A stretch of 40,983 nt of DNA from Bacillota bacterium. Its GTDB lineage: Bacteria; Bacillota; JADQBR01. Below, in pieces: positions 1-40,983 of the stretch (within the stretch, counting starts at the first letter, position 1; each line of letters starts with the position of its first letter). Location of the stretch: contig JADQBR010000118.1 in assembly GCA_016278515.1 (NCBI GenBank), forward strand, positions 1 through 40,983, given 5' to 3'. A model generated the notes under the pieces. That model was not told where the DNA came from. It did not search any database and saw only the letters and a list, made by a program, of their open reading frames with translations. The translations under genes and the position numbers were made by a program.

Positions 1-275
1 ACCCTGCAATAGAGCCTTATTATTTGCTACCTAAGTTCATTGAAGTTGGTGTAGATACAATGGAAGTAGAAGGAGTAAAGGTAAGGATATACAATCGTGA
101 CCGAACGATTTGCGATGTTCTTCGTTATGAGAATAAACTAGAAAGAGAAGTGTTTAGCGGTGCAATCAGGCGATATGCACGAGACAAAAAGAAAAATGTG
201 AGAAAATTGTTTGAGTACGCTGAAATTTTTAATATAAAGAAAAAAGTGCAGACCTATATAGGAGTGTGGTTGTAA
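1..275 (+). CDS. AbiEi-type antitoxin, C-terminal part (cut by window edge)
   Basis: The frame is open from the first base, so this is the 3' end of a longer gene; a TTG at 24 is probably internal. The visible 91 or so residues contain the pattern 'RIYNRDRTICDVLRYENKL' followed by a helical stretch ending 'KKVQTYIGVWL'. I recognise this as the C-terminal domain of AbiEi-family antitoxins, which are transcriptional autorepressors of type IV abortive-infection toxin-antitoxin pairs. The stop codon TAA overlaps the ATG of the next gene (TAATG), which is the usual abiEi-abiEii coupling. The N-terminal winged helix lies outside the window, so I cannot tell whether the gene is intact. Assignment by motif memory only. 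Confidence 0.7.
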   Translation, partial: PAIEPYYLLPKFIEVGVDTMEVEGVKVRIYNRDRTICDVLRYENKLEREVFSGAIRRYARDKKKNVRKLFEYAEIFNIKKKVQTYIGVWL

Positions 276-709
276 TGGTAGATAAGGCAGCATCAGTTTT
301 AGCTAAGCTAAAAAATGAGTCAAAAAAACAAGGCATTCAACTACAACAACTTCTAAACCTTTTCTGTCAAGAAGAATTTATTCGCAGACTTTCTCAATCG
401 CGATACAGAGATAACCTCAGCCTTAAAGGAGGATTTTTATTATATTCAATTAGCAACTTTACTGCTAGGCCGACTATTGATGCGGATTACCTTTTAAAAA
501 ATTATGAAAATAACATAGATGCTATCGAAAGTCTCGTTTGGGAAGTTATTTCTTTACCTAGCGTAAATGACTATATAAAGTTTGAAATTAGAAGTCTAGA
601 GGTAATAAGTGAAATTAAAGAGTACCACGGTATAAGCTTTGGTGAGGTAGTTGAGGTGATTATTGATTTCACATTACCGCCCTATACATCAATAAATTCA
701 GGAGGATGA
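275..709 (+). pseudogene. AbiEii-type nucleotidyltransferase toxin, truncated
   Basis: The start at 275 overlaps the preceding stop and gives a 144-residue product. The segment 'LSLKGGFLLYSISNF' followed by 'RPTIDADYLL' is the GG...D-x-D signature of the DNA-polymerase-beta-like nucleotidyltransferase fold of AbiEii/AbiGii toxins. Family members are usually around 250-300 residues, so this one stops about half way, shortly after the third acidic strand (EVIIDFTLPP). The end is abrupt (INSGG then stop), and I find no continuation in the other frames of the following 160 bases, so a deletion or recombination rather than a simple frameshift is likely. The toxin is probably inactive, although the catalytic half is present. 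Function inferred from family. Confidence 0.65.
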
Positions 710-873
710 ATTCTTAAAGAGTTGGAACTATAAGGACAGAAAATATGTTTAATAAAAGTGGGTCGTTGAGCCTGCACGATTTCCATTACTTAATCCCTCC
801 TGTAATCTTAATCAAAACTAGCGGGGGCGGGCTTGAATAATTTAATAACTTTTCTTATAGTTATTTAAGCCAT
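710..873. other. Intergenic remnant between abiEii fragment and lrgB
   Basis: These 164 bases hold no recognisable gene. They lie between the broken abiEii frame and the stop of lrgB on the opposite strand. A weak AT-rich inverted repeat (ATAACT/AGTTAT, about 845-865) could serve as the lrgB terminator but lacks a clear T-run on that strand. Confidence 0.4.
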
Positions 874-1617
874 TTAAAAAAGCCCAATAATAGAAAACAA
901 TTTGACTGCAAACGGTGCTGCGAAGGCAGTGATTAAACCTGCTAGTCCCATAGCAAGGCCGCTATATGCACCGTGAATTTCCCCTTCCTGTAAAGCACGG
1001 CCGGTTCCGATTCCATGGGCTGCAGTCCCCAGGGCCAAACCTGTTGAAACGGGAGAGGAAAGGCCGGTATAATAAAGAAAAGCCGGCCCCAATATAGCCC
1101 CTACCAAACCAGTAAGAACGACAAAGACGCTAGTGAGAGAAGGTACTCCGCCTACGATGCGGGAAATTTCTATTGCGATGGGTGTAGTAACAGATTTTGG
1201 CACCATAGATAGTACTAATTCTGTGGTCCCCCCGAATAATTTTACGATAAAGACCGCAACCAGCATGGCAGTTAGTGTACCTGCTGCAACGCTGGTAGTA
1301 ATAAGTCCTAGTTGTTTACTGATACGTCGTGAATTTTTATATAAAGGAATGGCCAGTGCTACTGTTGCGGGGCCTAACAAGAAAGTGATCAGTTGACCAC
1401 CCTGCTGGTATGTATCATAGTCAATGTTCAGTAGGGTTAAGAATAGAATGATTGCACTGCTGCTTATAAGCAGAGGATGGGTTATGGGAGAAGGATAGCG
1501 CTTATGAATTTTTTGGGCAACTAGAAATAAACCTAGCGTCAGAGACACACCAAAAGCAGGTTTAGCTGTGATTGGTCCTAATATGCTTGTGAATGTATTT
1601 AATATGTAATCAAGCAT
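874..1617 (-). CDS. lrgB: LrgB/CidB-family membrane protein
   Basis: A 247-residue, very hydrophobic protein with many predicted membrane helices. The motifs 'SVTTPIAIEISRIVGG' and 'GTAAHGIGTGRALQEGE' are characteristic of the LrgB/CidB/YohK family. LrgA-LrgB pairs are membrane proteins that modulate murein hydrolase export and programmed lysis in some Firmicutes; in other bacteria and plastids, related proteins move glycolate/glycerate or pyruvate. The ATG at 1617 lies inside the end of the upstream lrgA gene (8-nt overlap), so the two are translationally coupled. The length is close to the family norm and the gene looks intact. The actual substrate in this organism is not visible from sequence. 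Confidence 0.9.
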   Translation of the reverse strand: MLDYILNTFTSILGPITAKPAFGVSLTLGLFLVAQKIHKRYPSPITHPLLISSSAIILFLTLLNIDYDTYQQGGQLITFLLGPATVALAIPLYKNSRRISKQLGLITTSVAAGTLTAMLVAVFIVKLFGGTTELVLSMVPKSVTTPIAIEISRIVGGVPSLTSVFVVLTGLVGAILGPAFLYYTGLSSPVSTGLALGTAAHGIGTGRALQEGEIHGAYSGLAMGLAGLITAFAAPFAVKLFSIIGLF

Positions 1618-1957
1618 TTCTATCCTTCCTTTTCCAGTGAGTAGCGATCATTCCTGTTACCAGCATACCAGCTAAAGTACTTATTATTATCCCCAGACCT
1701 AAGGCTAGCCAGTATTCAATAAGAACATCGGCATATACCATTGCACCTACCACTATAGGAACAAAAAGCAATACTAGGTTATCTAATAAGAGGTTAGCGA
1801 TTTCTTCTACAACTGCAAGAACCACCCAACCTTTTACTAGTGCTAACCACAGTAATATCAGTCCCATTACCGGTCCAGGGATGGGAAGATTAAACAAACG
1901 AACCAAGGCTTCCCCAGTTAATTGGAAAACAAGAATAATTGTAAATCCTTTGAGCAT
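1610..1957 (-). CDS. lrgA: LrgA/CidA-family holin-like protein
   Basis: A 115-residue protein with four hydrophobic segments. The segment 'LPIPGPVMGLILLWLALVKG' is the CidA/LrgA signature. I place the start at the ATG at 1957 (MLKGFTI), because a strong GGAGGA sits 7-8 bases upstream. The longer frame from 1972 begins with a GTG that is part of that ribosome-binding site. The family is described as holin/antiholin-like partners of LrgB, acting in the cytoplasmic membrane. The gene is the first of a two-gene operon transcribed away from the ferredoxin-fusion gene at 2183. No LytSR regulator is present in the window. Confidence 0.88.
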   Translation of the reverse strand: MLKGFTIILVFQLTGEALVRLFNLPIPGPVMGLILLWLALVKGWVVLAVVEEIANLLLDNLVLLFVPIVVGAMVYADVLIEYWLALGLGIIISTLAGMLVTGMIATHWKRKDRNA

Positions 1958-2135
1958 AAAACTATCCTCCACGTTATATTTGCATCGGGTTTATAAAATT
2001 TAGTATATCATAAAAAATATGGGATATATGGGGATAGGGCTTGAAAAGCCACAAGAAAGGTTATTCAATTATTCAAGCTTGAACCCTTGTTGCTGGTAGT
2101 CAGAAAATTTGTGATACTGCAGGAATTTTGCGTTG

Positions 2136-2154
2136 GAATAATGAATAGTTATTC
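2136..2154. promoter_or_regulatory. Inverted repeat in the divergent lrgA/2183 intergenic region
   Basis: A perfect 6-bp inverted repeat, GAATAA-N7-TTATTC, lies about 30 bases upstream of the GTG start at 2183. A related 'TTATTCA' element occurs twice around 2062-2080. It could be an operator for a regulator of the downstream gene, but the region is AT-rich and chance is possible. Confidence 0.3.
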
Positions 2155-2182
2155 AGTAAAATGATTTTAAGGGGTGGATTAA

Positions 2183-3289
2183 GTGGGTCATATGACTATC
2201 GCTAAGAAAAAAGTATATGAGAAGCTGGCACAAAGGTTGGATCAAAATCCGGTGGGGGCAGTAATTAATGAAACTCTCTTCAACATACTAAATATCATGT
2301 ATACTGAGGCTGAAGCAGCAATAGGCAGTAAATTTCCGCAGCGACCCAGTTCTTTTGAAAGTATAGTGGATAAGATGGGACTGCCGGAAAAGGAGCTAGT
2401 AAAACTTTTAGATGAAATGGCCAATAAGGGGCTAGTGATTGATATTCCTAGGGGAAATACTGTATTCTATATGCTTACGCCATTGGTAATTGGCTTTTTT
2501 GAGTATACTTTCATGCGGGTAACAGATAAGCTACCGCAAAAGGAATTGGCGCAGCTGTTTAAAGAGTATCATAATGCAAACGGAGTGCCTGAAAAATTTT
2601 TTGGCTCAGATACTAAAATGTTTCAGACATTAGCTTATGAAAGTCTTATCCCCGACGATGTGGAGACTGAAGTGCTCAGCTATGAACGAGCCTCAGACAT
2701 TATTCGTCAGTCAGGCGGCGGTGCTCTCAGTATGTGCTATTGTCGGCATCAGGCACAGCATTTAGGAACTAATTGCGATGCACCAATTGAAGATGTTTGC
2801 ACCTCTCTTGGTGGAGCGGCAGAATGGTTGATACGCAGGGGGTTTGCCCGGCCGGCCGGAGTTGATGAATTACTGGGCGTGCTTGAGAAGACTGAAAAAC
2901 TAGGCCTAGTCCATTTGGGAGACAATGTGCAAAACAAACCTGCCTACATTTGCCATTGCTGCGGCTGCTGCTGTGGAGTATTAAAGGGTATAAATGAGCA
3001 TGACATGGAGGCTGTTCATGCTAGTAACTTCATACCGGTGGTAGATGAAGACAAATGCAATGGTTGTGGAGTCTGTGGCAAGCGCTGCCATATCAATGCC
3101 GTGGAGGTGCGGGGAAATGGTTCCGATAAAATAGCTGTGGTCAATAGAGAGAGATGTATCGGCTGCGGAGTATGTCTTGCCGGTTGCAAACAAAGCGCCA
3201 TACAGCTGCAGCGCAATGACCAAATTTATGTGCCTCCTAAGAATAAGAAAGAGCAGATGGCACGGATAGCTAAAGAACGAACAAGGTGA
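2183..3289 (+). CDS. Winged-helix / 4Fe-4S ferredoxin-domain protein
   Basis: A 368-residue protein. Residues about 20-105 resemble a winged-helix region ('VDKMGLPEKELVKLLDEMANKGLVIDIP'-like pattern). The middle carries clustered cysteines: MCYCRH at about 183, a cysteine before 'DAPIEDVC', and 'YICHCCGCCCG' at about 256. The C-terminus holds two classical CxxCxxCxxxC ferredoxin motifs, with cysteines at 292/295/298/302 and 325/328/331/335. This architecture is common in anaerobic Clostridia and deltaproteobacteria and is annotated only as a 4Fe-4S binding protein; it probably acts in cytoplasmic electron transfer or redox sensing. The GTG at 2183 is preceded by AAGGGGTGG with good spacing, which is why it is preferred over the ATG at 2192. 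Precise function unknown. Confidence 0.85.
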   Translation: MGHMTIAKKKVYEKLAQRLDQNPVGAVINETLFNILNIMYTEAEAAIGSKFPQRPSSFESIVDKMGLPEKELVKLLDEMANKGLVIDIPRGNTVFYMLTPLVIGFFEYTFMRVTDKLPQKELAQLFKEYHNANGVPEKFFGSDTKMFQTLAYESLIPDDVETEVLSYERASDIIRQSGGGALSMCYCRHQAQHLGTNCDAPIEDVCTSLGGAAEWLIRRGFARPAGVDELLGVLEKTEKLGLVHLGDNVQNKPAYICHCCGCCCGVLKGINEHDMEAVHASNFIPVVDEDKCNGCGVCGKRCHINAVEVRGNGSDKIAVVNRERCIGCGVCLAGCKQSAIQLQRNDQIYVPPKNKKEQMARIAKERTR

Positions 3290-3362
3290 TAAAAGAGATG
3301 TATTTGTACGCGACACTCGCAATTTAAAAACTACTAAGGACTCTGGGGAGAATATGTAGATT

Positions 3363-4025
3363 ATGAAAGATTATAAGCATGTAATTTGGGATTGGAACGG
3401 CACATTACTTGATGATGTTGAAATAGTAATTGATGCCATGAATAATTTGCTAAAGAGACGAGAGTTACCCTTACTGGACTATAAAACATATAAGAATATA
3501 TTTACTTTCCCAGTAAAGGAATATTATGAGAAACTTGGGTTTAATTTTAAAGTAGAGCAGTTTGAAGAGCTTGCGACAGAATTTATTGCAGAGTTTAACT
3601 CTGTAAAATACCGTTTTAAGCTATTTACAGAAGCGGAAAATGTTCTGAACTATATCCACAATATGGGTGTAAGCCAATATATTTTATCAGCTTCACAAGA
3701 GGAAGAATTGAATATGATAGTTGAGAGATTAGGTATTACGCGATATTTCAAAAAGGTAGTGGGTTTAAATAATCATTATGCAAATAGCAAGGTAGAAAGG
3801 GGAAAAGAATTTTTGTCTATCTTGAATTTGAAATCAGAGGAGATTATTCTTATTGGAGATACAATACATGATTATGAAGTAGCATGCGAGCTAGGGTGTG
3901 ATTGTTTACTTATATCCAATGGCCATCAAAGTTATGAACGACTTGAAAAGTTGGATATAAATATTGCAAACTCGCTTTCGGATGTAAATAAGTTTATTCA
4001 CGGGGCCTCCGTCCGGTTGTTTTAG
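3363..4025 (+). CDS. HAD-family hydrolase (phosphatase-like)
   Basis: A 220-residue haloacid-dehalogenase superfamily protein. Motif I is 'VIWDWNGTLLDD', with nucleophile Asp10 and Asn12 in place of the usual second Asp; this DWNGT variant is a recurring subfamily. Motif II is around 'YILSAS', the motif III lysine is around 'SKVERGKEFL', and motif IV is 'LIGDTIHDYEVA'. The helical cap between residues 20 and 80 suggests a class C1, phosphoglycolate-phosphatase-like enzyme. The spacing from GGGGAG to the ATG is rather long (about 13 nt). The substrate cannot be deduced. It is a stand-alone gene between the ferredoxin fusion and a convergent lipoprotein gene. Confidence 0.85.
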   Translation: MKDYKHVIWDWNGTLLDDVEIVIDAMNNLLKRRELPLLDYKTYKNIFTFPVKEYYEKLGFNFKVEQFEELATEFIAEFNSVKYRFKLFTEAENVLNYIHNMGVSQYILSASQEEELNMIVERLGITRYFKKVVGLNNHYANSKVERGKEFLSILNLKSEEIILIGDTIHDYEVACELGCDCLLISNGHQSYERLEKLDINIANSLSDVNKFIHGASVRLF

Positions 4026-4048
4026 GCTGAAGCCAAGAATTGCGCCAA

Positions 4049-4079
4049 GGGACCAGGGACCTGTCCCCTCGTGTCCCGG
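4049..4079. repeat. GC-rich palindromic GGGAC/GTCCC element
   Basis: The sequence between two convergent genes consists of repeated GGGAC and GTCCC words (core AGGGACctGTCCCCT at 4055-4069). It is much more GC-rich than its surroundings. Similar 'GGGACAGGTCCC' elements recur in some Clostridia and Dehalococcoidia genomes. It may fold into a hairpin and act as a bidirectional terminator, but no T-run follows on either strand. Confidence 0.45.
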
Positions 4080-4082
4080 TCT

Positions 4083-5177
4083 TTAATCAGAGCTGTATAG
4101 CTGCGAATAACTATCCAAACTAGTGATAAATTGGTCATCTAGGTCATTCCAGGTATCCCTTAAGCTCTGTAAATTGCCGGAAGATGGGGCAAAATCTAAC
4201 TGCATTTCCTGCAGCTTCTGTTCTGACTTGGCCTGGGCATTTTCTAGATTACTTTCCGCTAGATCCTCATTTACGTCAGAAGCATCTTGCAGTTTGTCAG
4301 TTAGGGGCTCTTTCATATTTTCAGCTTGATTAATTTGGTCTACTAGTTTACTCGTCTCTGTCATGATGGTTTCGGGCTCCTTTTCTGACAGCTTTTCCTG
4401 TAATGCTGCACTTAGTGCTTTAAGGCTAGCATCCCAAGCAGTTTTCAGGGCCTTTGCCTCAGGCGGACTGTTAAGTAATCCGACCTGACTTTTCAGATAA
4501 GTGACATCTGAGACATATTGTTTTAAATCACTAGGTTTATCTTGAGAAAAAGCCCACTGGGACCACTCAGTCAATTTGTCATATGAATTGAGTAAAGGTT
4601 TAAGGCTGACATAAAAAGAATTATTTCTAAACCAAACTTCTGCTGCATTTGTCTGGTGGTAGTTCACCTCTTTGATTTGCCAGGAGCCATTATCCTTTGC
4701 TAGTTGAAATTGTAAGGTTAGCCAATTGTTTAGAGTAGCTTCAATTAAGGCTTCGGGGCCTATAGGTGCAATAACCAGGGAGGGTTGGTTATTAAAAAGA
4801 TCGATGTTTACCTGCTGTACGTTTTTCTTAACTTTATCCCAATGCAGCTTAAATTCAATATTGGAACTATATTGTTCCTTGATATGGTTTTTCCAAATTG
4901 GGTCATTAATTAAAGGTTGGTAATCGCCTGACTGCCAAGACTTTAAGAAAATGTTTGCTATATTTTCAAAGTCAACACTTTGCGGTGTTTTTTTCGCAGA
5001 CGAGATTTTGCGTTGGTTTAAGGGTATGGAAGCAGTACTGTTGCTTTTGCTATCATTGGTAGACGGAGTTGACGCGGGTGCATCTTTTTTCCATGGCAGA
5101 GGGAGTGAAGAGAGGCTGCAGCCGGATAAGGTTAACGATATTAAAATGATTATTAGATATAGTAATAGTCTTTTCAA
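4083..5177 (-). CDS. Putative lipoprotein of unknown function
   Basis: A 364-residue protein starting at a TTG (5177) that is preceded by GGAGGG. Residues 1-19 form a lipoprotein signal peptide with lipobox 'TLSGC' (Cys20). A Ser/Thr/Asn-rich linker follows (about 30-55). The region about 65-200 looks like an NTF2/nuclear-transport-like fold of alternating strands and aromatics ('FLKSWQSGDYQPL... WQIKEVNY'). The C-terminal 150 residues are helical and rich in Lys, Glu and Gln. The protein should be anchored on the outer face of the membrane. I do not recognise a family. It is divergent from scfA and convergent with the HAD gene. Confidence 0.75.
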   Translation of the reverse strand: MKRLLLYLIIILISLTLSGCSLSSLPLPWKKDAPASTPSTNDSKSNSTASIPLNQRKISSAKKTPQSVDFENIANIFLKSWQSGDYQPLINDPIWKNHIKEQYSSNIEFKLHWDKVKKNVQQVNIDLFNNQPSLVIAPIGPEALIEATLNNWLTLQFQLAKDNGSWQIKEVNYHQTNAAEVWFRNNSFYVSLKPLLNSYDKLTEWSQWAFSQDKPSDLKQYVSDVTYLKSQVGLLNSPPEAKALKTAWDASLKALSAALQEKLSEKEPETIMTETSKLVDQINQAENMKEPLTDKLQDASDVNEDLAESNLENAQAKSEQKLQEMQLDFAPSSGNLQSLRDTWNDLDDQFITSLDSYSQLYSSD

Positions 5178-5295
5178 ATTAGGCCCTCCAATAAATCTTT
5201 ATCTGACATATTTCGCTAGGATACTCATAGTTCCTTGCTCTAAGGATAAAAAATTAGGGTAACTTTGTCTAAGAGCCTTAAATAGATCAAATGTT

Positions 5296-5325
5296 TTGCC
5301 CAAGGTTCAGATATTATGATATAAT
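5296..5325 (+). promoter_or_regulatory. Promoter of scfA
   Basis: A sigma-A type promoter reads TTGCCC (5296-5301), an 18-bp spacer, then a perfect TATAAT (5320-5325). The expected transcription start is about 30 bases upstream of the scfA ATG. Confidence 0.65.
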
Positions 5326-5361
5326 GATTGGCAGTTATTGAATAGAAGGAGTGGTATTTTT

Positions 5362-5511
5362 ATGAGCAGTAAATTACATATTAAAACCTTAGTAAACCCT
5401 AAACTTCAAGACACAATCAAAACTGGAGGCTGCGGTAACTGCCAAGCATCTTGCCAGTCTGCCTGTAAGACTTCCTGCACTGTGGGAAATCAAGTGTGTG
5501 AAAACAAATAA
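5362..5511 (+). CDS. scfA: SCIFF ribosomally synthesised peptide precursor (six cysteines)
   Basis: A 49-residue peptide missed by a length cut-off. It begins MSSKLHIKTLVNPKL, and its C-terminal half carries six cysteines at positions 24, 27, 31, 35, 39 and 46. This is the 'six cysteines in forty-five residues' (SCIFF) family, nearly universal in Clostridia, in which the partner radical-SAM/SPASM enzyme installs a thioether link on the peptide. The start follows AGAAGGAG at 5343-5350 with a somewhat long spacing. The gene has its own promoter and is followed by an intrinsic terminator before the maturase gene at 5626. The biological role of the mature peptide is not established. Confidence 0.93.
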   Translation: MSSKLHIKTLVNPKLQDTIKTGGCGNCQASCQSACKTSCTVGNQVCENK

Positions 5512-5515
5512 AACG

Positions 5516-5541
5516 ACCCACGTTTGTGGGTTTATTTTTTT
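5516..5541 (+). terminator. Intrinsic terminator between scfA and scfB
   Basis: Stem ACCCAC/GTGGGT with a GTTT loop, followed by TTATTTTTTT. Its position allows high expression of the peptide relative to the maturase by partial read-through. Confidence 0.8.
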
Positions 5542-5625
5542 AAGTTATTTGCTATAAATGTGTTGTTCAAAAAGGCACTTATTCTTGAGTAGCTTTTCGA
5601 ACATCCTCTAAAAGGAGTGGAGCAG

Positions 5626-7011
5626 ATGTTTGACCTCAAAAACATAGCTCAGGAAAATGTTCATTTGTTTTCTTACAGGGAATTAAACATCTTATTGGAT
5701 GTTAACAGCGGTTCTATTCATGTTTTGGATGGTGCGGCCTCGGACTTATTTCAGGCATTAATGGAAAAAAAAGTTATGAATACGGTGATAGATAAATATG
5801 GAGAGACTGCTGTACAGGAAGCTTATCAGCAACTGCTTGCAATGCAGGCTGAAGGGCTGTTGGGAAGCAAGATGGATTTCGACGCAGATTCCTTACTTCA
5901 AGATGACAGTTATATTAAATCTTTGTGTTTAAATATCTCCCATGACTGTAATCTGCGCTGTAAATATTGTTTTGCTGGGACGGGCGATTTTGGCGGAGAC
6001 AGGCAACTCATGTCCTTTGACACAGCCAAACAAGCTATTGACTTTTTATTAAAAGCGTCAGGACCCCGACCCTTTTGTGAAGTAGATTTCTTTGGCGGTG
6101 AGCCTTTAATGAATTTTGACGTGGTTAAGGATACGGTTATCTACGCCAAAGAGGCAGCCCGGAAAATTGATAAGGAAATTAGATTAACATTAACTACTAA
6201 CGGGATGCTGTTAAACGAACAGGTAAGAAGGTTTCTAGTGGAGCACAAGGTAAAACTGGTTTTAAGCTTGGACGGCAGGGCCGAAACTAATGATTTTATG
6301 CGGCCAACCGCCTCGGGCAGAGGCAGTTATGAAAGAATTATACCTAACTTTCAATCTATGGTGGAAGAATTAGATGGAGTGGACTACTACCTTCGCGGCA
6401 CTTACACCAAACATAATTTAGATTTTTCCCATGATGTCGAGCATATGGCTAGTTTAGGATTCCGGGAACTGTCCGTAGAGCCTGTGGTGGCTTCAAAAGA
6501 AGAGGATTATGCTATTTCTGAAGAAGATTATCCTAAAGTTTCAAAAGAGTACGATCGATTAGTTGATTTATACTTGGATTATCAACAAAAAGGGGACCCA
6601 TTTAATTTTTTCCACTTCAACATAAGTTTAGAGCAAGGACCATGCTTATCGAAAAGGCTAAGAAGCTGCGGCGCAGGGTTTGAATATCTAGCTGTCACTC
6701 CCCAGGGTGATTTATACCCATGCCATCAGTTTGTGGGACAGCCTGAGTTTTGTTTGGGCAACGTTACGGAAGGTGTAAAAGATAAAAGCATCAGCCAGAC
6801 ATTTAAGAATACCCACATATTTAATAAAAAAGACTGCTCTAAGTGTTGGGCAAGGTTTTACTGCAGCGGGGGATGTAACGCCAATTCTTACCAGCAAAGC
6901 GGCGATTTATTGACGCCATATAAAACTGGATGTTTAGTGCAAAAGAAACGATTGGAATGTGCCATTTACCTGGAGGTAAAGAAAATGCTGCATGCTGAGG
7001 GAGAGGTTTAG
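5626..7011 (+). CDS. scfB: SCIFF maturase, radical SAM/SPASM thioether-forming enzyme
   Basis: A 461-residue radical-SAM enzyme. The N-terminal about 95 residues correspond to the RiPP-recognition region. The SAM-cluster motif CNLRCKYC gives Cys108/112/115. The C-terminal SPASM domain, with auxiliary clusters, includes 'CGAGFEYLAVTPQGDLYPC' and 'CSKCWARFYCSGGCNAN'. It cross-links cysteines of the SCIFF peptide encoded just upstream. I choose the ATG at 5626 because AAAGGAG lies 8 bases before it; the GTG at 5617 is inside that ribosome-binding site. The stop codon abuts the ATG of the ccdA-like gene with no gap, so the two are co-translated. Length and motifs match the family. Confidence 0.93.
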   Translation: MFDLKNIAQENVHLFSYRELNILLDVNSGSIHVLDGAASDLFQALMEKKVMNTVIDKYGETAVQEAYQQLLAMQAEGLLGSKMDFDADSLLQDDSYIKSLCLNISHDCNLRCKYCFAGTGDFGGDRQLMSFDTAKQAIDFLLKASGPRPFCEVDFFGGEPLMNFDVVKDTVIYAKEAARKIDKEIRLTLTTNGMLLNEQVRRFLVEHKVKLVLSLDGRAETNDFMRPTASGRGSYERIIPNFQSMVEELDGVDYYLRGTYTKHNLDFSHDVEHMASLGFRELSVEPVVASKEEDYAISEEDYPKVSKEYDRLVDLYLDYQQKGDPFNFFHFNISLEQGPCLSKRLRSCGAGFEYLAVTPQGDLYPCHQFVGQPEFCLGNVTEGVKDKSISQTFKNTHIFNKKDCSKCWARFYCSGGCNANSYQQSGDLLTPYKTGCLVQKKRLECAIYLEVKKMLHAEGEV

Positions 7012-7698
7012 ATGGAGAGCTTATTTACACAAGTGCTGCCCCAATCCATAGATCAGATTTCGTTAATGACCTTTATATTGATATATTTGGGGGGGATAGC
7101 CACTAGTCTCAGCCCATGTATTTTATCTATGATACCGGTTTTAATGGCTTATATTGGCGGTTATGGTGAAGCATCCCGGCTCAGAGGGTTTATCTTAGCA
7201 TTAGCTTTCAGTCTAGGCTTGGCGACAACGTTTAGTATTCTCGGTCTTATTGCTGCTTCTTTGGGCACTATTTTTGGGAAGTTGGGGGATAGTTGGTACT
7301 ATTTGGTGGCCGTTGTTTCGGTAGCCATGGGTTTAAATTTAATGGGCTTTTATAAAATAAACTGGCCTGTGTTAAACATTGTTGCACCTAAGAAACGAGG
7401 GCTAGTCGGTGCTTATTTAGTGGGGTTATTTTTTGGCTTGGTTGCTACGGCTTGTTCAACACCCATTTTGGCTGTCATCCTGACCTTTGTGGCTAGTAAA
7501 GGTCAGCTTTTGGGCGGTGGCGCTTTATTATTTGTCTATGGACTTGGGCATGGGTTGCCCTTGCTACTAGTTGGTACCTTTACTGGGTTAATTAAGAGGA
7601 CTGCAATAATGCAAAAATGGGGCAGTATAGTAAATAATGTTAGTGGTTTAATTCTTATTGTGCTGGGCTTATACTATATAAGTTTAGCGTTAAGGTAG
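7012..7698 (+). CDS. ccdA: CcdA-family thiol-disulfide electron transporter
   Basis: A 228-residue protein with about six membrane segments. The paired cysteines in 'ATSLSPCILSMIPVLMAY' and 'VATACSTPILAVILTF' sit in helices one and four, as in CcdA/DsbD-beta. Such proteins pass electrons from cytoplasmic thioredoxin across the membrane to reduce extracytoplasmic thiols, for example apocytochrome c before haem attachment. The start codon directly follows the scfB stop. A thioredoxin reductase (11903) and a System I cytochrome c operon (13586-21268) lie downstream, so this gene may supply reductant to that pathway; the link is inferred from proximity. ccdA is the family name, and orthology was not tested. 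Confidence 0.88.
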   Translation: MESLFTQVLPQSIDQISLMTFILIYLGGIATSLSPCILSMIPVLMAYIGGYGEASRLRGFILALAFSLGLATTFSILGLIAASLGTIFGKLGDSWYYLVAVVSVAMGLNLMGFYKINWPVLNIVAPKKRGLVGAYLVGLFFGLVATACSTPILAVILTFVASKGQLLGGGALLFVYGLGHGLPLLLVGTFTGLIKRTAIMQKWGSIVNNVSGLILIVLGLYYISLALR

Positions 7699-7706
7699 GT
7701 GTTTTT

Positions 7707-9695
7707 ATGGCTTATTATAAATCTATGTGTCCTTTGGATTGTTTTGATTCGTGTGCTTGGCGAGTGGAAACAAGTAACGGGAAGATCGTCAAGGTTTCTG
7801 GTGACATGGATCACCCCTTTACAAAGGGCAAGGTTTGCCCTAAGGCTAAAAAGCAGATCGAGCGTATGTATAGCCCGGATAGAGTGCTCTATCCTTTGCG
7901 AAAGGTTGGCTCGGGCTGGCAAAAAGTGTCCTGGGATGATGCGTTTGAATTAATTTGCCACAAGTTGACTAATATTGCTGAAGAAAGTGGTACGACTGCT
8001 GTGCTGCACAATTTTGACTCCGGCAGCAACGGTATGCTTAATGAATTGGACCGTCGATTCTTTAATGCGTACGGTGGTGTTACTACAACTCATGGAAGCC
8101 TTTGCTGGGGGGCGGGCAAAGCCGCCCAAACCATGGATTTTGGTGGTTGTCGGGCCCATCGATGGGATGAGGTTTTAAACAGCAAAGTAGTTGTGCTGTG
8201 GGGGCGTAACGTTCCTGCTACTAACCGGCACTTATTGCCTTTACTCCAGGATGTGAAAAGAAACGGCGGTAAAGTGGTGGTAATTAACCCGGTGCGTATC
8301 CAACTGCCTTTTGAACCAGACCTTTTTTTACCTGTCCAACCTGGGGCAGACGGTGTATTGGCATTGGCAGTCGGGCATGTGTTGTGCCGGGAACGATGGT
8401 TAGACCTTTCGTTTATATCGGAGCATGTAGATGGTTTTGAAGGATACCTGGAACTTATAAAAGAGATTACGCCGGATAAAGCCGCTCGTATTACGGGCAT
8501 TTCAGCCGACTTAATAGAAAAATTTGCGGCTATTTATGGTAAGGGAGGACCAGCGAGCATATTCTTTGGCTACGGTATGCAGCGGTACAGTAACGGCGGT
8601 CAGGCTGTGAGAGCAATTGATGCTCTGGCTGCCATTACCGGTAATGTCGGTAAAAGGGGCGGCGGGGCGAATTACTCTTATGCAGATTACAAATCGGAAA
8701 TGTTCGGTGATATAAGCGGTGATGAACTAGCCGTCTCTAAAAGACATATATCTTATCCTCGCTGGGGAGAAGAGGTGCTCAATCTAGATTCGCCGCCCAT
8801 TCGAGCGATCTTTGTTACTCGTTCAAACCCGGTGACGCAGTTGCCTGATACAACAAAGGTGAAGGAGGTATTTAAAAAAGCGGAGTTTGTGGTTACTGTG
8901 GACTTTACATTAACGGATACGGCAGAGGAAAGTGATATAGTGCTGCCTTGTGCGACTATTTTTGAAACTGAGAATATAGTTGCTAATGGTATGAACCAGT
9001 ACTTTGCTTATACCCCTAAGGTAGTTGAACCGCTGGGTGACAGTCGGTCTGACGCATGGATTTTTTCGGAGTTAGCTAAACGAATGGGTTTGATTAATAG
9101 ATTTGGTAGTTTTACAACGGAGCAGTGGATGGAAGAACTGATTAAGCCTCTTAATAAATATGACGTTAATCTTAGTATTCTAAAAGAAAATGGTATTATG
9201 GAAAACCCGATAATAACCGATATTGCTTGGGAGGATAAAAAATTCCCCACGTCGTCAGGCAAGGTTAACATTCTAACGAATAATTTCTCTGGCCAGAATT
9301 CCTTGGGCAGTGTCGGGGAAATTGGAGATAAGACCGTTAAAAATGAATTTCCCCTGATATTACTAACTCCTCATAGCAGCGAAAGGCTTCATTCCCAATT
9401 TCATAATCTACAACTGAATGACCAAGTTCGAATGCCAGTATTAGCCCATCCTGAGACAGCTATAAAACATGGTTTCGCTAACGGTCAAAACGTAATTGTT
9501 GAAAGCCCAAGAGGGCAAGTCCAGGGTAGTGTTAAGTTGACCGAGAAGGTTCTTCCCGGTGTGGTGTTAATAGAATCGGGTTGGTGGATAAAATTTGGCG
9601 GCGGCGTAAATTTTTTAACTCCTAATACAGAGTCTGATATTGGGTTAACCAGCGCTTATTACGATTGTAGATGCAATATTAAAAAAGATATTTAA
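7707..9695 (+). CDS. Molybdopterin-dependent oxidoreductase, DMSO-reductase family
   Basis: A 662-residue enzyme. Cys8, Cys12, Cys16 and Cys44 (MCPLDCFDSC ... KVCPKA) form the N-terminal 4Fe-4S site. 'GSLCWGAG' at about 130-137 offers Cys133 as a possible Mo/W ligand. 'VVVLWGRNVPATN' and 'VFVTRSNPVTQLPDT'-like segments are typical bis-MGD binding blocks, and a C-terminal molydop-binding domain runs from about residue 545. No Tat signal is present, so the protein is probably cytoplasmic, resembling the YyaE/BisC-like single-subunit group. It begins 8 bases after the ccdA stop and ends in a strong terminator, suggesting one operon with scfB-ccdA. No electron-transfer or membrane subunit is adjacent. 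Substrate unknown. Confidence 0.88.
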   Translation: MAYYKSMCPLDCFDSCAWRVETSNGKIVKVSGDMDHPFTKGKVCPKAKKQIERMYSPDRVLYPLRKVGSGWQKVSWDDAFELICHKLTNIAEESGTTAVLHNFDSGSNGMLNELDRRFFNAYGGVTTTHGSLCWGAGKAAQTMDFGGCRAHRWDEVLNSKVVVLWGRNVPATNRHLLPLLQDVKRNGGKVVVINPVRIQLPFEPDLFLPVQPGADGVLALAVGHVLCRERWLDLSFISEHVDGFEGYLELIKEITPDKAARITGISADLIEKFAAIYGKGGPASIFFGYGMQRYSNGGQAVRAIDALAAITGNVGKRGGGANYSYADYKSEMFGDISGDELAVSKRHISYPRWGEEVLNLDSPPIRAIFVTRSNPVTQLPDTTKVKEVFKKAEFVVTVDFTLTDTAEESDIVLPCATIFETENIVANGMNQYFAYTPKVVEPLGDSRSDAWIFSELAKRMGLINRFGSFTTEQWMEELIKPLNKYDVNLSILKENGIMENPIITDIAWEDKKFPTSSGKVNILTNNFSGQNSLGSVGEIGDKTVKNEFPLILLTPHSSERLHSQFHNLQLNDQVRMPVLAHPETAIKHGFANGQNVIVESPRGQVQGSVKLTEKVLPGVVLIESGWWIKFGGGVNFLTPNTESDIGLTSAYYDCRCNIKKDI

Positions 9696-9696
9696 A

Positions 9697-9724
9697 TGTC
9701 CAAGGCAACTTGGACATTTTTTTT
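9697..9724 (+). terminator. Intrinsic terminator after the molybdopterin enzyme
   Basis: Perfect 8-bp stem TGTCCAAG/CTTGGACA with a GCAA loop, followed by eight T residues. Confidence 0.9.
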
Positions 9725-9941
9725 GTTCTTAAATTACAGATAGATGCGTAAAATTAATCAAAAAGATAAATTCATCGACATAAATCCTGACAATGACGGA
9801 TATTACGCTAAAGGAATTATACACTAAAGGGGCGTATATATTAGAGAGGGAAAAGCTTGTACAATGTGTTTGGTTAATTTTGCCACAACAAATGTCTGAA
9901 TATATACATAAGATGTAGTAGGGGTTGAAAGGAGGCGTATA

Positions 9942-11375
9942 ATGCATTGCTTTTCTAAGGAGGAAATCCTTTCCCAAGGCAGCACAATCCCCATCAAAAA
10001 GAATAAACCGCATAAAAATTGGTCTCAATTTGGCAGTAATCCAATAGTTTGGCTAACGGCAGTTATATTATTAATATTTATTACAACCTTAGTGTTTCTT
10101 CCAAACCCGATTAAAGCCTATGATATGGTTTTGGATGGTGAACACTTGGCCTATGTCCAAGATAAGACCACAGCCGAGGAAGTTTTATCTAAAGCAAAGG
10201 CCGATTTATCTGAGGGAGTTCAAGGAGATATTGTTTGGGAAAACATGGTCAATATTATACCAACAGAGTTTAATGAAGAAGAAAACTTTATGAGCAGTGA
10301 TACGTTATATTCTATGTTAAAAGCAGAGATGAAGTTCCGAGTTTTAGCGGCGGCAATTGTAATTAAGGGAGAAAATATAGTAGCATTAAAAGACAAAAAG
10401 ACTGGGGAAAAAGTGTTGGATCGAATAAAGAATAGCTTTATGCCTAAAAGTAGTCGGGCGGAGATAGAAGGCATAGAGTTTGAAGAATCAGTAGAGATAA
10501 CATCAGTTAATGCTAAGCAAGAGGATATAGTAGACTGGGTGGAAGCATATAATCTGCTGACTGCGGGAAATAAGGCTGTTAAAAGGCATACTGTTAAAGA
10601 AGGGGATTCTATTTGGACCATCGCTAGAGCTTATGAATTAACTCAAGAGGATGTGTTGGAAGCAAATCCTGAATTGACAGATACGGATAGCCTTAAGCCT
10701 GGACAAGAAATAAACTTGGTTAAGGCCAATCCTATGCTTCATGTTATTGCTTCCTACCAAGAAAAGACTAATGAGCGGGTTCCTTTCCCAGTTAAAATTG
10801 TTAATGACGACTCTTTGTGGAGAGGCCAAGAGGAAGTAAAGCATGGGGGAGAATACGGGGAGAAAGTAGTCCAATACCGTATTGTGTTAAACAACGGCAA
10901 GGAGATCGAACGCCAGGTTCTCAACGAAGAAGTAACGGATGATCCGGAAGAGAAAATAATTCACAGGGGCACCAAGGCAATGGTAGCCTCGCGTGGAGCC
11001 GGCGGCAGCGGGCAACTGGGGTGGCCTATACGTGGTGTCATCACTTCAGGCTATGGCGACCGTAGTGGCGAATTTCACACGGGTATTGACATTGACGGTA
11101 AGAAAGGCGACCCAGTATTAGCAGCAGGCGATGGCAAGGTGATTTTTGCAGGCAGGTCCGGAAATTATGGCAAGATGGTAGTCGTTGACCATGGAGATGG
11201 CTTAGAGACTCGCTATGCTCATAATTCAGAACTAAAGGTTGAAATTGGCCAGGAAGTTTCACGGGGAGACGTAATTTCTTTAGTGGGAAATACGGGGCGT
11301 AGCACAGGAACGCATCTGCATTTGGAAGTATTGATTAACGGTAATAGAAGAAATCCGCTGCGTTATCTGAATTAA
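9942..11375 (+). CDS. Membrane-anchored LysM/G5/M23 cell-wall endopeptidase
   Basis: A 477-residue protein. One transmembrane segment (about 34-54) follows a basic N-terminus. A long extracytoplasmic region (about 60-205) precedes a LysM domain (about 213-258, 'HTVKEGDSIWTIARAYELT'). A G5-like domain follows (about 262-340, ending 'EEVTDDPEEKIIHRGTK'), then a C-terminal M23 (LytM) zinc peptidase. The zinc ligands are visible in 'HTGIDID' and 'GTHLHLEV'. The ATG at 9942 has AAAGGAGG at ideal spacing. It should bind and cleave peptidoglycan cross-links or stem peptides; this domain order is common for growth and sporulation wall hydrolases of Clostridia. Monocistronic, with a strong terminator. 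Confidence 0.9.
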   Translation: MHCFSKEEILSQGSTIPIKKNKPHKNWSQFGSNPIVWLTAVILLIFITTLVFLPNPIKAYDMVLDGEHLAYVQDKTTAEEVLSKAKADLSEGVQGDIVWENMVNIIPTEFNEEENFMSSDTLYSMLKAEMKFRVLAAAIVIKGENIVALKDKKTGEKVLDRIKNSFMPKSSRAEIEGIEFEESVEITSVNAKQEDIVDWVEAYNLLTAGNKAVKRHTVKEGDSIWTIARAYELTQEDVLEANPELTDTDSLKPGQEINLVKANPMLHVIASYQEKTNERVPFPVKIVNDDSLWRGQEEVKHGGEYGEKVVQYRIVLNNGKEIERQVLNEEVTDDPEEKIIHRGTKAMVASRGAGGSGQLGWPIRGVITSGYGDRSGEFHTGIDIDGKKGDPVLAAGDGKVIFAGRSGNYGKMVVVDHGDGLETRYAHNSELKVEIGQEVSRGDVISLVGNTGRSTGTHLHLEVLINGNRRNPLRYLN

Positions 11376-11381
11376 ATTTTT

Positions 11382-11412
11382 AACCCTTCTAAAAAAGAAG
11401 GGTTATTTTTTT
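11382..11412 (+). terminator. Intrinsic terminator after the M23 peptidase
   Basis: Stem AACCCTTCT/AGAAGGGTT with an A-rich loop, followed by ATTTTTTT. Confidence 0.9.
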
Positions 11413-11440
11413 AAAATATAACGGAATAATAAAATAAGGG

Positions 11441-11470
11441 TTGAATTTTTAGCGTAATTGTACTTATAAT
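11441..11470 (+). promoter_or_regulatory. Promoter of the CoA-binding protein / trxB operon
   Basis: TTGAAT (11441-11446), an 18-bp spacer and TATAAT (11465-11470) form a good sigma-A promoter about 45 bases before the GTG start at 11515. Confidence 0.65.
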
Positions 11471-11514
11471 ATAATTAAACATATACCCTAGTGGGGTAAG
11501 AGGAGTGAGCGTTC

Positions 11515-11901
11515 GTGGATTGGAAGAATGTTAAAACAATTGCTGTAATTGGGTTGTCCGACAAGCCTGAACGGGATAGTTATCGTGTTGCAGACTATTT
11601 GCAGGAACAAGGATTTAGGATCATTCCTGTTAACCCGACTAAGAACAATATTTTGGGTGAAAAATGCTACCCTTCATTAAAAGATATCCCTAAAGATGTA
11701 GAAGTAGATTTGGTGGATGTTTTTCGCAAGTCGGAAGCGGTGCCTGATATAGTTGAAGAAACATTAGCCTTCAAGGCTCAGGTTCTCTGGCTGCAGGAAG
11801 GAGTGGTTCACGAGGAAGCAGCTGAAAAGGCCAGACAAACAGGAATTGAAGTTATTATGGATAAATGTATAATGAAAGAGCATAGAGAGGATGTTGTATA
11901 A
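11515..11901 (+). CDS. CoA-binding domain protein (YccU-like)
   Basis: A 128-residue Rossmann-fold protein. '[22 protein letters not shown]' and '[23 protein letters not shown]' are the signature of the CoA_binding_2 family, which resembles the CoA-binding domain of succinyl-CoA synthetase alpha. The protein is cytoplasmic; its cellular role is poorly defined. The start is GTG with AGAGGAG upstream. The stop codon lies one base before the trxB ATG, so the two form an operon, suggesting a thiol or redox context. Length is normal for the family. Confidence 0.88.
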
Positions 11902-11902
11902 A

Positions 11903-12820
11903 ATGATTTATGATTTGGCTATCATCGGTGGCGGCCCGGCGGGGCTTACTGCTGCATTATACGGAGCGAGGGGCGGCTTAAAAACAATTGTTTTGGAAAG
12001 TTCCATGCCCGGGGGGCAAGCTGCCTTAACCGACATCATTGACAACTATCCCGGATTTCCTGAAGGAATTAGCGGGCCGGAATTAATGACTAAATTTCAT
12101 CAGCAGGCTACCCGACATGGTGCGGAGTTCAAAATGTCAGAGGTAAAAAGCATTGATGATCAAGGAGAGGTCAAGCGAATTGTAACCGGTGAAGAGGAAA
12201 TAGAAGCTAAGAGCATTGTAATAGCCACTGGTGCAAAGGCAAGAAAAGTTGGTGTGCCAGGTGAAGAAAAATTTCAAGGCCGTGGTGTTTCTTACTGTGC
12301 AACTTGTGATGGTGCGTTTTTCAAGGACAAAAGGGTAGCGGTTATAGGTGGTGGTGACTCAGCGGTAGAAGAGGCCTTGTTCTTAACTAAGTATGCCTCT
12401 CAAGTAGTTATTATTCATCGCAGAGATCAACTACGAGCTGTAAAAATTCTACAGGAGAAGGCACTTAATAATGAAAAAATGGATTTTTTATGGGACAGCA
12501 CAGTGCAAGAGATTAAAGGAAACAGCAAAGTTGAACAGGTTGCAGTAAAGAATGTTAAGACTGGGGACATAGCAGACCATCAATTTGACGGCGTCTTTGT
12601 TTTCGTCGGGACTGTACCTAACACAGCTTACTTGAAAGATGTTGTGGAGTTAAACGAAAAAGGTTATGTTATTGCAAGTGATTTTCTTCAAACCTCTGCC
12701 AAAGGAATTTTTGTTGCTGGTGATGTTAGGGAAAAATTCTTGCGTCAGGTTAGTACGGCGGTAGGTGACGGCGCCCATGCTGCTATGGCGGCAGAAAGAT
12801 ATTTGGGCGGTATAATGTAA
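11903..12820 (+). CDS. trxB: Thioredoxin reductase
   Basis: A 305-residue flavoprotein. The FAD-binding motif GGGPAG is at 9-14, the redox pair CATC at Cys132/Cys135, the NADPH-binding motif 'GGGDSAVEE' follows, and the C-terminal FAD motif is '[23 protein letters not shown]'. It transfers electrons from NADPH to thioredoxin in the cytoplasm. I prefer the ATG at 11903 ([11 protein letters not shown]), matching the family N-terminus; the ATG at 11891 directly abuts AGAGAGG with no spacing. It follows the CoA-binding gene by one base and ends in an intrinsic terminator. It could supply reduced thioredoxin for the CcdA-like protein at 7012; that is inference. Confidence 0.95.
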
Positions 12821-12834
12821 TAGTGATGTTCAGT

Positions 12835-12867
12835 AAAAATACAGCTGACAAGGCTGTATTTTTATTT
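12835..12867 (+). terminator. Intrinsic terminator after trxB
   Basis: Stem ATACAGC/GCTGTAT with a 7-base loop, followed by TTTTATTT. Confidence 0.8.
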
Positions 12868-12880
12868 GCGTTATTTTGGG

Positions 12881-12909
12881 TTGACAAAATACGGTGGTTC
12901 TACTAGAAT
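12881..12909 (+). promoter_or_regulatory. Promoter upstream of copZ
   Basis: TTGACA (12881-12886), a 17-bp spacer and TAGAAT (12904-12909) form a near-consensus sigma-A promoter. Transcription should start at about 12916, immediately before or inside the operator at 12918. Confidence 0.7.
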
Positions 12910-12917
12910 TTAAACCG

Positions 12918-12932
12918 TACCCCCATATGGTA
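12918..12932. promoter_or_regulatory. CsoR-like copper operator candidate
   Basis: TACCCCCATATGGTA is a TACC...GGTA inverted repeat with an internal C-tract, resembling operators bound by CsoR copper repressors upstream of copZ/copA genes. It covers the predicted transcription start of the copZ promoter. No csoR gene lies in the window. Confidence 0.5.
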
Positions 12933-13092
12933 TAATTTGTGAAGTAGTAAATATAAATTAACTTTTCATAGGGCATGATAATTGTGCAAGATGGCAGCTG
13001 GCACTATAACGTTTTAAGGTTAGACCTATTGAAGTTTAAGTGAAATAAATTGAATATAAGTCAAAGCTATACTTATGAAGGAGGTGACATTA

Positions 13093-13305
13093 ATGGGAGA
13101 TAAAATGATGGATATTAGCGTGGCTGGTATGACATGCGGTCATTGCAAAATGGCTGTGGAGAATGCCTTAAAAACCTTAGATGGCGTTACCATGGCAGAG
13201 GTAGATTTGTCTGCAAACAAGGTAGCCGTCAAATTTGACGAAAGCCAAGTAAGCTATGAAAAATTGAAAAAATCAATTAAAGATGCCGGTTATGAGGTTC
13301 AATAG
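13093..13305 (+). CDS. copZ: Copper chaperone, heavy-metal-associated (HMA) domain
   Basis: A 70-residue protein consisting of one HMA domain. The metal-binding motif GMTCGHC gives Cys15 and Cys18, followed by 'VENALKTLDGV' and 'VKFDESQVSYEKLKKSIKDAGYEV'. I choose the ATG at 13093 because AAGGAGGTGA lies five bases upstream; the ATG at 13075 precedes that site. It is a cytoplasmic Cu(I) carrier that normally hands copper to a CopA ATPase, which is not in this window. A roughly 175-base leader with a CsoR-like operator precedes it and a strong terminator follows, so it is monocistronic. Assignment of the domain is secure; metal specificity is inferred. Confidence 0.88.
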   Translation: MGDKMMDISVAGMTCGHCKMAVENALKTLDGVTMAEVDLSANKVAVKFDESQVSYEKLKKSIKDAGYEVQ

Positions 13306-13313
13306 CTAAAGCA

Positions 13314-13346
13314 GCCCTAAGAAAAAATTTCTTAGGGCGTTTTTTA
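13314..13346 (+). terminator. Intrinsic terminator after copZ
   Basis: Perfect 11-bp stem GCCCTAAGAAA/TTTCTTAGGGC followed by GTTTTTT. Confidence 0.92.
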
Positions 13347-13360
13347 TCCTTCGAATACTA

Positions 13361-13390
13361 TTGACCGTAGTAACCGAAACGCGTTATTAT
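13361..13390 (+). promoter_or_regulatory. Candidate promoter of the ccm operon
   Basis: TTGACC (13361-13366), an 18-bp spacer and TATTAT (13385-13390) lie just after the copZ terminator. The resulting leader of about 190 bases to the first gene shows no riboswitch I recognise. Confidence 0.5.
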
Positions 13391-13585
13391 ATATAATGTA
13401 GTTGATAATCAAGAAGGCTAAAAGGGGTTGCTTTTCTCAAATGGCTAAAAGGCAATTAATGTAAAACAAAAAAGTGATTTTAGTGCAGGATTTTGTTTTA
13501 AATCAGAGAACTTACTAAAGTACGTATTTTAGCCAGCTTATGTGAAAGTGGTTACAAAAAAGCAACATTGATGAGGAGGATATTA

Positions 13586-14560
13586 ATGGCAATAACAAGA
13601 ACCAAAAGATTATTCTTTTTTGTGCTATTGATAGCAATTGCTACTATGATTTTTCCACAGGTACCGGCCTTTGCTGAGTCAGAAAGCATGACTATGGATA
13701 ACCTTTATTATTCCATTTGGCCAGAATATGACCGGTCACCAGATGTGTTGGTTATATATTCAGGCATATTTGTTAATGATACAGGCAAAGCTTTCCAAGG
13801 GGAATTGCAGTATAACATACCAAAAGGCGCTGAGATTAACATGGTGTGTGAAACTGAGGAGGGAATGCTTTGTCAGAAATATGAAGTAAAGACAGATAAC
13901 CCCGATTACGATGTAATTGTCTGGAAGCCTTCTCATGCTATTGAACCTGGTGCCGAATTTCCGATCATGATGGAATATTATTATACACCGTTTGGATCGG
14001 CTAATCCTAAACAGTTTACTCAAACTTTTCGGCCTGCTTTCCCGGTAAGCAATTTAACGGTAGAGATTAAGGCACCAAAAGGAGCAACTGGATTAACTTT
14101 ATCTCCGGAAGCTGAAAAAACAGCAGGTGATGACGATGGCTTTACTAATTACCTATATAGTTTCCAGAATGTAGCCACGGAGGATGCTAAAGAATTTGAA
14201 ATTAGCTATACAAGGGAAAGTAATGAACCTTCAGTTAAAGCTGAGGATGTACAGCAATCAACTGATAACTCACAGGAGCAGACCCAGTCTTCAGTGAACT
14301 CTACAATAATTATCCTACTAATAGTGTTCATTATTCTACTAGCTGTATTTCTATTTATCGCTGTGAATAATAATAATAACAATAAAAAATCCCAACAAAA
14401 AGGTAGAAAGAACAGTAAGAAAGGAAATAAGACTAAAGCAAAAGGCGGTGTTAATAAGAAAGAGGCTACAGAAGAAAAACGTAAGTTGCGAAAAATGCTT
14501 ATTGACGGGAAAATAGGCGAAGATACTTATAAGAAGCTATTAGATGAAATTGATGAATAA
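13586..14560 (+). CDS. Exported, membrane-anchored protein of the ccm operon (unknown function)
   Basis: A 324-residue protein starting at the ATG at 13586, which follows GAGGAGGA by five bases. Residues 1-30 form a signal peptide ending near 'PAFAE'. About 190 residues of beta-rich extracytoplasmic domain follow, including two cysteines in 'MVCETEEGMLC'. A Ser/Gln linker leads to a transmembrane helix around residues 240-262 ('STIIILLIVFIILLAVFLFI'). The cytoplasmic tail begins with an Asn/Lys-rich stretch and ends in a short helical domain, 'LRKMLIDGKIGEDTYKKLLDEI', like the SHOCT-type C-terminal motif. It heads the cytochrome c maturation operon and shares its layout with the protein at 18035. 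I know no function; a role in apocytochrome or haem handling is a guess from context. Confidence 0.8.
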   Translation: MAITRTKRLFFFVLLIAIATMIFPQVPAFAESESMTMDNLYYSIWPEYDRSPDVLVIYSGIFVNDTGKAFQGELQYNIPKGAEINMVCETEEGMLCQKYEVKTDNPDYDVIVWKPSHAIEPGAEFPIMMEYYYTPFGSANPKQFTQTFRPAFPVSNLTVEIKAPKGATGLTLSPEAEKTAGDDDGFTNYLYSFQNVATEDAKEFEISYTRESNEPSVKAEDVQQSTDNSQEQTQSSVNSTIIILLIVFIILLAVFLFIAVNNNNNNKKSQQKGRKNSKKGNKTKAKGGVNKKEATEEKRKLRKMLIDGKIGEDTYKKLLDEIDE

Positions 14561-14581
14561 ATTAAGTTGGGGGTGTCATCA

Positions 14582-14995
14582 GTGAAGCAAAGCACCAAGA
14601 TTTACATCGGAGCTCTAATTATCGTGGTGGCAATTGGTTATTTGATGTTTACCGGCTTCTCGAATTTCTCCGGGTATCAAGTGACTGTTAGTGATATAGT
14701 AAATGGGCAAGAGGACTATGGGGAGGACTTCCTGATGGTCCCCGGGCAATTGGTCGGCGGTACTACAAATTTTGATGGTAAAAACATAAAACTTACTTTT
14801 ACAATGACAGACGGCAGTGCAGAGCTTCCCGTTGTCTATAATGATGTTAAACCCGATAATTTTGAAGAGGCAACCGAGGTAATCCTTGAAGGGTATTATG
14901 ATAAAGCGGCTAATGTTTTTAGGGCCGAGAAACTTACTACAAAATGCCCTTCCAAATATGAAGCAGAGTCGACAGATAGTCAATCGGCTAAATAA
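14582..14995 (+). CDS. ccmE: CcmE haem chaperone, CxxxY variant
   Basis: A 137-residue protein with one N-terminal membrane anchor (about 5-24) and an OB-fold domain ('GYQVTVSDIV ... VPGQLVGGTT ... VILEGYYDKAANVFRAEKLTTKC'). CcmE carries haem covalently outside the cytoplasmic membrane on its way to CcmF. The canonical HxxxY haem-binding motif is replaced by C-P-S-K-Y near the C-terminus, the CxxxY form known from Desulfovibrio and archaea. The start is GTG at 14582, six bases after GGGGGTG; the longer frame from 14567 begins inside this ribosome-binding site. It is followed by a hairpin before ccmF. Confidence 0.9.
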   Translation: MKQSTKIYIGALIIVVAIGYLMFTGFSNFSGYQVTVSDIVNGQEDYGEDFLMVPGQLVGGTTNFDGKNIKLTFTMTDGSAELPVVYNDVKPDNFEEATEVILEGYYDKAANVFRAEKLTTKCPSKYEAESTDSQSAK

Positions 14996-15008
14996 CATAA
15001 TATAAGGT

Positions 15009-15031
15009 CGGTAGCAGGTTTGCTGCTACCG
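15009..15031 (+). terminator. GC-rich hairpin between ccmE and ccmF
   Basis: Perfect 9-bp stem CGGTAGCAG/CTGCTACCG with a 5-base loop. The following sequence (GTAATATTTTG) is only a weak T-run, so it may be a leaky terminator or an mRNA-processing or stability element within the operon. Confidence 0.5.
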
Positions 15032-15098
15032 GTAATATTTTGTGTAAAGAGAAAATATAGTTTTTGCAGGACATGATAGTGGACAAGGAGGGTATTTA

Positions 15099-17078
15099 AT
15101 GGCTGATATAGGTTATTTATCATTAATCTTAGCTTTTGCAATTAGCATTTATAGTGTAGTTGCTTTTATTGTGGCTGCTAAGACAGATAATGAACGGCTA
15201 AAGGCAAGTGCAAAAGGCGGGGTCGCCGCTGTGTGTTTGGCGACGACTGTGGCATCATCTATTCTTATTTACCTACTGATGACTAGCGATTTTTCTATTG
15301 AATATGTCTATAGTTATACAAGTAAGAACCTACCCGTCTTTTATAAGTTATCTGCTTTCTGGGCAGGAAATGCGGGCTCGTTACTCCTGTGGTCTTGGGT
15401 ATTGGCTATCTATACGGCGATAGTAACTTTCTCCAAGAAACATGAGCATGACGAAAAACTACCATATGTAAGCACTATCTTAACCTTTATGAACATATTC
15501 TTTTTACTTCTGATGGTCTTTCTTGATGCAAACCCATTTGAAAAAATACCCGGTGGTGTGATGCCGGCTGAGGGGGCGGGGCTTAACCCTATGCTTCAGA
15601 ACCCCGGAATGGTTTTTCATCCGGTAACTTTATACCTGGGATATGTAGGATTTGCGGTGCCATATGCGTTTGCAATGTCTGCACTGCTACTGAAAAAAGT
15701 TGACGATAGTTGGATTAAGGTCACTAGACGTTGGACGGTTGTGGCCTGGATGTTTTTAACCTTAGGAAACCTCTATGGCGCCCAGTGGGCCTATGTAGAA
15801 CTGGGTTGGGGTGGTTTCTGGGCTTGGGACCCAGTAGAAAACGCCTCCTTTATCCCTTGGCTGACTGGTACGGCTTTTCTACATTCAGTAATGATTCAAG
15901 AGCGTAAAGACATGTTGAAAATCTGGAATATGACGCTGATAATTATTACCTTCTTAACAACAATTTTTGGTACTTTTTTGGTGCGGAGCGGCGTGCTTCA
16001 GTCAGTTCACTCCTTTGCTACCAACCAAGCCTTTGGAGCAGCGTTCCTCATTTTCATGAGTATTGCAGCATTAGTTTCTTTTTATCTTTTAATTGATCGG
16101 ATTAATCTATTAAAGCAGGGTAATCAGTTTGAATCCTACTTGTCAAAAGAAAGCAGTTTCTTGATAAACAACCTGCTCTTATTGGGAGCGGCGTTTGCGA
16201 CCTTCTGGGGTACAATATTTCCGTTAGTGTCGGAGGCAATTAGAGGTGTCAAGGTTACCGTAAGTGTGCCTTTTTTCAATCAAGTGAATGGGCCTATTTT
16301 GCTGGCTACGATATTTGTAATGGGAGTTTGTCCGCTAATAGCATGGCAGAGGTCTACGTTAAAAAATCTTAGAAATAATTTTCTATGGCCGTTCTCAATT
16401 GCAACAGTTACAGGTATAGGGCTTTACTTCTATTTACCGGGCAAATCATTATACGGAGCGGTTGCCTTTGGCGTTGCAGCTTTTGTGATTCTGACTATCC
16501 TGCAAGAATTTTATCGCGGTACTGCCGTGCGTCATCGGATGACAGGAGAAGGATATATTACGGCGCTAGGGAAGCTGATGATTCGCAGCAGGCGTCGGTA
16601 TGGCGGTTACACAGTGCATCTAGGAATTGTATTAATCGTTATAGCGGTGATAGGCTCTTATGGTTATAAAACAGAAGTCACTAAACAGGTTGGTGTGGGA
16701 GAAAACATTAATGTAGGGAATTATACCTTGACATTTAACGGGCTGCAGGAAAAACCCGAAGGCGAAAACACGATTGTATTTGCTGAAATGCCTGTAACAA
16801 AGAATGGCAAGTCAATTGGAACAATAATACCTGAAAAGGTATTTTACGCAACTTGGGAGCAGCCGGGTACGGAAGTTGCTATTAAGGGCAGCCTGACAGA
16901 AGACCTTTATGTATTATTAGCCAGCTGGGAGCAAAATGGAAAAGTTGCTACGTTTAAAGTAAATGTTAACCCACTCATGAGTTGGATGTGGATTGGCGGT
17001 TACATTATGGTCTTAGGTACTATTTTTGCGGTTTGGCCTGGGAAGGGAAGTCAGTTAGGACCAAAATATACCCAGTAA
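15099..17078 (+). CDS. ccmF: CcmF cytochrome c haem lyase subunit
   Basis: A 659-residue polytopic membrane protein, close to the usual CcmF length of about 650. The tryptophan-rich haem-handling motif WGGFWAWDPVEN is at residues 237-248, flanked by conserved histidines ('NPGMVFHPVTLYLGYVGF', 'GTAFLHSVMIQE'). Near the C-terminus, 'GGYTVHLGIVLIVIAVIGS' precedes a soluble outer domain and a last helix. In System I, CcmF with CcmH ligates haem delivered by CcmE to the CxxCH motifs of apocytochromes c. The ATG at 15099 follows AAGGAGG. ccmH starts 11 bases after the stop. Confidence 0.95.
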   Translation: MADIGYLSLILAFAISIYSVVAFIVAAKTDNERLKASAKGGVAAVCLATTVASSILIYLLMTSDFSIEYVYSYTSKNLPVFYKLSAFWAGNAGSLLLWSWVLAIYTAIVTFSKKHEHDEKLPYVSTILTFMNIFFLLLMVFLDANPFEKIPGGVMPAEGAGLNPMLQNPGMVFHPVTLYLGYVGFAVPYAFAMSALLLKKVDDSWIKVTRRWTVVAWMFLTLGNLYGAQWAYVELGWGGFWAWDPVENASFIPWLTGTAFLHSVMIQERKDMLKIWNMTLIIITFLTTIFGTFLVRSGVLQSVHSFATNQAFGAAFLIFMSIAALVSFYLLIDRINLLKQGNQFESYLSKESSFLINNLLLLGAAFATFWGTIFPLVSEAIRGVKVTVSVPFFNQVNGPILLATIFVMGVCPLIAWQRSTLKNLRNNFLWPFSIATVTGIGLYFYLPGKSLYGAVAFGVAAFVILTILQEFYRGTAVRHRMTGEGYITALGKLMIRSRRRYGGYTVHLGIVLIVIAVIGSYGYKTEVTKQVGVGENINVGNYTLTFNGLQEKPEGENTIVFAEMPVTKNGKSIGTIIPEKVFYATWEQPGTEVAIKGSLTEDLYVLLASWEQNGKVATFKVNVNPLMSWMWIGGYIMVLGTIFAVWPGKGSQLGPKYTQ

Positions 17079-17089
17079 GGGGGTAGACC

Positions 17090-17572
17090 ATGAAATTTAA
17101 AACCTTAATTATATTGATAATGCTTCTTCTCGCGGTTATTGGTGCTCATCCTGCTTTCGCGGATAATTATGTGATTGATGAAAAGCTGTTTAAAGAGATT
17201 GAGAGCAACTTAATGTGTACTGATGGCTGTGGCATGTATTTAAAGACCTGTGACAATCAAACAGCGCAGCAGATGCGCGTAGAGATAAGAGAAAAAATGG
17301 GCGAAGGTATGAATCCGGAGCAGATTTATGGTTTTATGATGAGTATTTATGGGGAAGAGGTTATGGCTGCGCCTCCTGCTAGTATCCCGTTTAACATTGT
17401 GGCTTGGGTAACGCCTTTCTTAGCTATGTTAGGGGGCGGTCTGGTAATTTATGTTGCGTTGGACAAATGGGTATTTATTAAAAAGACTGAAGGTAATGAG
17501 CTTGATGTAGATCAAGCGGATATGGCTGAATATGAAGAGATAGTTGACGAAGAAATAAAGAAATACTTTTAA
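17090..17572 (+). CDS. ccmH: CcmH-family thiol-handling protein, atypical cysteine motif
   Basis: A 160-residue protein with an N-terminal signal or anchor (1-24), a small helical outer domain (about 30-90) and a second transmembrane helix ('IVAWVTPFLAMLGGGLVIYVAL', about 103-125). It matches the CcmH/NrfF/CycL family, which holds apocytochrome thiols for haem ligation. The normal LRCxxC pair is replaced here by 'LMCTDGCGMYLKTC' (Cys43, Cys47, Cys54), so the first pair is C-x3-C. Clostridial and deltaproteobacterial relatives often show an MCxCGC form, of which one cysteine appears replaced by Asp. It is 11 bases downstream of ccmF and upstream of a CcmI-like gene. Confidence 0.88.
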   Translation: MKFKTLIILIMLLLAVIGAHPAFADNYVIDEKLFKEIESNLMCTDGCGMYLKTCDNQTAQQMRVEIREKMGEGMNPEQIYGFMMSIYGEEVMAAPPASIPFNIVAWVTPFLAMLGGGLVIYVALDKWVFIKKTEGNELDVDQADMAEYEEIVDEEIKKYF

Positions 17573-17604
17573 AAAGGGTTAGTGCAAAACAGGAGGGGAA
17601 TCAG

Positions 17605-17994
17605 TTGGCGATAGTGTTAGGCTTGTTTGTTGTTGTAGCTTCCGTGTTTCTAATAGGGTATCCATTAATTAAAAAGGAAGAGGATGTCAAATCTTTGGAT
17701 CGAAGTTTAGATTTTGATGCGGAAGATTCCTTAGAAAGACAAAAAGAATCAGTCTTTACTACGCTTGGTGAGATAGAGTTTGATTATCGCATGAAGAAGC
17801 TTTCCGAGGCTGATTATGGAAGGCTGAAAGCTAATTATAAAAAACAAGCGATTATAGTATTAAAGGCTGAGGAAGAAGAATTAAATACGACTAATGATTC
17901 TGATCTTGCGCAGCTTGAGAGAGAACTGGAGCTTGAAATAGAGCAGGAGATAGAAAAAGAAGTACAAAAAATGGCAAAAGAAGGAAATGAATAG
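17605..17994 (+). CDS. CcmI-like cytochrome c biogenesis protein
   Basis: A 129-residue protein with one N-terminal membrane helix (1-22), a short linker, then 'VFTTLGEIEFDYRMKKLSEADYGRLKANYKKQA'-type helices and an acidic coiled-coil tail. The segment resembles the N-terminal (CcmI-1) part of CcmI, the proteobacterial apocytochrome chaperone, without the TPR region. Translation starts at TTG (17605) after AGGAGGGG. The position directly after ccmH agrees with such a role. It may serve as a scaffold between CcmH and other subunits; the function is inferred. Confidence 0.72.
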   Translation: MAIVLGLFVVVASVFLIGYPLIKKEEDVKSLDRSLDFDAEDSLERQKESVFTTLGEIEFDYRMKKLSEADYGRLKANYKKQAIIVLKAEEEELNTTNDSDLAQLERELELEIEQEIEKEVQKMAKEGNE

Positions 17995-18034
17995 ATATTA
18001 TTGCAAATCCTTATAGGATAGTCGGGGTGAGTCT

Positions 18035-19027
18035 ATGAAATATCGCAAATTGTTAAGAATACTAATTACCATATTCTTGGTTGCAATGATGGTACAGCCT
18101 GCTTTTGCTGAGGAAAATGTAAATACAGGATCGGATAGTACCGTCAGTATAAAAGTCCGCCATCAATTAGTGACCCTAGCTCAAGATCAAAAGAGCCTTA
18201 GTGTGAAAGATACCTTGGTTGTGGCTAATAATGGTGAGGCAGCGGCAAATATTACTATTGAATTACCTGAAGGGTACCAGGACCTAGAAATATTGTCAGG
18301 ACCTGAAGGGGCTAACGAGCAAGAAGGTGCATTAGTCGTTTCGGGACTGGTACCAGGCGAAACTCAAATTGCATTAAGTTTTATAATGGAATCCTTTTCT
18401 GAAGAATCTCCACATTTTATTGTTTCTCAAAGCTTTAAGAATCCCATAGGGACATTTTTTGTGCTTGCGCCTGCACAGGGTTTACAGATAATAAGCGGGG
18501 ACCTAAAAGATGGCGGCGTACAACAGATGGGCAGTATGGAATACCAGATGCATGGAATGGAAGGTATTCAAGTTGGTTCTAAAGCAGAATATCGAGTGGT
18601 CGTGAGTTCTGGCGGAGCACCTGCAGCAGAAAGCAGTGAAGACAGCAATGCCGCAGGGTATCTATCTCAATCCAGTCCTGAATTTCATAGCGCGGGACAT
18701 ATTCGTTTTTGGAACCAGTCGCCTTTTTCCGGGATGAACCCGCATATATTCCTATTCTTAGTCATCGTTATACCCATTGGCCTAATAATATATGCATTAC
18801 TTAGGCGCAGTCAGCAATCTGAAGAAATGGCGGCCCAGGTAGATCAGGAAGAAGAACTCTTCCAAAAACTGCTTAAAAAACAGCAAATTCTTATGAATAA
18901 GATTAAAGACCTGGAGAAGCAGCATATGAGCGGTGACGTTGATGACAAAACATACAATGAACTGCGTGCGATATACAAACAGAAACTAGTTAATGTTAAG
19001 GCTAAGTTGAAGGATTTAACTGGTTAG
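18035..19027 (+). CDS. Second exported, membrane-anchored protein of the ccm operon
   Basis: A 330-residue protein with a signal peptide (1-25, ending 'PAFAEE'). An extracytoplasmic beta-sandwich region (about 30-195) shows a CARDB/carboxypeptidase-like pattern ('TLVVANNGEAAANITIELPEG', 'LVPGETQIALSFIM'). A linker, a transmembrane helix (about 236-256, 'HIFLFLVIVIPIGLIIYALL') and a cytoplasmic coiled coil end in 'MSGDVDDKTYNELRAIYKQKL'. I see no cysteine, so it is not a thiol oxidoreductase. The layout mirrors that of the protein at 13586 (signal, beta domain, helix, short C-terminal helical motif), which suggests they are paralogues or partners. It lies between the CcmI-like gene and ccmA. 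Function unknown. Confidence 0.8.
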   Translation: MKYRKLLRILITIFLVAMMVQPAFAEENVNTGSDSTVSIKVRHQLVTLAQDQKSLSVKDTLVVANNGEAAANITIELPEGYQDLEILSGPEGANEQEGALVVSGLVPGETQIALSFIMESFSEESPHFIVSQSFKNPIGTFFVLAPAQGLQIISGDLKDGGVQQMGSMEYQMHGMEGIQVGSKAEYRVVVSSGGAPAAESSEDSNAAGYLSQSSPEFHSAGHIRFWNQSPFSGMNPHIFLFLVIVIPIGLIIYALLRRSQQSEEMAAQVDQEEELFQKLLKKQQILMNKIKDLEKQHMSGDVDDKTYNELRAIYKQKLVNVKAKLKDLTG

Positions 19028-19039
19028 GAGGTTTTTTCC

Positions 19040-19741
19040 ATCATTCGCGCAGAAAATGTTGCCAAGACTATTGGTTCAAAAAACATATTACACGGGATAA
19101 ATTTGCATATTAAGCCAGGCGAATTTGTCAGTGTGCTTGGGCCCAATGGGGCAGGGAAGACTACATTGTTAAAGGTGCTCACCTTGCTGACGCCGCCGAG
19201 CGAAGGACAGGTTCACATTGCCGGGCGGAAAGTTTCTGAGGAGCAACTGGCATTACGCAAGAAAATGGGGGTTATTTCTCATAACACTTTTCTTTATGCT
19301 AATCTGACTGCTTATGAGAATCTATTGTTCTATGGGCGTATGTATGATGTGCCTAGATTAAAGGACCGGGTAAAAGAGGTTATTTCTGAGGTCGGTTTGC
19401 AATATAGTCTCAACGATCCGGTTCGAACCTTTTCTCGGGGCATGCAGCAACGGCTGGCGATTGCTAGGGCAATCGTTCATAATCCCGATATATTGTTTTT
19501 AGATGAACCATATACCGGCTTGGATCAGCATGCAATTAAGATTTTAAACCAGGTGCTTTTAAGCCTTACAAATCAGGATCGTACCATCTTTTTAATTACA
19601 CACAACTTTGAGCAGGGATTAAGCATGAGCGATCGGATTGTCATATTGGTCAAAGGAAAGATTGTCTGCGAGATGCCCGGTAAGGATCTCACCCTTGAAG
19701 ATCTTCAAAAGACTTATCTCAAATGTGTGGGGGAGAAATGA
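19040..19741 (+). CDS. ccmA: CcmA-type ABC transporter ATPase with apparent AUC start
   Basis: A 233-residue ABC ATPase. Walker A is 'GPNGAGKTT' (about 34-42), the signature is 'FSRGMQQRLAIARA', Walker B is 'ILFLDEPYTGLD' and the switch histidine is in 'LITHNFEQG'. With CcmB and CcmC it powers release of holo-CcmE. Protein-like sequence with the expected N-terminus (x-I-R-A-E-N-V-A-K) extends upstream to 19040. Between the preceding stop (19025) and 19103 there is no ATG, GTG or TTG in frame. TAGGAGG at 19025-19031 is ideally placed 8 bases before ATC at 19040, followed by ATT at 19043. I therefore annotate an ATC (or ATT) start. The TTG at 19103 would delete the first beta strand. Confidence 0.88.
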   Translation: MIRAENVAKTIGSKNILHGINLHIKPGEFVSVLGPNGAGKTTLLKVLTLLTPPSEGQVHIAGRKVSEEQLALRKKMGVISHNTFLYANLTAYENLLFYGRMYDVPRLKDRVKEVISEVGLQYSLNDPVRTFSRGMQQRLAIARAIVHNPDILFLDEPYTGLDQHAIKILNQVLLSLTNQDRTIFLITHNFEQGLSMSDRIVILVKGKIVCEMPGKDLTLEDLQKTYLKCVGEK

Positions 19742-20418
19742 TGCGGTTTTTAGCAAAAGTAGCAAACATAGTTTGGAAAGACCTGGTGGCTGAATTCAGA
19801 ACCAAAGAAATGATTAGTGCCATGATGATTTTCTCAGTACTGGTTATAGTGATGTTTGCATTCGCTTTTAAACCGGTTGGAGATACGGTTAAAGCCGTAT
19901 CTCCTGGAATAATTTGGGTGGCATTTACTTTCTCCGGGATTTTAGGCTTAAATAGATCCTTCGTTAATGAGAAACAGAATGAGACACTGACAGGCTTAAT
20001 GTTGACACCGGTCGACCGCACCGCTATTTATTTCGGTAAGGTAATTACTAATTTTATCATTATGGCTGTTACAGAAGCAATTTCATTGCCTCTATTTTTT
20101 ATTATGTTTGATTACGGTGTAGCAGGTTCAATTTTGCACCTAATACTGATAATATTTCTAGGTACTTTAGGATTTGTTTCCATAGGGACTTTTTTAGCGG
20201 CACTATCAGCTAACACCAGAGCCAGTGAGATTTTGCTTCCTATAATTCTTTTCCCGATACTTATTCCCTTAATGATAGGTGCTGTGCAGTCGACGGCCAT
20301 GATCTTTGATCAAAAGGCATTTGTTGAATTTGCGGGTTGGGTGAAATTACTGGCCGTTTATGACATAATATTTCTGGTAGTACCTTTTATTCTATTTGAT
20401 TATGTATTGGAGGTTTAG
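19741..20418 (+). CDS. ccmB: CcmB haem exporter permease subunit
   Basis: A 225-residue protein with six hydrophobic segments. The block 'LNRSFVNEKQNETLTGLMLTPVDRTAIYFGK' is characteristic of CcmB. It pairs with CcmA (whose stop codon overlaps this start) and with CcmC to form the ABC complex that releases haem-loaded CcmE. The sequence reads ATGATG at 19738-19743; the second ATG (19741) has the better spacing from GGGGGAG. ccmC follows 2 bases after the stop. Length is typical for the family. Confidence 0.9.
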   Translation: MRFLAKVANIVWKDLVAEFRTKEMISAMMIFSVLVIVMFAFAFKPVGDTVKAVSPGIIWVAFTFSGILGLNRSFVNEKQNETLTGLMLTPVDRTAIYFGKVITNFIIMAVTEAISLPLFFIMFDYGVAGSILHLILIIFLGTLGFVSIGTFLAALSANTRASEILLPIILFPILIPLMIGAVQSTAMIFDQKAFVEFAGWVKLLAVYDIIFLVVPFILFDYVLEV

Positions 20419-20420
20419 TA

Positions 20421-21113
20421 ATGCTAAAGCCCTCAAAGACCCAAACTGTATTGGGTTGGGTAACCTTTATTGTTACGCTGTTTGCCCTTTACATGACTTT
20501 TATTTATGCTCCTTTAGAAAAAGTAATGGGCGTCGTTCAGAAAATATTTTACTTCCACGTGGCCTCGGCCTGGAATGCTTTTTTTGCCTTTTTTATTGTT
20601 TTTGTGGCCAGTATTGTTTACCTGCGAACTAAAAATGAAAAATGGGATACCATTGCAAAAGTTTCAGCCGAAATAGGCGTGGTATTTACAACCATTGTCT
20701 TGGTGACAGGGCCAATTTGGGGCCATGCTGCGTGGGGCAGGTGGTGGACTTGGGAACCTCGTTTAACTACCACACTAATACTTTGGTTTATTTATTTAGC
20801 TTATGTGCTGGTTCGTGCTTCCAGCATTGAGGGTGAGAAAAAAGCTACTATGGCTGCGGTTTTCGGAATCATTGGTTTTATAGATGTGCCTATTGTTTTT
20901 TTCGCTATTCGATGGTGGGGATCCCTAGCACATCCCGAAGTGGTAACAGGGTCGGGCGGCGGATTAGACCCAAGAATGCTCCATGCTTTAATTGCCAGTG
21001 TGATTGCTTTTACCTTCATATATTTTTATTTATTAACCCAAGGCATTCTGATCGAACGGACTGAAGCTAGGGTTAAGCGAATAAAGAACCAATTAAGAGA
21101 AAGGAATAATTAG
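20421..21113 (+). CDS. ccmC: CcmC haem-handling protein
   Basis: A 230-residue protein with six membrane segments. The tryptophan-rich motif 'WGHAAWGRWWTWEPRLT' (residues 100-116) lies between conserved histidines ('FYFHVASAWNAFF' and 'LHALIASVIAF'). CcmC attaches haem to CcmE on the outer membrane face. It begins 2 bases after ccmB and is followed by the CcmD-like gene at 21134. Related CcsA/ResC proteins of System II share the WWD motif, but the length and the ccmAB context identify CcmC. Confidence 0.93.
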   Translation: MLKPSKTQTVLGWVTFIVTLFALYMTFIYAPLEKVMGVVQKIFYFHVASAWNAFFAFFIVFVASIVYLRTKNEKWDTIAKVSAEIGVVFTTIVLVTGPIWGHAAWGRWWTWEPRLTTTLILWFIYLAYVLVRASSIEGEKKATMAAVFGIIGFIDVPIVFFAIRWWGSLAHPEVVTGSGGGLDPRMLHALIASVIAFTFIYFYLLTQGILIERTEARVKRIKNQLRERNN

Positions 21114-21133
21114 AACTTTGAGGAGGGTATCTA

Positions 21134-21268
21134 ATGGGTAGCGTTCTTAGTGCCTATAGTTTAATTTGGTTGTTAATATTTATTTACACATTGCTATTGG
21201 GTAATAGACAAAAGAAATTAGCTAGGGAAATTGAAATGCTGCAGCAGGCGATCAATGAAGACAAATAA
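21134..21268 (+). CDS. ccmD: CcmD-like small membrane protein
   Basis: A 44-residue protein. One transmembrane helix (about 5-22, 'LSAYSLIWLLIFIYTLLLG') is followed by a basic then amphipathic tail ('NRQKKLAREIEMLQQAI'). This is the CcmD plan: a tiny single-helix protein that assists release of holo-CcmE from CcmABC. It sits directly after ccmC with GAGGAGGG upstream of its ATG, the normal position of ccmD. The following lipoprotein gene starts inside its last codons. Sequence is too short for certainty, but the context is strong. Confidence 0.8.
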   Translation: MGSVLSAYSLIWLLIFIYTLLLGNRQKKLAREIEMLQQAINEDK

Positions 21269-21785
21269 CTTAGCGAAAAAATACGTGTTTCTTATGCTGA
21301 TAGTTTTATTTGTATTTACTAGTACCGCATGTACACTTTCTAATTCAACAAAAGCAGCGCCACCCGGCCTGACAGAAGAGGAATTCCCCAAAGAGCTGGC
21401 CGAATTACCCTTAAACCATATAATAACTGGTGACCAGGCTAAGGCACAGATCAGCCAACTACATGGTACTGATATTGATATTACTGAAGGGCTAGTTGCA
21501 ATGTTTGGTGCTCCTGATGATAATCGTCAGATAATGATGTGGATTTCCGAATCATCGACTAAAGAAGATGCAACAAAGCTGCTTGACATCATGAATGAGA
21601 AAATGCTCAATAACAAAGTATTTTCAAACTTTCAGGAAAAAGAATTGGACGGCTTGACCTACTATTATGTTTCGGGTATAGGCTTAGACAACTACTATTA
21701 TCAAAAGGATAAAAGACTATATTGGATAGGTATTAACGATCCTAATTCTGAAGCAATACTGCAGCAAATTATAAACAAGATATAA
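21255..21785 (+). CDS. Putative lipoprotein downstream of ccmD
   Basis: A 176-residue protein starting at the ATG at 21255, overlapping the ccmD end by 14 bases. A basic N-terminus and hydrophobic helix lead to the lipobox 'FTSTAC'. The mature part has an alpha/beta character ('LVAMFGAPDDNRQIMMWISESSTKEDATKLLDIMNEKM', 'LDGLTYYYVSGIG'). I recognise no named family. Overlap with ccmD and a shared terminator place it in the ccm operon, so a role outside the membrane in cytochrome maturation is possible but unproven. Confidence 0.75.
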   Translation: MKTNNLAKKYVFLMLIVLFVFTSTACTLSNSTKAAPPGLTEEEFPKELAELPLNHIITGDQAKAQISQLHGTDIDITEGLVAMFGAPDDNRQIMMWISESSTKEDATKLLDIMNEKMLNNKVFSNFQEKELDGLTYYYVSGIGLDNYYYQKDKRLYWIGINDPNSEAILQQIINKI

Positions 21786-21808
21786 AAGCCCTAATAGGGC
21801 TTTTTTTT
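21784..21808 (+). terminator. Intrinsic terminator ending the ccm operon
   Basis: Stem AGCCCT/AGGGCT with an AAT loop, flanked by A and T runs (eight T residues). It overlaps the stop codon of the lipoprotein gene. Confidence 0.9.
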
Positions 21809-21888
21809 AACAACGCACTTTACTTATAGCATAATTAATATACAATATAATTGAAGAGAGGTTATAATTGATGTTGGAGGTGTACTGA

Positions 21889-21960
21889 ATGGATAATATC
21901 CTGCCCGTGGTATTTCTTCTGCTAGCTTTATGGTTTGCAACTTCTGGCAAAGGTGGATGA
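21889..21960 (+). CDS. Small hydrophobic peptide (23 residues)
   Basis: An ATG preceded six bases upstream by a strong GGAGGTG opens a 23-residue frame: MDNILPVVFLLLALWFATS then GKGG. It encodes one hydrophobic helix with a short Gly/Lys tail. It is the only coding potential I see in the gap 21809-22119; the rest of that gap is AT-rich leader sequence. Function unknown; it may be a small membrane protein. Support rests on the ribosome-binding site and the composition. Confidence 0.5.
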   Translation: MDNILPVVFLLLALWFATSGKGG

Positions 21961-22119
21961 GGCGGATAAAATGGCAGCCGGGGAGCTGCAATAGTCTTTT
22001 TCATACGAAAATTTATTAAACCCTATCCCAAAGAAAGTAGTAATTACCAATGAGAAACATGAATATCTATTGTATAATTTAGTTGAGGGAGAGATCGGTT
22101 CTTAGGGGGAGGGTTTGCT

Positions 22120-23004
22120 ATGCGTTATTTTAGGAATCCGTTGATGCGTTCCGGGTCACGGGGACTTGTTGTGCGCAGAGCTTTAGTAGCAGTAATGTTT
22201 GTCTTATTAAGCATATTAAGTAAGCAAAGTTTCTCGCCCAAGGCGGTTGCATATAAAGTGGTGCGTGAAGCGATTAGATTTCAGACTAACTTAAAAACCG
22301 TCAATTGGTTGGAGATTACTAACGATCATTTTTATGTCAGGTATAAATCTGAAGACGCTTCTGTAGCAAAGATGGTGTTGGATACGGCGGAAATGGCGTA
22401 TTCTCCTGTAAACGAAATGTTAGGGAGTGCCATAGCAGCAAAAACGCCTATTGTTCTTTACCCTGACAAGGCCAGCTTTAATAAAAGCTTTGGCTGGGAT
22501 GCGGATCAAAGTGCTATGGGTGTTTACTGGGCAGGGGTAATTAGGATACTTTCACCCAATGAGTGGGCGCGGGGAGATACCTATCAGTCCAAACAAAACT
22601 ATTTTAATGAAAATGGTCCGATGGCCCATGAATATGTGCATCTGGTTGTTGACTATAAAACTGGCGGCAATTACCCTAGGTGGTTTACTGAAGGAATTGC
22701 CCAATATGTTGAAAGAGAAATTACAGGATTTCAATTTAGAGTGCCGGAAATTAATAAAAAGGATGACCTTTACCGCCTTAGCAGAATGGATGGACAGTTT
22801 GACCTACTGCCAAGCCAAAGTATAGCTTACTGGCAGTCGTTGGCTATGGTGGATTATTTAGTTAAAGCGGATGGTATTGATAAAATAAATGATTTAATGG
22901 ACTTATTAGGAAAAGGATACCCATTTGCCACAGCTTTTGAGGAAATATATCAGACTCAGCTTCACAAATTTGAAAGCGATTTTGGCGAAAATATAATAAG
23001 TTAA
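22120..23004 (+). CDS. Gluzincin-like (peptidase MA family) exported protein
   Basis: A 294-residue protein. The N-terminus is basic with a hydrophobic segment (about 20-36), a signal or membrane anchor. The zinc motif 'MAHEYVHLVVDY' gives HEYVH at 170-174, and downstream 'PRWFTEGIAQYVE' supplies the second glutamate, the gluzincin pattern seen in peptidase MA-like proteins. It probably acts outside the membrane as a metallopeptidase. It is monocistronic, with GGGGGAGGG before the ATG. A palindrome at 23027 separates it from blaI. Substrate unknown. Confidence 0.82.
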   Translation: MRYFRNPLMRSGSRGLVVRRALVAVMFVLLSILSKQSFSPKAVAYKVVREAIRFQTNLKTVNWLEITNDHFYVRYKSEDASVAKMVLDTAEMAYSPVNEMLGSAIAAKTPIVLYPDKASFNKSFGWDADQSAMGVYWAGVIRILSPNEWARGDTYQSKQNYFNENGPMAHEYVHLVVDYKTGGNYPRWFTEGIAQYVEREITGFQFRVPEINKKDDLYRLSRMDGQFDLLPSQSIAYWQSLAMVDYLVKADGIDKINDLMDLLGKGYPFATAFEEIYQTQLHKFESDFGENIIS

Positions 23005-23026
23005 ATTTGAAATATTTGTGAACATT

Positions 23027-23057
23027 AGCCTCTTACTATTGCTCGTAGTAAGAGGCT
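23027..23057. promoter_or_regulatory. 12-bp palindrome with BlaI-like operator core
   Basis: Two perfect 12-base arms (AGCCTCTTACTA and TAGTAAGAGGCT) flank a 7-base centre. The inner TACTA-N7-TAGTA is close to the BlaI/MecI operator consensus (TACTA-N6-TAGTA). It overlaps a promoter, TTGCTC (23039-23044), 17 bp, TATAAT (23062-23067). No T-run follows on the + strand, so an operator for autoregulation of the blaI-like gene is favoured over a terminator. Confidence 0.55.
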
Positions 23058-23098
23058 GTATTATAATTAAAATAAAGCTTGTGAAAGGGGTGGCAAAA

Positions 23099-23524
23099 TT
23101 GAAAATAAAATCCTTAATAGGGGACTTTAAACCAAAGCAGAAAGGCCTTGGTAAGGTATTGGGCCCGCTTGAGGCAGCAGTTATGGACATTGTCTGGCAT
23201 AAGGAAGAAGCAACAGTACGAGATGTTTATGAAAATTTGAGAGGTAGTAGAAAAATTGCCTATACAACGGTTATGACTATTATGACCCGTCTCGCAGATA
23301 AAGACTTATTATTGAAAGATAAAGAAGGAATTGCCTACACATATAGACCTGCGGTTAGTAAGGAGTTTTTCACAAAATCTTTAGTAGGTGAGGTTATGGA
23401 CGGCCTCTTTGATGACTACGCGGATGCGGCATTTTCCCACTTCATGGAACGAGTAGAAGAAGATGAGGATAAAATTGCACAATTGGAGCAGTTAATAAAG
23501 AACAGGCGTGATAAAGGAGAGTAG
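23099..23524 (+). CDS. BlaI/MecI-family transcriptional repressor
   Basis: A 141-residue winged-helix repressor. 'LGPLEAAVMDIVWHKEEATVRDVYENL' and 'IAYTTVMTIMTRLADKDLLLKDKEGIAYTY' are the diagnostic DNA-binding region (about 20-85), followed by the dimerisation tail with 'KEFF'. BlaI proteins repress target promoters and are cleaved on signal from an M56 membrane peptidase, here encoded next. I prefer the TTG at 23099 after AAAGGGGTGG; the longer frame adds a hydrophobic N-terminus foreign to the family. The palindrome at 23027-23057 is its probable operator. The operon continues into an ABC exporter instead of a beta-lactamase. Confidence 0.9.
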   Translation: MKIKSLIGDFKPKQKGLGKVLGPLEAAVMDIVWHKEEATVRDVYENLRGSRKIAYTTVMTIMTRLADKDLLLKDKEGIAYTYRPAVSKEFFTKSLVGEVMDGLFDDYADAAFSHFMERVEEDEDKIAQLEQLIKNRRDKGE

Positions 23525-23527
23525 GTC

Positions 23528-24490
23528 ATGGCATTAATCTATGATATAACCCATACCTTTTCATCTTATGTGATATTTGGAGGCTTGTTCGGTTTTCTTT
23601 TCTATTGTCTTTGGTCGAAAATCAAAGGGGACGGGTGTCCTAAGTTGTGTGCTAGGTTTATGTGGTTTGTACTATTGATACCGCTTATTACGTACATGAC
23701 GTTGAAGGTAGTCTTCCCAGGGATAGATTTTTATGAAACTAAATTTATTTCTGGCACCACATTAGGTTCTGTTTTTTCCCTTGCTTGTCAAGTGGGATAT
23801 TGGAGTTCCTTATTTTTGACACCTGTCTTGTTTGTCTGGCTGTCAATCATAATTGGGCGGATTCTCTACGTATTTATATCCGGCAGGAAATTCAGACAAG
23901 TTAATATAGCAGCTACAAGAGAAGAGTTTCCTGAAGTTTTCGCAGTTGCTGGGCAATTCAGCAGACGGTTGGGAATTAAGCGTCCTGATATTTTTATACT
24001 GTCTGACCAGAACCTGGATAGCTTTGCATTTGGGTTATTCAAACCGGGGATTGTTCTAGACCAAGAGGTATTAAGATTGAAGCAGGAAGATATCCGCACT
24101 GTTATCGCTCATGAATTAGCTCATGTATATCGCAAGGATGCACTGCTGAGTGTCATTGCAGCATTCTTAAGAGATATAATGTTTTTCAGCCCGGTAACGC
24201 ATTGGGCTTACAACGGGTTAATGCGTGTTAAAGAAGAAAGAGCAGATGATATTGCTGTCGGATTGATCGGTGATAGGCTCCAGTATGGTGCAACTTTAAT
24301 AAAGGTTTGGAAGATGGGAGCAGGTTACGAAGCTATTCCTAAAGTGTATCCCGCATTAGGAATAGCTCAAACTAATGTTGCTAACAGGGTTGAGCGTATA
24401 ATTAAGCCGCTACCAAATCGTAATATCTCAATAATCAGCACTATTATTATTGGGGTGTTAACTATTAATATATTGTCACTCATTTGTTAG
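23528..24490 (+). CDS. M56-family (BlaR1-like) membrane metallopeptidase
   Basis: A 320-residue protein with about three N-terminal membrane helices, a cytoplasmic or loop zinc-peptidase domain with HELAH at 195-199 and 'MRVKEERADDIAVG' as a downstream glutamate region, and a last hydrophobic segment at the C-terminus. Unlike BlaR1/MecR1 it has no penicillin-binding sensor domain. It is 3 bases downstream of blaI and should transmit a membrane or envelope signal by proteolysis of the repressor. Its inducer is unknown. Confidence 0.85.
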   Translation: MALIYDITHTFSSYVIFGGLFGFLFYCLWSKIKGDGCPKLCARFMWFVLLIPLITYMTLKVVFPGIDFYETKFISGTTLGSVFSLACQVGYWSSLFLTPVLFVWLSIIIGRILYVFISGRKFRQVNIAATREEFPEVFAVAGQFSRRLGIKRPDIFILSDQNLDSFAFGLFKPGIVLDQEVLRLKQEDIRTVIAHELAHVYRKDALLSVIAAFLRDIMFFSPVTHWAYNGLMRVKEERADDIAVGLIGDRLQYGATLIKVWKMGAGYEAIPKVYPALGIAQTNVANRVERIIKPLPNRNISIISTIIIGVLTINILSLIC

Positions 24491-24531
24491 AAAATGGGGA
24501 AAGGCGTTGCTAAGATTACGGAGGTTGAACT

Positions 24532-25689
24532 ATGCGCTTAGATAGTATTGCTATAAACAGTTTAAGACGCCGGAAGGTCAAAATGGTTTTTATGCTTTTG
24601 GGAATGGTAATAGCGATGGCAACAGTTGTGACGCTATTTTCAATTACAACGGCAATGAATTCCGAGTTAGCAGATACGTTTGATGAAATTGGTGCCAACA
24701 TCATGGTAACGCCAAAGTCTGATAATTTGTCTCTTTCATATGGGGGTGTAAGCATACCCGCCTCCACTGAGCAGCCGGCTATGCTTACAAACAATGACAT
24801 AATAAAAATTAATACAATTCCCAATAAAGATAATATAGCATTTGTTGCCCCTAAAGTTTTAGGGCTAACCGAGTTCCAAGGTAATAGTTTAATGCTGGTA
24901 GGGGTGGATTTTCCATACGAGCTGAAACTAAAAAAGTGGTGGACTTACCAGGGGGACAAGCCCGGTGCCGTGGACGACCTGCTCCTTGGCAATAAGGTAG
25001 CTCGAGAATTTGATAAAATACCTGGGGATAATATGATTATAAAAGGAAAAGAATTTAAAGTTGCAGCAGTCTTGGATGAACAGGGGACGGAAGAGGATGG
25101 TCTGATATTTGCCAATCTATTGACTGCACAAGACCTGCTAAATAAGAAAAATCAGTTGAGTTTTATTGAAGTGGCGGCATATTGCACAACATGTCCTATT
25201 GAGCAAATTATTAGTGAGATAGAAACTGGTGTGCCTAACGCAAAAGTCACTGCTTTAGCTGAAGCGGTACGAACAAGACAACAGATTATAGACCGTTTTA
25301 CCAATTTTTCTTACGCTGTATCGCTTGTGGTATTACTGATAGGTGCGTTGGTGGTTATGTTGACCATGATGTCTTCGGTAAGCGAGCGGACCTCTGAAAT
25401 CGGTGTTTATCGGGCTATGGGCTTTAGACGCAGTAATATTTTTGAGATAATTCTTACCGAAGCAGGAATAATTGGGTTAGTCGGAGGCTTATTAGGGTAC
25501 ATTGTAGGGATTTTATTGGCTAAGACGCTAGCTCCGACCATTGCACAAATGGCTATAACGATACCGTGGAATCCTTTAATGGGAGTAACAGTAGTTTTTG
25601 TTGCTACTGTAGTTGGACTATTGTCCAGTGCTTATCCCGCGGTTCAAGCTGCAAAACTAGATCCAGCGGAGGCGCTGCGTCACATATAG
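24532..25689 (+). CDS. MacB/FtsX-type ABC permease with CxxC motif
   Basis: A 385-residue permease. One N-terminal helix (about 17-40), a large extracytoplasmic MacB-like core domain (about 45-255), then three C-terminal helices with the FtsX motif 'MMSSVSERTSEIGVYRAMGFRRSNIF' and the end 'SSAYPAVQAAKLDPAEALR'. The core domain carries a Cys pair in 'AAYCTTCPIEQ' (Cys218, Cys221), which the partner permease at 26457 lacks. Such systems often act as mechanotransmission or lipoprotein/peptide exporters rather than classical transporters. It follows the M56 gene in the same direction with a 41-base gap. Substrate not known. Confidence 0.87.
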   Translation: MRLDSIAINSLRRRKVKMVFMLLGMVIAMATVVTLFSITTAMNSELADTFDEIGANIMVTPKSDNLSLSYGGVSIPASTEQPAMLTNNDIIKINTIPNKDNIAFVAPKVLGLTEFQGNSLMLVGVDFPYELKLKKWWTYQGDKPGAVDDLLLGNKVAREFDKIPGDNMIIKGKEFKVAAVLDEQGTEEDGLIFANLLTAQDLLNKKNQLSFIEVAAYCTTCPIEQIISEIETGVPNAKVTALAEAVRTRQQIIDRFTNFSYAVSLVVLLIGALVVMLTMMSSVSERTSEIGVYRAMGFRRSNIFEIILTEAGIIGLVGGLLGYIVGILLAKTLAPTIAQMAITIPWNPLMGVTVVFVATVVGLLSSAYPAVQAAKLDPAEALRHI

Positions 25690-25702
25690 AAGGGTGGATG
25701 CT

Positions 25703-26401
25703 ATGAGTCTGATTAATGTAAAAGGAATTTCTAAAATATACAGAAGCGGCGAGGAAGAGGTTACGGCCTTAAACAAGGTTGATTTAACCATTGAAGAGGG
25801 TGACTTCGTTGCGTTAATGGGTCCATCCGGTTCCGGGAAAAGTACGTTGTTAACCATTCTTGGCGCCCTTAACCCACCGTCCCAAGGTAATGTATTAATC
25901 GATGATATTGATATTTACAAGCTGCCGGTTGAAAGAAGAGCGGATTTCCGCAGTGCCTATATAGGCTTTATTTTTCAACAGTTTCAGTTAATTCCGTACC
26001 TAACGGCCATTGAGAATGTGATGCTCCCGTTGGCCATACTAAAGCATTCCCATGGGGAACAGTTAGAGATGGCTCAGAACGTACTAGACAAGGTAGGGCT
26101 GAGCAACAAGAGTAAACGCCTGCCCAATCAACTATCCGGAGGAGAGCAGGAAAGGGTGGCAATTGCGCGGGCAATAGTAAACCAGCCGCCACTTGTATTT
26201 GCTGATGAACCAACAGGGAGTTTAGATACGAAAACGGGAGATGAAATAATGCGTTTATTCCAATCCCTTAACAAAGAAGGATTAACTATTATTATGGTAA
26301 CTCATAATGAAGAAAATTTGAGCTATGCAAAACGTACAATTTGGGTAAGAGACGGTCAAATAGAGAGAGAACACCTGAAAGGTGCAGCTGTTTCTTTTTA
26401 G
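25703..26401 (+). CDS. MacB/LolD-type ABC transporter ATPase
   Basis: A 232-residue ATPase. Walker A is 'GPSGSGKST', the Q-loop is in 'GFIFQQFQLIPYLTA', the signature is 'LSGGEQERVAIARA', Walker B is 'LVFADEPTGSLD' and the H-loop is 'MVTHNEEN'. It belongs to the MacB/LolD group that drives FtsX-like permeases. The ATG at 25703 is five bases after AAGGGTGG; the GTG at 25694 lies within that ribosome-binding site. It sits between the two permease genes, so a heterodimeric transporter (one ATPase dimer, two different permeases) is the natural reading. Confidence 0.92.
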   Translation: MSLINVKGISKIYRSGEEEVTALNKVDLTIEEGDFVALMGPSGSGKSTLLTILGALNPPSQGNVLIDDIDIYKLPVERRADFRSAYIGFIFQQFQLIPYLTAIENVMLPLAILKHSHGEQLEMAQNVLDKVGLSNKSKRLPNQLSGGEQERVAIARAIVNQPPLVFADEPTGSLDTKTGDEIMRLFQSLNKEGLTIIMVTHNEENLSYAKRTIWVRDGQIEREHLKGAAVSF

Positions 26402-26456
26402 TTCGTGTTCGAACAACCTCTTTTAGTTATTTCTGACAGTCGGAAAGGGGTATATT

Positions 26457-27620
26457 ATGTACCTGAAGGACATTGCCATAAGTAACATTCGTATTCGCAA
26501 ATTAAAGGTTTTCTTTTTAATCTTGGGAATTATTCTGGGTATTACTACTGTGGTCACATTAACCTCAATAACTGTAGCAATGCAGCGGCAGCTTGAAGAC
26601 AGGTTTGAAAGCCAAGGAACGAGACTTTTAGTGACCCCTCAGTCACAAGCATTATCCCTATCTTATAATGGCGTTAGTGTTGCTTCAGGAGTAGCATTTG
26701 AGGCACCGGTGCTGCCTCAGAAGGTACTGGCAGATGTCATTGGTTTGAAAGATAAAGGGGTTAGTATTGTTTCCCCAAAGCTAGTTAAATCGGCAGAAGT
26801 AGCATCTAATAAAGTGTTAATAACAGGTATAGAATTCAACAGTGAAATAAAGCTTAAAAATTATTGGGAAATCCAAGGCCAGGTGCCTGGGGAGAATGGA
26901 TTGTTAGTGGGTAAGGCCATAAAAGATAAGTTGGGCATTTCAATTGGCGATGATTTGCAAATCAAAGGTAGTAATTTTAAGGTGGAAGGTATTCTCAACG
27001 AAACGGGTGCAGCTGAAGATAAGTTAATTTTTATGAATTTGCATAAATTACAGGAATTGTATAACCGCCAAGGTCAGTTAACATTTATTGAATTCAACGT
27101 GGTTGATGACAACGAAATGAACGAAAATTTAGATGCGGTTATTAGCGGCATTGAAGATAGAAACGCTGGAATAGATATTTCTACGGTTAAGGGGCAAGAT
27201 GAAGCTAGAAAGGAAGTAGTAGATAGATTTGCTAAATTTTCTCTCCTAGTATCTATAGTGGTCCTCTTTATTGGCAGCTTAATTGTCTTAACGACCATGA
27301 TGTCGTCGGTGCGCGAAAGGACCAAAGAAATAGGGGTTTTCAGAGCAATCGGTTTTCGCCAAAGTCATATAATAAAAATCATATTGACGGAGGCATTGAT
27401 TATAAGTATTATTGGCGGTGTCGTAGGCTATTTAAGTGGCGTATTGCTAGCTAAAATAGCAGCACCCTATATAGCACAAATTGACGTGCAGATTGGCTGG
27501 AATATAAGCATTGGGTTAATGGCTGTTTTTATTTCCTCAGTCGTAGGCCTGTTGTCTAGTGCATACCCGGCTTACCAAGCAGCTCAATTGGATCCAGTTG
27601 AAGCCTTTAGAAGCCTGTGA
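26457..27620 (+). CDS. MacB/FtsX-type ABC permease (second subunit)
   Basis: A 387-residue permease of the same plan as the one at 24532: N-terminal helix, core domain, three C-terminal helices with 'MMSSVRERTKEIGVFRAIGFRQSHI' and 'SSAYPAYQAAQLDPVEAFR'. The two are clear paralogues along their whole length, but here the CxxC region reads 'FIEFNVVDDNEMNE' and has no cysteine. It follows the ATPase gene after a 55-base gap with its own GGAAAGGGG site. It probably completes the exporter regulated by the BlaI/M56 pair. Confidence 0.88.
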   Translation: MYLKDIAISNIRIRKLKVFFLILGIILGITTVVTLTSITVAMQRQLEDRFESQGTRLLVTPQSQALSLSYNGVSVASGVAFEAPVLPQKVLADVIGLKDKGVSIVSPKLVKSAEVASNKVLITGIEFNSEIKLKNYWEIQGQVPGENGLLVGKAIKDKLGISIGDDLQIKGSNFKVEGILNETGAAEDKLIFMNLHKLQELYNRQGQLTFIEFNVVDDNEMNENLDAVISGIEDRNAGIDISTVKGQDEARKEVVDRFAKFSLLVSIVVLFIGSLIVLTTMMSSVRERTKEIGVFRAIGFRQSHIIKIILTEALIISIIGGVVGYLSGVLLAKIAAPYIAQIDVQIGWNISIGLMAVFISSVVGLLSSAYPAYQAAQLDPVEAFRSL

Positions 27621-27811
27621 GGTAATTAATCATCCTTATTGAAAAAAATACAAAATTTTTATGAAAATTGTAACAGGAATATCTCCCTTTGTTTCGAATA
27701 GTGATATTAATAGCTTATTAAGGGTTTTGCTTACTGTACAAAGAAATGGTGCAGCACAATTCACTTTATCAGATAATCTAGGAATAAATAATACTACAAA
27801 GGGGTAGTAAA

Positions 27812-29065
27812 TTGAGCAAGTACGTCATAAGACCAAATGGACCGCTAAAAGGAAGAGTGAAAATAGATGGGGCTAAGAATGCTGCTTTGCCAATCTTGGC
27901 AGCAACTTTGATGACCTCTGGGGAATTTACTTTGGAATATGTCCCCAATATTTCCGATATACACGTGATGACTCAAATATTAAACAGCATTGGTGTGGAA
28001 ACTGAGCACCATGAAGACAAGGTTTCATTATTGGTTCCTGAACAAACAAAGACAGAAATCCCGTATTGTTTAGCTAAAAATATTCGAGCTTCTAACTTAT
28101 TTCTTGGTGCTTTATTGGTTCGAAATAAGAAAGTTTCTGTTCCCTTGCCGGGTGGATGCAATATTGGTTCCAGGCCCATGGATTTGCATTTGAAGGGTTT
28201 CCAAGCTATGGGTGCAGAGGTGAGTTTGAGCCAAGGTTCTGTTGTCGTGGAAAGGGGTAACTTGGTTGGGGCAAAGATCTATTTAGACTTCCCAAGTGTC
28301 GGAGCAACCGAAAATATAATGATGGCAGCTTGCGCTGCCGAAGGACAAACTGTTATAGAAAACGCTGCTAAAGAGCCGGAAATAGTAGATCTAGCAAACT
28401 TTTTGAATGCTATGGGTGCTAAGGTAATAGGTGCAGGAACAGATTTGATAAAAATAAAAGGTTTTGCTGAATTTAACCCTGTAAACTATGCGGTAATTCC
28501 TGACCGAATTGAGGCAGGTACTTTTATGATTGCTGCGGCCATTACAAGGGGAGAAGTGATTCTAGAAAATGTCATTTCCACACATTTGCAGCCTTTAATA
28601 GCAAAATTAACGGAAATGGGCGTTGAAATTATTGAGGAAGAAGGATCACTGAAGGTCATTGGCAAAGATAGTGTAATGTCGACTATTGTTAAGACATTAC
28701 CTTATCCGGGTTTTCCCACAGATCTACAAAGCCCTATGATGGCCTTATTATCTCTGGCAGGAGGGACCAGCACTATAGTGGAAAACGTCTTTGAAAACCG
28801 GCTTAGTTTAGCAGATGAGCTTAAGAGAATGGGTGCTTCAATTACGATAGAGGGGCATACTGCCATAATAGAAGGCGTATCCGGTTTGAAAGGAGCTGCA
28901 GTTAGGGCCTTGGACCTGCGTGCGGGAGCCGCTCTAATATTAGCGGGTCTCATAGCCGAAGGGAAGACAGAGATTTTAGAGGCTAATCACATTGAACGAG
29001 GGTATTACGGAATAGATGAAAAATTAAACAAACTTGGAGCTATTGTAGAAAAGCTAAAAGAGTAA
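27812..29065 (+). CDS. murA: UDP-N-acetylglucosamine 1-carboxyvinyltransferase
   Basis: A 417-residue enzyme that transfers enolpyruvate from PEP to UDP-GlcNAc, the first committed step of peptidoglycan synthesis in the cytoplasm. Lys22-Asn23 ('DGAKNAALPI') and the catalytic Cys116 in 'LPGGCNIGSRPMDLHL' (the fosfomycin-reactive cysteine) are present, as is the 'FPTDLQSPMMALL' block. The length is typical. Translation starts at TTG after AAAGGGG. Many Firmicutes carry two copies (murAA and murAB); I cannot say which this is. It is followed by a short terminator. Confidence 0.95.
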   Translation: MSKYVIRPNGPLKGRVKIDGAKNAALPILAATLMTSGEFTLEYVPNISDIHVMTQILNSIGVETEHHEDKVSLLVPEQTKTEIPYCLAKNIRASNLFLGALLVRNKKVSVPLPGGCNIGSRPMDLHLKGFQAMGAEVSLSQGSVVVERGNLVGAKIYLDFPSVGATENIMMAACAAEGQTVIENAAKEPEIVDLANFLNAMGAKVIGAGTDLIKIKGFAEFNPVNYAVIPDRIEAGTFMIAAAITRGEVILENVISTHLQPLIAKLTEMGVEIIEEEGSLKVIGKDSVMSTIVKTLPYPGFPTDLQSPMMALLSLAGGTSTIVENVFENRLSLADELKRMGASITIEGHTAIIEGVSGLKGAAVRALDLRAGAALILAGLIAEGKTEILEANHIERGYYGIDEKLNKLGAIVEKLKE

Positions 29066-29075
29066 TAGTAAGAAT

Positions 29076-29098
29076 GCCCCATATTATCGGGGTTTTTT
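29076..29098 (+). terminator. Terminator after murA
   Basis: Short GC stem CCCC/GGGG with an AT loop, followed by TTTTTT. Confidence 0.65.
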
Positions 29099-29209
29099 CT
29101 CTCTATAAAGGAAAATATATGAATATAGTAGATATAAATGAGACTTAACGGGCGCAGCCTAAGGAATAAAATAATAATACTTGGGTTAAATAAGAACGGA
29201 GGGATTATA

Positions 29210-30355
29210 ATGAGCTATTATTATGAACAACATAAACCACGGAAGTCTGGGGTTTTCTCAACGCTGATAGTTGCTATCATAAGTGCAATTATTGGGGGCA
29301 TCATAGCGCTGGCATTTTTCCCTTACTTTTATCCTCAAATAGGTCCACCCAATCAGGCTGCACCCCAGGGGCAAGTTCAACCACCTGCTAACCCGCCTGT
29401 GGTCTTCGAACCTGGAGATAACCCGATAATTAAGATTGCAGATACTGTTGGTCCGGCAATTGTGTCAATAACAAACATACAAAAAGGTACTTCATTCTTT
29501 GGGCCCCGTTCGAGTGCTTCAGCTGGATCAGGGGTGATCTTTAACAGTGAAGAAGGTTACATAGTTACTAACTATCATGTTATTGACAATGCAGAAAGAT
29601 TAATAGTTAACATGGATGAAAACCGGCAATATGAAGCAGAGCTGATTGGGGGAGATGCAAGGACTGATTTGGCAGTTCTAAAGATAGATGCGCCAAACTT
29701 ACCCGAAGCTAAGTTTGGGGATTCCTCCGCAGTCAGGGTTGGTGAGACTGCTATCGCCATCGGTAACCCGTTAGGGGAATTTGCCCGTTCAGTAACTGTA
29801 GGTGTTATCAGTGCGTTAAATAGGGAACTGACGGTTCAATCAGTATCAGGGCAGGAAATCACCTTGGAGTTAATTCAGACTGATGCTGCAATCAATCCGG
29901 GTAACAGCGGCGGTGCTTTAGTAAATCCAAGAGGCGAGGTAATCGGTATTAATAGTGCTAAGATCGCAAGGCAAGATGTGGAAGGTTTAGGTTTTGCCAT
30001 CCCCATAAATGACGTGCGCCCAATAATAGATCAACTTATTGAAAAAGGAAGCGTCAGTCGACCATTCCTAGGCATATACGACTTTACAGAAATTACGGAA
30101 AAAATGTCCCAATGGTATGATTTGCCTGTTGGTATTCACGTAGGTGGTATCGTAGATGGTGGCCCGGCAGAAAAAGCGGGCATGAAGGTAGAAGATGTTA
30201 TTGTTTCGCTGAATGGGGTAAAGATAGAAACAATTAACCAACTGTACAACTTTCTGAAGGACCGCAAGGTCGGTGACAAGGTTGAAGTGATTGTTGTGCG
30301 TAATAACAAGAATATAACCCTAAACCTAACACTAGGTGAAATGCCTAGTCGCTGA
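29210..30355 (+). CDS. Membrane-anchored HtrA/DegP-like serine protease (S1C)
   Basis: A 381-residue protein. A short cytoplasmic N-terminus and one transmembrane helix (about 13-35) are followed by a proline-rich linker. The trypsin-like domain has catalytic His123 ('TNYHVID'), Asp153 ('RTDLAVL') and Ser233 ('PGNSGGAL'), and a C-terminal PDZ domain spans about 285-375. It degrades or refolds damaged proteins outside the membrane. The ATG at 29210 follows CGGAGGG; the longer frame lacks a ribosome-binding site. The order htrA-like gene, CxxH/CxxC gene, rlmH is the same as in Bacillus (yyxA-yyzF-rlmH), supporting an HtrC/YyxA-type assignment. Confidence 0.92.
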   Translation: MSYYYEQHKPRKSGVFSTLIVAIISAIIGGIIALAFFPYFYPQIGPPNQAAPQGQVQPPANPPVVFEPGDNPIIKIADTVGPAIVSITNIQKGTSFFGPRSSASAGSGVIFNSEEGYIVTNYHVIDNAERLIVNMDENRQYEAELIGGDARTDLAVLKIDAPNLPEAKFGDSSAVRVGETAIAIGNPLGEFARSVTVGVISALNRELTVQSVSGQEITLELIQTDAAINPGNSGGALVNPRGEVIGINSAKIARQDVEGLGFAIPINDVRPIIDQLIEKGSVSRPFLGIYDFTEITEKMSQWYDLPVGIHVGGIVDGGPAEKAGMKVEDVIVSLNGVKIETINQLYNFLKDRKVGDKVEVIVVRNNKNITLNLTLGEMPSR

Positions 30356-30369
30356 ATGGAGCGGTAGCT

Positions 30370-30537
30370 ATGTATATAGTATGTGGAGAGCATCTGGATA
30401 GCGCAATAGATGAGTTTGTTGAAGTCTATGAAACATCACCGGATTTGTACCTGTTAGATAAAATAAAATTTACTGACTGGAATAGTCCAAAAACTTGTGA
30501 TTTTTGCGAGCACATTCCAATTTATTTAGTTGTGTAA
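30370..30537 (+). CDS. CxxH/CxxC small protein (YyzF-like)
   Basis: A 55-residue protein below the usual ORF cut-off. The N-terminal 'VCGEH' (CxxH) and C-terminal 'TCDFCEH' (CxxC) form a probable zinc-binding site. This is the Firmicutes CxxH/CxxC family represented by YyzF, encoded as here between an htrA-type protease and rlmH. The ATG is 9 bases after GGAG. Function is unknown, but the conserved neighbourhood supports a real gene. Confidence 0.85.
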   Translation: MYIVCGEHLDSAIDEFVEVYETSPDLYLLDKIKFTDWNSPKTCDFCEHIPIYLVV

Positions 30538-30555
30538 GGAAAGAGGGAGAAACCG

Positions 30556-31035
30556 TTGCACGTCACAGTTATAGCAGTAGGAAAGTTAAAAGAAAAGTAT
30601 TTGATTAACGGCTGTAATGAATACTTAAAAAGACTCAAAAGGTATGTCAAGGTTAAGATAGTAGAATTACCGGATGAGCCCTCCCCAGCTAATGCGTCAC
30701 CGGCAGAAGAGGAAGGGGTTAAAAAAAAAGAAGGACAAAAAATTCTGTCTGCGATACCAGCAAACAGCTATGCTATCGCATTAGATCTAACCGGGGAGAG
30801 CGTTACATCTCCCCAACTAGCAAAAAAAATAGATAAATTAGCCACTCAAGGGCGTAGCAGCCTAACTTTCATCATCGGCGGCAGTTTAGGCCTTCATCAG
30901 CAAGTGCTAGAAAAAGCCGCCTGGCGTCTATCCTTCTCTTCACTTACCTTCCCCCACCAGCTAATAAGACTAATTCTCCTGGAACAAATATACAGGTCTT
31001 TTAAGATCATCAAAGGTGAGACGTATCACAAGTAA
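30556..31035 (+). CDS. rlmH: 23S rRNA (pseudouridine1915-N3)-methyltransferase
   Basis: A 159-residue SPOUT methyltransferase that methylates pseudouridine 1915 in helix 69 of 23S rRNA. It begins LHVTVIAVGKLKEKYL with a TTG start. The trefoil-knot region 'LTFIIGGSLGLHQQVLEKA' and the C-terminus 'LLEQIYRSFKIIKGETYHK' are diagnostic. The last codons (ETYHK-stop) are the attachment site used by staphylococcal SCC elements, and here they form the left copy of a direct repeat repeated at 36786. The gene appears intact. Confidence 0.96.
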   Translation: MHVTVIAVGKLKEKYLINGCNEYLKRLKRYVKVKIVELPDEPSPANASPAEEEGVKKKEGQKILSAIPANSYAIALDLTGESVTSPQLAKKIDKLATQGRSSLTFIIGGSLGLHQQVLEKAAWRLSFSSLTFPHQLIRLILLEQIYRSFKIIKGETYHK

Positions 31036-31050
31036 CGGATAATTTAGGTA
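31019..31050 (+). repeat. Left attachment-site-like direct repeat (attL) at the rlmH 3' end
   Basis: A 32-bp segment covering the last rlmH codons and 15 bases beyond (core ACGTATCACAAGTAACG, then GATAATTTAGGTA). It matches 36786-36817 at 28 of 32 positions by eye. The core agrees with the SCC integration site in rlmH (TATCA-C/T-AAGTA). Confidence 0.8.
31034..31044 (+). repeat. Left arm of an inverted repeat at the island ends
   Basis: AACGGATAATT at the left boundary is found in inverted orientation (AATTATCCGTT) at 36760-36770, just inside the right boundary. SCC elements also carry terminal inverted repeats. Confidence 0.55.
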
Positions 31051-31083
31051 GAACTTTCATTTAAATGGAGGTTCTATTTTTTT
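31049..31083 (+). terminator. Intrinsic terminator after rlmH
   Basis: A 12-bp stem (arms TAGAACTTTCAT and ATGGAGGTTCTA, two G-U pairs) with a TTAA loop is followed by seven T residues. It lies inside the island, so it isolates rlmH transcription from the cassette genes. Confidence 0.85.
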
Positions 31084-31186
31084 GTAGAAAATGGCATTGT
31101 GCCAAGGTATTTCTTTTTAATTGTAGAAATAATGTGAGATAATGTTAATTATTTTAAGTTGAAACGGTTTTGGAAAGGAGTCTTGT

Positions 31187-32107
31187 ATGAGCACTAGCGT
31201 ACTAAGTCCATATTATACAACTCCTAAAGGGAGAATGTACCTAGGTAAATGTGAAGATGTAATAGAGGGTTATTTGCTGAAAAGGAACCATAAAAAGGTT
31301 AATCTAGTGTTTACGTCCCCTCCATTCCCCCTCAATAGGGCTAAAAAATATGGAAATATGAATGGAGAGGAGTATTTGGCCTGGCTATCAGGTCTTTCAA
31401 AGGTTTTCAAAGAAGCGTTAACCCCTGATGGGTCAATTGTTATAGAATTGGGGAATGCATGGGAAACTGGGAGCCCAACTCAATCTACATTACCACTAGA
31501 GGCTCTGCTAGAATTCAAACGTAAGGGGAACCTTCATTTCTGTCAAGAGTTTATATATTATAACCCAGCTAAACTTCCGTCACCTGTAGAATGGGTCAAT
31601 AAAAAAAGAATAAGGGTAAAAGATTCGTTTACAAGAATATGGTGGCTTTCAAATACTGCTTATCCAAAAGCTAACAATAGAAATGTTCTGCAGGAATATA
31701 GCAAACAAATGAAAAAATTGCTAAGTCGAGGTAAATACAACTCTGGTCAAAGACCTTCAGAATATAACATTGGAGATAAATCTTTTTCTGTAAATAACGG
31801 TGGCTCAATACCATCTAATGTCATTATTGCATCAAATACAGTAGCTAATGATCATTATATTAGGTACTGTAAAGATAACTTGATTGATATTCACCCCGCT
31901 CGTATGCCCAAAGAAATAGCAGAGTTTTTTATCAAATTTTTAACAGAGGAAAAAGATTTGGTTTTAGACCCTTTTGCTGGTAGTAATACTACAGGTTTTG
32001 TATCTGAAAAACTTAATAGAAATTGGATTTCAATAGAAACCACCGAAAAGTATATACAAGGTTCAATTGGAAGGTTTTCTGAAGTTCAAATGAATAGAGG
32101 TGTTTAA
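31187..32107 (+). CDS. DNA methyltransferase, PvuII-like beta class (probably N4-cytosine)
   Basis: A 306-residue DNA methyltransferase. Catalytic motif IV is TSPPFPL (residues 43-49), followed by 'NRAKKYGN' as in the PvuII-type enzymes. The SAM-binding motif I, 'DPFAGSNTTG' (261-270), lies near the C-terminus. Motif IV preceding motif I defines the beta class, and the SPPF form favours N4-cytosine methylation. The ATG at 31187 is preceded by GGAAAGGAG. No restriction endonuclease that I can recognise is adjacent. It is the first gene of the island operon, with its stop one base before the next start. In the system it may mark self DNA; the target sequence is unknown. Confidence 0.88.
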   Translation: MSTSVLSPYYTTPKGRMYLGKCEDVIEGYLLKRNHKKVNLVFTSPPFPLNRAKKYGNMNGEEYLAWLSGLSKVFKEALTPDGSIVIELGNAWETGSPTQSTLPLEALLEFKRKGNLHFCQEFIYYNPAKLPSPVEWVNKKRIRVKDSFTRIWWLSNTAYPKANNRNVLQEYSKQMKKLLSRGKYNSGQRPSEYNIGDKSFSVNNGGSIPSNVIIASNTVANDHYIRYCKDNLIDIHPARMPKEIAEFFIKFLTEEKDLVLDPFAGSNTTGFVSEKLNRNWISIETTEKYIQGSIGRFSEVQMNRGV

Positions 32108-32108
32108 T

Positions 32109-33086
32109 ATGAATGAGAGTGATAGTAAAATAAATAATGCTATTGTTGAACACATTAAAGAAAAGCTTGAAAGCGAAAAACTTAAAGATTTAATTTCTAA
32201 AACATCTATTATCGCATGGAACGCTGAGATGCCGGAAACAAAAATTAACGAATGGCTACAAAATTTTGATGGTACTGCGCTCGGGGATATTGAAGCTGAA
32301 AAAAAACTAGCGTTATGGATATTGTTGCATTTTGTGTTTTATACGGACAACGAAGTGCGGGTTCTATGCAAATCAATTTATAATGAATACATTCATCATA
32401 AATTAATTGAATACAAATCAAATGGTTTCTTAACCAAATTTAATCTTCGTGAAAAAGCAAAATACATTATTCAAAATACTTTATTTATTGCACTTGGAAA
32501 TGATAGTGAAAGTGGTGCCAATATTCTTTACTTCTTTAGGCAAGAAAATAAATTGCCCAAACATGCTTTTGATATCACTTTCTCCAATGACTTTGAGAAT
32601 ATAGTCTTTATTGATGATGTTACTATTTCTGGTGAACAAGCAACTAAGTATATAAAAAAATATAACGCTATAAATAGACAAAACACCTACCTGCTTACTT
32701 TCATGGCGACCAAAGCTTCAATAAAGCATTTTTCCTTCTTAAGCAAAGATATAAAATTAATTCATTCCATATTGCTAGATGAAAGAGCAAAAATTTTCTC
32801 GGAATCATCGTATGTTTTTTCAAATGAGGAAACAAAAAAAATTATGTCTGCTGCGGAAAAAATGTGTCACGTTTATGGAAAAAGCATATTGGAGCATCAT
32901 TATTACATGGCTGAACATCCCTTAGGTTTTGATAATGGCCAATATTTATTCGGTTTTTATTATAATACTCCAGACAATGCATTACCAGTAATTTGGTGTG
33001 ATCTAAATGGTTGGAAGCCTGCATTTAAAAGATACGATAAAATAGTTCGAGAGGAGGTTAGTCTGCATGAATCAATTTATTTATAG
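32109..33086 (+). CDS. Phosphoribosyltransferase-like protein (PRTase-CE type)
   Basis: A 325-residue protein. The block 'NIVFIDDVTISGEQATKYI' (Asp169-Asp170 to Gln177) resembles the PRPP-binding loop of type I phosphoribosyltransferases (hydrophobics-DD-x-x-TSG). An N-terminal helical region of about 120 residues and a C-terminal extension with 'HHYYMAEHPLGFDNGQYLFGFYYNTPDNALPVIW' do not match purine or pyrimidine salvage enzymes. From memory this corresponds to the PRTase-CE class predicted in prokaryotic conflict systems next to ORC/CDC6-like ATPases. The ATG at 32109 follows AGAGG; the gene overlaps the next by 20 bases. Reaction unknown; an effector acting on nucleotides or nucleic acid is a hypothesis. 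Confidence 0.72.
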   Translation: MNESDSKINNAIVEHIKEKLESEKLKDLISKTSIIAWNAEMPETKINEWLQNFDGTALGDIEAEKKLALWILLHFVFYTDNEVRVLCKSIYNEYIHHKLIEYKSNGFLTKFNLREKAKYIIQNTLFIALGNDSESGANILYFFRQENKLPKHAFDITFSNDFENIVFIDDVTISGEQATKYIKKYNAINRQNTYLLTFMATKASIKHFSFLSKDIKLIHSILLDERAKIFSESSYVFSNEETKKIMSAAEKMCHVYGKSILEHHYYMAEHPLGFDNGQYLFGFYYNTPDNALPVIWCDLNGWKPAFKRYDKIVREEVSLHESIYL

Positions 33087-35082
33087 TAATCCTTTTATAG
33101 AATGTACTGCAAGGGATATGAGCTATGAAGAAGTTCTAAAATATTGGTGTAGCCCGTTTAAGTATTTTAAGCTGGATGAAAGGTCTCTGTTTAATAGCTT
33201 AACACCCATTTTTATTCAGGGAGCACGGGGATCTGGTAAAACAATGATTTTAAAATACCTAAGTTATTTTTGTCAAAAGGAATTAGCTCAAAAAGCAGGA
33301 GAGAAAGACATTTTGCAATATTTTAGACAAGCTGGGAGTATAGGTTTTTATTTTAGATATAAAGAGGACTTTGGTAGATTGTTTGAAACTATTACGTGCT
33401 CAACATCCACCAAAAAAGATTTGTTCTTATACTACTATGAGTTGTATATAACTCGCGAAATATTATATGTATTAAATGATATGTACAAAAGTTACTATTT
33501 AAATGAAACAGTATCTAATAGTTTAACAACTAAAATTTCGGAAATATTAGCTTTATCATCACCCTCGTTTGAAGACCTCCTTGAAGAACTTAATAGAAAA
33601 ATAAGTAAGATTGATGATTGGGTGAAGAAATGCAGATACTTTAGCAATGCCGAAGAGATGTTAAAGAAACTGATGACTAACAATGATCTAATAAAAAAAA
33701 TATGTAATTCCATTAGAACGACAGTAACTGATTTAGACAATATAAAGTTTATGATTATTATTGATGAGTACGAAAACGCATTCGACTATCAGTTATTAAT
33801 TAACACCTTAATTAAACAAGTGGATAGCACAGACAGTATTACTTATAGAATTGGTTTAAGGCCAGGGGGATTGTATACATATAACACAAACATCGGTAGA
33901 GAATTTCTACAATTAGACCGTGATTACATACAAAAAAATTTAAGGTTTGATACAATTCATAGTTACAAAAAATTTATTCAAGAAGTTGCAAACAGGAGAT
34001 TGGAAACAGTAAAAGAGTTTAGAGAGAATGACTTTATAGACATAAAAGTAATATTAGGGGACAGAGAAAATCTTGAAAGCGAAGCGAAGGAAATTGTAAG
34101 AAATGACCCAGAAAAGCACTTCGATAAATTAAAAATTAAATATAAAGATTGTAATGATTTCAATTATGCCAAGGAAACATTGAAATACCCAAACAACCCT
34201 TTGATTGAAATGCTAAACATTATTTGGGTTTTGCGGGGTATTCCAATTGAACAAACTGTTTCATCTATGAATTTATACTTAAAAGGAGAGTATTCCAAAA
34301 ATTCGCCTGAAGCAATGAAAAAACTTGCATATAAGTACAAGCGGGACTATGTTGATAAGTATAAGTACCAACTAATAACCATCCTTGCAAATATATATAA
34401 AACTAATAAAAAATATTATAGCTTTAATACGTTTGCATTTTTATCTTCACAAACTATTAACGATTTCATTAGCCTGTGTAGAAATACTTTTTATTGTTTA
34501 GATGAAACTTTTTATAATGACCTTTTTATAAATAAAAATGACTTTGTCAAAAATAAAGTAATACCTATCCGTGCCCAATGCAAAGGGGCAACCCAAACCG
34601 CTATAGAACAAGTTGAAAAAGTTAAGTTATGTAATGAAAATGGAACGGAAATGTATACTTTTTTAATAAATGTTGGCAACTTGTTTCAAGAAATGCATCA
34701 GGACATATCAGCAAAATATCCGGAAACAAACCAGTTCGCGTTTGAAAACGAAGCTCAAATTGAAAGTAGGCCACTCTTAAAGAACATACTTAATAATTTG
34801 ATAAAGTGGGGTGTGATTTTTAAAAAAGAACGGCCACAAAGTATTTCAATTGGGAGAAAAAAAGGTAATCTATTTCATCTTAACCGAATATTTTGCCCAT
34901 ATTTTAATATTTCTTATAGAACACGAGGCGGTTACAATTTTGTTATAGAAACATTACTGTTTGAAAATATGCTGAATAATTCGATGGAGGCCTCTGATGT
35001 AAAAAACTGGCAGGAAATTCTCCCTAAAAAGAAGGAATGGATGCAACAACAACTTTTTGAGGGGGATCTGGAAGGTGAATAA
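33067..35082 (+). CDS. ORC/CDC6-like AAA+ ATPase
   Basis: A 671-residue P-loop ATPase. After 'YSNPFIECTARDMSYEEVLKYW' comes Walker A 'GARGSGKT' (52-59). Walker B is 'FMIIIDEYENAF' (Asp233-Glu234), followed by arginine-rich 'YRIGLRPGGLYTY', which may be a sensor or arginine-finger region. The C-terminal 300 residues are helical, with a winged-helix-like end ('LLKNILNNLIKWGVIFKKERP'). The beginning matches the ORC-CDC6 family AAA ATPases listed beside PRTase-CE proteins in conflict systems. It probably serves as the sensing or switch component. The start (ATG after AGGAGG) overlaps the PRTase gene and its end overlaps the next gene, indicating co-translation. Confidence 0.75.
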   Translation: MNQFIYSNPFIECTARDMSYEEVLKYWCSPFKYFKLDERSLFNSLTPIFIQGARGSGKTMILKYLSYFCQKELAQKAGEKDILQYFRQAGSIGFYFRYKEDFGRLFETITCSTSTKKDLFLYYYELYITREILYVLNDMYKSYYLNETVSNSLTTKISEILALSSPSFEDLLEELNRKISKIDDWVKKCRYFSNAEEMLKKLMTNNDLIKKICNSIRTTVTDLDNIKFMIIIDEYENAFDYQLLINTLIKQVDSTDSITYRIGLRPGGLYTYNTNIGREFLQLDRDYIQKNLRFDTIHSYKKFIQEVANRRLETVKEFRENDFIDIKVILGDRENLESEAKEIVRNDPEKHFDKLKIKYKDCNDFNYAKETLKYPNNPLIEMLNIIWVLRGIPIEQTVSSMNLYLKGEYSKNSPEAMKKLAYKYKRDYVDKYKYQLITILANIYKTNKKYYSFNTFAFLSSQTINDFISLCRNTFYCLDETFYNDLFINKNDFVKNKVIPIRAQCKGATQTAIEQVEKVKLCNENGTEMYTFLINVGNLFQEMHQDISAKYPETNQFAFENEAQIESRPLLKNILNNLIKWGVIFKKERPQSISIGRKKGNLFHLNRIFCPYFNISYRTRGGYNFVIETLLFENMLNNSMEASDVKNWQEILPKKKEWMQQQLFEGDLEGE

Positions 35083-36028
35083 ATTATATGAAATGTATGA
35101 GGTGGATGATAGAATTTACAAAAAATTAGTTGAACTCGATTATTTCTTTTTTGCAGCGAGTTGTGCAAAACGATGTTATAAAGGGGTAGAATTTTTAACA
35201 CAACAACAGGGATTTTTAAAAGATGTAGTTGTCTTTGATTACCATAAATTTCGTCCAAAAGAATTTAATACAGATAGGGGTGAATATGAAAGTTATTATA
35301 AATACCGTAAGTTAAAGAGAATAACTGAGGTGCAATGCCGGAATGAAGATGATGCTGTGTTACACTTAAATACTATGCCAATCAACACTGGCAGTAGGGT
35401 AGGACTAGATATTACTGCGCTTAGTATTCCAGACTTATTTAGAATTATTTACGTGCTTAAAGAAATAAAAAAAGTTGAGGACATACACATATTTTATACA
35501 GAACCTAAGCATTATTACTTTAAAGATGGTTTATTCAGCTCATATGAATTTCTGGTTGGGGAAAGAAAGAATAAACCTATTCCTGAATACTTTACATCTG
35601 GGCGAGAAGACAAGGAAATACTAGTGCTGTTTTTGGGTTTTGATCGAGTAGTATCAAAGTATGTCCATGATAGGGTTATGCCTACGGATGTTGTTGCAGT
35701 AAATGGATTTCCTTCGTATATGCCGAAACTTAAAGATATTAGCTTAATTAATAATTACGAACTGTTAAGCACTATTGGAAAAGAAAAGATTGTTTCAACA
35801 AAGGCAAATAACCCCTTTTCCACTTATAATACGTTATGTGAAATTAAAGCTATATATAAAGATTATTTGCTAAATATTTGTGTTCTGGGGACGAAACCAA
35901 TGGCACTTGGTGCTTGTTTATTTTCAATAGACAATAAAGATTCCGTCAAAGTTACTTACCCATATCCAAAGGAATATAATATTAGTGGCTTGGAAGAAGG
36001 GGCAAGTCTTTTATATTATAAAATTTAG
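35075..36028 (+). CDS. Unrecognised protein of the island operon
   Basis: A 317-residue protein. The GTG at 35075 overlaps the ATPase end by 8 bases and is preceded by GAGGGGGAT. I do not recognise the family. The middle has an alternating strand/helix pattern: 'GSRVGLDITALSIPDLFRII', 'DIHIFYTEPKHYYF', 'KEILVLFLGFDRVVSKYV', 'DVVAVNGFPSYMPKL'. A late glycine-rich turn, 'VLGTKPMALGACLF' (272-280 region), resembles loops in Rossmann-type ligand-binding domains. No nuclease, protease or membrane segment is evident. Strict coupling to the ATPase suggests a partner or sensor in the same complex. Functional statements are inference. Confidence 0.7.
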   Translation: MNKLYEMYEVDDRIYKKLVELDYFFFAASCAKRCYKGVEFLTQQQGFLKDVVVFDYHKFRPKEFNTDRGEYESYYKYRKLKRITEVQCRNEDDAVLHLNTMPINTGSRVGLDITALSIPDLFRIIYVLKEIKKVEDIHIFYTEPKHYYFKDGLFSSYEFLVGERKNKPIPEYFTSGREDKEILVLFLGFDRVVSKYVHDRVMPTDVVAVNGFPSYMPKLKDISLINNYELLSTIGKEKIVSTKANNPFSTYNTLCEIKAIYKDYLLNICVLGTKPMALGACLFSIDNKDSVKVTYPYPKEYNISGLEEGASLLYYKI

Positions 36029-36048
36029 TCTTAAGGGGTGTTGAATAA

Positions 36049-36672
36049 GTGAAAATTATCCCTCCGTCATTCGAAATACTTGAAGATATAAATGGCGAAG
36101 AAATTCTACGGAAAATTGAACTTATAGGTAGAGTTTGCTATAAAAGCGAAGAAAAAATTACTAAGGCATCGTCGAAAGATTTTATCGCAATGATACTAAA
36201 AAGTGGTCATGAATCTGTTATAGAGCATGAAAAGATTTCTATTAAAATCATATGTGACCGTGGAGTTAGTCATGAAATTGTTCGACATAGGATTGCCAGC
36301 TATAGCCAAGAAAGTACAAGGTATTGTAACTATAGTAAGGAAAAGTTTGGTAAAGAGCTGACTTTTATAAAGCCAATGTTTTGGGATATCGAGGACCCTG
36401 AATATAAAATTTGGGAAGAAACTATGAAAAATGTAGAGAAAAATTACATTAAGCTAATAGCCCAAGGTGCAAAACCACAAGAGGCAAGAAGTATCTTACC
36501 AAATAGTTTAAAGACAGAAATAGTGGTAACTATGAATTTGCGTGAATGGAGACATTTTTTAAAATTAAGAACCTCAAAAAGGGCGCATCCGCAAATGAGG
36601 GAAATATCTTGTATAATACTTGAGAAGTTAAAAGAAGAAATACCGGTAGTGTTTGATGATATTGTGGTATAA
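36049..36672 (+). CDS. thyX: Flavin-dependent thymidylate synthase
   Basis: A 207-residue ThyX. The signature RHRxxSxxxxSxR is at residues 79-91 (RHRIASYSQESTR), and the C-terminal block 'ARSILPNSLKTEIVVTMNLREWRHFLKLR' is typical. It methylates dUMP to dTMP with methylene-tetrahydrofolate and FAD in the cytoplasm. The GTG start has AAGGGGTG 8 bases upstream and lies only 20 bases after the preceding gene, so it belongs to the island operon rather than to the host flank. It appears complete. Presence inside a cassette with a methyltransferase and PRTase-like gene is unusual; it may be cargo that supports dTMP supply or a functional part of the system. Confidence 0.92.
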   Translation: MKIIPPSFEILEDINGEEILRKIELIGRVCYKSEEKITKASSKDFIAMILKSGHESVIEHEKISIKIICDRGVSHEIVRHRIASYSQESTRYCNYSKEKFGKELTFIKPMFWDIEDPEYKIWEETMKNVEKNYIKLIAQGAKPQEARSILPNSLKTEIVVTMNLREWRHFLKLRTSKRAHPQMREISCIILEKLKEEIPVVFDDIVV

Positions 36673-36785
36673 CCTAAATGTAGAACCAATCAACTAATGG
36701 ATGAATTTACTAAATTTATTCTAGGTCACTAATTTTAATTAATGAAGAGTTATTCATATAATTATCCGTTTGACCCGTTACGCAG
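36673..36785. other. Non-coding end of the island
   Basis: The AT-rich stretch between the thyX stop and the right repeat has no gene. It holds the inverted-repeat arm at 36760 and no convincing intrinsic terminator. Confidence 0.5.
36760..36770 (-). repeat. Right arm of the island-end inverted repeat
   Basis: AATTATCCGTT is the reverse complement of AACGGATAATT at 31034-31044 and lies 15 bases inside the right direct repeat. Confidence 0.55.
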
Positions 36786-36817
36786 AAACGTATCATAAGT
36801 AACGTATAATTTAGATA
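36786..36817 (+). repeat. Right attachment-site-like direct repeat (attR)
   Basis: The core ACGTATCATAAGTAACG, followed by TATAATTTAGATA, matches the rlmH end at 31019-31050 with four differences. Read in the rlmH frame, the preceding bases give E-T-Y-H-K-stop, so it is a displaced copy of the rlmH C-terminal codons without the rest of the gene. Confidence 0.8.
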
Positions 36818-36847
36818 CATACTAGCATATTAAGGGAATTTTAAAAG

Positions 36848-36973
36848 ATGGGCAATAAGCCTTTAGAAAAAGAAAATCCTCGACGTTTCCATGTGCGAAA
36901 TTATATGTTTAGCATGTGGAGCGTCTTTTTGTTTTTAAAAGGGGGCAACAGCTTTTTCATAACTATATTTTAA
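36848..36973 (+). CDS. Short ORF, possible N-terminal fragment of the Calx-beta protein gene
   Basis: An ATG with AAGGGAA about 10 bases upstream opens a 41-residue frame (MGNKPLEKENPRRFHVRNY, then a hydrophobic MFSMWSVFLFL stretch). It is basic followed by hydrophobic, like the start of a signal peptide. It ends inside the next, larger frame, which lacks a signal peptide. It could be the original start of that gene, separated by a deletion and frameshift. Weakly supported. Confidence 0.35.
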   Translation: MGNKPLEKENPRRFHVRNYMFSMWSVFLFLKGGNSFFITIF

Positions 36974-39900
36974 AGATAAATTGCAAGGTTAATATTGAAG
37001 ATGACGAAACACCTGACAGTTTGGATTTTTCACCGGCAAATTATAGTGTTAATGAACAGGGCGGCATCGTTACCCTGCAATTATACAGACAGATTAACAG
37101 CCAGAAGGAAAGTGACACAGCGGTTAGTATCGCTTATACCACCAAAGACGGCACGGCCAAGGCGGGGGAAGATTATTCGGCTGTCTCTGGCACCCTTACC
37201 TTTACCCCGGATGAGACTGAACAAAGCATCAGTATTCCCATTTTGTTTAACAGTGGTGTGGAGGAAGAAGAGAACTTTGAGATCAATTTGAGCGAACCGA
37301 CCGACAGGGCCACAATCGGTGTGGGGACAGCAACAGTGACTATCCAGGATGAGCCGCCGGGTCAGCTTGCCCTTGATAAGGGCAGCTATGAAGCAGTTGA
37401 AGGAGCCGGCAGCCTGGATGTTACCGTCAAACGCAGCGGTGGCACGGTGAGTGTGGCATACCAAACAACAGATGATACGGCCCAGGCCGGCTCTGATTAC
37501 CAGTCGGCCAGCGGCACCCTTACCTTTGCCCCGGGAGAAACGGAAAAAACTTTCCAGGTAGCGACTTTAGACGATAGCCTGGTTGAGAACGATGAGAATT
37601 TCCAACTGATTCTGAGTAATTTTACTGGCGGGGCAGGGCCTGGTACCCTGACCCAGACAATAGTGACTCTGCATGATGACGAGCAGCCGGGGCAGCTTGA
37701 ATTCTCGGCATCAAGCTACAGCATTGCTGAGGATGCAGGCAGTGTTGTCCTGACCGTCTACCGCGCGGGCGGCAGCGACGGGACAGTTACAGTGGACTAC
37801 AGCACCGGTGATGGCACGGCCCAAGCCGGTCTAGACTATGAAGAAAAAAGCGGCACCCTAGCCTTTTCGCCCGGGGTAGTCAGCCAGACCTTTAGCGTGA
37901 ATATCTCAGACGACAGACTGGTAGACATTGGTGAGACATTCAATGTAACTCTTAGCAATTATAGCGGAGGGTCAAGGCCTGGTTCCCTGACGGAAGCGCA
38001 AGTGACCATCGTCGACAACGAGCGACCTGGCATGTTCGAATTTGCTGCTGATAGTTATAGTACGGAAGAAGATGCCGGCAGTGTGGTCTTAACAGTCTAC
38101 CGCACAGACGGCAGTGACGGAACTGTGACAGTTGACTATGATACGGATGATTGGGCAACTGCTAAAGGGGGTGCTGATTATAAGCTTACCAGTGGAACTT
38201 TAACCTTTGGGCCGGGAGAGACAACAAAAACAATCACTATTCAGATACTGGACGATAATGTGGTTGAAGCTGGTGAGGTATTCGAAGTATTTTTAGCAAA
38301 CCCGGCTGGCGGTGCGGCACTTGGAAGCAGATATTCTTCTTATGTAACTATTGGATTTAGTAATGAACGCAACGGTATCTTCCATATCAATGGTACTGAA
38401 AGCGGCGAAGAAGCAGGCAGCGTGACGCTTACTGTAGAGCGCCGGGATGGCAGTGAGGGCACGGTTACTGTTGATTACTCTACTGGAGACGAACCACTGC
38501 AAAGTGACCGAGCGGCGGCTGGTGAAGACTATCAGGAAGCTTCAGGGACTTTAACTTTTGGTCCGGGTGAGACAAGTAAAGAAATTAGTCTCAAACTCCT
38601 TGACGATAGCCAGGCAGAAGCAAAGAAAGAGTATTTTCAGGTTCAGCTTTCTAATCCTATCGGTGGGGCTTCAATCTCACAGGAACAAGCTGTGGTGGAG
38701 ATTATAGATAATGAAAAGCCAGGCATCTTGGCTTTCGGTCAGGACCAATATCAGGTAGTCGAGGGCGGTACCTTATTCATCACTCTCAACCGTACCGAGG
38801 GAAGCGACGGTGTCGTTGGGGTGTCAGTAGAAAGTGAATACCTGACTGCAACTGGAACGGATTTTTCTTCCAACGAAATTTTAGAAGTCAATTTTGAGCC
38901 TGGGCAGACCAGTAAGTCCATTGAATTAGAAATTAAAGATGACATCCTGGTGGAGGGAGATGAAATTTTCAAGCTGACACTTTCCGCACCAAAAGGCTGG
39001 GCAACCCTGGGAGAACCAAATGCCACAGAGGTGACAATAGTTGACAATGAGAAACCCGGGGGGTTCGGCTTCAGCCGGGCGGAATATGTGGTTGGTGTCG
39101 CTGAAGGAACGGCATTAATTAGCGTTTACCGCACCAACGGCAGCGACGGCGAAGCCAGTGTCAACTATACTACTGTTGACGGCACGGCAGTATCCGGTTC
39201 GGACTATACACCTACCAGCGGTACACTTACATTTGCCTCGGGGGAAACCAGTAAGACTTTTAGGGTAAATTTAGCGGATAAGGTGCAGGAAGACTTCAAG
39301 ACAGTCAGCTTGCTCCTTTCAGAGCCCACCAACCTGACTAGCCTAGGGCCTCAGAACAGTGCTACCCTGACTATTCATCCGGCCGTAGGAAAGCTGCAAT
39401 TTGAAAAAACCAAGTACATTTCCCAAGAAGATGGAGGCAGCCTGGCTATCACTGTACAGCGTATTGACGGAAATTACGGTGAGGTAGCGGTAGATATAAG
39501 CGCGGGGGGAGCTAAGGTTGACACGGATTACAGTCTGCCTGTAAGCCACCTAAGCTTTAAGGACGGGGAAACCAGTAAAACCTTCAGCCTTAACATTATA
39601 GACAACAATTTATTGGAAGATGATAAAACTCTGCTCTTAGATTTAAACAACCCAACCGGGGGATCTAAACTGGGTTCTCCCAGGTCGGCGGTGGTAAGTA
39701 TCGTGGATGATGATGACCAAGGTATTATTCAGTTTAGTCAGCCAACCTATTACGCTGCGGAGGGAAGCGATGCATTGATTACGGTCGAACGGACCGGCAG
39801 CGACCGCGATCGCATAGTGGCGGTAAGTTACACAACCAAGGACGGGATAGCACTTGCCGGGACGGATTATCTTGCCGCTTCCGGGACTCTGGAGTTTGGG

Positions 39901-40974
39901 CAGGGGGAAACCAGCAAAAGCTTTACGGTAGAGATCAGCGATGACAGCCAGGTGGAACGGAACAAGCAGCTTGAACTGGTTATCAGTAATCCCACCAACG
40001 GGGTTGTCCTGGGTGAACTGAGCAAGTCTACGCTAGTAATCAGCAGCAATGACCTGGATTTTGCCACTCCTATCCACTATGCCGACAGCAATTTTCTTCA
40101 AGGACAAACCTATAATAAAGGTTATCATTGGAGTGAGTATTTTTATACGAAAGAATCAGAAGCGAAAGCTGATTTTAACGGGGATGGCAGGAGTGATGTG
40201 TCCTTAATAAAAAATACAGCACAAGGAACAATAATCCACATTTCCCTCGCAAGAGATGACGGGTCATTATCAGAGCCTCAAACTTTGTTGAATGGCAAAA
40301 AGTATTGGTATACTAAATTCCGTGATTTGGAAGCCGGAGATTTTAACGGGGATGACAGGATGGACCTGGCCTATGTTTTAGAAGAACGGGATAGGAATAA
40401 TTGGTCTGATAGTGACCACTATAAATACTACCTGAATACTTTGATTGGAAATGGAGACGGCAGTTTCCAAGAGGGTGAATGGAAACTGCTGGACCAACCG
40501 GTTTATGGTATTACCGGTGGTGATTTTAACAGCGATGGGCTGACAGACCTGGTAGGAAGCCAAGGCTTTCACAAAATATTTAAGGGTTATTCTAATGAGC
40601 GTTTGAATTATAAAGGGTTTGAGCAAATATCTTTTTTCCTGGGCACTGGGAACGGCACATTGATTCCGGCCAATAAATACAGCATTGATCATGACTATAA
40701 ATATACGGGAGATTTTGATGATGACGGTATTCCGGATATTGCGGTTAGATTCCTAGACCTTTACGGTTTAGAGAATGGGTACTATATGTTTAATAATCAA
40801 CTCGCCTTTGGCAGTTTTAGCTTTGATTCGTCCAGCTATCAAGTGGCCGAAGAAAATGAGAGCCTCACTGTTACAGTAAATCGGATTGGAAATAAAGAGG
40901 GAGAGGCCTGGGTTGATTACAAGGCTGAGGACGGTTCTCCTAGGGTTCAATCGGAAGTTTTGCGCACCAAATAG
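36916..40974 (+). pseudogene. Calx-beta / FG-GAP repeat surface protein, apparently truncated at both ends
   Basis: A 1352-codon frame opening with GTG and lacking a signal peptide or convincing ribosome-binding site. It begins in the last strand of a Calx-beta domain ('VNIEDDETPDSLDF'). Nine full Calx-beta repeats follow, starting at about residues 34, 149, 257, 371, 487, 605, 715, 825 and 935, each with 'TVDYSTxDGTAxAGxDY', 'SGTLTFxPGET' and '(I)xDxE' features. Then comes a VCBS/FG-GAP region (about 1086-1260) with Ca-binding-like 'DFNGDGRSD', 'DFNGDDRMD', 'DFNSDGLTD' and 'DFDDDGIPD'. A tenth Calx-beta repeat (about 1297) breaks off at 'EDGSPRVQSEVLRTK'. Such repeats occur in large exported adhesins. 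It is richer in GC than the island. Whether it is expressed is doubtful. Confidence 0.75.
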
Positions 40975-40983
40975 GCTCAACTG

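Follow-up and report, generated by a model that had tools for sequence, protein, structure and literature searches.

We found that ccmA in the 40,983-nucleotide Bacillota contig analyzed here (the window) carries AUC where its homologues begin and that this codon is AUC, AUA, or AUU (together, AUH) throughout a clade of related species. The clade-wide conservation of AUH at the start position of ccmA is confirmed by comparison of homologues, and initiation at the AUC at 19040 is the best-supported reading of the sequence. With a probability of roughly 0.87, we consider that ccmA is translated from this AUC and that its strong Shine-Dalgarno (SD) sequence, combined with a weak start codon, gives low, IF3-sensitive synthesis of CcmA that has been kept by selection. 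The window gene shows the features by which we recognized genes with a non-NTG start (NTG being ATG, GTG, or TTG), namely, no usable NTG codon, an AUH codon at the start of its homologues, a strong SD, and conservation. While the principle is already known from infC, pcnB, sigR, ccpN, and cvfC1, a search of an open-access literature library found no report of a ccmA with a non-canonical start.

Features of the ccm operon and of the ccmA start region in the window
Feature	Coordinates	Strand	Remarks
ccmF/nrfE-like heme lyase gene	15099..17078	+	Family match; operon context
ccmH/nrfF-like gene	from 17090		Operon member
Small CcmI-like ORF	from 17605		Our reading; no family match
Upstream gene for 330-aa putative membrane protein	18035..19027	+	Stop lies inside the ccmA SD
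SD, AGGAGG	19026..19031	+	Anti-SD duplex, -12.7 kcal/mol; overlaps the upstream TAG
8-nt spacer, TTTTTTCC	19032..19039	+	Between SD and ATC
Proposed ccmA initiation codon, AUC	19040..19042	+	In the alignment, ATC/ATA/ATT (16 species) or ATG/TTG/GTG (sister lineages)
ccmA, heme ABC exporter ATPase	19040..19741	+	233 aa plus stop; TIGR01189, PF00005, Walker A
ccmB	19738..20418	+	PF03379, TIGR01190; ATG start overlaps the ccmA stop
ccmC	20421..21113	+	Family match; ATG start; operon context

The 330-aa gene upstream of ccmA ends with a TAG at 19025-19027 that is in frame with ccmA in the window, where the sequence reads GGT TAG GAG GTT TTT TCC ATC ATT CGC GCA GAA. A first-pass annotation of this DNA had stated that no in-frame ATG, GTG, or TTG lies between this stop and 19103, and the sequence bears this out, as the earliest in-frame NTG of ccmA is the TTG at 19103 (codon 22), which has a weak predicted SD (-4.1 kcal/mol). 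The same annotation was right that a well-spaced SD precedes the ATC at 19040. It had left the choice between an AUC start and an AUU start at the ATT directly 3′ of it (19043); the AUC is favored, as it aligns with the ATG, TTG, or GTG of sister lineages at equal SD spacing, and the ATT is less likely. A stretch of ~25 codons without an NTG is not improbable taken alone; the pattern goes beyond chance because AUH is conserved at codon 1 across 16 species.

The reading frame from 19040 exceeds the curated NCBIfam cutoff for the CcmA equivalog TIGR01189 (134.3 versus 131.6 bits). This match starts at residue 4. The Walker A motif, GPNGAGKT, is found at residue 34. The gene sits in a ccm operon, with PF03379 scoring above its cutoff among the neighbors; TIGR01190, TIGR01191, and TIGR00353 also match neighboring genes, with scores below their curated cutoffs. 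The 330-aa putative membrane protein encoded within the operon occurs in several Bacillota families, and no family was found for it in Pfam or NCBIfam.

We searched related genomes for the CcmA protein and read the first codon from the aligned homologues. Sixteen species, which represent nine family-level Bacillota lineages (L048 and eight numbered families), had ATC, ATA, or ATT as codon 1, and none had ATG. The codon was ATC in the window, G001, G035/L006, G043/L007, and G107/L124; ATA in G002/L032, G120/L033, G083/L118, G112/L115, and G284/L041; and ATT in G076/L034, G111/L035, G004/L005, G027/L008, G195/L123, and L048. Sister lineages that belong to the same CcmA clade in the tree (Thermincola-like, f48, and others) have ATG, TTG, or GTG at this codon, and the SD lies about 8 to 9 nt from codon 1 in relatives of both the AUH and the canonical type. 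Given that canonical start codons occupy this position at a matching SD distance, codon 1 is the likely start of the gene. In 14 of the 16 AUH species, the stretch from the upstream in-frame stop to codon 1 is free of NTG; the two ambiguous cases are L124, where TTG occurs in frame three codons before codon 1, and L005, where ATG occurs in frame 16 codons before it. Downstream of codon 1, an in-frame NTG first appears at codon 43 in L115, 46 in L033, and 75 in L123, in each case past the start of Walker A at 34, so a canonical start in these species would destroy the ATPase.

A strong SD (-10.2 to -13.2 kcal/mol) precedes codon 1 in all 16 AUH species, mostly as TAGGAGG or TAGGGGG, whose TAG terminates the preceding gene. 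SD strength did not differ significantly between the AUH species and their canonical relatives (P = 0.15, Mann-Whitney test), and we therefore rejected the idea that it compensates for the weak start. L006 has lost the 330-aa gene, yet the last few codons of that gene and TAGGAGG persist just before the ATC, a remnant that suggests selection on the segment as a ribosome-binding site. A CcmI-like gene replaces the 330-aa gene in both L006 and L033, with the stop codon/SD segment kept. RNAalifold gave no pairs for a conserved RNA structure at the ccmA start region, and a GGG...CCC hairpin that can be spotted by eye is confined to some of the species.

Codons 1 to 21 look constrained at the protein level: 10 are identical, 6 synonymous, and 5 nonsynonymous between L002 and L032, and 11, 6, and 4, respectively, between L002 and L004. 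The third base of codon 1 has changed among A, C, and T at least five times within subclades of the tree and never to G. This turnover fits selection against AUG, although the statistics are weak alone (P of about 0.13 for no AUG after five counted changes and 0.04 with three more).

The gene for IF3 itself, infC, is the classical AUU-start gene and served as a positive control. We located it in 20 of 22 genomes. In the genome of the window (L152/L193, G000:C79), it reads GGAGGTGACACAAC ATT AGC AAG, and in the relatives, with the exception of L147, the start is mostly ATT and in a few cases ATC or ATA. These data indicate that the lineage uses AUH initiation elsewhere.

The first-pass annotation had cautioned that an ATG misread as ATC would give the same picture and had proposed a comparison with related genomes. 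One base change does restore ATG, and the window comes from a 167-contig draft assembly, but the comparison found AUH at codon 1 in independent genomes, including ATC or ATA in the single-contig genomes G001 and G112; the probability of a base-calling or assembly error at this codon is thus negligible. Translation from a downstream canonical codon, for which the in-frame TTG at 19103 is available in the window, is highly improbable considering its weak predicted SD, the 21 conserved residues that would be lost, and the position of the first NTG behind Walker A in three of the relatives. We also consider it very unlikely that readthrough of the TAG, or frameshifting, fuses CcmA to the upstream protein and leaves the conserved Ile codon internal. 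In favor of such a fusion, ccmA shares its frame with the upstream TAG both in the window and in several relatives, and an internal Ile codon would likewise be ATH and never ATG. However, six species have the upstream stop in a different frame from ccmA (at -16 in L032, L005, L041, and L008; at -22 in L123; and at -28 in L006), and lineages differ in whether the gene before ccmA encodes the 330-aa protein, a CcmI-like protein, or CcmF. Since the frame of the stop varies within the clade and the upstream gene differs, readthrough or frameshifting fails as a general explanation; the conserved SD spacing to codon 1 and the NTG found there in sister lineages also speak against it.

A more serious alternative accepts AUC as the initiator and regards it as drift, tolerated thanks to a strong SD and to coupling with the upstream gene and serving no regulatory role. 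The SD and its overlap with the stop could offset a weak start, canonical relatives do without AUH, and SD strength is alike in both groups. Against this, AUH persists over nine family-level lineages with the third base turning over and no AUG appearing. Given that switches from AUG to AUU starts are otherwise as rare as about 1 in 61,358 among closely related bacterial genomes (PMC5622118), such deep persistence in ccmA is notable, and we judge drift to be possible but rather unlikely.

Under the preferred reading of a selected AUC start, the AGGAGG that overlaps the TAG of the 330-aa gene would position a 30S subunit or a just-terminated ribosome, and the initiator tRNA would then face a codon whose third base does not match. 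IF3 discriminates against start codons that lack a 3′ G (PMC4611024), and its discrimination against AUC, together with the strong SD, would result in low, IF3-sensitive synthesis of the CcmA ATPase. Selection would keep this arrangement, with AUC, AUA, and AUU interchanging across the clade and AUG absent from these lineages. From the sequence comparisons, we infer that AUC acts as the initiator in the cell; by analogy with known systems, CcmA synthesis is probably low and set by IF3. Termination-reinitiation at the overlapping stop may contribute. It is also plausible that the ATPase is throttled relative to CcmB, as the first-pass annotation suggested, with a precedent in the AUA and AUU starts of S. 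aureus (PMC13009471).

Several of these known systems resemble ccmA in part. Like ccmA, infC has an IF3-discriminated AUH start, a strong SD, and deep conservation, and its AUU start is present in this genome too; infC, however, is autoregulated by its own product, whereas ccmA encodes a heme-export ATPase without direct IF3 feedback. Streptomyces sigR likewise has a non-canonical start and a strong SD and lies in an operon. Its GTC start is repressed by IF3, which holds SigR below its partner RsrA (PMC5472188); IF3 repression was demonstrated there, whereas for ccmA we infer it. In Escherichia coli infC fidelity mutants, expression from non-canonical starts is reported to increase 3- to 15-fold (PMC5472188). 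The two also differ in that sigR encodes a sigma factor with GTC or GTT starts across Streptomyces, while ccmA uses AUC, AUA, or AUU across many Bacillota families. The Gram-positive staphylococci offer conserved AUH starts in ccpN (AUA) and cvfC1 (AUU), other genes in another lineage, with an extended SD; expression from AUA and AUU starts of this kind in S. aureus was measured at about 10 to 30% of that from AUG (PMC13009471). While cvfC1 is the first gene of its operon, the SD of ccmA overlaps the stop of the gene before it. In E. coli pcnB, a different gene, an inefficient AUU start limits expression (Binns and Masters 2002, as cited in PMC13009471).

A broader proposal is that these anaerobes possess a small IF3-tuned set of genes, comprising infC, ccmA, a CPBP-family protease gene, and possibly the glutamine synthetase gene, through which cytochrome c maturation is coupled to IF3. 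We offer this proposal tentatively and think it doubtful at present; if it is true, the AUH starts would be a selected regulatory element linking cytochrome c maturation to the IF3 level or to initiation stringency. To our knowledge, very few bacterial genes have retained a start codon of the IF3-discriminated kind across great phylogenetic distances. ccmA would add a clear case outside translation itself, with sister lineages that use AUG or UUG as a natural comparison, and would suggest that the CcmA dose must be kept low compared with that of its membrane partners. Gene finders limited to ATG, GTG, and TTG could be expected to miss or truncate such genes.

To look for further candidates, we scanned 1.82 of the 4.27 Mb of this genome (1,513 ORFs with a minimum length of 120 codons) for a strong SD followed by a non-NTG codon where no NTG in the vicinity was usable. 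The scan returned 13 AUH positions at about ten loci, ccmA and infC among them. A CPBP/Rce1-like protease gene (L176:7442-8104, minus strand, on contig C18 of G000) has AUH after a strong SD and no usable NTG, and AUH is also found in its homologues from two other genera of the family, G002 (L234, TAGGAGGGAAGCAACC ATT AAA) and G001 (L235, GGAGGGATCTTTT ATT AAA), making it a lead for a third conserved AUH-start gene. The glutamine synthetase gene (L257:14936-16261, plus strand, contig C31 of G000) has ATT ATT at the expected start, as does its homologue in G001 (L283), so the pattern spans two genera; its SD spacing in G000 is not ideal, and we treat it likewise as a lead for a candidate AUH start. 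A conserved AUH start was not supported for a MeaB-like gene (L254:3517), as its G001 homologue has ATG. A strong SD followed by AUH, with no nearby NTG, was also seen at a gene for a PgsB-like Mur ligase (L228:13386-14564, plus strand), for which the seven genomes searched gave no match; at a gene for a 354-aa protein with no Pfam family (L176:4512-5576, minus strand), whose G001 homologue has ATG codons near its start; and at an ORF for a 120-aa protein (L260:9805-10167, minus strand).
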